DNA of 64,000 nt from Microbacterium hominis NBRC 15708 (GTDB taxonomy: Bacteria > Actinomycetota > Actinomycetes > Actinomycetales > Microbacteriaceae), in contig NZ_BCWI01000007.1 in the NCBI RefSeq assembly GCF_001592125.1, positions 1-64,000 of the forward strand, read 5' to 3'. Below the pieces are notes generated by a model, which had not been told where the DNA came from, did not search any database, and saw only the letters and a program-made list of their open reading frames with translations. Each line of letters opens with the position of its first letter. Position 1 is the first letter of the stretch. Positions 1 to 64,000 of this stretch are shown here, in pieces. Position numbers and translations under genes: made by a program.

Positions 1-195
1 CGTTTCGACTCGGGCCTGGGGCCCTCGCTCAACGACCGGGCGGCGGTGACGTGCGGGTGGCGGGGGTGGGGCGTTTCGACTCGGGCCTGGGGCCCTCGCT
101 CAACGACCGGGAGGCGGTGACGCGCGGGTGGCGGGGGTGAGGCGTTTCGACTCGGGCCTGGGGCCCTCGCTCAACGACCGGGCGGCGGTGACGTC
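1..195. repeat. 71-bp tandem repeat, 2.7 copies
   Basis: Three copies begin at 1, 72 and 143, a period of 71 bp. They differ at only a few bases (for example cggcggtgacgtg against aggcggtgacgcg) and the third diverges after about base 193. Each contains GGGCC-tgg-GGCCC, able to fold into a small hairpin, inside a core reading tttcgactcggg...ctcgctcaacgacc. Similar cores are scattered between genes in Microbacterium (background knowledge). The array may extend left of the window. It ends about 70 bp before the pyruvate oxidase start. Confidence 0.85.
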
Positions 196-264
196 CCAGC
201 GGGCGCGCACGTTTCGACCGACGTCGAGGCCCGCCGTGCCGACAAGCGGCGTAGCGTCGAGGGC

Positions 265-2004
265 ATGGCGAATGTTGCGGACTTCTTCATCGAGACTCTC
301 AAGCGTGCCGGCGTCACCCGCATCTGGGGGCTCCCCGGCGACTCGCTCAACGCGTTCACCGACGCGCTGCGCCGCGACAGCGCCGGCGACGCGATCCGCT
401 GGATGCACATGCGCCACGAGGAAGCCGCGGCCTTCGCCGCCGGCGCCGAGGCCGAGCTCACCGGCGAGCTCGCCGTGGTCGCGGGCTCGTGCGGTCCGGG
501 CAACCTGCACTTCATCAACGGCCTGTTCGACGCGAACCGCAACCGCGTGCCGCTGCTGGCGATCGCATCCCACATCCCTTCGGCCGAGATCGGCAGCACC
601 TACTTCCAGGAGACGCACCCGCAGGAGCTGTTCCGCGAATGCAGCGTCTACACCGAGCTCGTCGCCGACCCGTCCCAGCTGCCGTGGGTGCTGGAGATCG
701 CGATGCGCACCGCGGTCGAGAAGCGCGGGGTCGCGGTGGTGGTCGTCCCCGGCGACGTGTTCTTCGCCGACGCGCCCGACCGCCGTCCCACCGCCCCGAT
801 CCGGGCGACGGGCTCGACCGTGCTGCCCGCGGCATCCGCCCTGGCCGCCGCCGCGACGGTGCTCAACGACGCGAAGAAGGTGACGATCCTCGCCGGATCG
901 GGTGTCGCCGGCGCGCACGACGAGGTGCTCGCCCTCGCCGAGGCGCTCCAGGCGCCGATCGTGCACGCCCTGCGCGGCAAGGAGCACATCGAGTGGGACA
1001 ACCCGCACGACGTCGGCATGACGGGACTGCTGGGCTTCGCCTCGGGCTACAAGGCGATGGAGTCGTGCGACACGCTCCTGATGCTCGGCACCGATTTCCC
1101 GTACCGGCAGTTCTACCCGTCGAAGGCGACGGTCATCCAGGTGGACGTCCGCGGCGAGCAGCTGGGGCGGCGCACGCCCATCGACGTCGGCGTCGTCGGC
1201 GGGGTGAAGGAGACGGCGAACGCGCTGCTGCCGCTGCTGCAGCGGGACCGCTCCTCGTCGCACCTCGATGAGAGCGTCGCGCACTACCGCAAGACCCGCG
1301 AGCGGCTGGACGATCTCGCCATCGACGACGGCAAGGCGCCCGTGCGGCCCGAGTACGTCGCCCGCGTCATCGACGAGCTCGCCGCCGAGGATGCCGTGTT
1401 CACGGCCGATGTCGGAAGCCCCGTGATCTGGGCCGCGCGCTATCTGCGCATGAACGGGCGCCGGCGGCTCATCGGTTCCTTCGCCCACGGGTCGATGGCC
1501 AACGCCATGCCGCAGGCGCTCGGAGCGCAGGGTGTCGACCGTTCGCGTCAGGTGATCGCGCTCGCCGGGGACGGCGGCCTCGCGATGCTGCTGGGCGATC
1601 TGCTGTCGATCCGCCAGAACGACCTGCCGGTGAAGATCGTGGTCTTCAACAACTCCTCGCTGAACTTCGTCGAGCTGGAGATGAAGGCCGCCGGCATCGT
1701 GAACTTCGGCACCGGGCTCGAGAACCCGAGCTTCGCGGCGATCGCGGAGGCGATGGGCATCACCGGCATCCGCGTCGAGAAGGCGAGCGAGCTGCGCGGC
1801 ACCGTCGCGCAGGCCCTCGCCGTCGACGGGCCGGTGCTGATCGACGTGGTCACCGCCCGGCAGGAGCTCGCGATCCCGCCCGCGATCACGCTCGCTCAGG
1901 CGAAGGGGTTCTCGCTGTGGGCGCTGCGGACGGTGCTGTCGGGTCGGGGCGACGAGCTGATCGACCTCGCCGAGACCAACGTGTGGCGCCGTCTGTTCCA
2001 CTGA
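265..2004 (+). CDS. poxB: Pyruvate dehydrogenase (quinone) / pyruvate oxidase, ThDP-dependent
   Basis: 579 aa, close to the 572 aa of E. coli PoxB, and recognisable along its whole length. The N-terminal ThDP pyrimidine domain carries RIWGLPGDSLN and the glutamate in RHEEAAAFAAGAEA, followed by SCGPGNLHFINGLFD and FQETHPQELFRECS, all PoxB signatures. The C-terminal ThDP/Mg domain has GDGGLAMLLGDLL followed by FNNSSLNFVELE (GDG...NN motif). The family oxidises pyruvate to acetate and CO2 and passes electrons to membrane quinone, with FAD in the central domain. The ATG sits 8 nt after a TAGCGT hexamer (252-257), so the mRNA may be leaderless or use the GAGGG just upstream. The 3' end overlaps a convergent gene by 119 bp. 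Confidence 0.93.
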   Translation: MANVADFFIETLKRAGVTRIWGLPGDSLNAFTDALRRDSAGDAIRWMHMRHEEAAAFAAGAEAELTGELAVVAGSCGPGNLHFINGLFDANRNRVPLLAIASHIPSAEIGSTYFQETHPQELFRECSVYTELVADPSQLPWVLEIAMRTAVEKRGVAVVVVPGDVFFADAPDRRPTAPIRATGSTVLPAASALAAAATVLNDAKKVTILAGSGVAGAHDEVLALAEALQAPIVHALRGKEHIEWDNPHDVGMTGLLGFASGYKAMESCDTLLMLGTDFPYRQFYPSKATVIQVDVRGEQLGRRTPIDVGVVGGVKETANALLPLLQRDRSSSHLDESVAHYRKTRERLDDLAIDDGKAPVRPEYVARVIDELAAEDAVFTADVGSPVIWAARYLRMNGRRRLIGSFAHGSMANAMPQALGAQGVDRSRQVIALAGDGGLAMLLGDLLSIRQNDLPVKIVVFNNSSLNFVELEMKAAGIVNFGTGLENPSFAAIAEAMGITGIRVEKASELRGTVAQALAVDGPVLIDVVTARQELAIPPAITLAQAKGFSLWALRTVLSGRGDELIDLAETNVWRRLFH

Positions 2005-2932
2005 CCGCTCGGGCGGTGCGGTGCGGCTCACCCGCCGCCTCGCGGCGACCGAGGCGGTGGCGGCGCTCGATCGCCTGACCCGCGTAGCTGGCGGCGACGA
2101 TGAGGGCCGCGCCGCCGATGCCGACGACCCCGATCGCCTCCCCGCCGAGGGTCACGCCCACGACGAGCGCCCACACCGGCTCGGTGCCCATGAGCATGCT
2201 CGCCCGCGCGGCGGAGGTGCGCCGCACCGCCCACAGCTGCACGACGAACGCGAAGACCGAGCAGAGCAGACCGAGGAAGACGACGTCGGCGACGGCCGCG
2301 GCATCCAGCGCGCCGACCGCGCGGGGCAGCGCCGGGCCCGCGAGGAGGGTGAACACGGCGCTGCCGACGACCAGCTGCACGAACACGACGCCGAGCGAGC
2401 CGTCGGCGCGTGAGCGCGTGAGGTGGCCGCTCGCGGTGACGTGCACGGCGCGGACCACGGCGGCCGCGATGACGAGCAGGTCACCGGCGGTGGGTGGGCG
2501 GATGCCGTCGCCGGAGACGAGCAGAGCGACGCCGACGACGGCGGCGACGGCCGCGACGAAGTAGGAGCGCGGCAGCCAGACCCGCGAGACGATCCCCTCG
2601 AGCGCCGGCGTCATCACGAGGGCCAGGCTGATGAGCAGGCCCGCATTGGTCGCCGAGGTCAGGCTCACTCCCCAGGTCTCCAGGCCGATGATCGCGGCCT
2701 GCGAGATGCCGAGGATCACGGCGATGAGCAGGCCGCGTCCGCGGGGCAGGCGCTGTCGCGCGAGCAGGCACAGGATGCCGGCGCCCGCCGCGGCGACGAG
2801 GAAGCGCAGCGCGTTGGCGCTCGGGACGCCGGTGACGGCGATGAGGTCCTTGGCGGCGAGGAAGCTCGCGCCCCACACGACGGCGACGGCGAGGAGGGCG
2901 AGGTCGACGAGGAGGTCGGCGCGCCGTGTCAT
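1886..2932 (-). CDS. EamA/DMT-family transporter
   Basis: About 348 aa from the ATG at 2932 (MTRRADLL). A longer frame begins at 2983, but its extra residues are hydrophilic and atypical. Around ten hydrophobic segments make two EamA repeats; the first opens with WGASFLAAKDL and the second has the SVFAFVVQLWAVRRTSAARA...TEPVWALVVG pattern typical of drug/metabolite exporters. The final 60 residues are arginine-, serine- and proline-rich and run into the 3' end of poxB on the other strand; they are probably a low-complexity tail. It is divergent from the LysR gene, which is its likely regulator. Substrate unknown. Confidence 0.85.
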   Translation of the reverse strand: MTRRADLLVDLALLAVAVVWGASFLAAKDLIAVTGVPSANALRFLVAAAGAGILCLLARQRLPRGRGLLIAVILGISQAAIIGLETWGVSLTSATNAGLLISLALVMTPALEGIVSRVWLPRSYFVAAVAAVVGVALLVSGDGIRPPTAGDLLVIAAAVVRAVHVTASGHLTRSRADGSLGVVFVQLVVGSAVFTLLAGPALPRAVGALDAAAVADVVFLGLLCSVFAFVVQLWAVRRTSAARASMLMGTEPVWALVVGVTLGGEAIGVVGIGGAALIVAASYAGQAIERRHRLGRREAAGEPHRTARAVSGTDGATRWSRRGRSARRPDPTAPSAAPTARTPSPERA

Positions 2933-2970
2933 GGAGTCAGAGTGGCAGCATCCGGCGTGAAGAACATCGG

Positions 2971-3001
2971 GCAATGTCTTCATCGATGTGTTAGAGATTG
3001 C
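2971..3001. promoter_or_regulatory. Candidate LysR operator between divergent genes
   Basis: GCAAT at 2971-2975 is mirrored by ATTGC at 2997-3001, 21 bp apart, in the 71-bp gap between the DMT transporter and LysR starts. LysR proteins usually bind such dyads next to their own promoter. The dyad is short, so this is tentative. Confidence 0.3.
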
Positions 3002-3003
3002 TT

Positions 3004-3900
3004 ATGGATCCGATGCGGCTGCGGCTGCTGCGCGAGCTCGGCGACCGGGGGAGCGTGACCGCGGTCGCCGCCGCGCTGCACGTCAGTGCGTCGGCCGTGT
3101 CGCAGCAGCTGGCGATCCTGCAGGCGGACGTCCCGGTGCCGCTCACCGTGAAGCAGGGGCGCACGCTCGTGCTCACGGATGCCGGGCGCGCGCTGGCCGC
3201 AGCGGGGATGCCGGTGGAGGAAGCCCTGGTGCGCGCGCGGGAGAGCGTCGGCGCCTACCTGGCGCTCGACCGGACGCCGGTGCGCGTCTCGGCGTTCCAC
3301 AGCGCGGGCGTCGCCCTGTTCGGACCGCTGCTGGCCGCGGTCGGCGGCGATGCCGTCGCATTCGCCGACGCGGATGTCGCACGGGAGGACTTCGCCGGTC
3401 TCACCGCCGATCACGATCTGGTGATCGCGCACCGGCTCGCCCACGATCCGCCCTGGCCGCGCGAGCGGGTGCGGGTCACGCCGCTGTTCGCCGAGCCCCT
3501 CGACGTCGCCCTTCCCGCGGCCCATCCGTTGGCGGCCCGAGACGCGATCACCCCCGCGGAGCTGCGCGGTCAGACGTGGATCTCGACCCATGACGGTTTC
3601 CCGCTGGCCGGGGTACTCCATGCCATCGCCGCCGTCGGCGGCGAGCCTCCCGTGATCGGTCACCGGGTCAACGAGTTCTTCGTCGCAGCCCAGATCGTGC
3701 GTGCGGGCGCGGCGATCGCGATCATGCCGCGCTACACCGCCCGGGCCCTCGCGACGGAGGGCATGGTGCTGCGCCCGGTCGCCGGGCTCGCGCTGGTGCG
3801 CCACGTCGACGTGCTCGCTCGTCCCGACGCTCTCGCCCGCGCGGCGGTCCGCCGCGTGCTCGGTGCGCTCGCCGACACCGCCGCCGATCTCGCACGGTGA
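3004..3900 (+). CDS. LysR-family transcriptional regulator
   Basis: 298 aa from ATG 3004; a TTG at 2998 and an ATG at 3013 are alternatives, and none has a strong ribosome site. The N-terminal winged helix (about residues 3-60) reads RLLRELGDRGSVTAVAAALHV followed by SASAVSQQLAILQ and the LTDAGRALAAA wing, as in LysR proteins. The rest is a two-lobed periplasmic-binding-like effector domain (PLFAEPLDVALPAAHPLA; FVAAQIVRAGAAIAIMPR). It is divergent from the DMT exporter, so export of its ligand is the simplest role. Ligand unknown. Confidence 0.88.
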   Translation: MDPMRLRLLRELGDRGSVTAVAAALHVSASAVSQQLAILQADVPVPLTVKQGRTLVLTDAGRALAAAGMPVEEALVRARESVGAYLALDRTPVRVSAFHSAGVALFGPLLAAVGGDAVAFADADVAREDFAGLTADHDLVIAHRLAHDPPWPRERVRVTPLFAEPLDVALPAAHPLAARDAITPAELRGQTWISTHDGFPLAGVLHAIAAVGGEPPVIGHRVNEFFVAAQIVRAGAAIAIMPRYTARALATEGMVLRPVAGLALVRHVDVLARPDALARAAVRRVLGALADTAADLAR

Positions 3901-3960
3901 GACTGCGGGATGTCGGGCCGACCCCGTGAGTTCCGTCGCCGTGTCGGGCATGCTGGGGGC

Positions 3961-4179
3961 ATGGTGATCTCCGGCTGGCACGTCCTGATCCTGATCGCGG
4001 TGCTCGCGGGCATCGCGTTGTTCATCGCGGCCGTCGTCAGCATCGCCTCGTCGGCGGCGACGAGCTTGGAGAAGACGCTCTGGATCCTCGTCACACTGAT
4101 GTTCCCGCTCATGGGTCCGATCGTGTGGTTCGCCGTCGGGCGGCGTTCGATCGTCGCCAATCCCGCCGAGCGACGTTGA
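3961..4179 (+). CDS. Small membrane protein, PLDc_N domain
   Basis: 72 aa from ATG 3961 (MVISGWHVLIL). Two transmembrane segments (about 5-28 and 40-60) flank a short polar stretch, and the second ends LMFPLMGPIVWFAVGRR, the P-x-x-G-P-x-x-W/Y signature of the cardiolipin-synthase N-terminal membrane module when it stands alone. The function of these short proteins is not established. It is a monocistron between LysR and the acyltransferase. An upstream in-frame start at 3910 would add 17 hydrophilic residues and is less likely. Confidence 0.7.
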   Translation: MVISGWHVLILIAVLAGIALFIAAVVSIASSAATSLEKTLWILVTLMFPLMGPIVWFAVGRRSIVANPAERR

Positions 4180-4274
4180 GCGTTGTCGAGCGGCGGATCG
4201 CGGTCCTGCGCCGTCGCAGTGGGAGCGCTCCCTTAGGCTGAGTCCAGCCCCTCTTCCCGTCCCCGGTCTCCTCC

Positions 4275-6686
4275 GTGCCTCTACGTCGCGACATCCAAGG
4301 TCTGCGCGCGCTCGCCGTGCTGGCCGTCATCGGCGCGCACGCCGCCGGCTGGCCGCGGGGCGGGTTCGCCGGTGTCGACGTGTTCTTCGTGATCTCCGGC
4401 TTCCTCATCACCGGGATGCTGCTGCGCGAGCAGCGGGCGACGGGCCGCATCCGCTTGGCGCGCTTCTACGGCCGGCGCGCCCGGCGGCTGCTGCCGGCCG
4501 CGCTCGTCACGGTCGGGGCGGTCATCGGTGCCGCGTTCGCCCTCTTCGGTCGTGCGCGGGCCGAACAGGTGCTGTGGGACGGTGTCTCGGCGCTGCTGCT
4601 GGTGTCGAACTGGCGGTTCACGCAGCAGGGCACCGACTACTTCCATGCGGGCGATGCCGTGTCGCCGCTGCAGAACTTCTGGTCGCTGTCGGTCGAGGAG
4701 CAGTTCTACCTCGTATGGCCCGGCCTTCTCATCGTGTCGCTGCTGTTCGTGCCCGCCGTCGCGCGCCGCGGGCGGGCGGTCGCCACGGTGGTGGCGGCGT
4801 GGGCGGTCGTCGTGATCGCGGCATCCTTCGGCTGGGCGCTGCTGCAGGGGGCGTCGGCGCCGACGGCGGCGTACTTCTCGACAGCGACCCGGGCGTGGGA
4901 GTTCGCTCTGGGCGCCCTGCTCGCCGCCGGGGTGCCGGTGCTGCGTCGGATTCCCGCGGCCGCCGCGGCCCTGCTGGCCTGGATCGGCGTCGCCGGTGTC
5001 GTCGCATCGCTCCTGCTCATCGACCCCGCGACTGTGGGCTTTCCCGGACCGTGGGCTGCCGCACCGACGGCCGCGACCGCGCTGGCGCTCGCCGGCGGCG
5101 TCGCCGCATCGCCGCGGGCGCTGTTCCCGTGGACGAACCCGCTGGCGGTCGTCGTCGGCAACGCCTCGTACTCGCTCTATCTGTGGCATTTCCCCGTGGT
5201 CGTGTTCGCCGCCGCCCTGCTTCCGGCGTCGCCCTGGTCGCTGCCGCTCACCCTCGCGATCGTCGCCGTGGTGGGCTTCGCGTCGTACGCGATCGTGGAG
5301 CAGCCGCTGCGCTACGCGCCGTTCCTGGGCGGCCGGGTTCCCGTGGCGGATGCGGGCGCGGACGCTGACGCGGCGCCGGACGTGGGACTGGATGCCGCGC
5401 CGGCGACGGCCGGTCGAGTGGCGCCGGCTGCCCCCGCTCCGCGCACCCCCGAGATCGCGACGCGCCGGCCCGCGGGGTGGCAGCCGGGCACCCGCTACTA
5501 CCCGGGCGGCGCGCGCATGGTGGCCGAGGCTGCCGCGCCGGACGCGGAGGCGGTGCCGCCGGCATCCGTCGTCGAGGCGATCGTCGAGGAGCGGCTTCCG
5601 GAGCCGGACCCCGTCGCTCCGACACCGCCGGTCCTCGAGGCCGCCGGGCCGGTGGCGAGCGTTGCTCCGATGGTGGCCTGGCGGGAGCGGTTCCGCACGC
5701 AGGTGCCGCTCGCGACCGCGGGGCTGGTCGCCGCGGCGCTGCTGCTCGTGCTCGCCGTGCAGGTGCAGCAGCCGCGTCCGGTTCCGCCGAGTGCCGACGC
5801 GGCCCAGGCGGCGCCCGCGATCGACGACCCGACGGCTGCGCTGCAGGCAGACCTGGCCGCCGCGGTGTCGGCGACGACCTGGCCGGAGCTGCATCCGTCG
5901 CTCGATGAGGTGATGGCCCAGTCGTCGGGGGCCAACCCGGCGCACGACTGCTTCGCGCCGACGCCGCTGCCGGATGCCGCGGCGTGCACGTGGGGGAGCG
6001 GCGCCGCGCCGCGCCACCTCTACCTCGTGGGCGACTCGACGGCGATGGCCTACGCGCCGGCGCTGAAGGCGCTCGCCGAGGAGAGCGGGGGTGCGATCCG
6101 CGTCACCACCGTGGGGCTCTACGGATGCCGGTTCACGGACGTCTTGGTGCAGAACGACGACCCCGCGGTGATGCAGGCCTGCACGCAGCGGAAGAACGAC
6201 GTCGCGGCGATGATCGCGGCCGACCAGCCCGAGACGGTGCTCGTCTCGAACGCGTACACGCTGGGCCGCACCGCCGACGGGCGCGACCTCAGCGCGGCGG
6301 AGCTCACCGCCGCCGAGGCCGCGGAGATGGCACGCTACGGGATGCCGGGGCGCATCGTCTATCTCGAGGCTCCGCCGGAGGGCGCCCCGCTCGGCAATTG
6401 CTACACGCGCCTCGGCTCGCCCTACGCCTGTGCGACGAGCATCACGCCGACCTGGCGCGACATGCAGGTGGCGACGACCGCCGCGGTGGCCTCGTCCGGT
6501 GATCGCGTCGTGGATGCCCTGGCCTTCACCTGCTGGCAGGGCGTGTGCCCGGCGTTCGCGGGGGCGCTGCCCATCCGCTATGACCAGACGCATCTGACCG
6601 TCGCCTACTCCGCACACCTCGCCCCGTACCTGCGGTGGGCGCTGGATGGGGGCGGCGGGGCCGGTGCCGCGGCGCCGCCCGGGTAG
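4275..6686 (+). CDS. Acyltransferase 3 (OafA-like) fused to C-terminal SGNH domain
   Basis: 803 aa from GTG 4275. Residues 1-350 form an acyltransferase-3 membrane domain with about ten helices, opening RRDIQGLRALAVLAVIGAHA and GGFAGVDVFFVISGFLITG, and containing FWSLSVEEQFYLVWPG. A proline/alanine-rich linker (about 350-475) leads to one more transmembrane helix and then an extracytoplasmic SGNH domain with GDST (Ser near 588) and DQTHLT (Asp and His near 770). OafA-type fusions move acyl groups to cell-surface polysaccharides or peptidoglycan. Target unknown. It ends just before tRNA-Arg. Confidence 0.88.
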   Translation: MPLRRDIQGLRALAVLAVIGAHAAGWPRGGFAGVDVFFVISGFLITGMLLREQRATGRIRLARFYGRRARRLLPAALVTVGAVIGAAFALFGRARAEQVLWDGVSALLLVSNWRFTQQGTDYFHAGDAVSPLQNFWSLSVEEQFYLVWPGLLIVSLLFVPAVARRGRAVATVVAAWAVVVIAASFGWALLQGASAPTAAYFSTATRAWEFALGALLAAGVPVLRRIPAAAAALLAWIGVAGVVASLLLIDPATVGFPGPWAAAPTAATALALAGGVAASPRALFPWTNPLAVVVGNASYSLYLWHFPVVVFAAALLPASPWSLPLTLAIVAVVGFASYAIVEQPLRYAPFLGGRVPVADAGADADAAPDVGLDAAPATAGRVAPAAPAPRTPEIATRRPAGWQPGTRYYPGGARMVAEAAAPDAEAVPPASVVEAIVEERLPEPDPVAPTPPVLEAAGPVASVAPMVAWRERFRTQVPLATAGLVAAALLLVLAVQVQQPRPVPPSADAAQAAPAIDDPTAALQADLAAAVSATTWPELHPSLDEVMAQSSGANPAHDCFAPTPLPDAAACTWGSGAAPRHLYLVGDSTAMAYAPALKALAEESGGAIRVTTVGLYGCRFTDVLVQNDDPAVMQACTQRKNDVAAMIAADQPETVLVSNAYTLGRTADGRDLSAAELTAAEAAEMARYGMPGRIVYLEAPPEGAPLGNCYTRLGSPYACATSITPTWRDMQVATTAAVASSGDRVVDALAFTCWQGVCPAFAGALPIRYDQTHLTVAYSAHLAPYLRWALDGGGGAGAAAPPG

Positions 6687-6699
6687 AATCGACGCGCCA

Positions 6700-6771
6700 G
6701 CCTCTGTAGCTCAGTGGAAGAGCCACTCCGTCCTAAGGAGCGGGTCGGGGGTTCGAATCCCTCCAGGGGCA
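6700..6771 (+). tRNA. tRNA-Arg (anticodon CCT)
   Basis: The acceptor stem GCCTCTG pairs with CAGGGGC, the D arm is GCTC...GAGC, and the anticodon arm CTCC-GTCCTAA-GGAG gives anticodon CCT with T33 and A37. The T arm is GGGGG-TTCGAAT-CCCTC. The discriminator is A and CCA is not encoded. It marks the left border of the island: a decayed integrase follows within 200 bp, and tRNA 3' ends are common attB sites. Confidence 0.95.
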
Positions 6772-6830
6772 CCGCGTCTTTTTGCTCCTGACCAGGCATT
6801 TCTTCCGTGGTCGGACCTCTCAGGATCGCC

Positions 6831-6851
6831 TTTTGCCCGCGTTTTGCCCGC
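6831..6851. repeat. Short direct repeat near the tRNA, possible integrase arm sites
   Basis: TTTTGCCCGC occurs at 6831-6840 and again at 6842-6851, between the tRNA and the integrase remnant. Integrases often bind short direct repeats beside attL/attR; that role here is inferred from position only. Confidence 0.3.
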
Positions 6852-6972
6852 ATTTGTAGACGCTGTGAATGGAAACAGAGCCCGTCAGAGCGCTACATCC
6901 GGCGTCCCCGAACACTGAGTTGGCTCGTTTCGTGCGGCGTGGAGTTCGACGAGAATTTGAGCAATCTGCTCT

Positions 6973-7850
6973 CTACGGTCGGGTCGGCAATTCGTAGCGC
7001 GTCTGCGGACCCGCCGGCAGCGCGACGAGCGGCATCTGGGCGTTGAGTTGTGCCGTGACGGCATCCAGATCGTCGTTGAAGAGGTCGGCATAGGTGTCGA
7101 GGGTCATCGCCGCGGACTCGTGCCCGAGCATCCGCTGCACGGCCTTCACGCTCGCGCCGGGGCTGATTACGAGCGACGCCAACGCTTGGTTGAGGTCGTG
7201 AGGGGTTGTCGATGGATCGAGGGATCGTTCGCTTGCGCGCTTCACCGCGTTCGCGAACCAACCCTGGCTGCCGAGTTGCGCAAGTGATGCACGCCATAGA
7301 CGAAGAGCAACCGTTGTGGGCTCCTGCCAGAGCACGCCTGCTCGATCATCGGAGGGAGGCGATCGGGGTAGGGAACCGAGCGCTTCTCTTGCGTCTTCGG
7401 TGTGCTGACGTGGCTCGTGTCGCCGATCCTCACCGCATTCTGCTCGATGACGAAGCGCTTGCGTAGCCGGTTCGCGCTGCGCACAAGCACTCTCGTCGCT
7501 TCGCACCAGTACACACCGGTGTAGGCGAACTTCAGCACCCTCGTCGGGTGCGTTGAGCATGCCGTCGGCGTTGCGACCTGGTCGGGGGAGAGGAAGACGC
7601 GGCACTAGCCCGGCCCCGTCCGGCGGAGATTCCGGAAGGTTCGCGCTGGATTGGTTGCAAGGCGCGATCATCCATCGCGACGTCGAGGAAGTCGGCGAGC
7701 AACCTCAGCGCGTGAGAACGACTGTGCGCGGCTACATCGTCGAGAGCTCCGACACCCAATCCTGAACCTCGGGTGCCGGATCGGCCACGTATCCCTGCCC
7801 GCCCAGGGGGCGCGACGTTGCTCTTCCACGCCCGCTCGAGCGTCATCTAA
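6973..7850 (-). pseudogene. Decayed tyrosine recombinase (phage-type integrase)
   Basis: Integrase-like pieces occur in order on the minus strand but in several frames. Near 7790-7740: VADPAPEVQDWVSELS. Near 7700: LADFLDVAMDDR. At 7538-7242: KFAYTGVYWCEA then TPKTQEKRSVPYP. At about 7280-6973: TPHDLNQALASL, then AVQRMLGHESAAMTLDTYADLF. In working relatives the box reads AYTGLRWGEA and HDLRHTAASL, so both the first catalytic Arg and the HxxR Arg are lost. At least three frameshifts separate the pieces. It sits 200 bp from tRNA-Arg and reads toward it, the usual layout of a tRNA-integrated element. The element can no longer move by its own enzyme. Confidence 0.8.
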
Positions 7851-8143
7851 CTCAACGGCTTCGACGACATTGGCGGCTGCTTCGAACGCAGCCAGCTCTC
7901 GGCGAACACCATGACCGGCACCCGTTACTCCAGCTGGCGTCAACGCGCCTGGTGGCGGATGCGGGTCGATGGCGAACTACGCTGCCAACTGGCGTTGGTG
8001 AGAACACTTGCCTCGCTCCCCACACCCCGAATGTAGCGCCCGGGCGGGTACCTGAGTGGGCTGTGGGGGTTTCGGCGAGGGGCCGTGTTCAAGAGGACAC
8101 GGCAACTTGCCATAGCCTCGTGCCCAGTGTCCCCGTTGACTCG

Positions 8144-8149
8144 TACTAT
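8144..8149 (+). promoter_or_regulatory. -10 element for the R-M operon (leaderless start)
   Basis: TACTAT lies 7 nt upstream of GTG 8157, which would place transcription start at or next to the GTG. No matching -35 is seen; the TTGACT at 8136-8141 is too close to serve. Inferred from the TANNNT pattern common in actinobacteria. Confidence 0.4.
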
Positions 8150-8156
8150 CGACAGT

Positions 8157-9428
8157 GTGGACAGAAATGAGTCGCGGGTGCATACAGTAGTGGAGATCTG
8201 CGCTGGCGCTGGTGGGCAGTCACTCGGCCTCCACAAGGCAGGATTCACTCATTCGCTTGCGGTGGAGATCGACGCAACCGCGGCGGAGACGCTCCGCGCG
8301 AATCTGGATGGTCCCGTTGCGGTCGGCGATGCTGCCAACCCCGAGGTGTGGGATCCGCAGGACTACAGCGGCGTGACCTTGCTTGCGGGCGGTGTGCCTT
8401 GCCCTCCCTTCTCGATCGCCGGCAAGCAGCTCGGTTCGTCCGATGAGCGTGATCTCTTCGCATGGGCAATCGAGCAGGTCGGAGTGATGCGGCCGCGAGC
8501 AGTCATGCTGGAGAACGTGCGCGGGCTCTCGGCTCCCAGGTTCTCGGCATACCGGCAACGAATTATCGATCGCCTCGACGAGTACGGGTACGTCGGTGAG
8601 TGGAAGCTTCTTCACGCGTCAGACTACGGAGTCCCGCAGCTGCGACCTCGCTTTGTTCTTGTCGCAATGCGGCCTGAGGACCACGCGTACTTCCGTTTTC
8701 CAGACACCGACGGTAGCGAGACCACGACAGTTGGCGAATCGCTCTATGAGCTCATGGCATCCAACGGTTGGAAAGGCGCTGCCGCATGGAGATCGCTGGC
8801 TAATGGGATTGGTCCGACGCTAGTGGGTGGCAGCAAGAAGCATGGAGGCGCAGACCTTGGCCCGTCTCGGGCAAAGCTCGGGTGGGCCAAGTTGCACGTA
8901 GATGGGCGTGGGATCGCAGACGCAGCACCCGCGCGCGATGCACCGTCGCCCCACGAGTGGCATCCGCGCCTGACAATCGCGATGGCGGCGCGAGTCCAAG
9001 GTTGGACGGCGGAGGACAACTGGGTGTTCAGCGGTCGAAAGACATCTCAATACCGCCAGATCGGCAATGCTTTTCCGCCACCGGTCGCGGAATCAGTCGG
9101 GCGGAGCATCATCGCAGCCGTCAACCACGAGGGACCAGCTCGCGACGACATTGGTCGTGAGGTGGATCTACACGACTCCGTCTACCGCGCACTTGCTAGC
9201 GCGTCCGGCGCGCTCACGTTTGAGGACCTCGTGAAGGCGCACAACGAAGGAAGCAGCGCAGCCGTCGAACGGAAGCTGGCGGCACTCGCCCACGACTTTG
9301 AACTAGAGGTCCTTGAGGATCGCTCAGGCAAGACTCGATACCGACTTGGCGCGTTCAAGGGGTTCACTGGCCAAGCAGATCACCTGCGCCACGAGTTCGT
9401 AGCCCAACACCGCAACCGAGTCAGTTGA
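8157..9428 (+). CDS. DNA (cytosine-5) methyltransferase, NaeI-type system
   Basis: 423 aa from GTG 8157; a longer frame from 8085 adds residues before motif I that the family lacks. Motif I is EICAGAGGQSLG (13-24), the catalytic PC is in GGVPCPPFS (Cys82), motif VI is ENVRG (119-123), motif VIII contains YGVPQLRPR, and motif X is YRQIGNAFPPPVAESVG. About 100 extra residues follow motif X and look like a small helical or winged-helix extension. The stop overlaps the endonuclease start by 4 bp (TTGA), so the two are translationally coupled. By association with a NaeI-like endonuclease it should protect GCCGGC; the site is inferred, not read from the sequence. Confidence 0.9.
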   Translation: MDRNESRVHTVVEICAGAGGQSLGLHKAGFTHSLAVEIDATAAETLRANLDGPVAVGDAANPEVWDPQDYSGVTLLAGGVPCPPFSIAGKQLGSSDERDLFAWAIEQVGVMRPRAVMLENVRGLSAPRFSAYRQRIIDRLDEYGYVGEWKLLHASDYGVPQLRPRFVLVAMRPEDHAYFRFPDTDGSETTTVGESLYELMASNGWKGAAAWRSLANGIGPTLVGGSKKHGGADLGPSRAKLGWAKLHVDGRGIADAAPARDAPSPHEWHPRLTIAMAARVQGWTAEDNWVFSGRKTSQYRQIGNAFPPPVAESVGRSIIAAVNHEGPARDDIGREVDLHDSVYRALASASGALTFEDLVKAHNEGSSAAVERKLAALAHDFELEVLEDRSGKTRYRLGAFKGFTGQADHLRHEFVAQHRNRVS

Positions 9429-10390
9429 ACTTGTCTGATCAGCTACCAGGAGACTGGTCCTACGATCCGGTCGCTTACGAATCCGATATGGCTCTTGTGC
9501 AGGTGTACCGAGCATTCGAGCGAGCCGATTCCGACGGAGCACGGATCGCGCAGATGATGCGGAAGACACTTGATCAGCTGTACGACGGGCAGCGTACCGG
9601 TCGGTACTCGTGGAATCAGCTTCACAAGACCGAACGCACCCATTTCGGGACTCTGTTCGAGATCAATCTTCGTCGTGAGTTCGACGACGTTATCGATGAA
9701 GGTGTCGGGCTCGACTATCGAATCGCTGGTCACGACGTAGACTGTAAGTTCTCGCAAACTATGAATGCATGGATGATTCCGCCCGAGGCCGTCGGCGAGC
9801 TGCTCTTCGTTGGTTATGTCAACGACTCCGCGAGTGAGTTTGCGGTCGGTGTGGTTCGCGCATCGCCCGAACATTTGAGATCGGGAGCGAACCGCGACGC
9901 CAAGGTCGGCCTGAACCAAGCTGGACGTGATGCTGTGCGCTGGCTTCACCGCCACGGTGACCTTCCGCCCAACGTGCTACTTCAAGCCGATCCGGATGAT
10001 CTCGCTGCAATCTTCAAGAGGGGTCTGTCAGGGCAAGCTCGCGTGAACGAGCTGTTCCGCCGTATCGTGCGTCGCCGAATCGGCCGGAGTGCTGTTGCGA
10101 CAGTGGCGCAGCAAGACGACTTCATGAAGCGCGTACGCGAGAACGGCGGTGCGCGCAGCCTCCTGCGCCCCGAGGGATACGTGATCCTTGGGGGCGACTA
10201 CGCGCTGCACCGGCGGGCCGCCGAAGAATTTGGAGTGCCTGTGCCTCAACCGGGTGAGATGGTCAGCCTCCGGATCACCAAGGCGGACGACGGCGACGTG
10301 AACACCGTCGAAATTGCAGAATCGTCGTGGCGCGCTGCGGACGATGGAGAGCAGGTCAGCGGCCCCGCACCGCTGATTCCCCACCGATAG
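9425..10390 (+). CDS. NaeI-like type IIE restriction endonuclease
   Basis: 321 aa from TTG 9425. Residues 48-57 are TLDQLYDGQR, identical to the NaeI segment that resembles a DNA-ligase active site but has Leu in place of Lys; the Leu is Leu52 here. Glu79, Asp97, Asp106 and Lys108 (the last two in HDVDCK) fit the NaeI catalytic set. The C-terminal half carries GQARVNELFRRI and VATVAQQDDFMKRVRENGGARS, the effector-DNA-binding region. NaeI cuts GCCGGC blunt after binding a second site. Coupling to the methyltransferase supports a working R-M pair. Its length is near NaeI's 317 aa. Confidence 0.92.
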   Translation: MNLSDQLPGDWSYDPVAYESDMALVQVYRAFERADSDGARIAQMMRKTLDQLYDGQRTGRYSWNQLHKTERTHFGTLFEINLRREFDDVIDEGVGLDYRIAGHDVDCKFSQTMNAWMIPPEAVGELLFVGYVNDSASEFAVGVVRASPEHLRSGANRDAKVGLNQAGRDAVRWLHRHGDLPPNVLLQADPDDLAAIFKRGLSGQARVNELFRRIVRRRIGRSAVATVAQQDDFMKRVRENGGARSLLRPEGYVILGGDYALHRRAAEEFGVPVPQPGEMVSLRITKADDGDVNTVEIAESSWRAADDGEQVSGPAPLIPHR

Positions 10391-10972
10391 CGGAATGTGT
10401 GCCGATGGCGTCCGAGACACGGTCAAATGCGACTTCGGCATCCCTCGCGCTCCCGAACCTTGACATCCTCGTGCCGTGTCCCGAGCACCGCTGGCATCCT
10501 GCAGGTCTCGCTCGCGGTTACGTGCAAGCCTCACTTCCCAGTAGCCCGTGTTGAGGCGTGGCTTCGCGCCGCACCACGCCCCCGAGAAACCAAAGGCAAT
10601 CCACTACGAACACTGCGCGCCGGGCTTCGTATAGAAGATATCCGGCCGCACCGACTCTGGACCGAACGCGAGACGATGGTCACACCGACTTCTGTACCCG
10701 CGGCGTGAAGCCTCGAGCGCGATGCCAACCAAAGCTTGCTGCCTCTGTCGGCGATTCGACGGCGTGCCTCTCTGGCGAGCTGATGGCTCGCTTTCGGCGG
10801 CCAGTGGTGCGACTTCGCTACCGCTCCTCGCGTGCCGGTGTCGGGCTGAGCTATCGGCGACTCGATTGTCACTGCGGGCACGCGGTCTCCTCAAGGGCGA
10901 TCGACCGCCTTCCACTTTTAACGTTCTGTTGGCGGTGCTCATGAGTATTGTGTGTTGAATGGGGACCTGCCG
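10391..10972. other. 582-bp gap between R-M pair and helicase operon
   Basis: No convincing gene is seen. Short frames on both strands are Arg/Ser/Pro-rich and match nothing I recognise; in particular there is no Vsr motif, although some C5 systems carry one. The last 60 bp hold a possible -10 (TATTGT, 10946-10951) and the GGGGA ribosome site of the next gene. It could be a regulatory spacer or a gene remnant. Confidence 0.4.
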
Positions 10973-13009
10973 ATGACGAACGAGCGCTACCTTTGGTGGC
11001 AAGAGGCGCTTGCCGACTACTTCTTGGTGCCGCAGGACGGGGCCCTCGTACTGTTCATCGATGACGACGAATTACGAAAGATTGCCCCAGATCTAGAGGA
11101 CCCGGCCGGTGACCTGGCGCAGGCCGTCCGCGACGCGAGCTCGCGTGCGCCGCTTTCCTACTTCGGTCGGGTAGCGGGCAATCGCCGAATATGGCAGCGC
11201 GGTGACCGCGCATTGCCGCCTCCTGTTCTTCCGGTGCTGGCGATGACTGTGCTCGCGGCCACCCGTATGCGCTCGGACGGGGAGGTGCGTTCCACGAACT
11301 ACTACCGGCGCCTTGCCGAATCGATCGAGCCCGCTGCGGGTGCGTCGCGCGTAGCTCAGCTGAAGGCAGAGGTCGAAGGGAGCGCTTTCCTCGACGTCGT
11401 CGAAATGTGGTGCGCCCTCGACGAGTGGATTCACGAGCAGGCCGGTCGTGTCGGCGTATCAACGATCCGAACGCACGAACGTCTCACGCGAATCGGATAC
11501 CCGCAGTCGCAGGCCCTTCTCACTAGGAACGACCGCGCCGAGCTGACGCGGTTCTTTGCCGCGCTCAGCATCAGCGAGTCCGGACTCCCCGATGAGAACT
11601 CGATGCTGAGGGCTCTGGAAGTCTGGACCTCCGCCAGCTCGAACAGGCTGGGCGACACGTTTATGGACGCGCTTCGTGGCGCAGACACGAAAGGACTGAT
11701 TGCCGCGGTGGTTTTGGCGTGCGCGGCTGCATGGGACGGTCAGGTGATCACAAAGGATGGCCGCCGGCGCATCGCTGTGCGGCTGGGCATCGACCTCGAG
11801 GAATGGACTACAGGGTGGCTGTTCCCGCTTCAGGACGCGGGCTCGGGGCCCATCACGCTCGGCGGCCTGACAGCGGCGGACAAACCTGTCACGCTCGTCC
11901 CCAATCCGCCCTCACGCTACTACGCCGCCGGCGATGCCCCCTTCGTGACCATCGACAACATTACGCACGGTCTCCGCCTACGGGGCAGTGAGTACGCTGC
12001 TGAGTTTCCGAAGGCAGAAGTGGTCATCTTCTCCCGTGACGCCGACACCGGGGCGTGGTCGTCAACGACAGGCATCACCCCTTACGAGACCCATGTGATT
12101 GCCGCAAAGGGCGCAGAATCATCGGCAGTCTCCCGCGTGCTTGGTGCGGCTGCCGAGTCGGGATGGGCGACGCGTAGGCAGGGGGCGAGACCGCTTCTCC
12201 CGGGTTTCGTCCTGTTCGAGGGCGTCAGGTTCACCGAGGATGCTGCGCTTCAGAAGGCATTGAGCGACGAGCCGGGGCTGCGGGCGCTTGGAGTCGCCCC
12301 GACTCTCATTCCCCGGGCGCGTTTCGTCCGCGGACTGCCGCTAGACCGAGATCTTGCGCCGAATCACTATCTACTCGGTGGCGAGCCTGACCTTCTCCTC
12401 CCCACTGAGAATGAGAGCCGGATGGTTGCGCTGTCGCTCGGAGGCAAGGAGGACCGGGTCCCCGCGAACGGTTTTCCGTTCGAGGTGAGGCGCTGGCCGT
12501 GCCCCGAGGGTGTGACGGAGATCCTCGCGGAGGGGCAGCAGCTCAGCTTCACGCTTCTCGCGGAGTCTGTCGTTGAAGCGACCCCGAAGGGAACCGCCAC
12601 GTTGGGTTGGGACGAGAACTCAGAACTCGGAGCGCTGAAAGTGACTCCTAAGCTCATCGGCGCCGTCGTCAGCGGCACGTTCGCTGACACATCCGTGATG
12701 TGCCGGTGCGGGCGTGACGAGTCCTGGCTGCTTCTGGAGGGCGGCAGAACTCAGCCTCTCGCGGAACCAAGGCCACCGACCTTCACCGATGCTGCTGGGT
12801 TCGCGTTCACTCCCCGATACTTCGAGGCATCCGCACCCCCGTCGGCGCGGTGGCTCGCGCAGCGCAGCGGGACGACCTGGCACCTCAGTAGCCTCGTTTC
12901 ACCGCGGGAAGTGCGAGCCACTTTTGACGTGCTCGGAACGTGGTCACGCAACGCCGACGCCACGGGGCCCGCGCTCTGGGAGATTCAGATGGGACTCGCC
13001 AATGGATGA
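10973..13009 (+). CDS. Unknown 678-aa protein, first gene of helicase operon
   Basis: Starts at ATG 10973 (MTNERYLWWQEALADYFL) with GGGGA 7 nt upstream; a TTG at 10952 would add seven residues. I do not recognise a catalytic motif. The first 250 residues look alpha-helical and acidic (LFIDDDELRKIAPDLEDP; TIRTHERLTRIGYPQSQA). The C-terminal part is richer in beta-like stretches (RRWPCPEGVTEILAEG; WLLLEGGRTQPL). There is no signal peptide, membrane segment or clear zinc ribbon. The stop overlaps the next start by 8 bp (ATGGATGA). Position just upstream of a DruE-like helicase suggests a DruF-type adaptor or sensor, by context only. Confidence 0.7.
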   Translation: MTNERYLWWQEALADYFLVPQDGALVLFIDDDELRKIAPDLEDPAGDLAQAVRDASSRAPLSYFGRVAGNRRIWQRGDRALPPPVLPVLAMTVLAATRMRSDGEVRSTNYYRRLAESIEPAAGASRVAQLKAEVEGSAFLDVVEMWCALDEWIHEQAGRVGVSTIRTHERLTRIGYPQSQALLTRNDRAELTRFFAALSISESGLPDENSMLRALEVWTSASSNRLGDTFMDALRGADTKGLIAAVVLACAAAWDGQVITKDGRRRIAVRLGIDLEEWTTGWLFPLQDAGSGPITLGGLTAADKPVTLVPNPPSRYYAAGDAPFVTIDNITHGLRLRGSEYAAEFPKAEVVIFSRDADTGAWSSTTGITPYETHVIAAKGAESSAVSRVLGAAAESGWATRRQGARPLLPGFVLFEGVRFTEDAALQKALSDEPGLRALGVAPTLIPRARFVRGLPLDRDLAPNHYLLGGEPDLLLPTENESRMVALSLGGKEDRVPANGFPFEVRRWPCPEGVTEILAEGQQLSFTLLAESVVEATPKGTATLGWDENSELGALKVTPKLIGAVVSGTFADTSVMCRCGRDESWLLLEGGRTQPLAEPRPPTFTDAAGFAFTPRYFEASAPPSARWLAQRSGTTWHLSSLVSPREVRATFDVLGTWSRNADATGPALWEIQMGLANG

Positions 13010-13937
13010 GACCGTGGGCGACCTGCTGTTCCGATGGATGAGCGAGGTCGGCTCAGGAACAATCACCGATGTGCGCACCCGAATCGACTGGATTGCCCGG
13101 ACGACCAACATCGAGCCGCGCCGGCACACGAGCGGACGATGGCTGCGTGACCTCTCCTCGCTCGGTCACTGCGAAGTGGACTGGGACGGAGGCCGATGGT
13201 CCGTGGCTCCACCCGCGCTCGTGCGCCTCCCCTCCGCAGGCGGGCTTGCCGTCATCGCAGGCGCTCGCCGCCCCCGGATGATGCGTATTCTTGAGGACTT
13301 CTGCGGCTGGCTTCCGGCGGCTCGGCGGGAGCCGCCAGAAGGGGAGGTCCCGCTGCCCATCACCTTCTACATGCAGCACACACGCGAATCTGACCTCGTC
13401 GATGCCGCTGACGCCACGGGCCTCACTCTCGCCGGGCAGGCCGCGGAGCGTATCGCGCGCACGCTGCCCCCCACTCGCCCGCATGTCTTGACAGGCCCGC
13501 CCGCCTTCGCCGCCCAGCTCAAGCGCCTCGACTCGATGCACCCGCGTTTCTGGCAGAGCGTCAGCGCGGCCCAGGCGAATCACCCGGACGGCCTCTACTC
13601 CGAGCAGGTCAACGGCCGAGCTCGGCACATCACTCGGCGCAGCGGCGAGTGGTTCGCGTGCGACCTGTCCACCGGCACCTTCGCCGAGCTCGCCCGCCGA
13701 CACGAGTCTGCTCTGCGTTGGCGCGCTGACACCGGGCGCGAAGCCGCTGGTACCGGCACGCTGTTTGTGGACTGGGGTGCTCCGCTACCCGCCCTGCATA
13801 GCCGCGCGCTTGTCCTGTGCACCGGTCTCCCGCCGAGATTCGGTGCGACCGCAACGACCGCCATGTACGAGAACGTGCCCCGCGATGTCGCGGCGCGTGT
13901 AAGTACGTCCCTTGGCCAGACGCTGGCCACCGACTGA
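13002..13937 (+). CDS. Unknown 311-aa protein, second gene of helicase operon
   Basis: Starts at ATG 13002 (MDETVGDLLFRWMSEVG), inside the previous stop; the frame is open further upstream but only as a shadow of the first gene. Residues 1-75 look like a winged-helix fold: GSGTITDVRTRIDWI, SGRWLRDLSSLGHCEVD and the wing-like WDGGRWSVAPPALVRLP. Residues 150-230 include LTGPPAFAAQLKRLDSMHPRFW. No enzymatic motif is recognised. A 16-bp gap to the helicase implies one transcript. A DNA-binding or phage-sensing partner (DruG-like by position) is plausible but unproven. Confidence 0.7.
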   Translation: MDETVGDLLFRWMSEVGSGTITDVRTRIDWIARTTNIEPRRHTSGRWLRDLSSLGHCEVDWDGGRWSVAPPALVRLPSAGGLAVIAGARRPRMMRILEDFCGWLPAARREPPEGEVPLPITFYMQHTRESDLVDAADATGLTLAGQAAERIARTLPPTRPHVLTGPPAFAAQLKRLDSMHPRFWQSVSAAQANHPDGLYSEQVNGRARHITRRSGEWFACDLSTGTFAELARRHESALRWRADTGREAAGTGTLFVDWGAPLPALHSRALVLCTGLPPRFGATATTAMYENVPRDVAARVSTSLGQTLATD

Positions 13938-13953
13938 GAGGCGCGCCCCGTAC

Positions 13954-16900
13954 ATGAATGCCCCTACCCCGCGTCATCTCGACGCCGTCAAGACCTTCGA
14001 GCACCTGCGCGAGGCGTACTTCAAGTACTACAACACGCCGTTCGGACTGGCCGACCCCGCCCTGCAGGCGGAACGACAGCTGCTTCTGGACCGTGACGGC
14101 GGCGTCTTCCGTGAGCCCCTCCTCGAGTTGCGTCCCGAGTACGAGGGAACCGGGCACACTCTTGCGGAGTCCGTAAGCGCTGCGGGAGCCGCACCCGAGC
14201 TTGCCGAGTTCGCCGCACGCGGACTGCTCAAGGGCGTGCCCGCTCTCCACGGCCATCAGGAGGCCGCCCTGACCGCTGGAGTGACGCCTGGGAAGAGCAT
14301 GGTTATCACCGCTGGCACTGGCTCCGGAAAGACAGAGTCTTTCATGCTGCCTCTGCTCTCCTCCCTCCTCGAGGAGTCTCGGGATTGGAAGGGGTCATCG
14401 AGCCTCGGAGGGAAATGGTGGGATAGCAACAGCCCCACTTTCGTCTCCCAGCGCCAATCCGATGCGGGAAGGGCTGCCGTCCGCGCCATTGTGCTCTACC
14501 CGATGAACGCACTGGTAGATGATCAACTCATCCGCCTCCGCCGAGCCCTCGACAGTGAGGAGGTCCGCTCCTGGCTGAACGAGCGCCGGAGCGGGCATCG
14601 GTTCTACTTCGGCAGGTATACCGGCGCGACCCCCGTCACTGGATTGCGCTCGAACGGGTTGAGAGTTAAGGAGCTCGCCAGGTACCTTCGCGCGACTGAA
14701 GCGCGTGGCAGCCGTGCTCGCGAACTCGCCGCACAGCTCGGTGACGAGGGTCTGCAGTACTTCGTGCCACGGCTGGACGGCGCTGAGATGCGCTCGCGCT
14801 GGGATATGGCGGACGCCCCGCCGGACATTCTTATCACCAACTACTCGATGCTCAATGTGATGCTGCTCCGTGACCGCGATGCGCACTTCTTCGAGTCCAC
14901 TCGTAGGTGGCTGGAGAATCCCGCGAACCGCTTTACCCTCGTCGTCGACGAGCTGCACACCTACCGCGGCACCGCTGGGAGCGAGGTCGCGTATCTAGTC
15001 AGGCACCTCAAGCGCCGTCTCGGACTTGACAGGAACCCCGAGCAGTTCCGCGTACTGGCGGCGTCCGCCTCGCTTGACGCGCAGCGTGACCAGGATTACC
15101 TCCACCAGTTCTTCGATGCCCAGCCCGGGTCCTTCGCTTTTATCGAAGGCACGAACAAAGTGCCCCCGCTAGAGGACCCGGTCTCTGCGGAGGATCCCGC
15201 CGGGCTCGCGGCGATGTCGGCGGGCGACGCCGCCGTCGTGGCCCGCGAGGCCGGCATCGTCGAATCGCTCCGGACTGCACTGCACGCTCGCAGTGGGGCG
15301 GCGAAGCGGCTCGACGACCTCGCGACCGCCATATTCCCCGATGCGAAAGAGGAGATTTCGCGTGCGGCTGTCGCACGTGTCCTCGAAGGCCTTGCCGCGG
15401 AACCGCACGAGAGCGACCCGAAGCTTCGTGCGCACCTCTTCTTCCGGAACGTTGCCGGAGTATGGGCCTGCTCCGACCGTGAGTGCAGCGTAGTGACGGA
15501 CCCCTCTCCGGACCGCACTATCGGCAAACTCCACGCCGAGCCGGCAACGCGATGCGAATGCGGGGCGCGCGTACTCGAGCTCCTGTACTGCCAGAACTGC
15601 GGAGACGTGTTTCTTGGTGGATTCGCCCCCGAAGGCGAGCCCCAGCAATCGGGCGTGAAAACCATGCTCCTCGCTGACGTGCCCGAGCTGGCGAAGCTTC
15701 CCGACCAGGTCAGCTTGCAGCGCACCGCTGACAACTACATCGTCTACTGGCCGCGGGACGTGAGAAGCCTGGATGCGCTCGACTCGCGCTCGTGGACGCG
15801 AGACGGCCAGAAAGTTGAGTACTCCTTTCGGCCCAGCACCCTAAACCCGGGCTCTGGGGAACTGCGGAACATCGCGACCGGGCACACTGGCTGGAGCTTC
15901 CACGCGAAGGTCGCGCGAGACAATGTCGGCGGGCTCAAGCGTGACGTGGCGACGGTGAGTCCGTTCCCGACGCAGTGCCCCGCCTGCGGCGACGACTGGG
16001 AGCAGCAGTACGCAGGGCCCGAACGCCTCAAGGCGACGGATCCGCGCACTCAGCGGTCGCCCATCCGAACGATGCGCACTGGTTTTGAGAAGGTCAACCA
16101 GATCCTTACGACGGAGCTCGCAAATGACCTGAGCGAGCGGGAACGCAAGATCATCGTCTTCACCGACAGCCGGCAGGACGCTGCGAAGCTCTCCGCCGGA
16201 CTCGGCCTCCGCCACTATCAGGACCTTCTTCGCCAGCTGATGTACCTCCGTCTCAAGCGAGCGGGTGACCCGGCGTCGGACGTTGAGCGAGCCCGGGAAT
16301 ACCTCGCAGAGGGGAACAAGACCCCTGACAGGTGGGAGGCGATCACACGTCTACGCGAGCGCGACTCCGCCAGTTTCAACGCGCTGCGGGATATCTGGGA
16401 GGAGGCGCCCGGTACGGACGTGACGGCGGCGCCAGCCCTCATCGCTGACCTGTCGAAGGGCCTCACCCTCAGTGAGCTCTCCTCGCTGGTCTCGCTCGAT
16501 TTGCTCGACCTGGGCATGAACCCCGGCGGGCCTCATGCAAGCCTGCGTGAGCGTGGTGGTGACACCTGGTCGTCACTGTTCAACTGGAGCGTCACACCCG
16601 TCGTCCCTCGCAGCGGGCTCTCCCCGACCGGACAGTTGCTCATCGAGGACATCAGCGCCTCCCTCGAGAGCGAAATCCTCGAGGGCCTGTACGCCGGTGG
16701 TGGGCGTGACTTCGAGACCACCGGGCTCGGCTGGCTCACGCTCGCAGATGACACAGCTCCCGCCGACGCGCCGGGCACGGTGAGCGACGGCGAGGCGAGG
16801 GCAGCCCTGCGAATTCTCGCCGACCAGCGCCGCTTCAGCAGGATTCGCTCGGCGCGGGGCGAGCCCACACCCCGCCTCCGCAAGTTTTGGACAAAGGTCG

Positions 16901-19383
16901 CGGACGAGACCGCGGGAGACCCTGATGCGCTGCGCCAGGACGCGCTGAATCGCGCAGGCGAGGCGGTCATCGATTACCTGATTAACCCATCAAAGGTGTC
17001 CATCCGACTAAGCGACGGACGGGCCTGGACCTGTGAGAAGTGCCGTCGTCAGCACCTGACAACGGGAAACGGATTCTGCACAAAGTGCGCGCGGAGGCTC
17101 CCCACCCAATCCACTCCGGTCGTCAACGAAACCGACTACTACGCCTGGAAGGCCATGAGCGACGACGGTAGATTCCGTCTGAACACCGCGGAGCTCACCG
17201 GCCAGACCGACCGTGTCGATGCGCAGAACCGTCAGGCAAGATTCCAGGGTGTATTCCTGGCGGGCGACGAGAACGAGAAGACTGACGCTGTCGACCTGCT
17301 CTCCGTCACGACCACGATGGAGGCTGGCGTCGACATTGGCTCGCTGTCTGCCGTCGTTCTCGGCAACATGCCGCCCACGAGGTTCAACTATCAGCAGCGG
17401 GTCGGACGCGCAGGGCGGCGAGGTTCCCCGGTCGCCATCGCACTCACCATCTGCCGCGGGCGCAGCCATGATGAGTACTACTTCGAGCGACCTGACCGAA
17501 TCACTAACGAGCCAACGCCCAAGCCCTACCTCACGCTGAATCGTCCCGAGCTGTTCGACCGCTCCCTGCGTAGCGAGATTCTCCGGCTCTCGTCCGCGGA
17601 CTATCTGTCTGCAGCAGGTGGGGATGACCTCTCGTCGAACGTGCACGGTGAGTTCGGCAAGACCGGCGACTGGGACACGATCATTCGGCCGCGACTTGAG
17701 CGGTGGATAAACGACAACCGCGATGCCGTCATCGCTCTCGCGACCGCTTTGAGCTCAAGCACCTCGTTCCACGCCTCGGCCGCGGAACGGGCAGATGCCG
17801 TGCTCGGCACGCTTGTGTCCGACATCGCGGGGGCGGTGGCCACGGCGAAGCACGACGACCTCAGCCAGCTGCTTGCCGAGGCCGGCCTCCTGCCGATGTT
17901 CGGGTTCCCGACGTCTGTGCGTTACCTCTACCTCCACCGTCCGTTGTCGTCGAACCCGTGGCCGCCGACGGATGTGATAGACCGCGACCTGAGCATGGCC
18001 GTCAGCGCGTTCGCTCCGCTCAGCGAAGTCGTCCGGGACGGAAGGGTCTACCCCGTCATTGGCGTAACCGAGTTCAAGCCTGTCGGCTCTGGGACTCCGC
18101 AGCCGGTGCCCGACGCGCTGGGGAACTCGTCGGCGCTGTTCATCTGCCGGACCTGCTCGTACCTCGGCGATGAGCGCGCCGGTGACGGCACGGATACCTG
18201 TCCTCGATGCGGAGCCGGTCCTGCCTACTTCAGCGAGGTTCCCCTGCGCGAGCCGCTCGGATTCCGGAGCGGGTTCGACACGGACTTCGACGGCAACTTC
18301 TCGTGGTCTCCGCGCGCGATGGCGGCACGGGCCATGGCGGACCCGACGAAGCTCGCCGAGTCGGCTGTGGGCCGCGCCCAGGTCCTCGCTGGACCCGCCG
18401 AGCGATACGTCGTCAACGACAACGGCGGGCATCTGTTCCCACTCCGCCGCGCCGCTACCGGCGGGCCGAACTGGGGTGGATACGTGTCGGTGCAGGCCAT
18501 CGAGCAGGGGCTGATACCCGGCACCTTCGCGACGGGAGATGTCGAGCACGTCGCGCTAGGAGCCGTGCAACACACGGACTTCCTCTTCATCGGTTCCGTC
18601 ACCCCGACGGACTGGGACCGCGGAATCCGGCTGAATCTCGTATCCGGCATCCATCAGCCGAGCGGCGCGCCGGACGTCACCGACGGGCGCCGAGCTGGCT
18701 GGTTCTCGCTTGCCTTCCTCCTGCGCACTGTCGCCGCAACGAAGCTCGACATCCTGCCGCTTGAGCTCAACGCGGGCATCTACTCGGGTGTAACCGTAAC
18801 GGGGGAGCCGACCGTTCAGGCGTTCCTCGCGGACACGCTCGAGAATGGTGCAGGCTTTAGCACGCATCTCGGGTCCGAGCAGTTCCTTCCTGAGTTCCTG
18901 GACGCAACTACGACGTACCTTACGGAGCTGGAGCGGGGCGATCACCCTCACGCCTGCAACTCGTCGTGCTACCGGTGCCTGCGTGACTACGGGAACATGG
19001 CCTACCACGCGCTTCTTGACTGGCGCCTCGCCCAGGATCTCTTCGGCTTGCTTCGCGACGGCACGCTGGACATCGACCGCGAAGCGGAGTCGAAAGCGCT
19101 GAGCCGGTGGGCTGCATCGTTCGGCGCAACAGTCCTCGACTTGCCTAAAGCCTCCGCCGCTATCATCGAGACACCTCAGTACGGCGTGTACGGGGTGGTG
19201 CTCCGCCATCCGTTCGAAGGCTCCGACGTGGACGTGATGTCCGAGCGACTCGCCGAGGCAGCAGCGGATATCGAAACCTCGACAGACTGCAACGGTGTGG
19301 TGTTCGTGGACTCATTCACGATCGACCGCGACCCTAGGCGCGTGCTCAAACTCATCGCCGACGCGGCGCAGGCCATGACGTGA
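13954..19383 (+). CDS. Large SF2 DEAD/DEAH-type helicase with DUF1998 C-terminus (DruE-like)
   Basis: 1809 aa from ATG 13954. Walker A is AGTGSGKT (120-127) after HGHQEAAL; motif II is DELH (332-335), followed by AASASL (motif III). The second RecA lobe has KIIVFTDSRQDAAKLSAGL (about 730-750), MEAGVDIGSL and QRVGRAGRRG (1148-1157). Cysteine pairs suggest zinc ribbons: CECGAR, CQNCGD, CPACGD, CEKC...CTKC and CRTC...CPRCGAG. The end has CNSSCYRCLRDYGN (Cys1668, 1672, 1675), the DUF1998 signature. Helicases of this size and order occur as DruE in Druantia, with shorter split versions in DISARM. It probably moves along or unwinds DNA to feed the downstream nuclease. Confidence 0.9.
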   Translation: MNAPTPRHLDAVKTFEHLREAYFKYYNTPFGLADPALQAERQLLLDRDGGVFREPLLELRPEYEGTGHTLAESVSAAGAAPELAEFAARGLLKGVPALHGHQEAALTAGVTPGKSMVITAGTGSGKTESFMLPLLSSLLEESRDWKGSSSLGGKWWDSNSPTFVSQRQSDAGRAAVRAIVLYPMNALVDDQLIRLRRALDSEEVRSWLNERRSGHRFYFGRYTGATPVTGLRSNGLRVKELARYLRATEARGSRARELAAQLGDEGLQYFVPRLDGAEMRSRWDMADAPPDILITNYSMLNVMLLRDRDAHFFESTRRWLENPANRFTLVVDELHTYRGTAGSEVAYLVRHLKRRLGLDRNPEQFRVLAASASLDAQRDQDYLHQFFDAQPGSFAFIEGTNKVPPLEDPVSAEDPAGLAAMSAGDAAVVAREAGIVESLRTALHARSGAAKRLDDLATAIFPDAKEEISRAAVARVLEGLAAEPHESDPKLRAHLFFRNVAGVWACSDRECSVVTDPSPDRTIGKLHAEPATRCECGARVLELLYCQNCGDVFLGGFAPEGEPQQSGVKTMLLADVPELAKLPDQVSLQRTADNYIVYWPRDVRSLDALDSRSWTRDGQKVEYSFRPSTLNPGSGELRNIATGHTGWSFHAKVARDNVGGLKRDVATVSPFPTQCPACGDDWEQQYAGPERLKATDPRTQRSPIRTMRTGFEKVNQILTTELANDLSERERKIIVFTDSRQDAAKLSAGLGLRHYQDLLRQLMYLRLKRAGDPASDVERAREYLAEGNKTPDRWEAITRLRERDSASFNALRDIWEEAPGTDVTAAPALIADLSKGLTLSELSSLVSLDLLDLGMNPGGPHASLRERGGDTWSSLFNWSVTPVVPRSGLSPTGQLLIEDISASLESEILEGLYAGGGRDFETTGLGWLTLADDTAPADAPGTVSDGEARAALRILADQRRFSRIRSARGEPTPRLRKFWTKVADETAGDPDALRQDALNRAGEAVIDYLINPSKVSIRLSDGRAWTCEKCRRQHLTTGNGFCTKCARRLPTQSTPVVNETDYYAWKAMSDDGRFRLNTAELTGQTDRVDAQNRQARFQGVFLAGDENEKTDAVDLLSVTTTMEAGVDIGSLSAVVLGNMPPTRFNYQQRVGRAGRRGSPVAIALTICRGRSHDEYYFERPDRITNEPTPKPYLTLNRPELFDRSLRSEILRLSSADYLSAAGGDDLSSNVHGEFGKTGDWDTIIRPRLERWINDNRDAVIALATALSSSTSFHASAAERADAVLGTLVSDIAGAVATAKHDDLSQLLAEAGLLPMFGFPTSVRYLYLHRPLSSNPWPPTDVIDRDLSMAVSAFAPLSEVVRDGRVYPVIGVTEFKPVGSGTPQPVPDALGNSSALFICRTCSYLGDERAGDGTDTCPRCGAGPAYFSEVPLREPLGFRSGFDTDFDGNFSWSPRAMAARAMADPTKLAESAVGRAQVLAGPAERYVVNDNGGHLFPLRRAATGGPNWGGYVSVQAIEQGLIPGTFATGDVEHVALGAVQHTDFLFIGSVTPTDWDRGIRLNLVSGIHQPSGAPDVTDGRRAGWFSLAFLLRTVAATKLDILPLELNAGIYSGVTVTGEPTVQAFLADTLENGAGFSTHLGSEQFLPEFLDATTTYLTELERGDHPHACNSSCYRCLRDYGNMAYHALLDWRLAQDLFGLLRDGTLDIDREAESKALSRWAASFGATVLDLPKASAAIIETPQYGVYGVVLRHPFEGSDVDVMSERLAEAAADIETSTDCNGVVFVDSFTIDRDPRRVLKLIADAAQAMT

Positions 19384-20336
19384 CCCAGCGAGGTGAGTGG
19401 TTGTCGGCGACGTCAGCCGGACGATTGCTGCGGTGCCCAGCGTCCGCGGCGTTTGTCACTACCCCGAATCCCATCCCACCTTCGCCACCTCAGAACGCTG
19501 GGACCCTCGCACACCTCGCGATGAGCGCTTGGTTCGAGAGCGGTGCCTGGCTGGACGACGAGCACGGACATGGCCTGCAGCAGGCGTGGGATCTCGAAGT
19601 AGGGCGATGGATGGTTGACGCGAAACGGCTGCCCAACTCGGTCATGACCCGCGCGAGATTGCGTTCGCGAGGCCCCGAGCTCGCAGCGGTCCTCAAGAGC
19701 GTCGGTATCACTGCGCGCTCCGAGGTATTCCTACGAGATGACGTCAGCATGCTCTACGGTCAACTAGACGTGGTCGCCGACGATTCACGCGGTGGTGCGG
19801 TAGTAGACCTAAAGACCGGCAACGATACTGACAGCGAACGCGTGCGGACTCAGTTGCTGATCTACGCAGCCCTGCTCAAGAATGAGACAGGGCATCTTCC
19901 GACTTTGGTTGCGTTCAGTCTCGTGCACGGCCCGGTGCCGATCGAGTTCTCACAGGCAGATGTGGACGATGTATTCGCGCGCGTCGAAACAGCACGCGGG
20001 CAACGTGGATTAGAGGTGCCGAACCCCGCGGGCTGCAAGTACTGTCGTCGTCGACACGTCTGTGAACCGCACTGGAGCGCTGCGACAACATGGGCTGAGC
20101 CTGATTGCGTCGAAGGTCGTATAAGCAAGGTCGAGACCGCTGCCGGAGGACTGACTGCTGTTCGGGTCAGTACCGCAGCTGGCGAGCAATGGGTGACAGG
20201 CCTGGTGCCTCCGGGCCAGCACAGTCTGGCCAGGGGGCGCACGATTCGAGTGACCGAGGCGGCCGGACGGGGAGCGGGCGCTGAGCGTGAGTGGCGAGCC
20301 AACCGATCGACTCGCGCTTCGGTGCTACCCGACTAA
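19380..20336 (+). CDS. PD-(D/E)XK nuclease, RecB/Cas4-like, with four-Cys Fe-S motif
   Basis: 318 aa from GTG 19380, overlapping the helicase stop by 4 bp (GTGA). The nuclease core is visible: GTLAH (His45), YGQLDVV (Asp130), VVDLKTG (Asp143, Lys145) and QLLIYAALL (Gln158, Tyr162), the RecB motif set. Cys19 (LLRCPAS) and Cys219, 222 and 228 (GCKYCRRRHVC) match the iron-sulfur staple of AddB/Cas4-type nucleases. About 90 residues follow the last Cys and may form a small beta domain. Translational coupling implies a helicase-nuclease pair. I know of no standard Druantia system with this gene. Confidence 0.88.
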   Translation: MTQRGEWLSATSAGRLLRCPASAAFVTTPNPIPPSPPQNAGTLAHLAMSAWFESGAWLDDEHGHGLQQAWDLEVGRWMVDAKRLPNSVMTRARLRSRGPELAAVLKSVGITARSEVFLRDDVSMLYGQLDVVADDSRGGAVVDLKTGNDTDSERVRTQLLIYAALLKNETGHLPTLVAFSLVHGPVPIEFSQADVDDVFARVETARGQRGLEVPNPAGCKYCRRRHVCEPHWSAATTWAEPDCVEGRISKVETAAGGLTAVRVSTAAGEQWVTGLVPPGQHSLARGRTIRVTEAAGRGAGAEREWRANRSTRASVLPD

Positions 20337-20491
20337 GGGTAACAGGGTCCCAAGCCCAACGCGCATATTGAGCCCGAACCGGCACAGCCGGCTGGGCGGC
20401 TCAAGACGCAATCGCATACAGGCCGACGTGATCGAACGCACCCCCGGCGCGCGTCGTCGGCCTTGAGAGCGCGAGCGCGTCAACTCACTTC

Positions 20492-20935
20492 TCAGGGCGC
20501 TGCGGCGGTCGTCGGAGTCCAGGTCGGTGTCGGGAGCACGGCGAGTCCGGTGGGTTGAGGCCACCGATTCAGGCACGCGTATCCCGGCGGGCAGGGGTCC
20601 CGAACGCAGGCCGCTGCGGCCGGACCCCCGCTGTTCACCCACTCGGAGTGATCGAAGTCGGACACGTCGATGAGTGCTGAGAATTCGTGGTCACCGTGGG
20701 AGTCGGCCGCACGGATGGTGGCCGCGAACTGATCGCCGAGCGCTGCGGCCATCTCCTGTTCGCTGCGAGGCCCGATGGTGACCTGAAGGCCCGAGGGTGC
20801 CGCACCCACCGCGAACTCGAACCCCTCCGGAACGGCGGCGGATCCGGCGGCTGACCAGACGAGAGTGGCGCTGTCGTCGTCCTCGCCATTCATCCGTTCG
20901 AGCGTGATGGAGGAGATCGTCACGGGAGGGCACAA
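20492..20935 (-). CDS. Hypothetical protein, possibly frameshifted secreted protein
   Basis: 147 aa if read from TTG 20935. The body (ISSITLERMNGEDDD...SALIDVSDFDHSEWV) looks like a small extracytoplasmic beta protein with a Pro/Thr/Ala-rich tail containing CVRDPC. Just upstream, in another frame, lies MHLLAHLGAVVTCAAAAVSLAG (21051 downward), which resembles a signal peptide and ends at 20920, overlapping this frame. The real gene may be about 180 aa with one frameshift. It lies just beyond the island and is unrelated to it in style. Confidence 0.4.
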   Translation of the reverse strand: MCPPVTISSITLERMNGEDDDSATLVWSAAGSAAVPEGFEFAVGAAPSGLQVTIGPRSEQEMAAALGDQFAATIRAADSHGDHEFSALIDVSDFDHSEWVNSGGPAAAACVRDPCPPGYACLNRWPQPTGLAVLPTPTWTPTTAAAP

Positions 20936-21159
20936 GCGAACGATCGTCGTCCCGCCCGGACGGGGTCCGCGGCCCAGCTGTCATACCCGGCGAGCGAGAC
21001 GGCGGCGGCGGCGCACGTCACCACAGCCCCCAGATGAGCCAGAAGGTGCATTCTCCGATCCCGCTCATGACCGCACGTAGTGCCCACCGCCATCGACGCA
21101 ATCGTCATGAGTCCGCCGCTTCTCGCCGGCACGCAGGCGATGTCGTCGACGACGCCACG

Positions 21160-21558
21160 TCACGCCGCCAGCTCCGCCGCGACGGCGGCGGAGTCGATGA
21201 AGACGCGCTCCGCCACGACGCGGCCGTCGTGGTCGAAGGTGACCACCGCGATCATCTCGAGGTCGATGACGCGTCCGGTGGCGGCGAACCCGCCGTAGAC
21301 GCCGTCGTGGGTTCCGTCGAATCGCACGAGCATCGCGCCGGTGTCGCCCTCCTGTCCGAGCGGGGCGATCGTGGCGCGCAGATCGCTGAACGCGGCGAAG
21401 AGCGCCTCTTCTCGTTCCTGCAGGGCGTGCAGCCCGCTCTGCGCACCGGTCAGGGGGGAGTGGTAGGCGGCGGGCTCCGCCCACAGTGCGACGACGGCGG
21501 CCGGGTCGTGCGCGTTGACCGCGGCGGCAGCGGCGCGGGCGAACTCGTGGATGTGCAT
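21160..21558 (-). CDS. SnoaL-like / NTF2-fold protein
   Basis: 132 aa with a strong ribosome site (GAAGGAGATCACC before ATG). The pattern FARAAAAAVNAHDPAAVVALWAE...GLHALQEREEALFAAFSDLRATI, then a beta-rich half ending VVTFDHDGRVVAERVFID, fits the cone-shaped NTF2 fold of SnoaL-like polyketide cyclases and many uncharacterised relatives. No catalytic residue can be assigned with confidence. It lies 45 bp downstream of the SDR gene on the same strand and is probably co-transcribed with it under the TetR regulator. Confidence 0.75.
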   Translation of the reverse strand: MHIHEFARAAAAAVNAHDPAAVVALWAEPAAYHSPLTGAQSGLHALQEREEALFAAFSDLRATIAPLGQEGDTGAMLVRFDGTHDGVYGGFAATGRVIDLEMIAVVTFDHDGRVVAERVFIDSAAVAAELAA

Positions 21559-21603
21559 GGTGATCTCCTTCGATCGGGGTGAGGATGCCGGGGACCCGGC
21601 GGT

Positions 21604-22383
21604 TCAGGGACGGACGGAACGTTCTGCGAGCGTGAGGGACAGCCGCTCGGGAAGTCGCGGGGCGAGCCAGGACACGAGCGCGTTGCCGCGGCCGTCGACC
21701 ACCGAGGGGCGGCCGCGTCGCAGGGCGCGCAGGGCCGTCTCGACGACCTGCTCGGGTGTGCGGCGGGCGCCGACGGAGGCCGCGTCGCCGGCCGTCGCGA
21801 AGAACGCGGTGTCGGTGGCGCCGGGGCAGAGGGCCAGCACGTCCACGCCGGTGCCGCGGGTCTCGCGCCACAGGGCACGGGTGAAGGTGAGCACATACGC
21901 CTTCGAGGCGGAGTAGACGGCCATGTGGGGGACGGGCTGGAAGCCCGCGGTGCTCGCGACGTTGATGATCGTGCCCCGGCCCCGCGCGAGCATCGGCGGG
22001 AGCAGCAGCGCCGTCAGCGCGGTGAGGCTGTTGACGTTGACCGCGATCTGCGTGGTCGCCGAGCTCAGCGGCTGCGTCGCCACGTCACCGTGGATGCCGA
22101 GCCCGGCATTGTTGACGAGGGCGTCGACGGCGATCTGCTCGCGCTCGAGGCGGGCGACGAGCTCCTGCGCGGCATCCGGGCGGTCGAGGTCGTGCGCCAT
22201 GACGGTCACGGACACCGCATGCCGTGCCCGGAGGTCGGCGGCGAGCTCGTCGAGCACGTCGGCGCGACGCGCGACGAGGACGAGGTCGGTGCCGAGGGCG
22301 GCGAAGCGGTGGGCGAAGGAGCGCCCGATTCCGGAGGAGGCTCCGGTGATCACGGCGGTGGTCCCTGCGGTGATGGTGCGCAC
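21604..22383 (-). CDS. SDR-family NAD(P)-dependent oxidoreductase
   Basis: 259 aa from GTG 22383 with AGGAG five nt upstream. The cofactor motif is ITGASSGIGRSFA (TGxxxGxG), followed by NNAGLG (NNAG), a Ser in INVASTAG and the catalytic YSASK (YxxxK). A conserved Arg in LVARR after beta-2 favours NADPH. Such classical SDRs reduce or oxidise carbonyl substrates; the substrate is unknown. It is divergent from a TetR gene across a 56-bp gap containing a palindrome, so repression by that TetR is likely. Confidence 0.9.
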   Translation of the reverse strand: MRTITAGTTAVITGASSGIGRSFAHRFAALGTDLVLVARRADVLDELAADLRARHAVSVTVMAHDLDRPDAAQELVARLEREQIAVDALVNNAGLGIHGDVATQPLSSATTQIAVNVNSLTALTALLLPPMLARGRGTIINVASTAGFQPVPHMAVYSASKAYVLTFTRALWRETRGTGVDVLALCPGATDTAFFATAGDAASVGARRTPEQVVETALRALRRGRPSVVDGRGNALVSWLAPRLPERLSLTLAERSVRP

Positions 22384-22402
22384 GATTCTCCTAAATAAAC
22401 AA

Positions 22403-22412
22403 ACCGGGCGGT
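22403..22412. promoter_or_regulatory. Palindromic TetR operator candidate
   Basis: ACCGGGCGGT, within aaACCGggCGGTct, is centred in the 56-bp gap between the SDR and TetR starts. TetR regulators commonly bind ACCGnnCGGT-type dyads. The site overlaps where both promoters must lie, so one dimer could repress both genes. Confidence 0.5.
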
Positions 22413-22439
22413 CTAATAAATCAGGACTATAGTGGGAAG

Positions 22440-23186
22440 ATGCCTGCGCGTCCAGTCGCCGAAGCCGAAGCCGGTCGAACCGCCGCCCGCCGCGTGGGGC
22501 GTCCGGCCGGGCCGACGGCGCAGGGTGCGGCGTCGCGAGAGGTGATCGTCGACGCCGCCGCGGGGGTGTTCGCCCGCCTGGGCTACGACCGGGCGCGCAT
22601 GGCCGACATCATCGAGGCGAGCGGGATGTCGAAAGGGTCGGTGTACTTCCACTTCGACAGCAAAGAGGCTCTCGCGGTCGCCGTGCTCGAAGACCGGCAC
22701 GAACGGTGGATCGCCGCCGTGGAAAGTGCCGTCGCGGACGTCGACGCGGGGCAGCCGAGGCTCTCGCGGCTCCTTCCGGCGATGCTCTCGCTGCACCGTG
22801 AGGATCCCGACGCCTGGGTGATCTCGCGCCTCACGCAGCGCCTCGCCGACGCCGAGCCCACCCGCGATCTCGCGGCGGCGGTGACGCGGCGGTGGATCGA
22901 CCTCGTCGCGAGCCTCATCCGCGAGGCCCAGGGCGTCGACGACAGGGCAGAGTCCGTGGACGCGGCCGCCCTCGCCACGGTGCTCGTGGGCGCCTTCGAC
23001 GGTCTGAAGATGACCGTGGATGTCGTGGGCACCGGCGACCGCGCCGACGACGGCCGGCTTCTCGCCGAGGGCGGTGCCGTTCTCGAGCGGATGCTGTTCG
23101 AGACCGTCGGGATCGTGCCCGCCGAGAAGTCGCGACAGAAGTCGAACGTTCGCCCGACCTCGAGCCGGGCTGCCCGAGTACCGTGA
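22440..23186 (+). CDS. TetR/AcrR-family transcriptional regulator
   Basis: 248 aa from ATG 22440. The helix-turn-helix region (about 35-80) reads REVIVDAAAGVFARLGYDRARMADIIEASGMSKGSVYFHFDSKEALA; SKGSVYFHF with K-E-A is the TetR recognition-helix pattern and resembles gamma-butyrolactone-receptor-like members. The remainder is an alpha-helical ligand domain (RLSRLLPAMLSLHREDPDAWVISRLTQ). About 25 basic residues precede the HTH. It probably controls itself and the divergent SDR-SnoaL pair through 22403-22412. Ligand unknown. Confidence 0.88.
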   Translation: MPARPVAEAEAGRTAARRVGRPAGPTAQGAASREVIVDAAAGVFARLGYDRARMADIIEASGMSKGSVYFHFDSKEALAVAVLEDRHERWIAAVESAVADVDAGQPRLSRLLPAMLSLHREDPDAWVISRLTQRLADAEPTRDLAAAVTRRWIDLVASLIREAQGVDDRAESVDAAALATVLVGAFDGLKMTVDVVGTGDRADDGRLLAEGGAVLERMLFETVGIVPAEKSRQKSNVRPTSSRAARVP

Positions 23187-23255
23187 GGTCAGCGACCGCG
23201 CCGGTGTTCGCCGCGGCGGTCACCTCCGGCGGCATCCACGGATATGAGGAGTGAC

Positions 23256-23456
23256 ATGACTGAGACGAACGGCTCCGGCCCGGCAGACCTGAGCGGCACC
23301 GTGGACGAACGACTCGCACAGCTGACGGCTCTGGAATCGGCCTCAGAGCCGCTGAGTGCGCAGTGGCTGCATCGTCAGCTCCGCTCCGCGCTCAACGCCT
23401 GGGCCGAGGATGCGACCACGGTCGACATCGACCTGGAATCCCGCACGGACTACTGA
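23256..23456 (+). CDS. Small acidic hypothetical protein
   Basis: 66 aa from ATG 23256, with AGGAG six nt upstream; an ATG at 23244 is upstream of that ribosome site and therefore less likely. The sequence is soluble, acidic and helical (ERLAQLTALESA; QWLHRQLRSALNAWAEDA). No motif is recognised. It lies 70 bp after the TetR gene and converges on the Dyp peroxidase. Confidence 0.55.
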   Translation: MTETNGSGPADLSGTVDERLAQLTALESASEPLSAQWLHRQLRSALNAWAEDATTVDIDLESRTDY

Positions 23457-23484
23457 CCGCGCGGCTACCCCGGCTGCCGCCCGG

Positions 23485-24459
23485 CTACGCAGGCGGCGTC
23501 GCCGGGTCGTCGGCGAGCCCGCTGAGGGCATCCGCCGACGGCACGAAGAACGTGCAGCCCATCACCGGCGTCGAGAAGTCCAGGATCCGGTCGTGGAGTC
23601 CGGGCGGGTCTCCGATGAACATCCGCTCCAGCATCTTCTCGATGACCCACAGGTGGCGCGCGTATCCGATGAAGTAGGTGCCGAACTCCGACGCGCCGGG
23701 GCTGCCGAACGGCATGTTGTCGCGGAGGATGTCGTGCTCGACACCGTCGACCACGATCGTCGACAGCGTCTTGTGCGACTTCTGCCCGGTGTCGGCGTCG
23801 TCCAGTTCGACGTTGTCCGCCTTCTTCCGACCGATGATCGCCTCCTGCTGCTCGGTCGTGAGGGCCTGCCACGTGTCGAGGTCGTGAAGGTACTTCTGGA
23901 TCACGACGTAGCTGCCTCCCGCGTTGTCGGGATCCTCGTCGCCGATCAGCGTCGAGTCGGCGACCGCGTTGCCGACGGGATTCGCGGTGCCGTCGACGAA
24001 GCCCAGCAGGTCACGGACGTCGAAGTAGCGGAAGCCGGTCGTCTCGTCCACCACGGTCACGGCATCCCCGAGCGCATCCATCAGCTGGCGCTCGAACTCG
24101 AACGTCAGATCCTGCCGGTTCGCGCGGATGTGGAACAGGATGTCGCCCGCGGTGCTCGGCGCCGTGTGCGTCGCGCCGGTGACCGCCGTGAAGGGGTGGA
24201 GCCCGCGGGGAGCGGCCCGCGACGTGAGGCGGGGCCACACCCGCGAGCCGATGCCCACGGTGCAGGAGAGCTGGGCGTCGAGGTCGCGGAATCCGACGTT
24301 CTTGATGATGTCGTCGATTCCGCTGATGGTGTCGCGGACGGTGGCCGCGGCATCCGCGTCGTCGTTGACGGTCACGACCAGGAAGGTCGCACTGGAGGTG
24401 AGAGGCGCATCGACTTTCTGGGCCTCGATGGGAACGCGTCTCGACGAGGAGTTGCTCAT
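23485..24459 (-). CDS. Dyp-type heme peroxidase
   Basis: 324 aa from ATG 24459 (MSNSSSRR); the 18-residue upstream extension is rejected as atypical. The GxxDG motif is in LLGFVDGTANPVG (catalytic Asp near 155). The C-terminal half has FGTYFIGYARHLWVIEKMLERMFIG, where a His serves as proximal heme ligand, and SYVVIQKYLHDLDTWQAL, both typical of the family. No Tat signal is present, so it is cytoplasmic, and no encapsulin-targeting tail is evident. The family uses H2O2 to oxidise dyes, phenolics or metal ions. It stands beside oxalate decarboxylase on the same strand, 70 bp apart. Confidence 0.9.
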   Translation of the reverse strand: MSNSSSRRVPIEAQKVDAPLTSSATFLVVTVNDDADAAATVRDTISGIDDIIKNVGFRDLDAQLSCTVGIGSRVWPRLTSRAAPRGLHPFTAVTGATHTAPSTAGDILFHIRANRQDLTFEFERQLMDALGDAVTVVDETTGFRYFDVRDLLGFVDGTANPVGNAVADSTLIGDEDPDNAGGSYVVIQKYLHDLDTWQALTTEQQEAIIGRKKADNVELDDADTGQKSHKTLSTIVVDGVEHDILRDNMPFGSPGASEFGTYFIGYARHLWVIEKMLERMFIGDPPGLHDRILDFSTPVMGCTFFVPSADALSGLADDPATPPA

Positions 24460-24530
24460 GCTCCCGAACCTAGGGCACCGGGTGGGTAATGCGTTCCGAC
24501 GCCTGTCGAGCACCTCCGCCGCGGCGCGGC

Positions 24531-25745
24531 CTACGTGCGGAGGGGGGTGATGCCCTGCGTGCCCCGCGGGAACGTCGCGAGGTTCGCCGCATCGATGTTG
24601 AGATGCGCGGCCACCAGCGCGGGCGGGACGTGGCTCAGCCAGTTCGCCAGCGAGATCTCCTCGTACTTCGGCGCCTTGAACACCTCGAGGAACTGCAGCA
24701 CGTCATCCCCGGTGTTCTCGACGTAGTGGCCGAAGTTCTTCCTCACCACGCCGACGTCGCCCGCGCGGAAGTCCGTGGTGTTGGCGTGGGGGCCGGTGTT
24801 GAACACCGTCATCCGGGCCGACCCGCGGAGGTAGTACTGCCACTCGTCGGCGTTCGGATGCCAGTGCAGCTCGCGCATCGACCCGGGCTCGACGGTCACC
24901 AGCGCGGCGGCGACGGTGCGCGAGAGCGGGAAGTTCGTGCTGTCGGCGATCTGGATGCTGCCGCCCGAGTTCTTGTGCAGGGGCTGCGACCGCGACAGGC
25001 GGAAGATGATCGGTTCCGAGGCGCCCCATTCCACGCCCGCATCCGTCTGGTCGGTCGCGAGGTCGCCGGGCTCCTCTCCGGGGAAGATCCAGAGGTTGTG
25101 CAGCGGGATGTCGGCGAAGACCTCCTGTGCGACGCCGAAGTTCTTGGCGAGCACCTCCGGGGGAGTGTGGGCGAACCAGTCCGTGAGCAAGAGCGTGTTC
25201 GACTCGGACTGCTCTCCGTCGTCGAACGCCAGCACGAACTCCGCGCCGTCGGGCCCGAGCCCCTGCAGCGAGTGCGGCGTCCCACCCGGGAAGAACCACA
25301 GGTCGCCTTCCTCGACGTCCTCGACGCTCGGAAGGCCGGAGCGGCCGAGGGTCGTCACGCGGCACCGGCCGCGGGTCATGACCGCCCACTCGGCCGTCTG
25401 GTGCCAGTGCAGCTCGCGGATGCCGCCGGGCTCCAGATACATGTTGACCCCGGCGATCTCGTCGGAGATCGCGAAGTCCTGCTTCGTCAGCTCGCGGGCC
25501 CATCCGCCGCGCTGTACCCGGCGCGGGGAGATGTTGAACGACGACCAGAACAGCGCCTGCGTGGAGATGTCCGTTCCGGGCGCATCGATCTGGTCGGGGA
25601 ACTGGCTCTCGATGACCGGGTTCCGGGGCCCGGTCATCGTGAGGCTCGCCGGGTCGTCCACGGTGTTGGACTCGCCCTCCGGGGGGAGATCGGGGTTGCC
25701 GAACACCGGCGACTCGTGGTGCGGGGTGGGGGTGTTGTCGTGCAT
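24531..25745 (-). CDS. Oxalate decarboxylase, bicupin
   Basis: 404 aa from ATG 25745 (MHDNTPTPHHESP). Two Mn-cupin domains are visible. The first has IRELHWHQTAEWAVMTRGR and FFPGGTPHSLQG; the second has MRELHWHPNADEWQYYLRG and VVRKNFGHYVENTG, giving the His-His-Glu/His metal sets. The lid between them reads SESNT where Bacillus OxdC has SENST, and the retained Glu favours decarboxylation over oxidation. The reaction converts oxalate to formate and CO2 and consumes a proton. No signal peptide is seen. The role could be acid resistance or oxalate use. Confidence 0.9.
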   Translation of the reverse strand: MHDNTPTPHHESPVFGNPDLPPEGESNTVDDPASLTMTGPRNPVIESQFPDQIDAPGTDISTQALFWSSFNISPRRVQRGGWARELTKQDFAISDEIAGVNMYLEPGGIRELHWHQTAEWAVMTRGRCRVTTLGRSGLPSVEDVEEGDLWFFPGGTPHSLQGLGPDGAEFVLAFDDGEQSESNTLLLTDWFAHTPPEVLAKNFGVAQEVFADIPLHNLWIFPGEEPGDLATDQTDAGVEWGASEPIIFRLSRSQPLHKNSGGSIQIADSTNFPLSRTVAAALVTVEPGSMRELHWHPNADEWQYYLRGSARMTVFNTGPHANTTDFRAGDVGVVRKNFGHYVENTGDDVLQFLEVFKAPKYEEISLANWLSHVPPALVAAHLNIDAANLATFPRGTQGITPLRT

Positions 25746-25881
25746 GGGGAGCTCCGTTCGTTCTCGCGGCCGTCGTGCGGGCATCGGCCCGCCCTCTCAG
25801 CACAGTCGTCGAGAGGGGACGCGGCCTCAGACAGATGCAGAAGATTGCCCGGATGCCGAAGGTCGCGGCCCCGTTCGGCGC

Positions 25882-26166
25882 CTACTTCTTCGTCGTGAAG
25901 ATGCCGTTCTCGCGCAGCAGGCGGCGCACGTCCAACACCATCTGCTCGTCGACGTCCTTGTGACGCGGTCTGGTGAGGAAGAGCTCGGACTGTCCGAGCC
26001 GGACCCGGAACGTCCCGTCGTGTCCGGCGGTCACATCCGCGATCTCCTCGAGGAGGGAGAGGATGTCGTGCCATTCGAGATTGTGCGAGGTGGGGTGCTG
26101 TTCGAGGTGGTACAGCGTGGTGCGGTGGTGCTCGGACAGGTGCGCGGTGAGCGGCTGGTCGGACAT
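25882..26166 (-). CDS. Conserved small hypothetical protein
   Basis: 94 aa with an excellent ribosome site (AAGGAGACCCAC before ATG). The pattern NLEWHDILSLLEEIADVTAGHDGTF, then a Phe in ELFLTRPRHKDVDEQMVLDVRRLLRENG, is one I have seen as a stand-alone actinobacterial family with a HicA-like beta-alpha arrangement, but no toxin residue is obvious. It lies 54 bp after the MFS gene on the same strand and may be co-transcribed with it. Function unknown. Confidence 0.6.
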   Translation of the reverse strand: MSDQPLTAHLSEHHRTTLYHLEQHPTSHNLEWHDILSLLEEIADVTAGHDGTFRVRLGQSELFLTRPRHKDVDEQMVLDVRRLLRENGIFTTKK

Positions 26167-26220
26167 GTGGGTCTCCTTCGTCGGATGCGGGGTGGGGTGG
26201 GTCTGTCGGTGCGGATCTGA

Positions 26221-27867
26221 TCAGGCGGGGGTGGATCGGGGGTGTCGGCGCGGGTGCGTCCGTCCGATGTCGAGGAGGTGCGTCGCTTCGGGGGCGACCG
26301 CGCTCATCGCCCACGCGCGGGAGATCAGCTCGCCGTCGAACGCCGTCGTGCGCCCCTCGTGCTGGCTCACGTGCTCCCGCCACGACCCGACGGTGTACGC
26401 CTCCACGAGGATGTCCGCGTCGTCCGCATCCGCGTAGACGCGCCACTCGCGGCCGCCGGTGCGCAACCGGGTCTGCTTGACCTGCGACAGGAGAGCAAGG
26501 AACTCCGTGCGCCGGTCGCGGGGGACGGCGTAGCGGATCAGGACGAGCACGGCCGCGTCGTCGCGGCCGTCCGCCCGCGGCTCGTCCTGGACGCCCGGGA
26601 CCTCGACGATGTCGCGTCCGATTCCGGTCGTCGTCGGCAGGGGCCACGCGAGCAGCGACAACGCACTCAGGATGCAGAGAACCCCCGCGCCGACGACGAC
26701 GGCCCCCGACCCCCATACGGCCGCGAGGATGCCGGCGAGCGCGGCGCCCGCCGCCGTGCACCCGTAGAGGACCAGCTGATAGAAGGAGAGTCCGCGGGTG
26801 CGCACCCACACGGGCAGGAACGCCTGGATGGTGCCGTTGATGGTGGCGATCACGCCGATCCACGCCAACCCCGTCGCGACCAGGACCGGGAAGGTCACCC
26901 AGAGCGTCGGGGAGACGACCAGGACCACCAGCCCCGCACCGAACACGGCGGAAGACGCGAGGACGACGCCGTTGAGCGCGGCGATGCGGCGAGCCCACGG
27001 GAGCACGAACGCCCCGATGATGGAGCCGGCGCCGAGGGCGGCCAGCAGGAGGCCGTAGCCGGTGGCGGCGAAGCCCAGGGAGTCTTTCGCGATGGTCGGC
27101 AGGAGTGCCCACAGGGCGTTCGCGGGGATCAGGAAGATCGCCAGTCGCAGCAGGGTGAGCCGCACGACGCGGGAGTGGAGCACGTAACGCGTGCCGGCGC
27201 GGGTGGCGTCGACGAACGGTTCGTGACGGGCGGCGGGCGGGCGATAGGTCTTCCAGAACAGCAGGACGCCGAGGAACACCACGAACGAGGCCGCATTGAG
27301 GAGGAAGACCGCGACGACCCCGAACTGTGCGACGACGAGTCCGGCGACCGCGGGGCCGACGGCGCGCGCGATGTTCACGCCGATCGACGAGAGGCTGGCC
27401 GCGTCGACGAGCATGTCGCGCGGGACGATGTCGGGCACGAGCGCCTGGAAGGCGGGCAGCTGGACGGCCGAGATGGTGCCGAGGACGAAGGTGCACACCA
27501 GCAGGATGGTCGGGGTGGTCTGGCCGCTCCAGGTCAGGAAGGCCAGCACCAGCACCACGACGAACTGGACGGCCTGCGAGTACAGGAGCACGAGTCGCCG
27601 GTTGAGGAACTCGCCGATGACGCCGGAGGGAATGGCGAAGATCAGCACCGGCGCCGCCGATGCCGTCTGCACGAGCGCCACGAGCAGGGCGGAGCTGTTC
27701 GTCTCGACGAGCAGCCACTGCGCACCGACCGTCTGCATCCAGCTTCCGATGTTGCTGACGAGGGAGGCCAGCCACACCAGTCGGAAGATGCGTACCGTCA
27801 GCGGTGTGAATCCGGACGCCCAGACGCGGGGCCCTGCGGGAGGCCGTTCGGCCGGCGCGTCAGTCAT
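26221..27867 (-). CDS. MFS transporter with C-terminal ABM-like domain
   Basis: 548 aa from ATG 27867; the start overlaps the hydrolase stop by 8 bp, so the two are coupled. Twelve hydrophobic segments match the EntS/MFS_3 group (FRLVWLASLVSNIGSWMQTVGAQWLL; NIARAVGPAVAGLVVAQFG). After the last helix, residues 430-535 form a soluble dimeric alpha-beta-like domain (VLVLIRYAVPRDRRTEFLALLSQV...VEAYTVGSWREHVSQHE), as in antibiotic-biosynthesis-monooxygenase folds. This fusion recurs in MFS_3 proteins. Likely efflux; substrate unknown. Confidence 0.85.
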   Translation of the reverse strand: MTDAPAERPPAGPRVWASGFTPLTVRIFRLVWLASLVSNIGSWMQTVGAQWLLVETNSSALLVALVQTASAAPVLIFAIPSGVIGEFLNRRLVLLYSQAVQFVVVLVLAFLTWSGQTTPTILLVCTFVLGTISAVQLPAFQALVPDIVPRDMLVDAASLSSIGVNIARAVGPAVAGLVVAQFGVVAVFLLNAASFVVFLGVLLFWKTYRPPAARHEPFVDATRAGTRYVLHSRVVRLTLLRLAIFLIPANALWALLPTIAKDSLGFAATGYGLLLAALGAGSIIGAFVLPWARRIAALNGVVLASSAVFGAGLVVLVVSPTLWVTFPVLVATGLAWIGVIATINGTIQAFLPVWVRTRGLSFYQLVLYGCTAAGAALAGILAAVWGSGAVVVGAGVLCILSALSLLAWPLPTTTGIGRDIVEVPGVQDEPRADGRDDAAVLVLIRYAVPRDRRTEFLALLSQVKQTRLRTGGREWRVYADADDADILVEAYTVGSWREHVSQHEGRTTAFDGELISRAWAMSAVAPEATHLLDIGRTHPRRHPRSTPA

Positions 27868-28585
27868 CGGCGGCGACGTCCCCGAGGATGGTGTCGATGA
27901 AGCCCACGATCTCGGCGGCATGGGTCTGTGTGACCAGGTGCGGCGCGGCGAGGGCGACGACGTCGCGGCAGTGGGCGCGCCGGTACCCGAAGCGCTGCAC
28001 GTCGGGGTTGATCGCGCGATCCTCCGTGGCGACGACGCCCCAACTGGGCCTGCCGCGCCAGGCCTCGACGCGCGCGCGCTCGCTGAACACCGACACCGAC
28101 ACCGGCCGCTGCGAGACGGCGAGCACCGAGGCCTCGTCGGCGGGGAGACCCTCGGCGAGCAGGCGGGGGAACGCGTCGACGGCGACGGTCACCTCCGTGC
28201 CGGGAACGCCGTGGTCGTCGCGGAACATCGCGGGGACGAGGTGCTGGGAGACCTCGTCCGGGGCGAAGGCGTCGCGCATCTCGCCGATGCTCTCGCCGCG
28301 CTCGAGCGCGTAGCCGGCGATGAAGAGCAAGCCGGTGACGTTCGCCGCGTCTCCCGCGACGGTGATGACGGCCGCCCCGTAACCGTGCCCGACGAGCAGC
28401 ACCGCCCCGTCGATGCGCTCGACGACGGTGCGGATGTAGGTGCAGTCGCCGTCGAAGCTGCGGCCGACCAGGGGAGGGGCGAGCACGGGATGCCCGCCTC
28501 CGAGCAGGCGCAGCGCGATCGGCCACCAGCTGGACGCGTCCAGGAAGGCGCCGTGAACCAGGACGACCGTCGTACGTGCTGTCAT
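27860..28585 (-). CDS. Alpha/beta hydrolase
   Basis: 241 aa from ATG 28585 (MTARTTVVLVHGAF). It has the oxyanion HGAF segment and the nucleophile elbow VGHGYG, where the usual Ser of GxSxG is replaced by Gly (G-H-G-Y-G), so classical hydrolase activity is doubtful. Otherwise it resembles EstC-like hydrolases (DASSWWPIALRLL; HLVTQTHAAEIVGFI). A catalytic-His position (AAPHLVTQ) is present. It is the first gene of a two-gene unit with the MFS exporter and is divergent from the PucR regulator. Either a non-hydrolytic member or one using an unusual nucleophile. Confidence 0.75.
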   Translation of the reverse strand: MTARTTVVLVHGAFLDASSWWPIALRLLGGGHPVLAPPLVGRSFDGDCTYIRTVVERIDGAVLLVGHGYGAAVITVAGDAANVTGLLFIAGYALERGESIGEMRDAFAPDEVSQHLVPAMFRDDHGVPGTEVTVAVDAFPRLLAEGLPADEASVLAVSQRPVSVSVFSERARVEAWRGRPSWGVVATEDRAINPDVQRFGYRRAHCRDVVALAAPHLVTQTHAAEIVGFIDTILGDVAADD

Positions 28586-28851
28586 GTGGATACCTCGTGG
28601 TGGTTGTGCCGGCCCTGAGACGAATCTAGGAACGAGTGCGCCGACAGCACTCCGACAGGAGTCGGAGACGTGGCCCGGCCGGCGGACGGTGCCCACGGTG
28701 GATGCGGAGACGTCGCACTTCTGCCTGTTTTCTTCCTGGTGCTGCCGTCGCGGACGCGGTCGGATGGCTGTGACTCGACTTCGGTGTGGCTGCGTGTCGG
28801 CTACTGCCGGCGCGGCCTCATGGTGGGCCCGGCCCGGATAGGAGTGCATCC

Positions 28852-29913
28852 GTGAAAGCCAGCGAGAGCAGCGCCGTCGTGCCTGCCACGTTGCAGGGCA
28901 TCGCCGAACAGCTCACCGCCGCGCTCGGACGTCCGGTGTGGGTCCGCGGCGGACCGCCGTCTGCGCCCGCCGGCGTGTGCGGCGCGACGGATCCGTCGCT
29001 CGCGGCACCGCGCCGGCTCGACGTGACGGTGGAGGACCGGGGCGTCGTGGTGGCGCACATCGCCGTGCGGACGGAGGGACGATCCCTCGGCCCGTCGGAC
29101 TTCGAGGCGCTCGATGCGGCATCCCTCCTCGTGCGAGACCTGTTGCGCGCGGAGGGAGGGACGAGCCGCGAATCGGTGCTGCACGATCTCCTGCACGACG
29201 ACGAGGGCGTTCGGCGGAGCGCGTACGCCCGCGCGGTGCAGCAACGGTGGCTGCACCGCGACGAGGGCACCGTCGTGCGCGCGCTGCTCGTCGATGCGAC
29301 CGTCACGGACATCCATGCCATCGCCTTCGCCCGGCACCTCGCGAATCTGCGCCCCGTTCCCCACCACTTCATGGCCCTGCACGCCGGCATGGTCATGCTC
29401 GTGGGGCAGCCGTCCGATCGCGGCATCGACGACGTGATCCTCCGGGAGGCGACCGCGCGCGGCATCCGTGTCCTGGGAACCGGCTCGGCCTCTCCTGCGC
29501 CGGGGGCGGAGGACGTGCGTGCCGCGGCCGACGAAGCAGTCATCGCCGCTTCTCTCGCCGCCGCGCTTCCGCAGTTCCATCCGGCCGTCGACGCCAGTGA
29601 GCTCGGCGGCTGGCTGCTGCTGGCCTCGGCCTCGGCGAACCCGGAGCACCTGCGCATCATCTCGCCGGCCGCGCATGCGCTGTACGTGCACGGCGACGGC
29701 AGCCAACGAGAGACCATCGAGACCTACCTGGATGTCGGCGCGAACGTGGTGGCGGCGTGCGAGATCCTCTTCGTGCACCGCACGACGCTGTACTACCGGC
29801 TCGAGCGGATGCCGGAGGTCGTCCGCGACGCTCTGAGCGACGGCATCAAGCGCAGCACGCTCCACGTCGCGCTGAAGCTCATCCGGCTCTGGGAGGCGAC
29901 CGGACGTGCTTGA
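28852..29913 (+). CDS. PucR-type transcriptional regulator
   Basis: 353 aa from GTG 28852, with AGGAG eight nt upstream. The C-terminal helix-turn-helix (about 285-345) reads ETIETYLDVGANVVAACEILFVHRTTLYYRLERM, the HTH_30 signature of PucR/CdaR regulators. A GAF-like N-terminal region and a GGDEF-derived middle region (LHDDEGVRRSAYARAVQQRW) precede it. It is divergent from the hydrolase-MFS unit across 266 bp that hold no gene and probably both promoters; it may control that unit or the flavin monooxygenase 93 bp downstream. Confidence 0.82.
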   Translation: MKASESSAVVPATLQGIAEQLTAALGRPVWVRGGPPSAPAGVCGATDPSLAAPRRLDVTVEDRGVVVAHIAVRTEGRSLGPSDFEALDAASLLVRDLLRAEGGTSRESVLHDLLHDDEGVRRSAYARAVQQRWLHRDEGTVVRALLVDATVTDIHAIAFARHLANLRPVPHHFMALHAGMVMLVGQPSDRGIDDVILREATARGIRVLGTGSASPAPGAEDVRAAADEAVIAASLAAALPQFHPAVDASELGGWLLLASASANPEHLRIISPAAHALYVHGDGSQRETIETYLDVGANVVAACEILFVHRTTLYYRLERMPEVVRDALSDGIKRSTLHVALKLIRLWEATGRA

Positions 29914-30006
29914 TCGTGTGGGGGCGGACTTCCGGCGAACGTCGAAGCGCCGCGTGCGGCCGGGGCGATACCGTCGACCCATGCCCCGCTCAGGAGAGGT
30001 CGGACG

Positions 30007-31131
30007 ATGAGGACGGCGTTGCGGGTGGGCGTGATCGGCGGGTCTCTCGGGGGCCTGTTCACCGCTGCCCTGCTGCATCAGGCAGGTCACGACGTCACCG
30101 TCCTCGAACGGTCCCGCGCGGGGCTGGCCCGACGCGGCGCGGGCCTGGTCGGTCAGCAGGACCTGTTCGACGTCCTCGCGAGGCTGGGGTTGACCTCGGT
30201 GCTGCGATCCGGCGTGGAGGCGCGCGAACGCATCACGCTCGGCCGCCGCGGCGACGTGCTCCATCGCGACCCGACGCCCCAGACGCAGCTGTCGTGGGAC
30301 TACATCTACGACGGCCTGCGGGCGCTCATCCCCGCCGGCCGCTACCGGCTCGGCAGTGCGGTCACGGAGGTGCGGTCGGACGGCCGGCACGCGACCGTCC
30401 GCATCGAGGACGGGACGACGATCCCGTTCGACCTGGTCGTCGGCGCCGACGGTCTCAACTCCGTCGTCCGCCGCGCCGTCGCGCCCGAGCGGTCGGACAA
30501 CCGCTACGTCGGCTACCTCACCTGGCGCGGGCTCGTGCCGGAGGCGGCGCTCCCGGAGCGGGCCGCGGAGACCCTGCTCGAACGGTTCGCCTTCTACACG
30601 GCGCCGGGCGCCCACATGCTGGGCTACCTGGTCCCGGGACCGGACGGGCAGACGGCGCCGGGGCGGCGTCGGTACAACTGGGTCTGGTACCGGACGCTGC
30701 CGTCACCGGAGCTGGAACGTCTGATGGTCGCGTGCGGGCACGGCGCCGCGAGCACCTCTCTCGCACCGGGAGACCTCCCGGCAGACCTCCGGCAATCGCT
30801 CGTCGCGGCCGCCGCGGCAGAGCTGCCGGTGCCGTTCGCGGATGCCGTCGCGGCCGAGCCGCGACCGTTCCTGCAGGCCCTCTACGACTACGTCGCGCCG
30901 CGGATGGCGGCGCCGTCCGTCGCGCTCGTCGGCGACGCCGCCGTCGTCGTGCGCCCGCACACCGCGATGGGCGCGGCCAAGGCCGCGGGAGACGCGATGG
31001 CGCTGGTGGACCTCCTGGGCACCGAGCTCTCCCTGGCCGACGCGCTCGCGACCTACGACCGGGACCGGCTGCCGGTGGGCCGCGCCATCGCCCGCTACGG
31101 TCAGGAGCTGGGCGACTCGCTCCCGCTGTGA
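30007..31131 (+). CDS. FAD-dependent aromatic monooxygenase
   Basis: 374 aa with GGAGAGG upstream of ATG 30007. The FAD-binding Rossmann start is VGVIGGSLGGLFTAALL; the DG motif is VVGADGLNSVVRR; the GD motif is VALVGDAAVVVRPHTAMGAAKAAGDA. The combination GGSxGG with GDAA..RPH...KA is typical of the 2,6-dihydroxypyridine 3-monooxygenase subgroup of PHBH-fold hydroxylases, so a hydroxylated N-heterocycle or phenol is a plausible substrate, unproven. The last 31 bp overlap the convergent STAND regulator. Confidence 0.85.
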   Translation: MRTALRVGVIGGSLGGLFTAALLHQAGHDVTVLERSRAGLARRGAGLVGQQDLFDVLARLGLTSVLRSGVEARERITLGRRGDVLHRDPTPQTQLSWDYIYDGLRALIPAGRYRLGSAVTEVRSDGRHATVRIEDGTTIPFDLVVGADGLNSVVRRAVAPERSDNRYVGYLTWRGLVPEAALPERAAETLLERFAFYTAPGAHMLGYLVPGPDGQTAPGRRRYNWVWYRTLPSPELERLMVACGHGAASTSLAPGDLPADLRQSLVAAAAAELPVPFADAVAAEPRPFLQALYDYVAPRMAAPSVALVGDAAVVVRPHTAMGAAKAAGDAMALVDLLGTELSLADALATYDRDRLPVGRAIARYGQELGDSLPL

Positions 31132-33407
31132 GGCGCATCTCGCGCGGTCGTCCGTCCTGCCGTCATCCCCGCGATCTCTCGGCGGAACCGGGCGAAGATG
31201 AACGCCTCGCTGCTTCCCGGGCCGAGCAGGCGCAACGCCTCCTCCGCCTCGGCCATCGCCGCTTCCGACTCCCCGGCTTCGATCAGCGCGCGGATGTGGC
31301 GGCGCATCATCAGGGCGACCCGCATGTCGTCGTTGAGCGAACGGGCGATCTGGATGCCGATCGCGCCCGCCCGGATCCCGTCGTCGTAGCGGCCGACGGC
31401 GATGTACGCGTCGACGAGGTCCAGATAGGCCGCGTATCGCGTGATGAGCGTGAGGAAGCCGTCGGCCTCGGGTTCGGCCTGGATGCGCGCGAGCGTGGAC
31501 TCCAGCTCCTCGATCGCCGCGAGGTGCTCACCGCGGGTGTTCATGATCATCGTCGTCAGCAGGCGCGCGTTCTCCACTCCCACCTTCTCGCCCGCGAGTG
31601 AGAACGCCCGGATCGCGCCCTCGGCGGCGTCTGCGGCCTCGACGACACGGCCGAGCAGCCAGCTCGCCCATCCCACGTAGTAGTTCGCCCACCCCTCCTG
31701 CGTGGCGTCGCCGGCGCTCAGCGCCGCGCGGAGTGCCGAGCGTGCCGTCACGACGGCGCGCTCGCGGTCTCCGACCTCCACGATCTCGGCCCACGCGAGG
31801 TAGCCGAGATGCGTCGCCTCCATCAGCGGATTTCGCAGACTCTGCGCGGCGGTCACGGCGAGGGAGAAGAACCGATGCCAGTTCCCCCAGGAGAGCCAGA
31901 CGTCGGAGTACCAGTGGAGGGCGTCGGCGACGTCGACGACCGTCTCGTTCTCGCCGAGCTCGGCGGCCTCCGCATACGCCGGCCACCAGTGCTCGGCTTC
32001 CGTGCGGATCCACAGCGCCGCCGCGTCGGCGCTGACGAAGCCACGACCGACCCGGCCCGCCGTGTGCTGCTCCCTCTCCGGCTCGAACCAGGCCCCCGCC
32101 CGTTCCAGGCTCCCCAGGATCCAGGCGCGGATGTGCGCGCGGCGCCGTTCGAGCTCGTCCGCACCGACGACGTCGCGCAGCCTGTTCAGGCCGAACAGCC
32201 GCATGAGGTCGTGCAGGCGATAGCGGTCGCCGCCGCGCGCTTCCAGCAGCCCGAGGTCGGTCAGGTCGTCGAGTCGGAACTCCACCTCTGCGACCTCGGT
32301 CGAGCGGACCGCGGCGGCGGCCAGCTGCGCATCGAAGGTCTTGCCGCCGATGAGCGCGACCCACCGGAAGAGCGCGGCCGTGCGAGGGTCGAGCTCTTCG
32401 TAGGAGAGGGAGATGGCGGCTTCGACAGCCAGGTCGCCGGCGACGAGCAGCCGCAACCGGTCCTCGGTGGTCCGCAGTCGCCGCAGCAGGTCCTCGACGT
32501 TCCATTCCGGCCGGCTGGCGATGCGGCTGCCCACCACGCGCAGTGCGAGCGGGACGTCGTCGCACAGCCCCGCGACTTCGTCGAGCGCCTCGTCGTCGGC
32601 TCCGGCCTGCGGGATGAGGCGGCGCAGGAGAGAGACGCTCTCGTCGCGTTGCAGAGGACCGAAGCGCAGCCGCCGCACTCCTTCCAGCCCGGCGAGGCTG
32701 CGGCGCGACGTCACGACGACGATCTCGCCGCTGCAGATCGAGAGGATCGGGCGGACCTGCGACTCGTTCGCGGCGTTGTCGAGCAGGACGCGCACCGGAC
32801 GGGCGTCGACGGCCGCGCGCCATTGCCGAGCGGCGACGTCGAGATCCGCGGGTGCCTTCTGCTGCGTCCCCTGCAGCTGGCGGAGCATCGCGGTGATGAT
32901 CTGGAGGGGCGTCAGCGGCGAGGCGTTGAAGCCGTCCAGGCCGACGAAGACGGTGGGATCCTGTGCGGATCGGCCGCGGGCGAGGATCTCGACGGCGCCC
33001 GTCGTCTTGCCGATGCCGGGGGCGCCGCTGATGACGAGCGCCGGGCGGCTCTCGCCGGGCTCGCGTTCTCCTTCGAGGATGTCGAGGGCCTCACGGATCT
33101 CGCGCTCTCGCCCGGAGAAGTCGAACACCCGATGAGGCGAGACGCCCCCGGTCGCCTCCGCGGCGTCGACGCCGCGGGGACGGGCGCGGGCCGCCCGGAG
33201 GAACGTGTGTCGCGTGGCGACGTCCAGGCCGAGTCCCTGGGCCAGTGCCTCGACGGTGCGACGCTGGGGCGAGGTGCTGGCGCCTCTCTCGAGGTCGCCG
33301 ATGGTTCGTACGCTCACACCGGACGCGGCCGCGAGGGACTCCAGCGTCGAGTTCTGCCCGACGCGCAGCGACCGGAGCAGCTGGCCGAACGGTGACGGCT
33401 CGGTCAC
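31101..33407 (-). CDS. XRE-HTH / NB-ARC (STAND) regulator with TPR-like C-terminus
   Basis: 768 aa from GTG 33407. Residues 1-70 are an XRE helix-turn-helix (FGQLLRSLRVGQNSTLESLAAASGVSVRTIGDLERG). The NB-ARC ATPase has Walker A SGAPGIGKTTGA (about 128-140), Walker B-like VRVLLDNAAN, VVVTSRR and a GLCDDVPLALRVVGSRIA (GLPLA-type) motif. The C-terminal 350 residues are helical repeats with TPR character. Such STAND proteins act as ATP-driven switches, most often transcriptional activators in actinobacteria; some STAND ATPases act in phage defence. No effector domain is seen here, so a regulator is more likely. Confidence 0.82.
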   Translation of the reverse strand: MTEPSPFGQLLRSLRVGQNSTLESLAAASGVSVRTIGDLERGASTSPQRRTVEALAQGLGLDVATRHTFLRAARARPRGVDAAEATGGVSPHRVFDFSGREREIREALDILEGEREPGESRPALVISGAPGIGKTTGAVEILARGRSAQDPTVFVGLDGFNASPLTPLQIITAMLRQLQGTQQKAPADLDVAARQWRAAVDARPVRVLLDNAANESQVRPILSICSGEIVVVTSRRSLAGLEGVRRLRFGPLQRDESVSLLRRLIPQAGADDEALDEVAGLCDDVPLALRVVGSRIASRPEWNVEDLLRRLRTTEDRLRLLVAGDLAVEAAISLSYEELDPRTAALFRWVALIGGKTFDAQLAAAAVRSTEVAEVEFRLDDLTDLGLLEARGGDRYRLHDLMRLFGLNRLRDVVGADELERRRAHIRAWILGSLERAGAWFEPEREQHTAGRVGRGFVSADAAALWIRTEAEHWWPAYAEAAELGENETVVDVADALHWYSDVWLSWGNWHRFFSLAVTAAQSLRNPLMEATHLGYLAWAEIVEVGDRERAVVTARSALRAALSAGDATQEGWANYYVGWASWLLGRVVEAADAAEGAIRAFSLAGEKVGVENARLLTTMIMNTRGEHLAAIEELESTLARIQAEPEADGFLTLITRYAAYLDLVDAYIAVGRYDDGIRAGAIGIQIARSLNDDMRVALMMRRHIRALIEAGESEAAMAEAEEALRLLGPGSSEAFIFARFRREIAGMTAGRTTARDAPHSGSESPSS

Positions 33408-33471
33408 GACGCCCTCCCTCTCACAGTCGTCAGTCTGACAGAGCCTGCCGCCGACGAGCCGCCCGCTCCTC

Positions 33472-34695
33472 TCACGCGCCGGATGCCGCCGCGCGGCGCA
33501 TGACCAGCGCCGCGGAGACGGTCGCCACCAGCACGGCGGCGGAGAAGACGAGGAGCACGATCGCCTGCGGGGCGACGGTGAGGCTCACCCCGATCGCGAG
33601 CACCGGAAGGGCCAGCCCGCAGTACGCCACCAGGAAGATGAGCGCGAGGGTCTCCCCGCGGCGGCCCGGCTCGGCCAGCCCCGCGGCGGTGGCGATGGCG
33701 GACTTGAACAGCACACCGACGCCGACGCCCGACACGACGCCGCCGACGAGGAAGACGCCGAGCGAGGGAGCGAACGCGCCGACGGCGACGGAAGCCAGCC
33801 CGACCGCGCAGCACACGGCCGCGATGGTCAGCTGGATGCGCAGCGGGACCGCGGCGAGTGCCGCTTGGCCGATCGCCGCCGCGGCGAAGACGCAGGACGC
33901 CGCGATGCCGGCGAGGAGGTGGTCGTGCTGATCGAACGTCGCGATGAGGATGGTGGGCGCGAGCGAGGTGAACAGCCCGAACAGGGCGAAGCCCGCGAAC
34001 GCCCCGAAACCGGCGGCCACGAACGCGGCGCGCCCGCGCGGGGGAGCGGCGATGCGTTGCGGCCGATAGCGCCGACGCTCCTCCGGCTCCGGCACCGTCT
34101 CGGGGACGCAGCTGACGGCGATCGCCGCGACGATGAGCAGGACGAGGAACACGGCGTGGGGGAGGACGAGCGGATCGGGGAGGAACTCGGCGAAGAGTCC
34201 GCCGATCAGCGGACCGAGCGCCAGGCCGCCCAGATTGGCGGCGCCGGCGACCGACGCCGCGACGACGACGCTCTCGGTGGGCCGGGCGTGGGTGCGCAGC
34301 TCGCCGAGGTGGGCGGTCGCCGTCGCGGTGAGGATTCCGACGCTCGCCCCGTTCACGAGCCGCGCCGCCAAGAGGCCCGGAACCTCCGTCCAGAGCAGGA
34401 ACATGCCGGCGGAGAGCGCGGCGATCAGAATCGCCACCGTCAGCATCCTTCGCCGGCCCATCCAGTCGCTCACGTGCCCGAGGAGGAACAGGCTGAGCAC
34501 GACACCCACCGCGAACGCGGCGAAGACGAGCGTGATGACCGCGACGGGGAAGCCGTCGCGCTCCTGATACAGCGGATACAGCGGGGTCGGGACGGTCGCG
34601 TAGGCCATCACGAGGACGAAGGCGCTCGCGACGACCCAGAACCCCGCCCCGTGCGAGATCTGCGGCAGCCCGAGCGGGGTGGCCCGCTGCGCCAT
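33472..34695 (-). CDS. MFS transporter
   Basis: 407 aa, twelve predicted membrane segments. The loop between helices 2 and 3 carries GHVSDWMGRRRMLTVAI, the MFS motif A (GxxxDxxGRR). A motif-C-like glycine-rich helix (GAANLGGLALGPLIGGLFAEFL) suggests a drug-efflux-type antiporter. It follows the DsbA gene by 3 bp, so it is the third gene of the peroxiredoxin-DsbA-MFS operon. Substrate unknown; a redox-active compound would fit the neighbours. Confidence 0.85.
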   Translation of the reverse strand: MAQRATPLGLPQISHGAGFWVVASAFVLVMAYATVPTPLYPLYQERDGFPVAVITLVFAAFAVGVVLSLFLLGHVSDWMGRRRMLTVAILIAALSAGMFLLWTEVPGLLAARLVNGASVGILTATATAHLGELRTHARPTESVVVAASVAGAANLGGLALGPLIGGLFAEFLPDPLVLPHAVFLVLLIVAAIAVSCVPETVPEPEERRRYRPQRIAAPPRGRAAFVAAGFGAFAGFALFGLFTSLAPTILIATFDQHDHLLAGIAASCVFAAAAIGQAALAAVPLRIQLTIAAVCCAVGLASVAVGAFAPSLGVFLVGGVVSGVGVGVLFKSAIATAAGLAEPGRRGETLALIFLVAYCGLALPVLAIGVSLTVAPQAIVLLVFSAAVLVATVSAALVMRRAAASGA

Positions 34696-34698
34696 GGG

Positions 34699-35235
34699 TC
34701 AGGACCCGCTTCCGTGGCCGGCGAGCGCCGACCGGATCGCCTCCGCGAGTCCTGCCGTCCCGGCCTCCACGAGGGCGCCGTTGAGGAAGAAGGTGGGGGT
34801 GCCGTTGACCCCGCTGCGGATGCCGCCCTCTTCGTCGGCCCGTATCCGAGCGGTGTACCGGTCCTCCGCGGCCGCCTTCCCCAGATCGGCGACGGCGAGG
34901 CCGAGCGCCTCGCAGATGCGCTGATAGAGCTGAGGGCCGAGGTCGATCTGGTTCTCGTAGAGCAGGTCGTGCGCCTGCCAGAACTCGCCGTGCTCCGCGG
35001 CGAACTCCGCGACGAAGGCGGCGTCGACGGCCTCGGGGTGGATCTGCGCGAGGGGGAAGTTGCGGAAGACGAATCGGATCTTCCCGTCGTACTCGTGCAG
35101 CAGCTGCTTCACGATCGGGAAGGCCTGGCCGCAGTACGGGCACTGGTAGTCGCCGTACTCGACCAGCGTCACCGGGGCGTCCGGCGGGCCGAAGCTGTGG
35201 TCGTGGTCGGAGACGGGGATGCGAAGGTGGGACAT
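34699..35235 (-). CDS. DsbA-family thioredoxin-fold oxidoreductase
   Basis: 178 aa. The CPYC active site (Cys32, Cys35) is in YGDYQCPYCGQAF and the cis-Pro loop is GVNGTPTFFLNGAL. A helical insertion (HPEAVDAAFVAEFAAEHGEFWQAHDLL) is typical of DsbA/FrnE-like proteins. There is no signal peptide, so the protein is probably cytoplasmic and acts as a thiol oxidoreductase rather than an exported folding factor. It lies 13 bp downstream of the peroxiredoxin gene. Confidence 0.88.
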   Translation of the reverse strand: MSHLRIPVSDHDHSFGPPDAPVTLVEYGDYQCPYCGQAFPIVKQLLHEYDGKIRFVFRNFPLAQIHPEAVDAAFVAEFAAEHGEFWQAHDLLYENQIDLGPQLYQRICEALGLAVADLGKAAAEDRYTARIRADEEGGIRSGVNGTPTFFLNGALVEAGTAGLAEAIRSALAGHGSGS

Positions 35236-35248
35236 GGCGGGTCCGATC

Positions 35249-35755
35249 TCAGGGGGAGGGCGTGGTGGGCGATGCCAGGGCGTCGAGCGCGTCGAGGACG
35301 CCGTCGACGCCCGGGTTCACGTCGATGGGCGACAGGTAGCTCCAGGCGATGACGCCCGAGGAGTCGATGACGAACAGCGCACGCGTGCTCGTGCCGGTGT
35401 GGAAGTCGTAGGCGCCGTAGCGCCGGGACACCTGCCCCTTCGGCTCGAAGTCGCTGAGCAGGGCGAAGGTGAAGCCGCGATCCGCGACGAAGGCCCGATG
35501 CGACCAGACGCCGTCGACGGAGACGCCGAACACCGCCGCGCCGTGGGCGGTGAGAAGGGGCATCGCCGCGTTGACGACATTGAGCTCGTCGCCGCACACC
35601 GCGCTCCAGTCGGCGGGGTAGAAGATGAGCACCACCGGCTGTCCGCGAAGGCTCGACAGGGTGACGGTGTCCTCCGGCGTGCGGTGCAGCGTGAAGTCCG
35701 GCGCCGCGGTGCCGGCGCCGAGGACGCTCTTCGGATGGTGTTCGACGTAGCCCAT
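35249..35755 (-). CDS. Peroxiredoxin (AhpC/TSA family)
   Basis: 168 aa from ATG 35755 (MGYVEHHPKS) after GAGGAG; a longer frame to 36016 lacks a ribosome site and is not peroxiredoxin-like. The peroxidatic Cys54 lies in YPADWSAVCGDEL, where the usual PxxxTxxC has Ser in place of Thr. No second Cys is present, so a 1-Cys mechanism using an external thiol donor is expected; the downstream DsbA-like protein is a candidate partner. It reduces peroxides and leads the redox operon. Confidence 0.85.
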   Translation of the reverse strand: MGYVEHHPKSVLGAGTAAPDFTLHRTPEDTVTLSSLRGQPVVLIFYPADWSAVCGDELNVVNAAMPLLTAHGAAVFGVSVDGVWSHRAFVADRGFTFALLSDFEPKGQVSRRYGAYDFHTGTSTRALFVIDSSGVIAWSYLSPIDVNPGVDGVLDALDALASPTTPSP

Positions 35756-36014
35756 CGTCGGCTCCTCTTCGCATCGGTCGGACGTTGTTCCCCTGCGCCA
35801 GACGGTACGCGCGTGCGGGCCCGCTGTCACAGGACAGATGTCGAAACGCGGGCGGGCCGGCGTGCGGGAGCCTCCCAGAGTCTGAACAAAAGTAGGAGCG
35901 CCGCGGTTCTCGTCCGGCGTTATCGTGAACGCGCTCCCGGCTCGATCAGCAGTCGGGAACACCGGATCGTCGTCCCGAGACCGCCTCGGGATCACATAAC
36001 CCTGGAGGTCGACC

Positions 36015-36851
36015 ATGTCTTTTGTGACGACGGAAGATGGCGCGGAAATCTACTTCAAGGACTGGGGTCCCCGTGACGCCCAGCCCATCATGTTCCACCA
36101 CGGCTGGCCGCTGTCCTCCGACGACTGGGACGCGCAGATGCTCTTCTTCCTGAACGCGGGCTACCGCGTCGTCGCCAGCGACCGCCGTGGTCACGGACGG
36201 TCCTCGCAGATCGCCACCGGCCACGACATGGACCACTACGCCAGCGACGCGAGCGCCGTGGTCGAGCACCTCGACCTCCGCAACGCGATTCACGTCGGAC
36301 ATTCGACCGGCGGCGGTCAGGTCGCGCGGTACGTCGCCCGGTACGGCGAACCCCAGCGGCGCGTCGCCAAGGCCGTGCTCGTCTCCTCGGTTCCGCCGCT
36401 GATGGTGCAGACCGCGGCGAACCCCGAGGGCACGCCGCTCTCCGTCTTCGACGGTTTCCGCAGCGCGCTCGCGGCGAACCGCGCGGAGTTCTACCAGGCG
36501 GTCGCGTCCGGGCCGTTCTACGGCTTCAACCGCGAGGGTGCGACGGTGTCCGAGCCCGTCATCGCCAACTGGTGGCGGCAGGGGATGACCGGCAGCGCGC
36601 AGGCCCACTACCTCGGCATCGCGGCCTTCTCCGAGACCGACCAGACCGACGACCTGACGTCGATCACCGTGCCCGTCCTGGTGCTCCAGGGCGACGACGA
36701 CCAGGTCGTGCCGTACAAGGATGCCGCGCTCAAGCAGCACGAGCTCCTGCAGAACTCGACCCTCAAGATCTACGAGGGCTACCCCCACGGCATGCTGACG
36801 ACCCACGCGGAGGTCATCAACCCCGACATCCTCGCCTTCATCCGGGCCTAG
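36015..36851 (+). CDS. Alpha/beta hydrolase, non-heme chloroperoxidase (perhydrolase) type
   Basis: 278 aa with CTGGAGG upstream of ATG 36015. The oxyanion region is HHGWPLSSDDWD, the nucleophile elbow is GHSTGGGQ, the acid is in VLQGDDDQVVP and the catalytic His in YPHGML. Trp and other features match cofactor-free haloperoxidases, which make peracids from acetate and H2O2 or hydrolyse esters. It is a single gene ended by a strong hairpin. The 260 bp upstream, divergent from the peroxiredoxin operon, hold no gene and presumably two promoters. Confidence 0.9.
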   Translation: MSFVTTEDGAEIYFKDWGPRDAQPIMFHHGWPLSSDDWDAQMLFFLNAGYRVVASDRRGHGRSSQIATGHDMDHYASDASAVVEHLDLRNAIHVGHSTGGGQVARYVARYGEPQRRVAKAVLVSSVPPLMVQTAANPEGTPLSVFDGFRSALAANRAEFYQAVASGPFYGFNREGATVSEPVIANWWRQGMTGSAQAHYLGIAAFSETDQTDDLTSITVPVLVLQGDDDQVVPYKDAALKQHELLQNSTLKIYEGYPHGMLTTHAEVINPDILAFIRA

Positions 36852-36871
36852 CCCGCGGCTCCGCCCTCGCG

Positions 36872-36903
36872 ACAGCGCACTCCGGAGGTCCGGAGTGCGC
36901 TGT
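36872..36903. terminator. Bidirectional hairpin terminator
   Basis: Perfect 15-bp arms (36872-36886 and 36889-36903) around a GG loop: ACAGCGCACTCCGGA and its complement. It lies between two convergent genes. There is no T-tract, as is common for actinobacterial terminators. Confidence 0.85.
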
Positions 36904-36913
36904 CCGCGTGGGC

Positions 36914-38065
36914 TCAGGCGCGGCGTCGCCCGACGGCGGCGAACGGGCCGTCGGGCGCGAACGCGTAGTCGGCGAACCGGGCGCCCATGCGCTCGTAGGC
37001 CGCCGCGTTGGGATGCAGACCGTCGTCGAGGTCGCCGATCTCGCTGTCGGGCAGCAGCGCACGACCGTCGAGCCAGAACAGCCGCGGGTCGTCGGCGCGA
37101 GCGGCCAGCACGTTCCCCCAGGCCTCGCGGACGATCGCGAGGCTCATCCCGCCGCGCTCGAGCTCCCGCGCGTCGCCGGCGCTCACCGCCTGGCCCGTCG
37201 CGGGGTCGATCACGGTCGGGCCCGGCATCCGCTCCAGGGACGGGCAGGGGATCGGCCCGATCGCGACGAGCGGCGTGTCGGGGTGGCCTTCCCGGATCGT
37301 GTCGAGCACGCCGTGCAGCACGGGTTCGAACAGGCGCCGGCGCAGGAGATCGCCGTTGACGACATTGACGCCGATCTCGATGCTGATGGCGTCGGCGGGG
37401 TGGTCGCGGATCGTCCGCGCCACGAAGGGATCGCCCACGGCGTTGCCGCTGAAGCCGAGGCTGCGCAGGCTCACCGCGCCCGCCGCCGCGGCCACCGCCG
37501 GCCACGTCCGGGTGGGCGCGGACGCCTCGCCGCACTGGCTGATGGACGAGCCGTGGTGCAGCCACACGGGCCGGGCGTCGCGGGGCGGCGCGAGAGGCGC
37601 GTCGGCGCGCAGCGCCACGAGCTCCACGGCTGTGGTGTGCGGGAGCCACACCTCGACGGCGTGCGCGCCGCGACCGGGTGCAGGAAGGGCGAAGGAGACC
37701 GTCACGGGGGGGCGCTCCTGGGTGAGCGCGCCGTCCGCGGCGACGAGGGTCTGCGCCGGGACGGGGACCGAGACGGAGCCTCGGCGCTCGCCGTCGACGA
37801 CGAGCTCGACGATCGCGGGCGCTCCGGGGGCGATCCCGATCACGACGAGCTCGACGGCGATCGCGCCTGCCGCGGTCGACGTGGCCACGCGCACGCCCGA
37901 GGTCATGGCCACCACGAAGTCGAAGCCGGGGTCGGGGATCTGCCGCCGCGTCCACTCCGGCAGCCGCCGCGGGCGCACCCCGTACCGCCCCGGCGCGAAG
38001 CCGAGCGCGCCGACCACCTCGACATCGGCCGAGGGGAACGGGGCCGTGTAGGTCAGGGCGCTCAT
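36914..38065 (-). CDS. SGNH/GDSL-type hydrolase, two-domain (carbohydrate esterase-like)
   Basis: 383 aa from ATG 38065, overlapping the LacI stop (ATGA). Residues 1-165 look like a beta-sandwich (VEVWLPHTTAVELVALRAD). The catalytic half opens LHHGSSISQCG (the Ser block, with GSS where GDS is usual), has SLGFSGNAVGD (Gly and Asn blocks) and ends DGLHPNAAAYERMG (Asp and His). This fits two-domain esterases that deacetylate glycans. Co-transcription with the LacI regulator places it in the sugar-use regulon. Confidence 0.82.
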   Translation of the reverse strand: MSALTYTAPFPSADVEVVGALGFAPGRYGVRPRRLPEWTRRQIPDPGFDFVVAMTSGVRVATSTAAGAIAVELVVIGIAPGAPAIVELVVDGERRGSVSVPVPAQTLVAADGALTQERPPVTVSFALPAPGRGAHAVEVWLPHTTAVELVALRADAPLAPPRDARPVWLHHGSSISQCGEASAPTRTWPAVAAAAGAVSLRSLGFSGNAVGDPFVARTIRDHPADAISIEIGVNVVNGDLLRRRLFEPVLHGVLDTIREGHPDTPLVAIGPIPCPSLERMPGPTVIDPATGQAVSAGDARELERGGMSLAIVREAWGNVLAARADDPRLFWLDGRALLPDSEIGDLDDGLHPNAAAYERMGARFADYAFAPDGPFAAVGRRRA

Positions 38066-39165
38066 CGCGGGTCGGCGTCGGGCGTGGACGACGAGGTTCC
38101 GCGCACCGGCGGGGCGGTCACCGTCCGCAGCAGCGTCTCCACCAGGTGCAGGCGGGCGGCGTCCCCGCCGCGGACCGTCGCGCCCGGGGCGTAGGCGGGA
38201 GCGATGGGGGTGGCATCCGCGGTGTCGTCCTCGTCCAGGGCGGCGATGAGGTACTGCGCCGCGCGCTCGCCCACGGCCGTCAGCCGCGGATCGATCGACG
38301 CGAGGTACGGGTCGGCATCCTCGCCGTAGCCGGCGACGTGGTCGTAGCCGATGATCGCGATGTCGTCGGGCACCCGCACGCCGGCGGCTTCCAGGCCCGC
38401 CGCCAGACCGATCGCGATGGCGTCGCTGCCGGCGAAGACGGCGTCGGTGTCGGGCGCCTGCGCGAGCAGCAGCTCGGCGGCGCGGTGCCCCCAGTCGCGG
38501 CTGAACTCGCCGTGCAGGATCACCGCGGGCTCCCGTCCCGCCGCGTGCACGGCTGCGGTGAAGCCGTCCGCGCGCTCCCGCACCGACGGCAACGCGGCCG
38601 CTGCCGTGACGTGGGCGATGCGCCGCCGGCCGGCCTCGAGGAGGGTCCGGGCCGCCAGCGCCCCTCCGGCGTGCTCGTCGGGGTGGACGCTCACCGCCCG
38701 GTCGGGCTCGTGCGGGCCGAACGCGTGCACGACGGGGTGGGAGTCGCTCGCGCCGATGTCGGCGATCGGGACGTCGGGACCCTCGCCGATCACGATGATG
38801 CCGTCGACCTGCCGATCGAGCATGTGCCGCACGTGCTGGTGGCGCCGCTGCGGATCGTGGCGCGCGTCGTAGAGGATGCTCGCCAGGTCGTGGTCGCTGA
38901 GGGCGCGGTTGATGCCGATCAGCACCGGCATGCAGAACGCGCCCGCGGCGTTCTCGGCGAGCACGCCGATGGTGCGGCTGCGTCCGAGGGCGACGCTGCG
39001 GGCCAGGGCGTTCGGTCGGTAGTCGAGGTCGCGCGCGGCATCCAGGACACGCTGTCGGGTCGCCTCGGCGACGCGCCCGGTGTCGTTCATCACCTGGGAG
39101 GCCGTGGGCACGGACACCCCTGCGGCCCGGGCGACGTCGGCCAGGCGCGCGGATCTCTGCGGCAT
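38062..39165 (-). CDS. LacI-family transcriptional regulator
   Basis: 367 aa from ATG 39165 (MPQRSARLADVAR) with AGAGGA upstream; the frame begins at 39183 but the ribosome site selects 39165. The HTH and hinge read RLADVARAAGVSVPTASQVMNDTGRVAEATRQRVLDAARDLDYRPNALARS, followed by a periplasmic-binding-like ligand domain (GVRVPDDIAIIGYDHVAGYGEDADPYLASID). SQVMN in place of SRVMN is a small variation. It probably binds the palindromes at 39211-39228 and 43135-43152 and releases them with a mannoside or rhamnoside-derived sugar. Confidence 0.9.
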   Translation of the reverse strand: MPQRSARLADVARAAGVSVPTASQVMNDTGRVAEATRQRVLDAARDLDYRPNALARSVALGRSRTIGVLAENAAGAFCMPVLIGINRALSDHDLASILYDARHDPQRRHQHVRHMLDRQVDGIIVIGEGPDVPIADIGASDSHPVVHAFGPHEPDRAVSVHPDEHAGGALAARTLLEAGRRRIAHVTAAAALPSVRERADGFTAAVHAAGREPAVILHGEFSRDWGHRAAELLLAQAPDTDAVFAGSDAIAIGLAAGLEAAGVRVPDDIAIIGYDHVAGYGEDADPYLASIDPRLTAVGERAAQYLIAALDEDDTADATPIAPAYAPGATVRGGDAARLHLVETLLRTVTAPPVRGTSSSTPDADPR

Positions 39166-39210
39166 GGGCACATCCTCTCGCAAGCGGTGGCGCTTCTGTC
39201 GCCCATCTTA

Positions 39211-39228
39211 TGCCAAAGCGCTTCGGCA
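39211..39228. promoter_or_regulatory. LacI operator, site 1
   Basis: TGCCAAAGCGCTTCGGCA, an 18-bp palindrome with one mismatch. It ends 1 bp before a TAGACT -10 (39230-39235), and GTG 39242 follows six nt later, so the serine-hydrolase mRNA is probably leaderless and blocked by the bound repressor. It also lies 46 bp upstream of lacI for autoregulation. It matches site 2 at 15-16 of 18 positions. Confidence 0.75.
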
Positions 39229-39241
39229 GTAGACTGGCGGC

Positions 39242-40459
39242 GTGACGGACGACCCGCAGACCCCCCGCATCCACCCCCGCGCGACCGCCCCGGCCCACGG
39301 CCACGTCCATCCCGCCTACGCCGGGGTGGCCGAGGCGTTCGCGCGCGTGCTCGAGAGCGATGCCGCCGGTGCGGCGCTCTCGATCGTCGTCGACGGGGAG
39401 ACGGTGGTCGACCTGTGGGGCGGCGCCGACCCCCTCTCGGGGCGGGCGTGGGAGCGTGAGAGCGCCACGCTGGCGTTCTCCGCGGCGAAAGGCATGGTGG
39501 CCCTGCTCGTGGCACAGCAGGTGCAGGCCGGTGCGCTCGATCCCGCGCTCCCCGTCGCGCACTACTGGCCGGAGTTCGCCGCAGCCGGCAAGGAGCGCAT
39601 CACCGTCGCCGACGTCCTGACGCACGTCGCCGGCATGCCCACCCTGCCGATCCGCGAGCCCGAGGACCTCCTCGATCCGCTCGCCCTCGCCGCCCGGGTC
39701 GCGGCGGCGCCGCCCGACTACGCCCCCCGCAGCGCTCGTGTCTACCACGTGCTCAGCTACGGGGTCATCGCCGCCGAGCTGCTCCGCCGCGTCACCGGGG
39801 ACGACGCGGCGACCCTGCTGCGCGAACGGGTCGCCGATCCGCTGGGTGCGGCGCTCTGGCTCGGGCTGCCGGCATCCGAGGACCGTCGCTACCTCCCCGC
39901 CCTCATGGAGCCGATCGTGCCGCCGCCCGCGCCGGCCGGTACGCCGGAGTCGACCGGCGCGGCCTGCGCGGCCGCCTTCCGCAGCACGGTGCAGATCGTC
40001 CCGTTGTTCGAACGGGTCGACGGGATGCTGGGCACCGAGCGGGTCAACGGCCTCCCCTTCCGACGCGCGCTCGTTCCCGGGGGCGGTCTGGTCGCGGACG
40101 CACGCGCCCTCGCCCGGGTGTACGGGGCGTGCGTCGCGCCGGTCGACGGGGTGCGTCTGCTCGACGACGACACCGTCGGCCTGGTGTCACGCGACTGGCT
40201 CGGCGGCATCCGCGAGCCGCTGTGCCTTCCCGGCGCCGCCGCGACCGTGCGGTGGGGGCTGGGGTTCGAGATCTCGCACGCTCTGAACCGCATGCTCGGC
40301 GACGGCTCGTTCGGTCATTCCGGCATGGGCGGCCGGCTCGCCTTCGCCCACGCCCCCTCGCGCACCGGCTTCGCTTTCGTGGGACAGCGGATGACCTTTC
40401 CGCCGCCCGGCCAGGACCCGCGGTGGGCGCTTCTGCTCGACGCGCTCGCCGCGGTGTGA
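39242..40459 (+). CDS. Beta-lactamase-fold serine hydrolase (class C/esterase type)
   Basis: 405 aa from GTG 39242. The SxxK nucleophile is in LAFSAAKGMVALL, the Tyr motif is in VYHVLSYGVIAAELLRRVTG, and a third motif near the end is FGHSGMGG (HxG in place of KTG). This set marks EstB-like esterases and D-amino-peptidase relatives, not true beta-lactamases. No signal peptide, so it is cytoplasmic. Operator site 1 sits across its promoter, tying it to the sugar regulon, perhaps for removing acyl groups from imported glycans. Confidence 0.85.
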   Translation: MTDDPQTPRIHPRATAPAHGHVHPAYAGVAEAFARVLESDAAGAALSIVVDGETVVDLWGGADPLSGRAWERESATLAFSAAKGMVALLVAQQVQAGALDPALPVAHYWPEFAAAGKERITVADVLTHVAGMPTLPIREPEDLLDPLALAARVAAAPPDYAPRSARVYHVLSYGVIAAELLRRVTGDDAATLLRERVADPLGAALWLGLPASEDRRYLPALMEPIVPPPAPAGTPESTGAACAAAFRSTVQIVPLFERVDGMLGTERVNGLPFRRALVPGGGLVADARALARVYGACVAPVDGVRLLDDDTVGLVSRDWLGGIREPLCLPGAAATVRWGLGFEISHALNRMLGDGSFGHSGMGGRLAFAHAPSRTGFAFVGQRMTFPPPGQDPRWALLLDALAAV

Positions 40460-40462
40460 CGG

Positions 40463-40483
40463 CCGGGGCGTGAGACGCCCCGG
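40463..40483. terminator. Bidirectional hairpin terminator
   Basis: CCGGGGCG (40463-40470), TGAGA loop, CGCCCCGG (40476-40483): a perfect 8-bp stem between the convergent serine hydrolase and beta-mannosidase genes. Confidence 0.75.
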
Positions 40484-40491
40484 GGCCGCCG

Positions 40492-43056
40492 TCAGGATGC
40501 GTCCGCTCGCGCGAGCTTCTCCGCCTTCAGCTGCGCGAGACCGCGGTAGCCGGCGTCCGGGCTCGTCGCGGCGCGGGCGGTGCGCAGCGCGGCACGCACC
40601 GCCGCGGGCGTGAACGCGTCCGGCGCGGCGGTGCGGATCGTCCACGCCACCGTCTCGCCGGGCAGCAGCGTCTCGAGGGTGCGCTCGGCGTGCGCGTCGG
40701 GGTCGATCTGATCGACGAGCAGGGTGGCGTCGCGCAGCAGCGTGCGCGCGGTGAGGTGCACCGACACCCCCGCGGGCACCGCGTCCACCTCCACGTCGAA
40801 CCGCGGCTCCGGGTCGGGGTGGACGCGATCCGTCTCGCCGAGCAGGACGCTCCGCGACGCGCGCGCCCCGGACGCGCCGGGTGCGCCGGACGCCCCGGGT
40901 GCGCCGGTGTCGGCATCCGTCGGGGTGAGCACCGTCGCGACGAGGAGCTCGTCGCCACCGAGGTCGGCGGCGAGGGCGTGCATCGGCACGGCGATCGCCG
41001 TGTGCGCCGGCACGTGCACGGTGGCCTCGGTCTGCCCCGAGGGCGCACCGCGCGTCCAACGCTGCACGTCGACGACCGCGTCCCACGGCTCGGGTGTGCT
41101 GTTGCACGCGAACAGGGTGGGTCCGTCGGCCTCGTGTCGCAGGACGACGATGCGCGGGCGGTAGGCCTCGCGCACGGCGTAGGCGACCGGCTTGTAGCGG
41201 TCGGCGACGTCGATCATCGACCACGAGAGCGCGGGCCAGCAGTCGTTCAGCTGCCACACGATCGTGCCGCGGCAGAAGGGCTCGAGAGTGCGGAACCGCT
41301 CGACGCCGTAGCGCACGGCGCGCGCCTGATCGAGCTGGGCGAGCCAGTACCACTCGTCGAAGTCGGTCGGCACGCCGAAATGGGCGTCGAGCACGTCGTT
41401 GATGCGCTCCGTGCCGCCGGCCGCCTTCTGGCGCTGGATGGTCCCCGCCGAGAAGGGTCCCGGCCACTCGTCGTGGACGACCGCGTCGAAGGTCGCGCGG
41501 GCCGGGGGTCCCTGGAACCCGAACTCCGAGACGAACCGCGGGCGTACGTCGTCGTAGGCGCGGTAGTCGTCGGGGATCCACCAGTGCACCACGCCGCGGG
41601 AGGGATCGTTGGGATCATCCCACCGTCCGCCCGACGACGGGCTGCCCACGAGATAGGCCCGCGAGGGGTCGAGCTCGGCGACGAGTCGGGGGAGGAGGTC
41701 GACGTAGAACGTCTCGCCCCAGCTCGCGCCGTCGAGCACGTGCTCCCAGTCGTGCAGGAACCAGAACCACAGGTTCTCGTTGTTGCCGTTCCAGAGCGCG
41801 AGGCTGGGGTGCGGCATCAGCCGGGTGATGTTCTCGCGCGCCTCCGCCTCGACCTCGCCGGCGAAGGGCTCCTCCTCGGGATACGCCGCGCAGGCGAAGA
41901 GGAAGTCCTGCCACACGAGGATGCCGGCCTCGTCGCACGCGGTGTAGAACTCGTCCGACTCGAACACGCCGCCGCCCCACACGCGCAGCAGGTTCGCGCC
42001 GAGGTCGAGCGTCTCGGCGATCCGACGGCGGATGTCCCGGCTCGTGACGCGGGCGGGCGAGGTGTCGTCGGGGATCCAGTTGAAGCCCCGGACGAACATC
42101 GGCACCCCGTTGACCGTCAGGCCGAAGCTGCGACCCTCTGCATCCTCGGTCTGATCGACCACGAGATCGCGGAACCCGATCCGCCGCGTCCAGACGTCCA
42201 GTGCGGCGCCGTGCGCGTCGACGAGCGTCACGGTGAGCTCGTGCAGCACGGGCGCCCCCATGCCGGTCGGCCACCAGCGGGCGGGGTGCGGCACGACGAG
42301 CTCGCCCCGGAGGCGGTCGGAGTGCGCGGGCGCGGCGATCCAGGTGCGGGCGCCCCCGACCTCGACGAGCACGCCGAGGTCGCTCTGCCGCCCGGACTCG
42401 GCGGTGCGCTCCAGCTCGATGTCGAGCGAGATCACGCCGTCGTCGCCCGCGAGACGCGACGTGGGCCGCACGGCGCTGAGCCGTGCGGTCGACCACGCCT
42501 CGACCTCGACGGTGCGCCAGATGCCCGACCCGGGCAGGGCCGGGCCCCAGTCCCAGCCGAACGCGCACGCGTTCTTGCGGATGAAGGGCGACAGCGTGCT
42601 GAAGACGGTCCAGCGCGCTCCGAGCCGGTCGCGTTCCGCCTCCGCGGCGGCGACCGGCGAGCGCAGGGCGACGCGCAGCTCGGCGGGGCCCTCGGCGAGC
42701 TCGGGCGCGGCGACGCGCCAGGTGCGGTGCATGTTCGACAGGCGTGCGCGCGGGTCGCCGTCGATGAGGATGTCCGCGTGGGTGTCGACGCCGTGGAACA
42801 CGACCTCGATCCGCTCGGGGGTGCCCGTCACGGCGGGGAGCCGGGTGCGGTACTCCCAGTCCGCTTCGCCGATCCACGTGAGCCGGTGCTCGTTGTCGTC
42901 GTCGAACGGGTCGGCGATGGCCCGCGCGTCGCGCAGCGCCATGTGCACGTCGCCCGGCACCGGGGCGTCGAAGGTACGGCCGACGACGTGGTCGGGGAGG
43001 GGGCCCGACGCTCCGCGGAGCTGCCAGACGGCGTCGGTGGGGATACGGGTGAGCAC
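40492..43056 (-). CDS. Beta-mannosidase, glycoside hydrolase family 2
   Basis: 854 aa from GTG 43056. The N-terminal jelly-roll (FHGVDTHADILIDG) and Ig-like domains precede a TIM barrel starting near residue 300 (FVRGFNWIPDD, LLRVWGGGVFESDEFYTACDEAGILVWQDF). The acid/base Glu is in WNGNNENLWFW and the nucleophile Glu in FVSEFGFQG. These and WQLNDCWPALSWSMID are GH2 beta-mannosidase hallmarks. No signal peptide: it removes terminal beta-mannose from imported oligosaccharides. It is divergent from the ABC importer, with operator site 2 between them. A Gly-Ala-Ser-Pro repeat near residue 740 is a linker. Confidence 0.92.
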   Translation of the reverse strand: MLTRIPTDAVWQLRGASGPLPDHVVGRTFDAPVPGDVHMALRDARAIADPFDDDNEHRLTWIGEADWEYRTRLPAVTGTPERIEVVFHGVDTHADILIDGDPRARLSNMHRTWRVAAPELAEGPAELRVALRSPVAAAEAERDRLGARWTVFSTLSPFIRKNACAFGWDWGPALPGSGIWRTVEVEAWSTARLSAVRPTSRLAGDDGVISLDIELERTAESGRQSDLGVLVEVGGARTWIAAPAHSDRLRGELVVPHPARWWPTGMGAPVLHELTVTLVDAHGAALDVWTRRIGFRDLVVDQTEDAEGRSFGLTVNGVPMFVRGFNWIPDDTSPARVTSRDIRRRIAETLDLGANLLRVWGGGVFESDEFYTACDEAGILVWQDFLFACAAYPEEEPFAGEVEAEARENITRLMPHPSLALWNGNNENLWFWFLHDWEHVLDGASWGETFYVDLLPRLVAELDPSRAYLVGSPSSGGRWDDPNDPSRGVVHWWIPDDYRAYDDVRPRFVSEFGFQGPPARATFDAVVHDEWPGPFSAGTIQRQKAAGGTERINDVLDAHFGVPTDFDEWYWLAQLDQARAVRYGVERFRTLEPFCRGTIVWQLNDCWPALSWSMIDVADRYKPVAYAVREAYRPRIVVLRHEADGPTLFACNSTPEPWDAVVDVQRWTRGAPSGQTEATVHVPAHTAIAVPMHALAADLGGDELLVATVLTPTDADTGAPGASGAPGASGARASRSVLLGETDRVHPDPEPRFDVEVDAVPAGVSVHLTARTLLRDATLLVDQIDPDAHAERTLETLLPGETVAWTIRTAAPDAFTPAAVRAALRTARAATSPDAGYRGLAQLKAEKLARADAS

Positions 43057-43134
43057 GGCGTCGTCCTCGTCTCTCAGCGGGTGTCACGGATTTCGGATTG
43101 CGGTCTTGCGTCCGCCGCCACCCTCGGGCTAATG

Positions 43135-43152
43135 TGCAAAAGCGCTTTGGCA
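43135..43152. promoter_or_regulatory. LacI operator, site 2
   Basis: TGCAAAAGCGCTTTGGCA contains the perfect core AAAGCGCTTT (43139-43148). It sits in the 162-bp gap between divergent beta-mannosidase and the sugar-binding protein. With site 1 it defines TGCNAAAGCGCTTNGGCA. Confidence 0.75.
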
Positions 43153-43218
43153 TCTGGCCCGACCAAAGTACATCACGCACCGAGTCGCCTGCAATCCGAC
43201 TCAGAAAGAGAAGTTTCG

Positions 43219-44601
43219 ATGAAGAGACCACTCCGCTCCCGCCCGTGGGCGAAAGCCGCCGCTCTCGCGGCGATGACGGCCCTGACCGTCGGCGGGCTCA
43301 CCGCCTGCGGCGCCGGCTCCACCCCGGCCGAGTCCGCCGGACCCGTCGAGATCGTCATCGGCAATCAGCCCGCCGCGACCGAGACCGCCCGCCTCGCCCT
43401 GTTCAACTCCCTCGTGGAGACGTTCAAGTCGCAGCATCCGAACTACGTCGTCACGACCACCGAGGACGGCTGGGACGCGCAGACCTTCTCCGCGCGGCTG
43501 GCCGCCGGAGACCTGCCGACGGTGATGGGTGTGCCCTTCACCGAGATCCGCGGACTGATCGAGCGCAAGCAGGTCGCCGACCTGACCGACGCCGTCGACC
43601 AGCTCGGGGTCACCGACCTGCTGAACCCCCAGCTGGTCGACCTCGTCTCCGCCGACGGCAAGAAGTACGGCGTGCCGACCATGGCCTACGCGATGGGACT
43701 CGTCTACAACCGTGCCCTCTTCGAGAAGGCGGGCCTCGACCCCGCCGCCCCGCCCACCACGTGGGACGAGGTGCGCGCCGCCGCGAAGCAGATCATGGAC
43801 AAGACGGGCGTGCCCGGCTTCGCCCAGGTGACCACCGACAACCAGGGCGGCTGGGTGCTCGGCGCCCAGGTCGCGTCGCGCGGCGGGTCGCTCGTGAACG
43901 AGGCCGGAGACGAGATCACCTTCGACGATGCGGCCACCACCGACGCGCTGACGCTCCTGCACGAGATGCGCTGGACCGATGGCAGCATGTCTCCCAACGG
44001 GCTGATGGCGGCGCTCGATCTCGCGCAGGCGTTCGCGGGGCAGCAGGTCGGCATGTTCATCCTGCAGTCCGACGCCTACCGGCCGCTCACCGAACAGCTC
44101 TCCTTCCCCAGCGCCGACTTCGGCTTCGGGGCCATGCCGACCGTCTCGGCGGGCGACGCGCCCACGACCCTGTCGGGCGGCACCATCGACATCGTGCGCC
44201 CCGATGCGTCGCCGGCGCAGGCGAAGGCCGCCGTCGAGTGGATCCAGCTCGCCGAGCTCGGCAAGTACACCGACAAGGATGCCGCGCGCGCCGACGCGCA
44301 GGCACTCGCGTCACAGGGCTCCGCCGTCGCGATCCCCGGCCTGCCCGTCGTGACCGCCGCGGCCTACGAGCAGTACCTGTCGTGGATCTCCGATCTGAAC
44401 AACGTCCCGATCGAGAACTTCCGCCCCTACCTCGACGAGGTCGCCGAGCAGAAGGTGCAGTCGGAGCCGCCGGTGAAGGGGCAGGACATCTACGCGACGC
44501 TCGACCCGGTCGTGCAGGCGGTCATCACCGACCAGGGCGCGGACATCCCCACGCTCGTGTCCGGCGCCGCCTCCACGGCTCAGGCGCTGTTGTCCCGCTG
44601 A
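43219..44601 (+). CDS. ABC sugar-binding lipoprotein (family 1 solute-binding)
   Basis: 460 aa from ATG 43219; the open frame upstream is an antisense shadow of the mannosidase. A lipoprotein signal ends LTVGGLTAC with Cys30. The mature part has the MalE-like order (LVETFKSQHPNYVVTTTEDGWDAQTFSARLAAGDLPTVM; YGVPTMAYAMGLVYNRALFEKAGLDPAAPPTTWDEV). Together with two permeases it forms a CUT1-type importer; no ATPase gene is present, so a shared MsiK-type ATPase elsewhere is expected. The ligand is probably a manno- or rhamno-oligosaccharide. Confidence 0.9.
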   Translation: MKRPLRSRPWAKAAALAAMTALTVGGLTACGAGSTPAESAGPVEIVIGNQPAATETARLALFNSLVETFKSQHPNYVVTTTEDGWDAQTFSARLAAGDLPTVMGVPFTEIRGLIERKQVADLTDAVDQLGVTDLLNPQLVDLVSADGKKYGVPTMAYAMGLVYNRALFEKAGLDPAAPPTTWDEVRAAAKQIMDKTGVPGFAQVTTDNQGGWVLGAQVASRGGSLVNEAGDEITFDDAATTDALTLLHEMRWTDGSMSPNGLMAALDLAQAFAGQQVGMFILQSDAYRPLTEQLSFPSADFGFGAMPTVSAGDAPTTLSGGTIDIVRPDASPAQAKAAVEWIQLAELGKYTDKDAARADAQALASQGSAVAIPGLPVVTAAAYEQYLSWISDLNNVPIENFRPYLDEVAEQKVQSEPPVKGQDIYATLDPVVQAVITDQGADIPTLVSGAASTAQALLSR

Positions 44602-44604
44602 TCC

Positions 44605-44641
44605 GTGCGGGGCGGCGGTGAGCCCGCCCGTCGCCCCGCAC
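44605..44641 (+). terminator. Intercistronic hairpin after the binding-protein gene
   Basis: GTGCGGGGCG (44605-44614) pairs perfectly with CGCCCCGCAC (44632-44641) across a 17-nt loop. It lies between the binding protein and the first permease, where many ABC operons have a partial terminator or RNA-stabilising stem that keeps the binding protein in excess. Confidence 0.6.
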
Positions 44642-44709
44642 CCCCACGACTCCTCGCCGCGCCGCGGCGGGGGAGCCCACCACCCGTCCCCGTCGCACCG
44701 AGGAGTCCG

Positions 44710-45597
44710 ATGTCCGTCCGTTCCCGACGTCGCCGCACGTCCCTGGCGGCGCTCGCCGTCGCCGCGCCGACGATCGTCGTGTTCGCCGTGTTCTCGTGGT
44801 GGCCGATCGTGCGCGGCGCGCTCATGAGCGTGCAGCACCCGACGTTCGTGGGCGCCGTCGAGTGGGTCGGCTGGAGCAACTTCGCCTACGTCCTCGCCGA
44901 CCCGCAGCTCGGGCAGGCGGTGGGCAACACCCTGTGGTTCACGGTGCTCGCGATCGTCTTCGGATTCCCCCTGCCCCTCGCCCTCGCCGTCATGATCTCC
45001 ACGGTCCGCGCCCGCCGCCGCGGCCTGTTCGCGGCGCTGGCGTACTTCCCGGTGATCGTGCCGCCGGTGGTGGCGATCCTGCTGTGGCGGTTCGCGTACG
45101 ACCCCGCCCCGACCGGGCTGTTCAACAGCATCCTGGCGACGGTCGGGGCCGGACCGTTCGCCTGGCTCAACGACGCCGCGCTGGCCATGCCGTCGATCGT
45201 GCTGCAGGCCACGTGGGCGGCGGCCGGGACGAGCGTGCTCATCTACCTGGCCGCGCTCACCGCCGTCCGCCCCGACCTCTACGAGGCCGCGGCGCTCGAC
45301 GGCGCGTCGGTGTGTCAACGCGTCTGGCACGTCACCCTTCCCCAGATGCGCACGATGATCCTCATCATGCTGCTGCTGCAGCTCATCGGTGCGGCCCAGG
45401 TGTTCACCGAGCCCTTCCTCATGACCTCGGGCGGACCGCAGAACGCCACGCTCACGATCCTGCTGCTGATGTACCGGTACGCGTTCGGCGGCTCCGCCGA
45501 CTACGGTGCGGCCACGGCTCTCGGGCTCCTCCTGGCCGCGGCGCTCACCGTGCTGTCGGTGCTCTACCTGCGTCTCACGCGGAGGTGGCAGGCATGA
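44710..45597 (+). CDS. ABC sugar permease 1 (MalF-like)
   Basis: 295 aa from ATG 44710 with AGGAG just upstream. Six membrane segments follow a basic N-terminus (RSRRRRTSLAALAVAAPTIVVFAVFSWWPIV). The EAA loop is YEAAALDGASVCQRVWHVTLPQM, which docks the ATPase. PFLMTSGGPQNATLT is the usual MalF-group periplasmic motif. It overlaps permease 2 by 4 bp. Confidence 0.9.
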   Translation: MSVRSRRRRTSLAALAVAAPTIVVFAVFSWWPIVRGALMSVQHPTFVGAVEWVGWSNFAYVLADPQLGQAVGNTLWFTVLAIVFGFPLPLALAVMISTVRARRRGLFAALAYFPVIVPPVVAILLWRFAYDPAPTGLFNSILATVGAGPFAWLNDAALAMPSIVLQATWAAAGTSVLIYLAALTAVRPDLYEAAALDGASVCQRVWHVTLPQMRTMILIMLLLQLIGAAQVFTEPFLMTSGGPQNATLTILLLMYRYAFGGSADYGAATALGLLLAAALTVLSVLYLRLTRRWQA

Positions 45598-46469
45598 GCG
45601 GCGGCCTGCTCACCCCGGCGGAGCTGCGGCGCCCGCGCACGCGGTGGGTGCTGCGCGGCGTGCACGCGGCCGTGCTGGCCGGACTGGTCGTGGCCGGGTT
45701 GGGGCCGCTGCTGTGGCTCGTCGCGGCATCCCTCGGCGAGACCACCGACGTCCTGCGCGACCCGCTCGGGGTCTTCGGGCGGATGACCGAGTGGCACCAC
45801 TACGCCGACGCTTTCCGCGGCGTCGACACCGCGCGCCTGCTGGGCAACACGCTGGCGATGGCGGCGGGATCGGCGGTCACGACCGTCGTGGTGGCCCTGA
45901 GCGCGGGATACGTCATCGCGATCATGCGGCCGCGCTGGGCGCCGCTGCTGTCGGCCGGCATCCTGGCGACGGTCTTCCTGCCGGCGATCGTGTCGTTCGT
46001 GCCGCTCTACCTCACGGTGGTCGACCTGTTCGGCACCGGCATCTCGCTGCAGAACACCTTCTGGGCGGTGTGGCTGCCCGCGGGCGCCAACGCGTTCGCG
46101 GTGCTGCTGGTCACCGGGTACCTCCGCGGCATCCCGCGCGAGCTCATCGAGGCGGCCGAGATCGACGGCGCCGGGCCGCTGCGCATCCTGTGGAGCGTCG
46201 TGCTGCCGGCGGCGCGGCCCATCCTCGGTGTGGTCGCCCTGCTGGCCGCGATCGGGGCCTGGAAGGACTACCTGTGGCCCTCGCTGGTGCTCACCGACCC
46301 GAAGGTGCGGCCCATCTCGGTCGCGCTGCCGATGCTGGAGCGCACGAACGACCTGACGACCTTCTTCGCGATCCTCGTCGTCTCGGCGCTGATCCCCATC
46401 GGGCTGTTCCTGGTCTTCCAGCGTCCCCTCCTGGCCAGCGCCGGCCTCTCCGCGGGGATGAAGGACTGA
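45594..46469 (+). CDS. ABC sugar permease 2 (MalG-like)
   Basis: 291 aa from ATG 45594, coupled to permease 1 by ATGA. Six membrane segments; the EAA loop is LIEAAEIDGAGPLRILWSVVLPAARP; the C-terminal region has WPSLVLTDPKVRPISVALPML, as in CUT1 MalG-type subunits. It pairs with permease 1 to form the channel. The 95 bp after its stop separate it from the secreted beta-helix gene. Confidence 0.9.
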   Translation: MSGGLLTPAELRRPRTRWVLRGVHAAVLAGLVVAGLGPLLWLVAASLGETTDVLRDPLGVFGRMTEWHHYADAFRGVDTARLLGNTLAMAAGSAVTTVVVALSAGYVIAIMRPRWAPLLSAGILATVFLPAIVSFVPLYLTVVDLFGTGISLQNTFWAVWLPAGANAFAVLLVTGYLRGIPRELIEAAEIDGAGPLRILWSVVLPAARPILGVVALLAAIGAWKDYLWPSLVLTDPKVRPISVALPMLERTNDLTTFFAILVVSALIPIGLFLVFQRPLLASAGLSAGMKD

Positions 46470-46564
46470 GACCCGCCGCCGTCGCCCCCCGTCACCGATG
46501 CGGCCCCGCCGCCACGAAGCTCCCGCGCGCAACGGTGCGTGCGGACGAGAGAGGAGATTGGTCC

Positions 46565-48637
46565 ATGACCGAACAGCCCATGTCGCGACCGGAGGGCCGC
46601 CGCCCCAGGTCGCGCCGCCGCGCGCTGGCCACTGCGCTCGCCGTCGTGCTCGCGACCGCAGGGGGCGTGCTGGCGGCCGAGCCCGCCCAGGCCGCCCCCA
46701 CCGCGTACTACGTCGACAGTGTGAACGGCAGCGACGCCGCCGCCGGCACCAGCCCGGCCACCGCGTGGAAGTCGCTCGCTCCGGTGAACGCGCACACCTT
46801 CGCCGCCGGCGACAGCATCCTGCTCGCGCGCGGCGGCACCTGGACGGGACAGCTCGCTCCGCAGGGGTCGGGCACGGCGTCCGCCCCCATCACGGTCTCC
46901 GCCTACGGCTCGGGCGCGCTGCCGCACCTCAGCGGCGCGTCGCTCGCGTCGGGCGGCACCGTCCAGCTGCAGAACCAGAGCTGGTGGACGATCCAGAACC
47001 TCGACGTGTCGAACGACTCCGGCACCGACAACTTCGGCGATCCCACGGGCGGCACGCCCCGCTCCGGCATCCTGGTGCGCAACACCGTCGCGAACACCCT
47101 GCAGCGCGGGATCGTGATCCGCAGCAACGTCGTCAGCGACGTCAACGGATGCTTCCACTGCGCCGACATCGACGCGCACGACAACGGCGGGATCGTCGTG
47201 GACACCACCCAGCTCGGCGCGAGCTTCGACGGGGTGCTCATCGAGAACAACACCGTGCACGACGTCGGCCGCACCGGCATCGTCGTGTGGGACGCCAGCT
47301 ACTTCACCACCGACATGACGGTGATCGTGCAGTCCGCCCTCACCTCGAACGTCCGCATCCGCGGCAACACCGTGATCGACCCCGACAGCGACGGCATCCT
47401 CGCCTTCGGAACCGACGGTGCCGTGCTGGAGTACAACGTCGTCCGCGGGGCGGGCCAGCGCACCACCGATGCGGGCAACATGCCGGCGTCGGCGGGACTG
47501 TGGCCCACGCGCGGCATGAACACGCTCGTGCAGTTCAACGAGGTGTCGGGCACCCGCACCCACGGCACCGACGGTCAGGGCTTCGACGTCGACATGGGCA
47601 GCAAGAACACCCGCGTGCAGTACAACTACTCGCACGACAACGAGGGCGGCTTCCTGCTCCTGATGGGCGGCTACTCGAGCGACGTGGTGGTGCGTGACAA
47701 CCTGTCGGTCAACGACGCCTGGGGAGGAGTGAAGGGCGTCTTCACCTTCTCGTGGGGCGTGCCGGGACCGGTGAAGATCTACAACAACACCGTCTACATC
47801 CCCGCCGGATCGCCCGCGAACCCCATCTACTGCGACGGCGACGCCGGGGCCTGCGCCTCATCGACGCCGGGCCAGTGGTCGTTCGTGAACAACATCGTCG
47901 ACAACCACGGCACCGGGTCGTACACGTACCCCGGCATGGGCACGAACGCGACGTTCGCCTCGAACGTGTTCTCGGGCAACCACCCCGCCAGCGAGCCGGC
48001 CGATGCCACGAAGATCACCGCCGACCCGCGGTTCGTCGCGGCGGGCACCACCGGCAACGGGTTCGCCGTCGCCGACGCCTACAAGCTCCTGTCGACCTCG
48101 CCGGCGATCTCCACCGGGCAGGTCGTGAGCCCCAACGGGTTGCGCGACTTCTTCGGCAACGCACTGTCGACGACCGCGGCGCCCTCCCGCGGGTTCCACG
48201 AGGCCGCGCCGCCCGCCGTCGCCCCGGCGCTCTTCGACCCGGTCAACGACTGGAGCATCAGCACGGCGCGCTCGGCGAACATCATGCTCGACACGACCGC
48301 TCCGGCATCCAACATGGCCGGCGACACCTCGCGCATCAAGCGCAGCGACGACCAGCCCGGCTGGGTGCGCTGGGATGCGGCGGCCGGCAAGACCGTGACC
48401 CTCTCGACCTTCTACTTCAACCAGGGGCCGAGCGCGTTCACGATCGTCGCCCTCGACGGCTCGGGCACCGCCACGACGGTGGCCTTCACCGCGACGGCGG
48501 CTACGGCCACGACCAACGGGTGGACCAAACGCACGATCACCAGCGCGGCGCTGCCGGCCGGCACGCGCGCCGTCGAGGTCCGGTTCGGGCTCGTGTCATC
48601 GTGGGGCGTGCAGATCGGCGACATCACGATCGGCTGA
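46565..48637 (+). CDS. Secreted right-handed beta-helix protein with C-terminal CBM-like domain
   Basis: 690 aa from ATG 46565 after GAGGAG. A signal peptide (about 1-43) ends AEPAQA-AP. Residues 50-500 show parallel beta-helix repeats rich in Asn/Asp turns (VLIENNTVHDVGRTGIVVWDAS; VRIRGNTVIDPDSDGILAF; VQYNYSHDNEGGFLLLMGG), a fold found in polysaccharide lyases and pectin-active hydrolases. Residues 560-690 look like a beta-sandwich carbohydrate-binding domain. No family-specific catalytic residues can be assigned. It likely trims an outer polysaccharide before import by the ABC system. Confidence 0.8.
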   Translation: MTEQPMSRPEGRRPRSRRRALATALAVVLATAGGVLAAEPAQAAPTAYYVDSVNGSDAAAGTSPATAWKSLAPVNAHTFAAGDSILLARGGTWTGQLAPQGSGTASAPITVSAYGSGALPHLSGASLASGGTVQLQNQSWWTIQNLDVSNDSGTDNFGDPTGGTPRSGILVRNTVANTLQRGIVIRSNVVSDVNGCFHCADIDAHDNGGIVVDTTQLGASFDGVLIENNTVHDVGRTGIVVWDASYFTTDMTVIVQSALTSNVRIRGNTVIDPDSDGILAFGTDGAVLEYNVVRGAGQRTTDAGNMPASAGLWPTRGMNTLVQFNEVSGTRTHGTDGQGFDVDMGSKNTRVQYNYSHDNEGGFLLLMGGYSSDVVVRDNLSVNDAWGGVKGVFTFSWGVPGPVKIYNNTVYIPAGSPANPIYCDGDAGACASSTPGQWSFVNNIVDNHGTGSYTYPGMGTNATFASNVFSGNHPASEPADATKITADPRFVAAGTTGNGFAVADAYKLLSTSPAISTGQVVSPNGLRDFFGNALSTTAAPSRGFHEAAPPAVAPALFDPVNDWSISTARSANIMLDTTAPASNMAGDTSRIKRSDDQPGWVRWDAAAGKTVTLSTFYFNQGPSAFTIVALDGSGTATTVAFTATAATATTNGWTKRTITSAALPAGTRAVEVRFGLVSSWGVQIGDITIG

Positions 48638-48661
48638 GTCCCCGCATCCGCAGAGCGGGCT

Positions 48662-48691
48662 CCGCGTCGTTCGCCGTCCTGGGCGACGCGG
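48662..48691 (+). terminator. Hairpin between beta-helix and rhamnosidase genes
   Basis: CCGCGTCG (48662-48669) and CGACGCGG (48684-48691) form a perfect 8-bp stem with a 14-nt loop, 25 bp after the beta-helix stop. A weak terminator or attenuating stem. Confidence 0.5.
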
Positions 48692-48741
48692 GGTCCGTTC
48701 TCGGGGGTGGTGCCCGTCGAGGAGAGGCAGGAGGAAGAAGG

Positions 48742-50958
48742 ATGCTGGAGGGTGCGAGCGTGCTCCGCGCGCCGGAGGGATGGCGCGGTGCGCCGGGGTT
48801 CGTGCGCGCGTTCTCGGTGCCGGGCGGCGCCGCGCTGACCGCGGCGGTGCTGGAGGTGACGGCCGAGGGTCTGGTCGAGCCGCTGCTGGACGGACGGCCC
48901 GTGACCGCCGACGTGCTCCTGCCGGGGTGGACGGCGTACCGCCACCGGCTGCGCGTGGCGACCTACGACGTCACCGCGCAGCTGGGCCCCGGGCGCTCCC
49001 ACGAGATCGAGCTGCGTGCCGGCAACGGCTGGTACTGCGGTCGCCTCGGATGGAGGGGAGCCCGCGCGCTCTACGGCGATCGGCCGGGTGTCGCCGCCGC
49101 GCTGACCCTGCGTTTCGACGACGGCTCGTCGCGCCGTCTCGTCACCGACGACGCCTGGCGGACGGTCCGCACGGCGACGCTCTCCGATGACCTCTATGAC
49201 GGTGAGCACCTCGATCTGCGCACGCGCCGCGGCGCTGCGCATCCGGTCGTCGTGGAACACCTCGACCGCTCCCGGCTCGTGCCGTTCGCGGGGCCCCCGA
49301 TCGTGCGGACCGCACGCGTCGCCCCCATCTCGGCGTGGAGCGACGGCCGCGGCGGCACGATCTTCGACTTCGGACAGAACCTGGTGGGTCGGCTGCGGAT
49401 GAGGGTCCGGGGGCCGCGCGGCCATCGGCTCACCGTGCAGCACGCCGAAGTGCTCGAACGCGGAGAGCTCGCCCGCCGCCCGCTGCGCAGCGCCCGCGCC
49501 GAGGACGTCGTCGTGCTGTCCGGCGGCGACGACGACGTCGAGCCCGCCTTCACCTTCCACGGGTTCCGCTACGCGCGCATCCAGGGATGGCGCGCGGTGG
49601 AGGGCGACGTGGAGGCCGTCGTCATCGGCAGCGACCTGCGCCGCACCGGACGCTTCGCCTGCTCCGATCCGGTGCTCGACCGCTTCCACCGCAACGTGGT
49701 GTGGAGTCTGCGCGGCAACACCGTCGGCATCCCCACCGATTGCCCCCAGCGGGACGAGCGCCTGGGATGGACGGGCGACATCGCCGTGTTCGCCCCCACC
49801 GCCTGCTTCCTCTTCGACATGGACGGGTTCCTCCGGGAGTGGCTCACCGACCTTCGGTGCGAGCAGGACGATGCCGACGGGCGGGTGCCCTATGTCGTGC
49901 CCGATGCGCTGCCGGGGTGGAGCGTGCGCGCGGGGGAGCCGCCGGAGGCGGTGGGCGTCTGGAGCGACGCGGCGGTGTGGGTGCCGTGGGCGCTGTGGGA
50001 GTCGTCGGGCGAGCCCGCCGTGCTCGCGGAGAGCTGGGCGAGCATGACCGCGCACGTCGAACGGGTGCTCGGCCGCCTCTCCGCCGACGGGGTCTGGCGC
50101 GACGACTTCCAGTTCGGGGACTGGCTCGATCCCACGGCTCCGCCCGACGACCCGTTCGCGGCGATCGCTGACCCCGGCGCGGTCGCGACGGCCGCGCTGC
50201 ACCGCAGCATCCTGATGCTGTCCCGCGCCGCGAGCGTGCTCGGCCGTCCCGGCGATGAGAGGCGGTGGGCGGCCCGCGCCCGGCGGCTGCGCGACGACTT
50301 CCGGCGGGCGTACGCCGAGCCCGGCGGGCGGCTGCGCTCGGATGCGCCCGCCGTGTATGCGCTCGCGATCGTCTGCGAGGTGCTCGACGGGGCGGATGCC
50401 GCGAAGGCCGGGCAGCGGCTGGCCGAGCTCGTCCGCGCGTCGGGACACCGCGTCATCGCCGGTTTCGCCGGTGCCCCCTACCTGTGCGACGCCCTCACGG
50501 CGACCGGTCATCTCGACGACGCGCTGGCGCTGCTCGTCAACCGCGAGACGCCGGGGTGGCTCGCCCCGGTCGACCTCGGAGCCACCACCGTGTGGGAGCG
50601 ATGGGACGCGCTCCTTCCCGACGGAACGGTCAACCCGGGGGAGATGACGAGCTTCAACCACTACGCGTTCGGCGCTGTCGCCGACTGGATGCACCGCGTC
50701 GTCGGCGGACTCGCCTCCCTCGCCCCGGGGTGGGCGCGGGTGCGGGTCGACCCGCGTCCGCCCGCCGGCCTCGCCTGGGCGCGCACCTCGATCGACACGC
50801 CGCGGGGCACCATCGGCGTGCACTGGGAACGGGATGCCGAGGGCGCGCTCCACGTGGACTACGCCGCGCCCGAGGGTGTCGAGGTCGAGCTGGCCGAGGA
50901 CATCGCCGATCGCGCGCGCCGCGTCCCGCCTGCGGCGCTCGCTCCGGCGACGGCATGA
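48742..50958 (+). CDS. Alpha-L-rhamnosidase, glycoside hydrolase family 78
   Basis: 738 aa from ATG 48742 with GGAGG upstream. An N-terminal beta domain contains AGNGWYCGRLGW and FDFGQNLVGRLRMRV. The (alpha/alpha)6 barrel begins IPTDCPQRDERLGWTGD, the GH78 signature with the catalytic Asp/Glu cluster, and later has WERWDALLPDG and GEMTSFNHYAFGAVADWMHR. No signal peptide: it removes terminal alpha-rhamnose inside the cell. Its last 105 coding bp recur at 56379-56483 with five differences, and the arsenic genes begin right after its stop. A GCTCCGGC/GCCGGAGC hairpin spans its stop (50941-50968). Confidence 0.92.
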   Translation: MLEGASVLRAPEGWRGAPGFVRAFSVPGGAALTAAVLEVTAEGLVEPLLDGRPVTADVLLPGWTAYRHRLRVATYDVTAQLGPGRSHEIELRAGNGWYCGRLGWRGARALYGDRPGVAAALTLRFDDGSSRRLVTDDAWRTVRTATLSDDLYDGEHLDLRTRRGAAHPVVVEHLDRSRLVPFAGPPIVRTARVAPISAWSDGRGGTIFDFGQNLVGRLRMRVRGPRGHRLTVQHAEVLERGELARRPLRSARAEDVVVLSGGDDDVEPAFTFHGFRYARIQGWRAVEGDVEAVVIGSDLRRTGRFACSDPVLDRFHRNVVWSLRGNTVGIPTDCPQRDERLGWTGDIAVFAPTACFLFDMDGFLREWLTDLRCEQDDADGRVPYVVPDALPGWSVRAGEPPEAVGVWSDAAVWVPWALWESSGEPAVLAESWASMTAHVERVLGRLSADGVWRDDFQFGDWLDPTAPPDDPFAAIADPGAVATAALHRSILMLSRAASVLGRPGDERRWAARARRLRDDFRRAYAEPGGRLRSDAPAVYALAIVCEVLDGADAAKAGQRLAELVRASGHRVIAGFAGAPYLCDALTATGHLDDALALLVNRETPGWLAPVDLGATTVWERWDALLPDGTVNPGEMTSFNHYAFGAVADWMHRVVGGLASLAPGWARVRVDPRPPAGLAWARTSIDTPRGTIGVHWERDAEGALHVDYAAPEGVEVELAEDIADRARRVPPAALAPATA
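50839..50943. repeat. Left copy of 105-bp direct repeat flanking the arsenic genes
   Basis: The 3' end of the rhamnosidase gene. The partner is 56379-56483, with 5 mismatches in 105 (about 95% identity, counted by eye). The copies bracket the complete ars gene set. Confidence 0.9.
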
Positions 50959-50987
50959 CGGCCGGAGCGATCCGCCGCCTACGGCCG

Positions 50988-51359
50988 CTACCCAGAGCTG
51001 CGGCTGGGCTCAGCGTTGATCAGCACCCCGGCGACTTGCTCGAGCGCGGTCGGCACGAGACGGTAGTACGCCCACGTTCCCCGCTTCGCGCGGGTCAGGA
51101 ACCCGGCATCCGTGAGCACTTTGAGATGATGCGACACGGTCGGCTGCGACAACCCGATCGGCTCGATCAGGTCGCACACGCACGCCTCCTGGTCGAGGCT
51201 GGACGCGACGATCGACAGCAAACGCAACCGGGCCGGATCTGCAAGAGCCTTCAACGTCTGCGCCAGCTGCTCCGCGTCAGGCTGCGACAACGGCTCGGCG
51301 ACCAGCGGCTGGCAACACGTCACCGTGGAGACGTCGTGGACCTCGAGCATCGCACCCAT
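50988..51359 (-). CDS. arsR: ArsR-type arsenite-responsive repressor
   Basis: 123 aa from ATG 51359 (MGAMLEVHDV). The winged helix reads LADPARLRLLSIVASS and LSQPTVSHHLKVLTDAGFLTR. Cys15-Cys16 (TVTCCQP) match the N-terminal pair that, with a third Cys, binds As(III) in Corynebacterium glutamicum ArsR; Cys60 and Cys62 (ACVCDL) add the CVC motif of E. coli-type ArsR. It is divergent from a flavoprotein gene across 85 bp packed with ATCGAT-like half-sites, its likely operator. Confidence 0.9.
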   Translation of the reverse strand: MGAMLEVHDVSTVTCCQPLVAEPLSQPDAEQLAQTLKALADPARLRLLSIVASSLDQEACVCDLIEPIGLSQPTVSHHLKVLTDAGFLTRAKRGTWAYYRLVPTALEQVAGVLINAEPSRSSG

Positions 51360-51361
51360 GC

Positions 51362-51427
51362 ATCGATGATAGTCGATATTGACAGTCATCGATAGATGAG
51401 TCGATACTTGCATCGACGCACATCGAT
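51362..51427. promoter_or_regulatory. Cluster of ATCGAT/TCGAT half-sites (ArsR operator region)
   Basis: Six half-sites lie at 51362-51367, 51373-51377, 51388-51393, 51401-51405, 51412-51416 and 51422-51427, mostly alternating 10-15 bp apart, all between arsR and the divergent flavoprotein gene. The density is far above the surroundings and suggests two or more ArsR dimers. Confidence 0.65.
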
Positions 51428-51444
51428 ATCTTGGAGGTCACGTC

Positions 51445-52761
51445 GTGATTCTGTTGGATCTGACTCCCCGCGCCGTGCACAGCGATCGTCTCGCGACGCT
51501 GCCCGTGGTGATCATCGGCGCGGGGCCGGTGGGGCTCGCAGCGGCCGCAAACCTCGCCGAGCGCGGCATCGACTTCGTCGTGCTCGAGGCGGCGGATGAG
51601 GTCGCGGCGTCGGTGAGGCTCTGGGGCCATACGCGCCTGTTCTCGCCGTGGCGGCATCTGATCGATCCGGCCTCGGAGCGACTCTTGGAGGAGGCCGGAT
51701 GGGTCGCTCCGGCATCGGATGACGCCCCGACGGGCGCCGAGCTCGTGGAGGCCTACCTTGCCCCGCTGGCGGAGCTGGAGGCGATCGGGTCGCGGATCCG
51801 GTTCGGGGCGCGGGTCGTTGCGGTCAGCCGGGAGGGCATGGATCGGACACGCACGGCGGGCCGCGCACAGGCGCCGTTCCTGCTGCGGCTGCGACACCGT
51901 GACGGGTCCGTGGAAGACATCACCGGGCGGGCCGTGATCGACGCATCCGGCACCTACACGACGCCGAACCCGCTCGGTTCATCCGGGCTCTCCCCGATCG
52001 GCGTCGAGGCTGCCGGCGATCTGGTCGTGCACGCTCTCCCGGACGTGCTCGGCGCGGACCGGTCCCGGTTCACGGGCCTGCACACCACTGTGGTCGGCGC
52101 CGGTCACTCGGCCGCGAACACGCTGATCGCGCTGGCAGAGCTGGCGAAGACCGCGCCGGGAACCCGGGTCAGCTGGCTGATCCGCAACGCCTCCGCGATC
52201 CGCGTCTCCTCGTCCCCTGACGACGAGCTGGAGAACCGCGCGCTGCTGGGCTCGCGGGTCGACCAGCTCGTCGCGACCGGGCGCATCGACCTCGTCGACG
52301 GGTTCGAGATCTCCACCCTCCACCGCGGCAGCGACGGCGTGGTGCTGCACGGCTCACGGCGCGGGGAACCCGCGCAGCACAGCACCGACCTGGTCGTCAA
52401 CGCGACCGGGTTTCGGCCCGACCTCGACATGCTCCGCGAGGTGAGGTTGGAGCTGGATGACATCGTGGAGGCCCCGCGCCGGCTGGCGCCCCTTATCGAC
52501 CCGAACGAACACTCCTGCGGCACCGTCGAACCGCACGGGTTCCGCGAACTCACCCACCCGGAGCCAGGGTTCTTCCTGGTCGGCATGAAGTCCTATGGCC
52601 GCGCACCGACCTTCCTGCTCGCGACCGGTTACGAGCAGGTCCGCTCCATCGTCGCCTGGATCGATGGCGACATGCCCGCCGCCACCCAGGTCGAACTCGT
52701 CCTGCCCGCGACGGGGGTCTGCTCCACCGACATCGGCAACGGCAGCTCCTGCTGCTCATGA
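51445..52761 (+). CDS. Flavin-dependent monooxygenase-like flavoprotein of ars loci
   Basis: 438 aa from GTG 51445. The FAD Rossmann motif is VVIIGAGPVGLAAAANLAERG (Gly25, 27, 30), followed by the NAD(P) site TTVVGAGHSAANT and ATGFRPDLD, the two-nucleotide layout of class B flavoprotein monooxygenases. The extreme C-terminus is Cys-rich (GVCSTDIGNGSSCCS) and could bind a metalloid. Similar genes (sometimes called ArsO) sit beside arsR in actinobacterial ars clusters; the reaction is not settled. Its stop overlaps the start of the broken acetyltransferase by 4 bp. Confidence 0.75.
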   Translation: MILLDLTPRAVHSDRLATLPVVIIGAGPVGLAAAANLAERGIDFVVLEAADEVAASVRLWGHTRLFSPWRHLIDPASERLLEEAGWVAPASDDAPTGAELVEAYLAPLAELEAIGSRIRFGARVVAVSREGMDRTRTAGRAQAPFLLRLRHRDGSVEDITGRAVIDASGTYTTPNPLGSSGLSPIGVEAAGDLVVHALPDVLGADRSRFTGLHTTVVGAGHSAANTLIALAELAKTAPGTRVSWLIRNASAIRVSSSPDDELENRALLGSRVDQLVATGRIDLVDGFEISTLHRGSDGVVLHGSRRGEPAQHSTDLVVNATGFRPDLDMLREVRLELDDIVEAPRRLAPLIDPNEHSCGTVEPHGFRELTHPEPGFFLVGMKSYGRAPTFLLATGYEQVRSIVAWIDGDMPAATQVELVLPATGVCSTDIGNGSSCCS

Positions 52762-53098
52762 CTCGTATCCGGCCGATGACCTCGGAGGACTGGGCCGCGG
52801 TCGAGGAGATCCTCGCTGCGGGGATCGCCGGGGGTGAGGCGACTTTCGAGACCACGGGCAGGGCATCGGCGCCGCGCTGCTGGACGCGTTCATCCACGTC
52901 GCCGACGACGCCGGCTACTGGACCATCCAGTCGAGCATCTTCCCGGAGAACACCGCGAGCCTCCGCCTGCACGACCGGGCCGGGTCCCGGCGCATCGGCA
53001 CGCGGGAACGCGTCGCGCTCATGACCGTCGGCCCACACGCCGGCACCTGGCGAGACACCGTCTCGATCGAACGCCGCTCCACCCGCAATGGCGGCTGA
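52758..53098 (+). pseudogene. ArsN-like GNAT acetyltransferase, internally deleted and frameshifted
   Basis: The first 33 codons read MTRIRPMTSEDWAAVEEILAAGI and GGEATFETT, the normal N-terminus of ArsN1-type acetyltransferases. At about 52857 the sequence jumps to GQGIGAALLDAFIHVADDAG in another frame and then continues WTIQSSIFPENTASLRLHDRAG...TWRDTVSIERR, the normal C-terminus. About 60 codons of the middle are missing. Working relatives acetylate arsenical or phosphinothricin-like antibiotics. It cannot make a functional enzyme. Confidence 0.85.
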
Positions 53099-53101
53099 GG
53101 G

Positions 53102-53776
53102 TCAGGTCAGGGCGAGTATCCGCGGTGCCAACCGCGTCACCCGCGCGGACAGATCCGCGAACGTCGCCTCGAACGCCTCGTCCGTCGCGACCGGCACCGG
53201 GTCGGGCACCGACCAATGCACCATCCCTGCGGGGAACTCCTCGTGCGCGCGGTCACACACCGTGATCACGAAATCCGTGTCCTTCACCAAGCCTTCGATC
53301 TGCTGCGGCGCCGCGCCGGCAAGATCCAGACCGTGACGCGCCGCGGCGGCGACGGCACCGGTAGCCACGTCGGCTGCGGGATGCGTCCCCGCGCTGACGG
53401 CGGGGATCTCGCTGACGTCGTTCCACAGCGCCTGTGCCAGCTGAGACCGAGCCGAGTTGGCCGAACACACGAACACGACCCGGTCGGCACCGGCCGTCGC
53501 GAACGATCCCAGTTCGACCAGTGCGCCCGGGATGAGCGCCACATACATCCTCCGGCCGTCGCCTTCGGACCGAGTCCGCGACACGATGCCCACCCGCTCC
53601 AGCACTTTCAGATGATGCGCGAGCAGGTTCGAGGTCATCCCCGGCAGCTCGTGCAGTAGCTCGGTCGGAGAGAGATCTCCGAAGGACAGCAGGTCCAGCA
53701 TCCGCAGCCGCGCCGGATCGGCCAGGGCGGCGTGTTTCGCAGCCCGCACCTCGAGAGAATTTCGCTCAACTTTCAT
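53102..53776 (-). CDS. ArsR-ArsC fusion: HTH repressor joined to LMW-phosphatase-type domain
   Basis: 224 aa. Residues 1-90 are an ArsR winged helix (ALADPARLRMLDLLSFGDLSPTELLHELPG, NLLAHHLKVLERVGIV) without an obvious metal-binding Cys pair. Residues 98-224 are a low-molecular-weight phosphatase/arsenate reductase with the CX5R loop VCSANSARS (Cys104, Arg110) and a late VPDPVPV Asp motif. Such fusions occur in actinobacterial ars clusters, where the enzyme domain may sense or reduce arsenate. It is divergent from the aqpS gene. Confidence 0.85.
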   Translation of the reverse strand: MKVERNSLEVRAAKHAALADPARLRMLDLLSFGDLSPTELLHELPGMTSNLLAHHLKVLERVGIVSRTRSEGDGRRMYVALIPGALVELGSFATAGADRVVFVCSANSARSQLAQALWNDVSEIPAVSAGTHPAADVATGAVAAAARHGLDLAGAAPQQIEGLVKDTDFVITVCDRAHEEFPAGMVHWSVPDPVPVATDEAFEATFADLSARVTRLAPRILALT

Positions 53777-53778
53777 TA

Positions 53779-53820
53779 CCTCAATCTTGACTGAGTTATA
53801 GTCGTGTCGTCAAGATGAGG
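53779..53820. promoter_or_regulatory. Inverted repeat at the aqpS promoter
   Basis: CCTCAATCTTGAC (53779-53791) is mirrored by GTCAAGATGAGG (53809-53820). A TATAGT -10 (53797-53802) lies in the middle. It spans the gap between the ArsR-ArsC fusion and aqpS and is the probable target of that regulator. Confidence 0.6.
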
Positions 53821-53826
53821 GAGCCC

Positions 53827-54567
53827 ATGAACACGATCGCGTTGCTGCGCCGCGTCGGCGCCGAGCTCCTCGGCACCGGGCTTCTGGTGACCGTCGTCGT
53901 CGGCTCCGGGATCGCCGCCGCGCGGCTCTCAACCGATTCGGGCCTGCAGCTGTTGGAGAACTCGATCGCGACCGCGCTCGGCCTTGCGGTGCTGATCCTG
54001 CTGCTCGGCCCGGTCTCCGGCGCGCACTTCAACCCCGTCGTCTCCCTCGCTGACACCCTCCTCGATCGTCGGCACGGCACCGGCATGCCGTTGCCGCTCT
54101 CGGTGTTCTACATCGTCGCGCAGGTCGCCGGGGCGATCCTGGGGGCGATGCTCGCCAACGCCATGTTCGAGATCCCGACCTCCATCGCCACCACCGCCCG
54201 CGCCACTGCGGGGACGTTCCTCGCGGAGATCGTCGCGACCGCCGGGCTGGTGCTGCTGATCTTCGGCCTGGCCCGCGCGCGCCGCACCGCCCCGACGATC
54301 GCTGCGGCGGTCGGGGCCTACATCGGCGCCGCGTACTGGTTCACCAGTTCCACCTCGTTCGCCAACCCCGCCGTGACCATCGGCCGGATCTTCACCGACA
54401 CCTTCGCGGGCATCGCCCCGACGTCGGTGCTCCCGTTCCTGGCTGCGCAGCTGTTCGGCGCCGGCATCGGTGTCGCCCTCGCGGTGCTGTTGTTCCCGCG
54501 CGCCACCGTCACTGCGGACGACCTCGCCGTCACTCGTACCCTCACCGACCCCAAGGAAGCCTCATGA
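53827..54567 (+). CDS. aqpS: MIP-family aquaglyceroporin, arsenite channel (AqpS-like)
   Basis: 246 aa from ATG 53827, chosen because GGGAG lies five nt upstream; ATG 53815 is possible. Six membrane segments and two half-helices carry HFNPVVS and FANPAVTIGR, the paired NPA-type boxes, the first with Val. In rhizobial ars operons AqpS lets arsenite made by ArsC leave the cell down its gradient, replacing ArsB/Acr3. The neighbours here (reductases, no pump) fit that role. It overlaps the next gene by 4 bp (ATGA). Confidence 0.88.
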   Translation: MNTIALLRRVGAELLGTGLLVTVVVGSGIAAARLSTDSGLQLLENSIATALGLAVLILLLGPVSGAHFNPVVSLADTLLDRRHGTGMPLPLSVFYIVAQVAGAILGAMLANAMFEIPTSIATTARATAGTFLAEIVATAGLVLLIFGLARARRTAPTIAAAVGAYIGAAYWFTSSTSFANPAVTIGRIFTDTFAGIAPTSVLPFLAAQLFGAGIGVALAVLLFPRATVTADDLAVTRTLTDPKEAS

Positions 54568-55952
54568 CCCACATCGTCGCCATCGGCGGCAGCGACGCCG
54601 GCATCTCCGCCGCGCTGCGCGCCCGCGAACTCGACCCGACCGTCGAGGTCACCGTCGTGGTCGCGGACGCCTACCCGAACTACTCCATCTGCGGCATCCC
54701 GTACTTCTTCTCCGGCGACGTGAAGCCATGGCAGTCCCTCGCGCACCGCACCCACGCGGAGCTGGAAGCCACCGGAATGCGCCTGCGCCTGGACACCCTG
54801 GCCACCGGCATCGACGTCGCCGGGCAGCGGTTGAGCATCCGCGACCAGCACGGCCGCGAGGAACAGCTCAGCTACGACGAACTGATCGTCGGCACCGGCG
54901 CCCTCCCGGCCCACGCCGGCATCACCGGCCTCGACACCCTCGGCCCCGACGACGGGCTGCACGTCATCCACTCCATGGGTGACACGTTCGCCCTGCAACG
55001 GCAACTCGAGGAACAGAATCCCGGCTCGGCGATCATCATCGGCGCCGGCTACGTCGGCCTCGAAATGGCCGAAGCGTTCACCGCACGCGGCATGCACGTG
55101 CTGGTCCTGCAGCGCGGACCCGAAGTCCTCTCCACCCTCGACCCCGAGCTTTCCGGGCTGGTCCGCACCGAACTCGAAGACCACGACGTGCTCGTGCACA
55201 CCGGCACCACCGTCCACACCGTCGAGAAGACCGCCGAAGGCCTCATCGTCCGCGGCACCCGCAACGGGCAGCCCGTCACCCACACCGCGCAGCTGGTCCT
55301 CGCCGTCGTCGGCGTCCGCCCCAACACGACCCTCCTCGAACAGGCCGGCGCGACCCTCGGGCCCGGCCGCGCCGTCGTCGTCGACGAGCAGATGCGCACC
55401 GGCCTGCCACACGTCTTCGCCGCCGGCGACGGCGTCATCACTCACCACCGCCTCCTCGGGCTCACCTACCTGCCCCTCGGCACCACTGCCCACAAGCAGG
55501 GCCGCGTCGCCGGGGAGAACGCGCTCGGCGGCACCGCCCGATTCGCGGGATCCGTCGGCACCCAGGTCGTGAAAGTCTTCGACCTGGTCGCCTCCCGCAC
55601 CGGCCTGCGCGAGGACGAAGCCATCGCCGCCGGCTACCGTCCCGCGACCACGCAGGTCGCCGCCGACGATCACAAGCGCTACTACCCGGGCGCGCAGCCC
55701 ATCAGCATCCGGATCACCGGCGACGCCCAGAGCGGCCTGCTGCTCGGCGCGCAGCTGGTCGGCCGCCTCGGCACCGAAACCGCCAAGCGCGTCGACACCT
55801 ACGCCACTGCCCTGTTCGCCGGGCTCACCGTCGAACAGATCTCAGACCTCGACCTCTCCTACACGCCCCCACTCGGCTCCCCGTGGGACGCCGTCCACGT
55901 CGCCACTCAGGCCTGGTCCCGCACCCACACCCCCGCAGGAGTCCTCGCGTGA
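54564..55952 (+). CDS. FAD-dependent pyridine nucleotide-disulfide oxidoreductase, CoA-disulfide-reductase type
   Basis: 462 aa from ATG 54564. The FAD motif is IVAIGGSDAGISAALRARE; Cys43 in YSICGIPYF is the single active-site Cys of CoA-disulfide reductases. The NAD(P) motif is AIIIGAGYVGLEMAEAF; the second FAD motif is HVFAAGDGV; a dimerisation domain follows (VKVFDLVASRTGL). Coupled on both sides by 4-bp overlaps to aqpS and arsC, it may recycle the low-molecular thiol used by ArsC or reduce arsenicals directly. It has no rhodanese domain. Confidence 0.85.
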   Translation: MTHIVAIGGSDAGISAALRARELDPTVEVTVVVADAYPNYSICGIPYFFSGDVKPWQSLAHRTHAELEATGMRLRLDTLATGIDVAGQRLSIRDQHGREEQLSYDELIVGTGALPAHAGITGLDTLGPDDGLHVIHSMGDTFALQRQLEEQNPGSAIIIGAGYVGLEMAEAFTARGMHVLVLQRGPEVLSTLDPELSGLVRTELEDHDVLVHTGTTVHTVEKTAEGLIVRGTRNGQPVTHTAQLVLAVVGVRPNTTLLEQAGATLGPGRAVVVDEQMRTGLPHVFAAGDGVITHHRLLGLTYLPLGTTAHKQGRVAGENALGGTARFAGSVGTQVVKVFDLVASRTGLREDEAIAAGYRPATTQVAADDHKRYYPGAQPISIRITGDAQSGLLLGAQLVGRLGTETAKRVDTYATALFAGLTVEQISDLDLSYTPPLGSPWDAVHVATQAWSRTHTPAGVLA

Positions 55953-56380
55953 GCACCCCACCCACCGTCCTGTTCATCTGCCAGCACAACGCCGGCCGAT
56001 CCCAACTCGGCGCACACCTCCTCGCTCACATCGCCCCCGGGCAGGTGAACGCGACCAGCGGAGGACTCTCACCCGCCGAGCACATCAACCCGGTCATCGC
56101 CGACGCCCTCGGCGAGTTGGGCATCGACACGAGCGCGGCCGTTCCGCGCGCCGTCACGGCCGCAGACCTCGCCGCGGCGGACATCGTCGTCACCATGAAG
56201 CCCCGGCTTGCTCTCCCCGGACCGGTGAGCGGGCGGCTTGTCGAATGGGAGTTCCTCGACCCCGAGAACTGGGGCATCGACGGCGTCCGCGGTCTTCGCG
56301 ACCGCATCCTCGCCCACATCCGCATCCTGGCAGCTGACCTGGGCACCACGGCCGCGTCGAGCGGGCCGGTCACCGGCTGA
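55949..56380 (+). CDS. arsC: Arsenate reductase, low-molecular-weight phosphatase type
   Basis: 143 aa from GTG 55949, overlapping the previous stop (GTGA). The P-loop is FICQHNAGRSQ (Cys11, Arg17), the Asp-Pro loop is EWEFLDPENWG, and VTMKPRLALP precedes it. It reduces arsenate to arsenite, with electrons from mycothiol or thioredoxin. The stop codon coincides with the first bases of the right rhamnosidase repeat, so its last residues may have been set by the junction; the length is still normal. Confidence 0.88.
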   Translation: MSTPPTVLFICQHNAGRSQLGAHLLAHIAPGQVNATSGGLSPAEHINPVIADALGELGIDTSAAVPRAVTAADLAAADIVVTMKPRLALPGPVSGRLVEWEFLDPENWGIDGVRGLRDRILAHIRILAADLGTTAASSGPVTG

Positions 56381-56495
56381 GGGTGCGCTCCACGTGGACT
56401 ACGCCGCGCCCGAGGGCGTCGAGGTCGAGCTGGCCGAGCAGATCGCCGATCGCGCGCGCCGCGTCCCGCCTGCGTCGCTCGCTGGAAGACTGTGA
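56379..56495 (+). pseudogene. Orphan 3' fragment of a rhamnosidase gene (right repeat copy)
   Basis: 56379-56483 repeats 50839-50943 at about 95% identity and keeps the rhamnosidase frame (EGALHVDYAAPEGVEVELAEQ...RVPPASLAGRL, stop 56493-56495). The left copy ends AALAPATA instead. It has no start or body. It is either the recipient's original gene end displaced by the ars insert, a donor-derived end, or the remnant of a tandem paralogue. Confidence 0.88.
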
Positions 56496-56497
56496 CC

Positions 56498-56650
56498 GTG
56501 CCGGGCTTTCATCACGTCGAACTGTGGGTCGCAGACCGTCCGCGAGTGCGTCGCGAGTGGGGCTGGCTGCTGGGCGGACCGGATCACTACGCGGGCTGGC
56601 TGGAGGACTCCGCGGGAGCCAAAGCCGAGATCGTCGCCGACGACCGCTGA
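56498..56650 (+). pseudogene. VOC/glyoxalase-fold protein with large internal deletion
   Basis: Reads MPGFHHVELWVADRPRVRRE, then WGWLLGGPDHYAGWLEDSAGAKAEIVADDR, only 50 aa. The first half is the normal start and the DHYAGWLE...AEIVAD part the normal end of a roughly 130-aa VOC family protein; about 80 codons between GWLL and GGPDHY are absent, in frame. A GTG at 56492 is an alternative start. Half a VOC fold is unlikely to function. Confidence 0.75.
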
Positions 56651-56726
56651 CGACCCGCTCCTGCGCGGATCGAGCGCGGGCGAGCGCGGCGCTCCGGAGG
56701 TGGCCGCACATGCCCGGCGGGCGGGG

Positions 56727-57272
56727 TCACGCCGGGGCGAGGTCCTCGCGCACCAGTGCCCACACCTGCTTGTCGTGGAACACCCCGCCGTTGAGCCAGG
56801 CGCCGCGCAGGGTACCGTCCAGTGTCATCCCCAGCCGTCGCGCGACCGCGGCGCTGCGCTCGTTGTCGGCCCGGCAGCGCCACTCGACGCGGTTCAGGCC
56901 GCGCTCGCGCAGCGCATACTCGACGAGCACCCGGGATGCCGCGGTCACGAGTCCCCGTCCCTCGGCCGCGGGCTCGAGCCAGCATCCGATCTCGCAGTGG
57001 CCGGCGGCGGCGCTGAAGGCGACGAACATCACGCCGCCGACCAGCCGCCCGTCCGCCCAGATGCCGAACAGGCGCGCGCCGTCATCGGCCGCACTCGCTG
57101 CGTAGCGGTGCAGCGTGGCGCGGGCGCCCTCGACGGTGTCCGTGACGAACGAGGCGCCCACCCAGGGGCGGATGTGCTCGCGCGCCCGCTCCATGTGCGC
57201 GGCGAACTCGTCGGCGTGCCAGAGCTCCAGAGGTCGCAGCTCGGCGGAGGGGGAGAGGACTCGATGAAACAT
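56727..57272 (-). CDS. GNAT acetyltransferase, RimJ/RimL type
   Basis: 181 aa from ATG 57272 with GGAAGG upstream. The order FAAHMERAREHIRPWV, IWADGRLVGGVMFV, EIGCWLEPAAEGRGLVTAAS (acetyl-CoA loop, Q/RxxGxG/A-like) and RVEWRCRADNERSAAVARRLGM is typical of RimL-type N-acetyltransferases. Substrate unknown. It is divergent from a TetR gene; a perfect 16-bp palindrome lies 11 bp upstream of its start, so it is probably under that repressor. Confidence 0.88.
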   Translation of the reverse strand: MFHRVLSPSAELRPLELWHADEFAAHMERAREHIRPWVGASFVTDTVEGARATLHRYAASAADDGARLFGIWADGRLVGGVMFVAFSAAAGHCEIGCWLEPAAEGRGLVTAASRVLVEYALRERGLNRVEWRCRADNERSAAVARRLGMTLDGTLRGAWLNGGVFHDKQVWALVREDLAPA

Positions 57273-57282
57273 GGACGCCTTC

Positions 57283-57298
57283 CATAACGATCGTTATG
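57283..57298. promoter_or_regulatory. Perfect 16-bp palindrome, TetR operator
   Basis: CATAACGATCGTTATG is fully self-complementary and AT-rich for this genome. It lies 11 bp before the GNAT start and 18 bp before the TetR start, so one repressor could close both promoters. Confidence 0.75.
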
Positions 57299-57315
57299 TC
57301 GGGCAGTCTAGACCC

Positions 57316-57960
57316 ATGCCTCCTGCCGAGCGGACCCGCCGCGACCGTCAAGCGGAGGTGGCCGAAGCCGTCTGGCGCGTGCTGGACCGCGACGGTTTCG
57401 TCGGGCTTTCCCTGCGTGTCGTCGCCGCCGAGATGGGTGCGACGACCGGAACCGTGACGCACTACTTCCGCTCGAAGAAGGAACTCACCGATTACGCACT
57501 CGACCTGCTCGCCGCGCGCCGGGCCGCGGATGCGGGATCGCCGTCGGAGAGTGCTCGATCGGCGCTGCGGGCGGCGCTGCGCGGCATGCTGCCGCTCGAT
57601 CGGCCGTCACGGTCGGCGACGCGCATCTGGGTGAGTTCGTGGGATGCCGCGCTCGCCGAGCCCGACCGTGCGGCCGCGCACGCGCAGCGCTATCGCGACA
57701 GCCGCGCCAGACTCGCGCTCCTCGTGGCGGCGGTCCTCGACGAGACGTCGCCCCACCCGGACGATGCGGCCGCGATCGCCGAGCAGCTGCACGCCACGAT
57801 GCTGGGCATCGCCACTCAGGCGGTGCTCGACCCCGAGGCGTATCCGCCCGAGCGCGTGGCGCGGCTGGTCGAGGCGGCCATCGCCCGATGGGTCACCGAT
57901 CCGACGGAGGCTGGTGGCCCCTCGGGCGACGGCGCGCCCGCTCAGGCGAGCGGTTCGTAG
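57316..57960 (+). CDS. TetR-family transcriptional regulator
   Basis: 214 aa from ATG 57316 (MPPAERTRRDRQ). The HTH is VAEAVWRVLDRDGFVGLSLRVVAAEMGATTGTVTHYFRSKKELTDYAL, with TTGTVTHYF as recognition helix. The ligand domain includes SATRIWVSSWDAALAEPD, seen in BetI-like members. A longer frame from 57271 would run through the operator palindrome and is rejected. Its 3' end overlaps the convergent MerR gene by 19 bp. Confidence 0.88.
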   Translation: MPPAERTRRDRQAEVAEAVWRVLDRDGFVGLSLRVVAAEMGATTGTVTHYFRSKKELTDYALDLLAARRAADAGSPSESARSALRAALRGMLPLDRPSRSATRIWVSSWDAALAEPDRAAAHAQRYRDSRARLALLVAAVLDETSPHPDDAAAIAEQLHATMLGIATQAVLDPEAYPPERVARLVEAAIARWVTDPTEAGGPSGDGAPAQASGS

Positions 57961-58769
57961 ACCTCGGTGATCAGCTCGGCCGGGCCCACCTCGGCGGGCG
58001 TGTTCAGGTAGATGTTGAACGCGCGTGCAGCCAGCGCGTCGTCGCTGCGCGGACGCAGCCCGTCGGCGGCGATGCGTTGGTTGATCAGGTCGTGCGCGGC
58101 GGTGATCTGATCGTAGGGGCCGACCACGCGCGCGACGAGGCAGTCGCGCGCGGGAAGCTCGACGACCTCGAGCGGGGCCTCGACACGCGTGCCGGGGGCG
58201 ACGGGGACGAAGACCGAGAGGTCGACGTCGCGCTCGGTGTACTGATCGTCGTGCTCGATCACGCCGCACGGACCGAGCGGCGCGATCGACTGCGCGCCGA
58301 GAGCGGGCATCATCCGCTCCCAGAGCTGGCCCTCGTCGGCGTAGGTGGGCACGGTTCCGCGCAGGCACGCGAGCGTCATCGCGGGAACGGTGGTGCGACT
58401 GACAGTGATGGACATGGGTGTTCCTCCGTGGTCGAGAAATCTGTTGATGAGAGAGACACGTCCCTGGGCCGCGCGCTGTTCCTCGAGCAGGGACTCGCGC
58501 TGCAGGCGCAGCGCCGTCGTCCATTCCGGGGTGTCGCGGGCGGCGAGGAGGATGCCGATGGCGGAGACGCCGAACCCGACGTCACGCAGATTGCGGATGT
58601 CAGCGGCATCCTGGAGCTGCCGTGCCGCATAACGTCGGTACCCGCTCACGCGGTCGACGTCGGCGGGCACGAGGACTCCGTGGAGGTCGTAGTGACGCAG
58701 CATGCGCACGGAGAGTCTGCTCAGCGAGCTGAACTGTCCGATCGTCATGAGATCCGTGGTCTCGGCCAT
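57942..58769 (-). CDS. MerR-family regulator with GyrI-like effector domain
   Basis: 275 aa. The N-terminal winged helix reads LMTIGQFSSLSRLSVRMLRHYDLHGVLVPADVDRVSGYRRY, the MerR signature, followed by a dimerisation helix and, from about residue 120, a GyrI-like small-molecule domain (VPAMTLACLRGTVPTYADEGQLWERM; CLVARVVGPYDQITAAHDLI). This matches BmrR/TipA-type multidrug sensors. No drug pump is adjacent, so its target is not evident. Confidence 0.88.
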   Translation of the reverse strand: MAETTDLMTIGQFSSLSRLSVRMLRHYDLHGVLVPADVDRVSGYRRYAARQLQDAADIRNLRDVGFGVSAIGILLAARDTPEWTTALRLQRESLLEEQRAAQGRVSLINRFLDHGGTPMSITVSRTTVPAMTLACLRGTVPTYADEGQLWERMMPALGAQSIAPLGPCGVIEHDDQYTERDVDLSVFVPVAPGTRVEAPLEVVELPARDCLVARVVGPYDQITAAHDLINQRIAADGLRPRSDDALAARAFNIYLNTPAEVGPAELITEVYEPLA

Positions 58770-58825
58770 GAGGTCATGCTCCCGCGTGACACGGTGTGAG
58801 AGTCAAGTCCGTCGCGTGAACGGGA

Positions 58826-58859
58826 AGAGCCCGCCCCGACGATCGTCGGGACGGGCTCT
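58826..58859 (-). terminator. Strong hairpin terminator of the cold-shock gene
   Basis: AGAGCCCGCCCCGACGA pairs with TCGTCGGGACGGGCTCT: 17-bp arms with one mismatch and essentially no loop, 16 bp after the csp stop. It may also end the divergent side, since it has no T-run. Confidence 0.8.
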
Positions 58860-58874
58860 CTCGCGCGGTCTGGG

Positions 58875-59078
58875 TCAGAGCGCGCGGATGTTCGCGGCCT
58901 GCATGCCCTTGGGGCCACGCTCGGCGTCGAATTCCACCTTCTGGTCTTCGCGCAGCTCCTTGAAGCCGTCGGTGACGATTGCGGAGAAGTGCGCGAACAG
59001 GTCGGCGGAGCCGTCGTCCGGCGCGATGAAGCCGTAGCCCTTCTCGGAGTTGAACCATTTCACGGTGCCAGTGGCCAT
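58875..59078 (-). CDS. Cold-shock protein, CspA family
   Basis: 67 aa from ATG 59078 with AAGGAAAG upstream. RNP1 is KGYGFIAPD and RNP2 is [10 protein letters not shown], with the [13 protein letters not shown] opening, so a single OB-fold RNA/ssDNA chaperone. It ends at a strong hairpin. The same frame is open upstream for another 98 codons with no stop; the ribosome site and family length favour the 59078 start. Confidence 0.95.
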
Positions 59079-59372
59079 CGTGTCTTTCCTTCTGTTTTTC
59101 GGGCCGCCGGGGCGGCCGGGTGTGCCGAGTCGACGAATGCGACGCGGACGTGTGGGGGTCTTGTGAGCGGTCGAGAGCGCCGCGGTCACGGCGGCTCGAG
59201 CCAGCAGCGGGCTGGTGTGGATGCCGAGGTCTTCGCCGCGCGCGCCGTGCGCGTGGGCTCCGGCGAGTGTGTCGGCGACGAAGCCGGCGTACTCACCGGC
59301 GATCGTGGCGACGTGGACGTCGGCGTCGGCCTGGCGCCAGAGGACCTCTGGCGAGGTGGGAGGGAAGGTCAT
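59079..59372 (-). other. Open frame upstream of and in phase with csp
   Basis: From ATG 59372 the frame reads [19 protein letters not shown] and [18 protein letters not shown], then becomes Arg/Pro/Thr-rich and runs without a stop into csp. The first 25 residues look protein-like. It could be a leader gene that lost its stop, a rare N-terminally extended Csp, or chance in GC-rich DNA. The rest of 59079-59585 shows no gene; a GGCCGCC-rich hairpin (59102-59121) lies in the csp leader. Confidence 0.3.
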
Positions 59373-59585
59373 GAATCGTTTCTGTAGCGCGCGATCACAG
59401 TGGTGCGCGGGCGGCGAAGGATGCCGCTGGTCGTAGATGGCGGTCCGAGGAGATGGCTCTCGGCATCGAGAGGGACGGAACGGACGCGTGCCCGAGATAC
59501 GGGACGGTCAACTGTAGCACCCGACGCCTGTGAAATGGCCGGGCCGGCTCGCAGCGGTGGGCGGGTGCTGACATACAGTCGAGGG

Positions 59586-60386
59586 ATGCGACGTTCCCTC
59601 CCCGCCGTGTTGATCCTCGCCGCCGCCACCGGAGCCCTCGCGTTCACGTCGTGCGCCGCGGGGGTCACGACGCCCGCCGCCTCGCCCACGACGACCGCCG
59701 GCGCGGCCACGTCCTCGCCGGGGACGTCCGCATCCGTGTCCGGCGCCGTCGGTGCTCCGGCGGTGTGTGACGCCGTCGAGCTGAAGCCCGGGGCGTCGGT
59801 CGCGGGCTCCGATCTGGCCGCGTGCGTCGTGGGCTTCTCGCGTGCCGCGGGAAGCGGCCGCGAGACGTTCACGGCCTCCGACGGCAGCTCGGGGCAGGCG
59901 GATTTCGTCTTCGGCGACGCGCCTGCGATGTCGGGAACCGTGACGGGGGCGGACGGCTCGACCTCGTTCGTGCTCACGCCCGATGCGGCGTGGATCACGA
60001 TCGACGGCGTGTGGGTCGAGGGCGACGCGAGCAGCACCGACCCGAAGCGGATGCTGGCGGGCACCGTGGGGCAGGCCTATCGGGCCTTCGCCGATCCGTC
60101 GGCCACCACCGCCGTCATCTCGGCATCTGCGTCGTGGACGGTGCAGACCGATCAGGACGTCATCACGCTTCCCGACGACACCGAGGTCCCCGCGTGGCGG
60201 CTGCAGTCCGACGCCGCCTTCACCGCCGTGGGGGCCGACGTCCAGGAGATGGTCGTGTGGCTGACGTCGGCGCACGTGCCGGTCGGCGTCCAGGCGACCG
60301 CGAGCGTCGGCGGCATCCAGACCACCACCGTGCAGCACTACTACGGGTGGGGGACGCCGGTCGCGATCACGACGCCGCAGCCGTGA
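59586..60386 (+). CDS. Lipoprotein of unknown function
   Basis: 266 aa from ATG 59586. The signal ends LAFTSC with lipidated Cys23, followed by a Thr/Ser/Ala-rich linker to about residue 55. The body (90-266) is beta-rich, with DAAWITIDGVWVEG, VISASASWTVQTDQDVITLPDD and AWRLQSDAAFTAVG. No family is recognised. A TACAGT hexamer (59573-59578) seven nt before the ATG suggests a leaderless mRNA. Anchored outside the membrane. Confidence 0.75.
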   Translation: MRRSLPAVLILAAATGALAFTSCAAGVTTPAASPTTTAGAATSSPGTSASVSGAVGAPAVCDAVELKPGASVAGSDLAACVVGFSRAAGSGRETFTASDGSSGQADFVFGDAPAMSGTVTGADGSTSFVLTPDAAWITIDGVWVEGDASSTDPKRMLAGTVGQAYRAFADPSATTAVISASASWTVQTDQDVITLPDDTEVPAWRLQSDAAFTAVGADVQEMVVWLTSAHVPVGVQATASVGGIQTTTVQHYYGWGTPVAITTPQP

Positions 60387-60522
60387 GCGCCGGATCTCGC
60401 GCCCAGCTCGCGCGCGTCGCGTCGGTCGCACTCTCCGCGGGTGCACAACGTCGGAACAATGCCCGCGCCGTCGCCCCAAACCGCGGGATCTCGTGCGCCC
60501 GCCCGCGGTTCTCCGACGTTGG

Positions 60523-61791
60523 TCACGCGCGCGGCGTGACGCCCTCCCGCGCGCGGCGGCGCAGCGCCCGGTAGCCGACGCCGACCGCCACGACCGCCGC
60601 GCCGCCGACGATCGAGGGCCAGGGGAGCGTCGCCACGAGGACGGCGCAGCCCACCGCGCCGACGATCTGCAGCGCGCGCGGGAAGCGCCGCGCCGCGGCA
60701 CCCTGCCGATACGCCGCGACGTTCGCGATCAGGTAGTACAGCAGCACCCCGAACGAGGAGAACCCGATCGCCGCACGGAGGTCGGTCGTGAGGATCAGCA
60801 CGCTCACGACCGCGGCGAGGGCGAGTTCGGCGCGGTGCGGCACGGCGTAACGCGGGTGGACCGCCGACAGCCACCGCGGCAGGTCGCCCGCGCGGGCCAT
60901 CGCGAGGCTGGTGCGCCCGATGCCCGCCACGAGAGCCAGCAGCGCGCCCAGGGATGCCGCGGCGGCGCCGACCCGCACGACGGGTCCGGTCCAGGTCCAG
61001 CCGCCCGCGGCGGCCAGCTCGGCCAGCGGCGCCGGGGAGGCGGCCAGCCGCTCGGGCCCGAGCGTGGCGAGCGCCGCCACGGCGAGCGCGACGTAGACGA
61101 TGAGGGCGAGGACCAGCGCGATGACGATCGCGCGCGGGATGGTCCGCTGCGGATCGCGCACCTCTTCGCCCATCGTCGCGATGCGCGCGTAACCGGCGAA
61201 GGCGAAGAAGAGCAGCCCCGCCGACTGGAGGATCCCGTACCAGCCATGCTCACCGGGCCCGATGGTCAGGTTGGCCGTCGTCGCCGCGCCGGATGCCGCG
61301 GCGGCCACCACCACGAGGACGAGCACCGACAGCACCACGACGACGATCGCTCGGGTGAGACCGGCCGTCCGCGTCACCCCGAAGGTGTTGACGATCGCGA
61401 GCACGATGACGGCCGCGACCGCGACCGGCCGCTGCCACGCCTCCGGCACCGCATACGACGCGAAGGTCAGCGCCATCGCGGCACAGCTGGCGGTCTTGCC
61501 GATGACGAACGACCAGCCGGCGAAGAAGCCCGACCAGGGGCCGATCATCTCCCGGCCGTACACGTAGGTGCCACCGGATGTCGGGAACTGCGCGGCGAGC
61601 TGAGCGGACGACGTCGCGTTCGCGTACGCGACGACCGCCGCGATCGCGAGACCGATCAGGAGCCCGCCGCCGGCCGCCGCGGCCGCGGGTGCGAAGGCGG
61701 CGAAGACGCCCGCGCCGATCATCGATCCGAGACCGATGGCGATCGCATCGATCAGGCCCAGCCGTCGTGCGAGCGCCCCCGACGCGCTCAT
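60523..61791 (-). CDS. APC-family amino acid permease
   Basis: 422 aa with about twelve membrane segments. It begins LGLIDAIAIGLGSMIGAGVFAAFAPA, the unwound helix-1 substrate motif of APC transporters, then AAQFPTSGGTYVYGREMIGPW and FFAFAGYARIATMGEEVRDPQRTIPRAI, both signatures of the group. Likely imports an amino acid or amine by proton coupling. Single gene; 136 bp on its 3' side hold nothing clear. Confidence 0.9.
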   Translation of the reverse strand: MSASGALARRLGLIDAIAIGLGSMIGAGVFAAFAPAAAAAGGGLLIGLAIAAVVAYANATSSAQLAAQFPTSGGTYVYGREMIGPWSGFFAGWSFVIGKTASCAAMALTFASYAVPEAWQRPVAVAAVIVLAIVNTFGVTRTAGLTRAIVVVVLSVLVLVVVAAAASGAATTANLTIGPGEHGWYGILQSAGLLFFAFAGYARIATMGEEVRDPQRTIPRAIVIALVLALIVYVALAVAALATLGPERLAASPAPLAELAAAGGWTWTGPVVRVGAAAASLGALLALVAGIGRTSLAMARAGDLPRWLSAVHPRYAVPHRAELALAAVVSVLILTTDLRAAIGFSSFGVLLYYLIANVAAYRQGAAARRFPRALQIVGAVGCAVLVATLPWPSIVGGAAVVAVGVGYRALRRRAREGVTPRA

Positions 61792-61958
61792 CGGGGAGTG
61801 CTCGTCGACGACGGTCGTCGGGGCGTGGAGCGGGAGGTCACGCCGGGAGTGTACTCGGCGCCCGGCAACGCCTCGTGAACGGGTGCGCGCGACCCGCGCC
61901 GCGCGTGGACGGGGTGCTCTCCGCTACCCTGGGCAGCACCGACGGGAGGAGGCGGGCC

Positions 61959-62246
61959 ATGATCGACACGCTCCGTTCCGTCGTGCGGGAGCTCATCTCC
62001 GGCATCGGCATGCTCGCGCCGGACGTCGCGCAGATCGGCGCGCTGAGCGCCGTGGCGGTCGCGGTCGCGACGCTCGCCGTCGTCGCGCTCGTTGCGACCG
62101 CCGCCTCCACCCTCGAGGGCGCATCGCCCACGCGCGTGCGGTCGGCGCGGTCGCGGCTGCTCGCTGCGCCGCTGGCGCAGAGCGATCCGGACGCTCCGGG
62201 GCATGTCCTGCGGCGCGGTCCGAGTCGGGCGGCACCGGCCGCCTAG
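61959..62246 (+). CDS. Small membrane protein (DUF6412-like) upstream of YidC paralogue
   Basis: 95 aa from ATG 61959 with a very strong GGGAGGAGG. One long hydrophobic stretch (about 25-52, IGALSAVAVAVATLAVVALVATAAS) and a basic C-terminus (RVRSARSRLL...HVLRRGPSRAAP). Short proteins of this kind recur immediately before YidC-like genes in Microbacteriaceae; the function is unknown. 83 bp separate it from yidC-like. Confidence 0.65.
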   Translation: MIDTLRSVVRELISGIGMLAPDVAQIGALSAVAVAVATLAVVALVATAASTLEGASPTRVRSARSRLLAAPLAQSDPDAPGHVLRRGPSRAAPAA

Positions 62247-62329
62247 CCACGCCGCGCGCGCCATCGCGCCTCGGCATCCCTTCGCGGTCGACCAGCCCAC
62301 TCTGATCGCCTCGTTGGAACGGATGCCCC

Positions 62330-63073
62330 GTGGACTTCTTCGCCCTGCCGCCGGTGGCGGCCCTGCTCGACCTCGTCTCGACCGGCCTCATGGCCGTGAT
62401 CGCTTTTCTCACCCCTGTCGCCGGATCGCTCGCGGCCGGCTTCTCCGTCGTGCTCATCACTCTCGGCGTGCGCACGCTCCTCATCCCGGTCGGGATCGCC
62501 CAGGCCCGGGCGGACCAGGCCCGCTCGCGGCTCGCTCCCCGTCTGCAGGTGCTGCGGCAGCGGCACCGGACGGACCCCGACCGTCTCCGACGCGAGACGA
62601 TGGCGCTCTACCGCGAGGAAGGGGTGTCGCCCTCCGCGGGATGCCTGCCGCTCGTGCTGCAGGCTCCCGTCGTCGGCCTCGTGTACGCCGCCTTCCTGCA
62701 CGCCTCGATCGCGGGACACGGCAACCCGCTTCTCGATCAGACGCTCCTGGGCGTCCCGCTCGGACGCAGCTTCGTGGGCGCGGTCCTCGCGCAGCAGCTG
62801 GATGCCGCGACGGCGATCGTGATCGGTGTGGTCGTCATCGTGATCGCCGTCGTGGGCGAGCTCACGCGGCGCCTGCTGCTGCCGTCGGCGGACGCGCGGT
62901 CGGGCGCCGCTGCGGTGCATCCGGTCGTCGGTGCGCTGCAGTTCGCCACCGCCGTGGTCGCGCTGTTCGTGCCGCTCGCCGCGGCGGTCTATCTGATGAC
63001 CACCGCTGCCTGGACCCTGGGGCAGCGCCTGATCCTGCGGCGCCGGTACCCGCCGTTCAGCGCGCCGAGGTGA
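62330..63073 (+). CDS. YidC/Oxa1-family membrane insertase paralogue
   Basis: 247 aa from GTG 62330. The core reads FSVVLITLGVRTLLIPVGIAQARADQARSRLAPRLQVLRQRHRTDPDRLRRETMALYREEGVSPSAGCLPLVLQAPVV, the conserved cytoplasmic hairpin and GCLP helix of YidC. The hydrophilic groove Arg is in GVRTLL. It is shorter than housekeeping YidC and is not near rnpA or rpmH, so it is an accessory copy, possibly working with the small upstream protein. It overlaps the convergent MFS gene by 17 bp. Confidence 0.85.
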   Translation: MDFFALPPVAALLDLVSTGLMAVIAFLTPVAGSLAAGFSVVLITLGVRTLLIPVGIAQARADQARSRLAPRLQVLRQRHRTDPDRLRRETMALYREEGVSPSAGCLPLVLQAPVVGLVYAAFLHASIAGHGNPLLDQTLLGVPLGRSFVGAVLAQQLDAATAIVIGVVVIVIAVVGELTRRLLLPSADARSGAAAVHPVVGALQFATAVVALFVPLAAAVYLMTTAAWTLGQRLILRRRYPPFSAPR

Positions 63074-64000
63074 GGCCGCGGTGCGCGCGGGCGATCAGGG
63101 CGGCGCCGACGACGCTGACCACCAGGGCCACGACGGCCATGCCCAGCATGAGCGCGCCGAAGCCGTCGCGGTAGGCGCCGAGGGCGGCGTCGAACACCGC
63201 GGCATCCGGACGGGTTCCGTCCTTCGCGTAGGCGCCGACGCTCGTCAGAGCGGTCTGGACGGCGGCATCCGACATGCCCGATGACGACAGCCGCGAGGTG
63301 ATGCCGGCCACCGTGAGCTGCGTGACGACGACCGTCGACAGCGCCGTTCCCAGCGAGTAGAAGAGCTGACCGAAGGTGGTGCGCGAGCTCGTGACCGGGC
63401 CGTAGAACTCGGCGGGCGCCTCGCTGAGTACGAGGGTGCCGTAGGGGAGCGCGGCGGCCGTGATCCCGAGGGCGATGAGGATGCCGGCGGGGACGAACGC
63501 CAGCGGTGAAGCGGCGTCGCGGGCGAGGAACGCCGCACCGAACCCGGCCGCCGACAGCACGCCGCCGACGAGCAGGGAGGTCTGCGGGCTCATCCCGCGG
63601 GTCATGAGCCGCCCGAGCACGATCGCGCCCAGGATCGAGGTGACCGACACCGGCAGCTGCCACACCGCCACCGTGCCGGGGGTGAGCCCCAGGACGTACT
63701 GCCAGAGGTTCGAGAGCTGGAGGAAGGCGACCGCCCCACCCGCGTTGAACACGAACCCGGCGCACAGCGCGGCGAGGAACAAGGGCCGGCGAAACAGTGC
63801 GACGGGGAAGAACGGATGCGCGACGCGCGTCTGCGACCACACGAACGCGCCGAGAAGCAGCGCACCCAGTGCGATCGCCGCCCAGGTGAGGGGGCTGCGC
63901 AGCGAGGACGCGAGCTGGGAGACGCCGAACAGCAGCACGACCATGCCGGTGATGAGGGCGATCTGTCCCCACACGTCGCGCTTCTCGGTGACGCTCGGAG
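63057..64000 (-). CDS. MFS drug exporter, DHA2 type (partial, cut by window edge)
   Basis: Only the C-terminal part is in the window; the frame is open to the last base (PSVTEKRDVWGQIALI), and a GTG at 63974 is not the true start. Eight or so membrane segments remain. Patterns such as FLQLSNLWQYVLGLTPGTVAVWQLPVSV and a large extracellular loop with SGMSDAAVQTALTSVGAYAKDG before the last helix match EmrB/QacA 14-helix exporters. Probably drug or metabolite efflux. Confidence 0.8.
   Translation of the reverse strand, partial: PSVTEKRDVWGQIALITGMVVLLFGVSQLASSLRSPLTWAAIALGALLLGAFVWSQTRVAHPFFPVALFRRPLFLAALCAGFVFNAGGAVAFLQLSNLWQYVLGLTPGTVAVWQLPVSVTSILGAIVLGRLMTRGMSPQTSLLVGGVLSAAGFGAAFLARDAASPLAFVPAGILIALGITAAALPYGTLVLSEAPAEFYGPVTSSRTTFGQLFYSLGTALSTVVVTQLTVAGITSRLSSSGMSDAAVQTALTSVGAYAKDGTRPDAAVFDAALGAYRDGFGALMLGMAVVALVVSVVGAALIARAHRGLTSAR

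What the first reader, a model, noticed from the sequence alone, without database searches (positions are those of the whole stretch)
8157..20336. Possible composite anti-phage system: NaeI-type R-M joined to a DruE-like helicase operon
Gene order is C5 methyltransferase, NaeI-like endonuclease, two unknown proteins (678 and 311 aa), a 1809-aa DUF1998 helicase and a PD-(D/E)XK nuclease. Druantia type II is described as methyltransferase (DruM), DruF, DruG and DruE. The arrangement here fits that order with two extra nucleases. The methyltransferase may serve both the endonuclease and the helicase complex for self/non-self marking. All junctions inside each block are 4-8 bp overlaps or a 16-bp gap.
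Basis: partly seen in the sequence, partly recalled or inferred. Interest (0 to 1): 0.82.

Follow-up and report, generated by a model that had tools for sequence, protein, structure and literature searches.

The report
Druantia IV wedded to NaeI restriction-modification
This actinobacterium carries a Druantia type IV anti-phage gene set right beside a NaeI-type restriction-modification pair, similar pairings recur in other actinobacteria in different gene orders, and the two likely work together, with the methyl mark predicted to protect the host's own DNA from both.

Summary
The six genes are there. The core is Druantia type IV (druF-druL-druE, plus druK), not type II: no DruG profile was listed for the six proteins, and the 311-aa protein is DruL. 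Upstream sits a NaeI-type R-M pair whose methyltransferase scores best on PADLOC's DruM. 582 bp holding a decayed vsr gene separate the blocks; other loci flip or move the R-M pair, so it is a linked module rather than one operon.

The pairing recurs. In 18 other actinobacterial genomes with DruF loci, 10 have NaeI on the same contig within about 8.3 kb and 16 have an m5C methyltransferase within about 6.4 kb. Background NaeI is 3 of 395 genomes; 11 DruF-less DruE relatives have neither in the stretches fetched. R-M and Druantia trees disagree, so the pairing was remade. Exceptions exist: two remote DruF loci have an HsdM-like instead of an m5C methyltransferase nearby, and outside Actinomycetota only 3 of 8 plasmid loci opened have an m5C one.

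Likely mechanism, inferred with DISARM as precedent: methylation marks self for both NaeI and the DruE complex. The published statement that type IV lacks DruM does not describe most of these loci.

The parts
6700..6773 (+). tRNA-Arg (CCT), likely integration site of the island (no second att copy found)
   Evidence: ARAGORN; 3'-end search with up to 3 mismatches found only this copy
6973..7671 (-). tyrosine integrase remnant
   Evidence: PF00589 E 1.6e-7 over the C-terminal part of the profile only
8157..9428 (+). M: C5-cytosine methyltransferase, DruM2-profile / NaeI-type, with a C-terminal extension (GQADHLRH motif)
   Evidence: PF00145 192 bits; PDLC00032 DruM2 708 bits, MTase_II 551 bits; PCPPF, ENV, QLRPR, GNAFP motifs; extension
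9425..10390 (+). R: NaeI-family endonuclease
   Evidence: PF09126 360 bits; residues 21-320 aligned to solved NaeI 1ev7, E 3e-79; EINL, DYRI, DCKF
10478..10783 (-). decayed vsr (very-short-patch-repair endonuclease) remnant with an internal stop
   Evidence: tblastn 31% over 108 aa to the Vsr of L040, E 5e-9; one stop in that frame
10973..13009 (+). DruF
   Evidence: PDLC00020 909 bits, PDLC00052 831 bits; 107 proteins at E<=0.001
13002..13937 (+). DruL
   Evidence: PDLC00057 420 bits; predicted model pLDDT 91
13954..19383 (+). DruE, YprA-type SF2 helicase
   Evidence: PDLC00051 2520 bits; PF00270 and PF00271; Walker A, DELH, motif VI and Cys motif
19380..20336 (+). DruK, Cas4-like PD-(D/E)XK nuclease
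   Evidence: PDLC00059 395 bits; PF12705; GQLD, DLKT and cysteines at 19, 219, 222, 228, 243

Best explanation
The window holds a Druantia type IV core (druF-druL-druE-druK) beside a NaeI-type m5C restriction-modification pair, and the two likely act as one two-layer DNA restriction module in which the methyltransferase is predicted to mark host DNA as self for both NaeI and the DruE helicase complex. Shown: gene content, kept catalytic motifs, and a recurrent association whose parts have been reshuffled. Inferred: M methylates the NaeI site (GCCGGC, recalled) in host DNA; NaeI cuts unmethylated incoming DNA; DruE, with DruF and DruL as loading or sensing partners, engages foreign DNA that escapes (single-stranded or replicating) and is held back on m5C-marked DNA, as the related DISARM helicase complex is; DruK or, in several Streptomyces-type loci, a PIN-domain protein is the likely cutting subunit. 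M would thus be a shared self-mark, the equivalent of DruM in type II.
For: (1) Survey: of 18 genomes with DruF loci, 10 have NaeI on the same contig within about 8.3 kb and 16 have an m5C MTase within about 6.4 kb, 11 of them within 2.5 kb. Of 6 more remote DruF loci, 4 have a linked m5C MTase. (2) Background NaeI: 4 of 396 Actinomycetota genomes including this one against 13 of 19 records examined, all 13 among the 18 genomes; Fisher p 3e-18 for 13/18 against 3/395, relatedness not corrected. (3) Control: 11 DruE-like loci without DruF in the same family have no NaeI and no m5C MTase in the 20 kb fetched; 16/18 against 0/11, p 2e-6. (4) Trees disagree: DruE pairs window with L038 (85%) while M and NaeI pair window with L039 (72%, 81%); L038's M is 80% to L043's but their NaeI only 52%. 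(5) Several MTase lineages and REase types fill the slot: NaeI, NgoMIV-like, NotI-like, MvaI/BcnI (as annotated). (6) M stays when NaeI is gone: L046, L050, L053 keep an M but their genomes have no NaeI match. (7) Flanks are not rich in other defence genes: of 122 other flank genes scanned, one PADLOC family (methyl-directed REase) was met in three and the rest listed in one or two (25 of 50 families listed). (8) Precedent: DrmAB ATPase is stimulated by unmethylated DNA and reduced by m5C (PMC9142583, passages).
Against: No expression, methylation or phage data. M surviving without R is also what neutral decay predicts, because losing M first would be lethal. 2 of the 18 (L045, L047) have the R-M pair on another contig; one viral contig (L056) has no linked MTase that I could find. 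The two remote loci without an m5C MTase (L068, L080) have an HsdM-like N6A-type MTase in the same stretch instead, so m5C is not exclusive. Outside Actinomycetota only 3 of 8 DruF-bearing plasmid loci opened have an m5C MTase, so the mark cannot be essential to every DruFLE machine. M proteins linked to Druantia do not form a group of their own in the tree. R-M and Druantia are not co-directional in the flipped loci.
Confidence: 0.5

Rival explanations
1. Two independent systems kept together because they complement each other: R-M stops unmodified phages early, Druantia acts late on those that escape; no shared mark or contact.
For: Changing order and orientation of the pair; 5 of 8 non-actinobacterial DruF plasmid loci opened show no m5C MTase; L068 and L080 have an HsdM-like MTase instead, as if any R-M would do; type III Druantia acts late (PMC13192584, abstract).
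Against: In the 18-locus survey an HsdM query found no N6A MTase of that kind (0 of 18) while 16 had an m5C one; other N6A types were not searched one by one, and only 25 of 50 PADLOC families of the flank scan were listed.
Confidence: 0.27
2. Cut and load: NaeI breaks supply the ends onto which DruE, DruF and DruL load, and DruK degrades from there.
For: NaeI is linked in 10 of 18, a NotI-like enzyme in 1 and an unassigned nuclease-like protein in 1; DruK (7, one partial) or a PIN_8 protein (4) follows DruE in 11 of the 17 loci that can be read there.
Against: Type III DruE prefers 3' single strands and leaves blunt duplex largely untouched (PMC13192584 section 9); NaeI leaves blunt ends (recalled), so resection would be needed. 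L046, L050 and L053 have no NaeI.
Confidence: 0.13
3. The R-M pair is an addiction module that stabilises the mobile island carrying Druantia; the link is selfish, not defensive cooperation.
For: Island beside a tRNA with an integrase remnant; R-M pairs are recalled to stabilise mobile DNA.
Against: M without R would give no addiction, yet is kept in L046, L050, L053; 0 of 11 other YprA-family loci in the same family have such a pair.
Confidence: 0.07
4. Chance or general clustering in defence islands.
For: Defence genes are known to cluster.
Against: 13 of 18 against 3 of 395 genomes; linked in 10 of 18; 0 of 11 controls, one of whose genomes (G145) does hold a NaeI pair but about 2.2 Mb away; few other defence families in the flanks.
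Confidence: 0.03

Closest known systems
Druantia type IV (PADLOC 2021)
   Same: DruE, DruF and DruL all present and strong; DruK profile of PADLOC-DB 2.0 matched
   Different: Published type IV is said to lack DruM and DruG (PMC8565338, passages); here a DruM-profile methyltransferase and a NaeI endonuclease sit beside the core
Druantia type II (DruMFGE)
   Same: DruM-profile methyltransferase upstream of DruF and DruE; the long type II DruF profiles match both DruF and DruL of this locus
   Different: No DruG listed; DruF and DruL are separate genes; a restriction endonuclease is present
NaeI type IIE restriction-modification
   Same: Endonuclease aligned over residues 21-320 with solved NaeI (1ev7); m5C methyltransferase overlaps it by 4 bp
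   Different: Linked to a helicase-nuclease operon; methyltransferase has a C-terminal extension not seen in 7 stand-alone NaeI loci
DISARM with DrmMII
   Same: m5C methyltransferase plus DUF1998-type SF2 helicase; working precedent for methylation gating; DrmMII profiles match M at up to 100 bits
   Different: No DrmB or DrmC listed; DrmA profiles match DruE only at about 31 bits
CglI (endonuclease plus SF2 helicase-like ATPase)
   Same: Restriction endonuclease combined with an SF2 motor

Membership tests
Druantia type IV | DruE, DruF and DruL encoded together | tested here: met
   2520, 831 and 420 bits to DruE4, DruF4, DruL4; 8-bp overlap and 16-bp gap
Druantia type IV | lacks DruM | tested here: not met
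   M scores 708 bits on DruM2 PDLC00032 and ends 1.5 kb upstream of druF; so the locus is a variant around a type IV core rather than a plain type IV
Druantia type IV | lacks DruG | tested here: met
   no DruG profile listed for any of the six proteins (full lists for four of them, best 25 for M and DruE); other window genes were not scanned for it
Druantia type II | DruG present | tested here: not met
   with the same limits
Druantia type II | DruM, DruF, DruE present | tested here: met
   708, 909 and 2060 bits to type II profiles
NaeI-type R-M | NaeI endonuclease with active-site residues | tested here: met
   PF09126; alignment to 1ev7 keeps the E, D, D and K positions (their catalytic roles are recalled)
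NaeI-type R-M | adjacent m5C methyltransferase | tested here: met
   PF00145, 4-bp overlap; of 7 stand-alone NaeI loci, 5 carry an M of the same family (225-389 bits) and 2 a more distant m5C M (60-65 bits)
NaeI-type R-M | recognition of GCCGGC | not testable with these tools
   needs methylome or digestion; GCCGGC is not depleted in the window (113 seen, 124 expected)
DISARM | DrmA plus DrmB (and DrmC) | tested here: not met
   DrmA about 31 bits against DruE4 2520; no DrmB or DrmC listed for the six proteins
ARMADA | PglX-like methylase and BrxHII-like helicase beside the YprA helicase | tested here: inconclusive
   neither is among the six genes, but no ARMADA profile was at hand and the other window genes were not scanned with PADLOC

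The most novel reading that the evidence does not exclude
DruF-class Druantia (types II and IV) is a methylation-gated helicase restriction machine whose self-mark is a methyltransferase, mostly m5C, borrowed again and again from ordinary R-M pairs (NaeI, NotI-like, MvaI/BcnI and others): DruM is a captured R-M methyltransferase, this locus shows the capture with the endonuclease still in place, and the C-terminal GQxDHxRH extension of M is its docking piece for the Druantia proteins.
Probability: 0.3. Interest if true: 0.77.

Novelty: new variant of a known kind. Interest (0 to 1): 0.56.

Why it matters
In the papers seen here only type III Druantia has a worked-out mechanism; types II and IV have none. 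A strong tendency of the actinobacterial systems to travel with an m5C methyltransferase, often as a whole R-M pair, gives a direct handle on how they might avoid attacking their own DNA, shows that the published statement that type IV lacks DruM does not describe most of these loci, and offers natural pairs for testing whether one methyl mark can serve two unrelated defence machines.
Full report
What is there. Six genes in two tight blocks lie on a stretch of lower GC (61-67% in 2-kb windows against about 68-76% outside) next to tRNA-Arg(CCT), with a decayed integrase between the tRNA and the first gene (PF00589). Block 1 is a C5 methyltransferase and a NaeI endonuclease overlapping by 4 bp. 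Block 2 is druF, druL, druE, druK with overlaps of 8 and 4 bp and one 16-bp gap. PADLOC profiles name every gene: DruM2, REase_II, DruF, DruL4, DruE4, DruK. NaeI residues 21-320 align to the solved enzyme 1ev7 and keep its active-site positions (roles recalled). DruE keeps the helicase motifs, DruK the PD-(D/E)XK motif and cysteines like those of Cas4-type nucleases (the comparison is recalled). The 582-bp gap between the blocks carries the remains of a vsr gene on the other strand, with an internal stop. Vsr repairs the mismatch left when 5-methylcytosine deaminates (recalled), so the remnant fits an m5C R-M pair.

What it is. DruE plus DruF plus DruL defines Druantia type IV in the PADLOC paper, which reports 168 instances and says they lack DruM and DruG (PMC8565338, passages). 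No DruG profile was listed here, but the methyltransferase beside the core scores higher on a DruM profile (708 bits) than on the best R-M profile (551). The long type II DruF profiles of 1011 and 1030 positions match the window's DruF with their first part and its DruL with their last part, and two Nocardiopsis loci have the fused gene (L054, L055). So types II and IV look like close versions of one machine.

Is the pairing more than chance. One scan of GTDB genomes with a DruF alignment built around the window's protein gave 18 loci in 18 genomes, all actinobacterial by title. NaeI lies on the same contig within about 8.3 kb in 10 of 18: L038, L039, L040, L041, L043, L048, L049, L051, L052, L054 (L049 by the extended stretch L057). 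L040 is damaged or badly sequenced: its NaeI, DruL and DruE read in pieces; L041 is cut by a contig end inside druE. An m5C methyltransferase lies within about 6.4 kb in 16 of 18: those ten and L042, L044, L046, L050, L053, L055; in 11 it is within 2.5 kb. L055's genome has NaeI and Vsr at the end of another contig while M lies at the start of the Druantia contig, which suggests an assembly break (inferred). L045 and L047 have NaeI-type pairs on other contigs, that of L047 a weak NaeI (101 bits). In all, 13 of the 18 genomes hold a NaeI match against 4 of 396 drawn from the phylum, the window's own included. Within the window's family it is 6 of 199, and the two genomes there with a recognised type IV core are among the six. 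Fisher p for 13/18 against 3/395 is 3e-18, without correction for relatedness.

Controls. Eleven DruE-like helicase loci without DruF in the same family have no NaeI and no m5C methyltransferase in 20-kb stretches that reach 3.0-6.9 kb on the shorter and 7.8-11.5 kb on the longer side. One of these genomes, G145, does hold a NaeI pair, about 2.2 Mb away. Seven NaeI pairs met elsewhere have no Druantia gene in the 10-20 kb fetched, some near contig ends, so NaeI pairs live on their own too. Scanning 122 other flank genes against PADLOC found one family in three members, a methyl-directed (AspBHI-like) restriction enzyme, and the other listed ones in one or two; 25 of 50 families were listed. 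The three are L046, L050 and L053, the loci that keep M but whose genomes have no NaeI match; L046's copy is short and only two flank proteins show the catalytic Mrr domain.

Exceptions and remote loci. Six more remote DruF loci were opened: four have an m5C methyltransferase of other lineages nearby (L067, L081, L103, L104), two do not (L068, L080). These two carry an HsdM-like methyltransferase in the same stretch, about 6 and 4 kb from druF; the same query found none in the 18 survey loci. So a linked methyltransferase is present in all six, but not always m5C. One viral contig (L056) shows none.

Outside the phylum. Of 157 plasmid records with a DruE match (25 listed) I opened ten. Eight carry DruF; three have an m5C methyltransferase beside it: Nostoc C052 (just upstream of druF), Shinella (divergent from druF) and Alisedimentitalea, where the partner is a full pair with an endonuclease annotated MvaI/BcnI. 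Five, in Deinococcus and cyanobacteria, show none; in two of them (L109, L113) the stretch is cut just upstream of druF by the start of the circular record. A Rhizobium locus without a recognised DruF has m5C methyltransferase and Vsr upstream and McrC downstream; a Meiothermus one looks like type I. The tendency is strong in Actinomycetota and partial elsewhere.

Repeated assembly. Arrangements differ: co-directional upstream (window, L039), inverted upstream (L038, L043), convergent M and R upstream (L040, L041), downstream in Streptomyces-type loci (L048, L049, L051, L052), and others. The DruE tree joins window and L038 (85% identity), but M and NaeI join window and L039 (72% and 81%); L038 and L043 share M (80%) but not NaeI (52%), whose L043 copy is closest to L040 and L041 (77% and 75%). 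R-M pairs, and even their halves, appear to have been swapped while the partnership persisted. L048 carries both a NaeI and an NgoMIV-like enzyme with one M; both enzymes are recalled to cut GCCGGC. L042's neighbour is an unassigned 374-aa protein that I read by eye as nuclease-like; Pfam gave nothing and it is only weakly similar to the NgoMIV-like protein (19 bits).

How it likely works. Shown by others: the DISARM helicase complex is stimulated by unmethylated DNA and less active on m5C DNA (PMC9142583, passages); type III DruE prefers 3' single strands and leaves blunt duplex largely untouched (PMC13192584, section 9). Inferred here: M marks host GCCGGC sites; NaeI cuts unmarked DNA; the DruE complex engages foreign DNA with exposed single strands and is held off marked DNA; DruK, or the PIN_8 protein found after druE in L047, L049, L051, L052 and L056, cuts. 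The retention of M without R, the m5C chemistry in 16 of 18 survey loci and the several unrelated MTase lineages favour a shared mark. Neutral loss of R first is the main alternative for the M-only loci, and the HsdM-like exceptions fit either a mark of another chemistry or mere complementation. An extended M with a GQxDHxRH motif occurs in 7 of the 24 M proteins compared: six Druantia-linked and one unlinked but in a Druantia IV genome, and in none of 7 stand-alone NaeI loci; this is a small sample.

What is known. No paper in the library holds both NaeI and Druantia; other searches listed no paper on this association, but most subscription papers are not held. Papers seen: PMC8565338, PMC11090510, PMC7251935, PMC13316683, PMC5737866, PMC9142583 (passages); PMC12458937 (abstract and passages); PMC13192584 (abstract, outline, section 9).

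Verdict. A new variant of a known kind: a Druantia type IV core linked to a NaeI R-M pair, part of a recurrent actinobacterial pattern. The host's family is read as Microbacteriaceae because a same-family genome (G065) has a contig of the same length, 10522, as a record so titled.

Noticed in passing
window 10478-10783 (-): Decayed vsr gene between NaeI and druF; Vsr-like genes accompany the R-M pair in many related loci.
   Followed up: yes
L044:2502-4829 (-): A 775-aa m5C methyltransferase whose N-terminal part matches Vsr (44% over 125 aa), apparently a Vsr-methyltransferase fusion, near a NotI-like endonuclease.
   Followed up: partly
L048:18853-21630: NaeI and an NgoMIV-like endonuclease side by side with one Vsr and one M: possibly two enzymes for one site.
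   Followed up: no
L047, L049, L051, L052, L056 after druE: No DruK hit; a protein of about 480 aa with a PIN_8 domain (domain scanned in L047, the others by similarity) lies after druE, in L051 after an intervening NaeI.
   Followed up: partly
L046, L050, L053: Loci with M but no NaeI in the genome carry an AspBHI-like methyl-directed restriction enzyme next to Druantia; how it would spare M-marked DNA is unclear.
   Followed up: no
L068:18512-19999 (+) and L080:2030-4258 (-): The two DruF loci without an m5C methyltransferase carry an HsdM-like methyltransferase nearby.
   Followed up: partly
L040:8055-9113 (-) and L041:5186-5916 (-): An HNH endonuclease gene lies between M and NaeI (in pieces in L041).
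   Followed up: no
window M, residues ~350-447: C-terminal extension with a GQADHLRH motif, seen only in M proteins of Druantia IV genomes in this sample of 24.
   Followed up: partly
L054:9917-13414 and L055:1504-4974: DruF and DruL fused into one protein of about 1150 aa in Nocardiopsis.
   Followed up: yes
L051:9089-12115: A second Vsr-like stretch reads straight into the druF frame.
   Followed up: no
L105:6096-23190: On a Deinococcus plasmid the DruF-DruL-DruE genes sit near a type III-A CRISPR locus with no m5C methyltransferase found.
   Followed up: no
window 4275-6686: Acyltransferase-3 domain fused to an SGNH domain just upstream of the tRNA.
   Followed up: no
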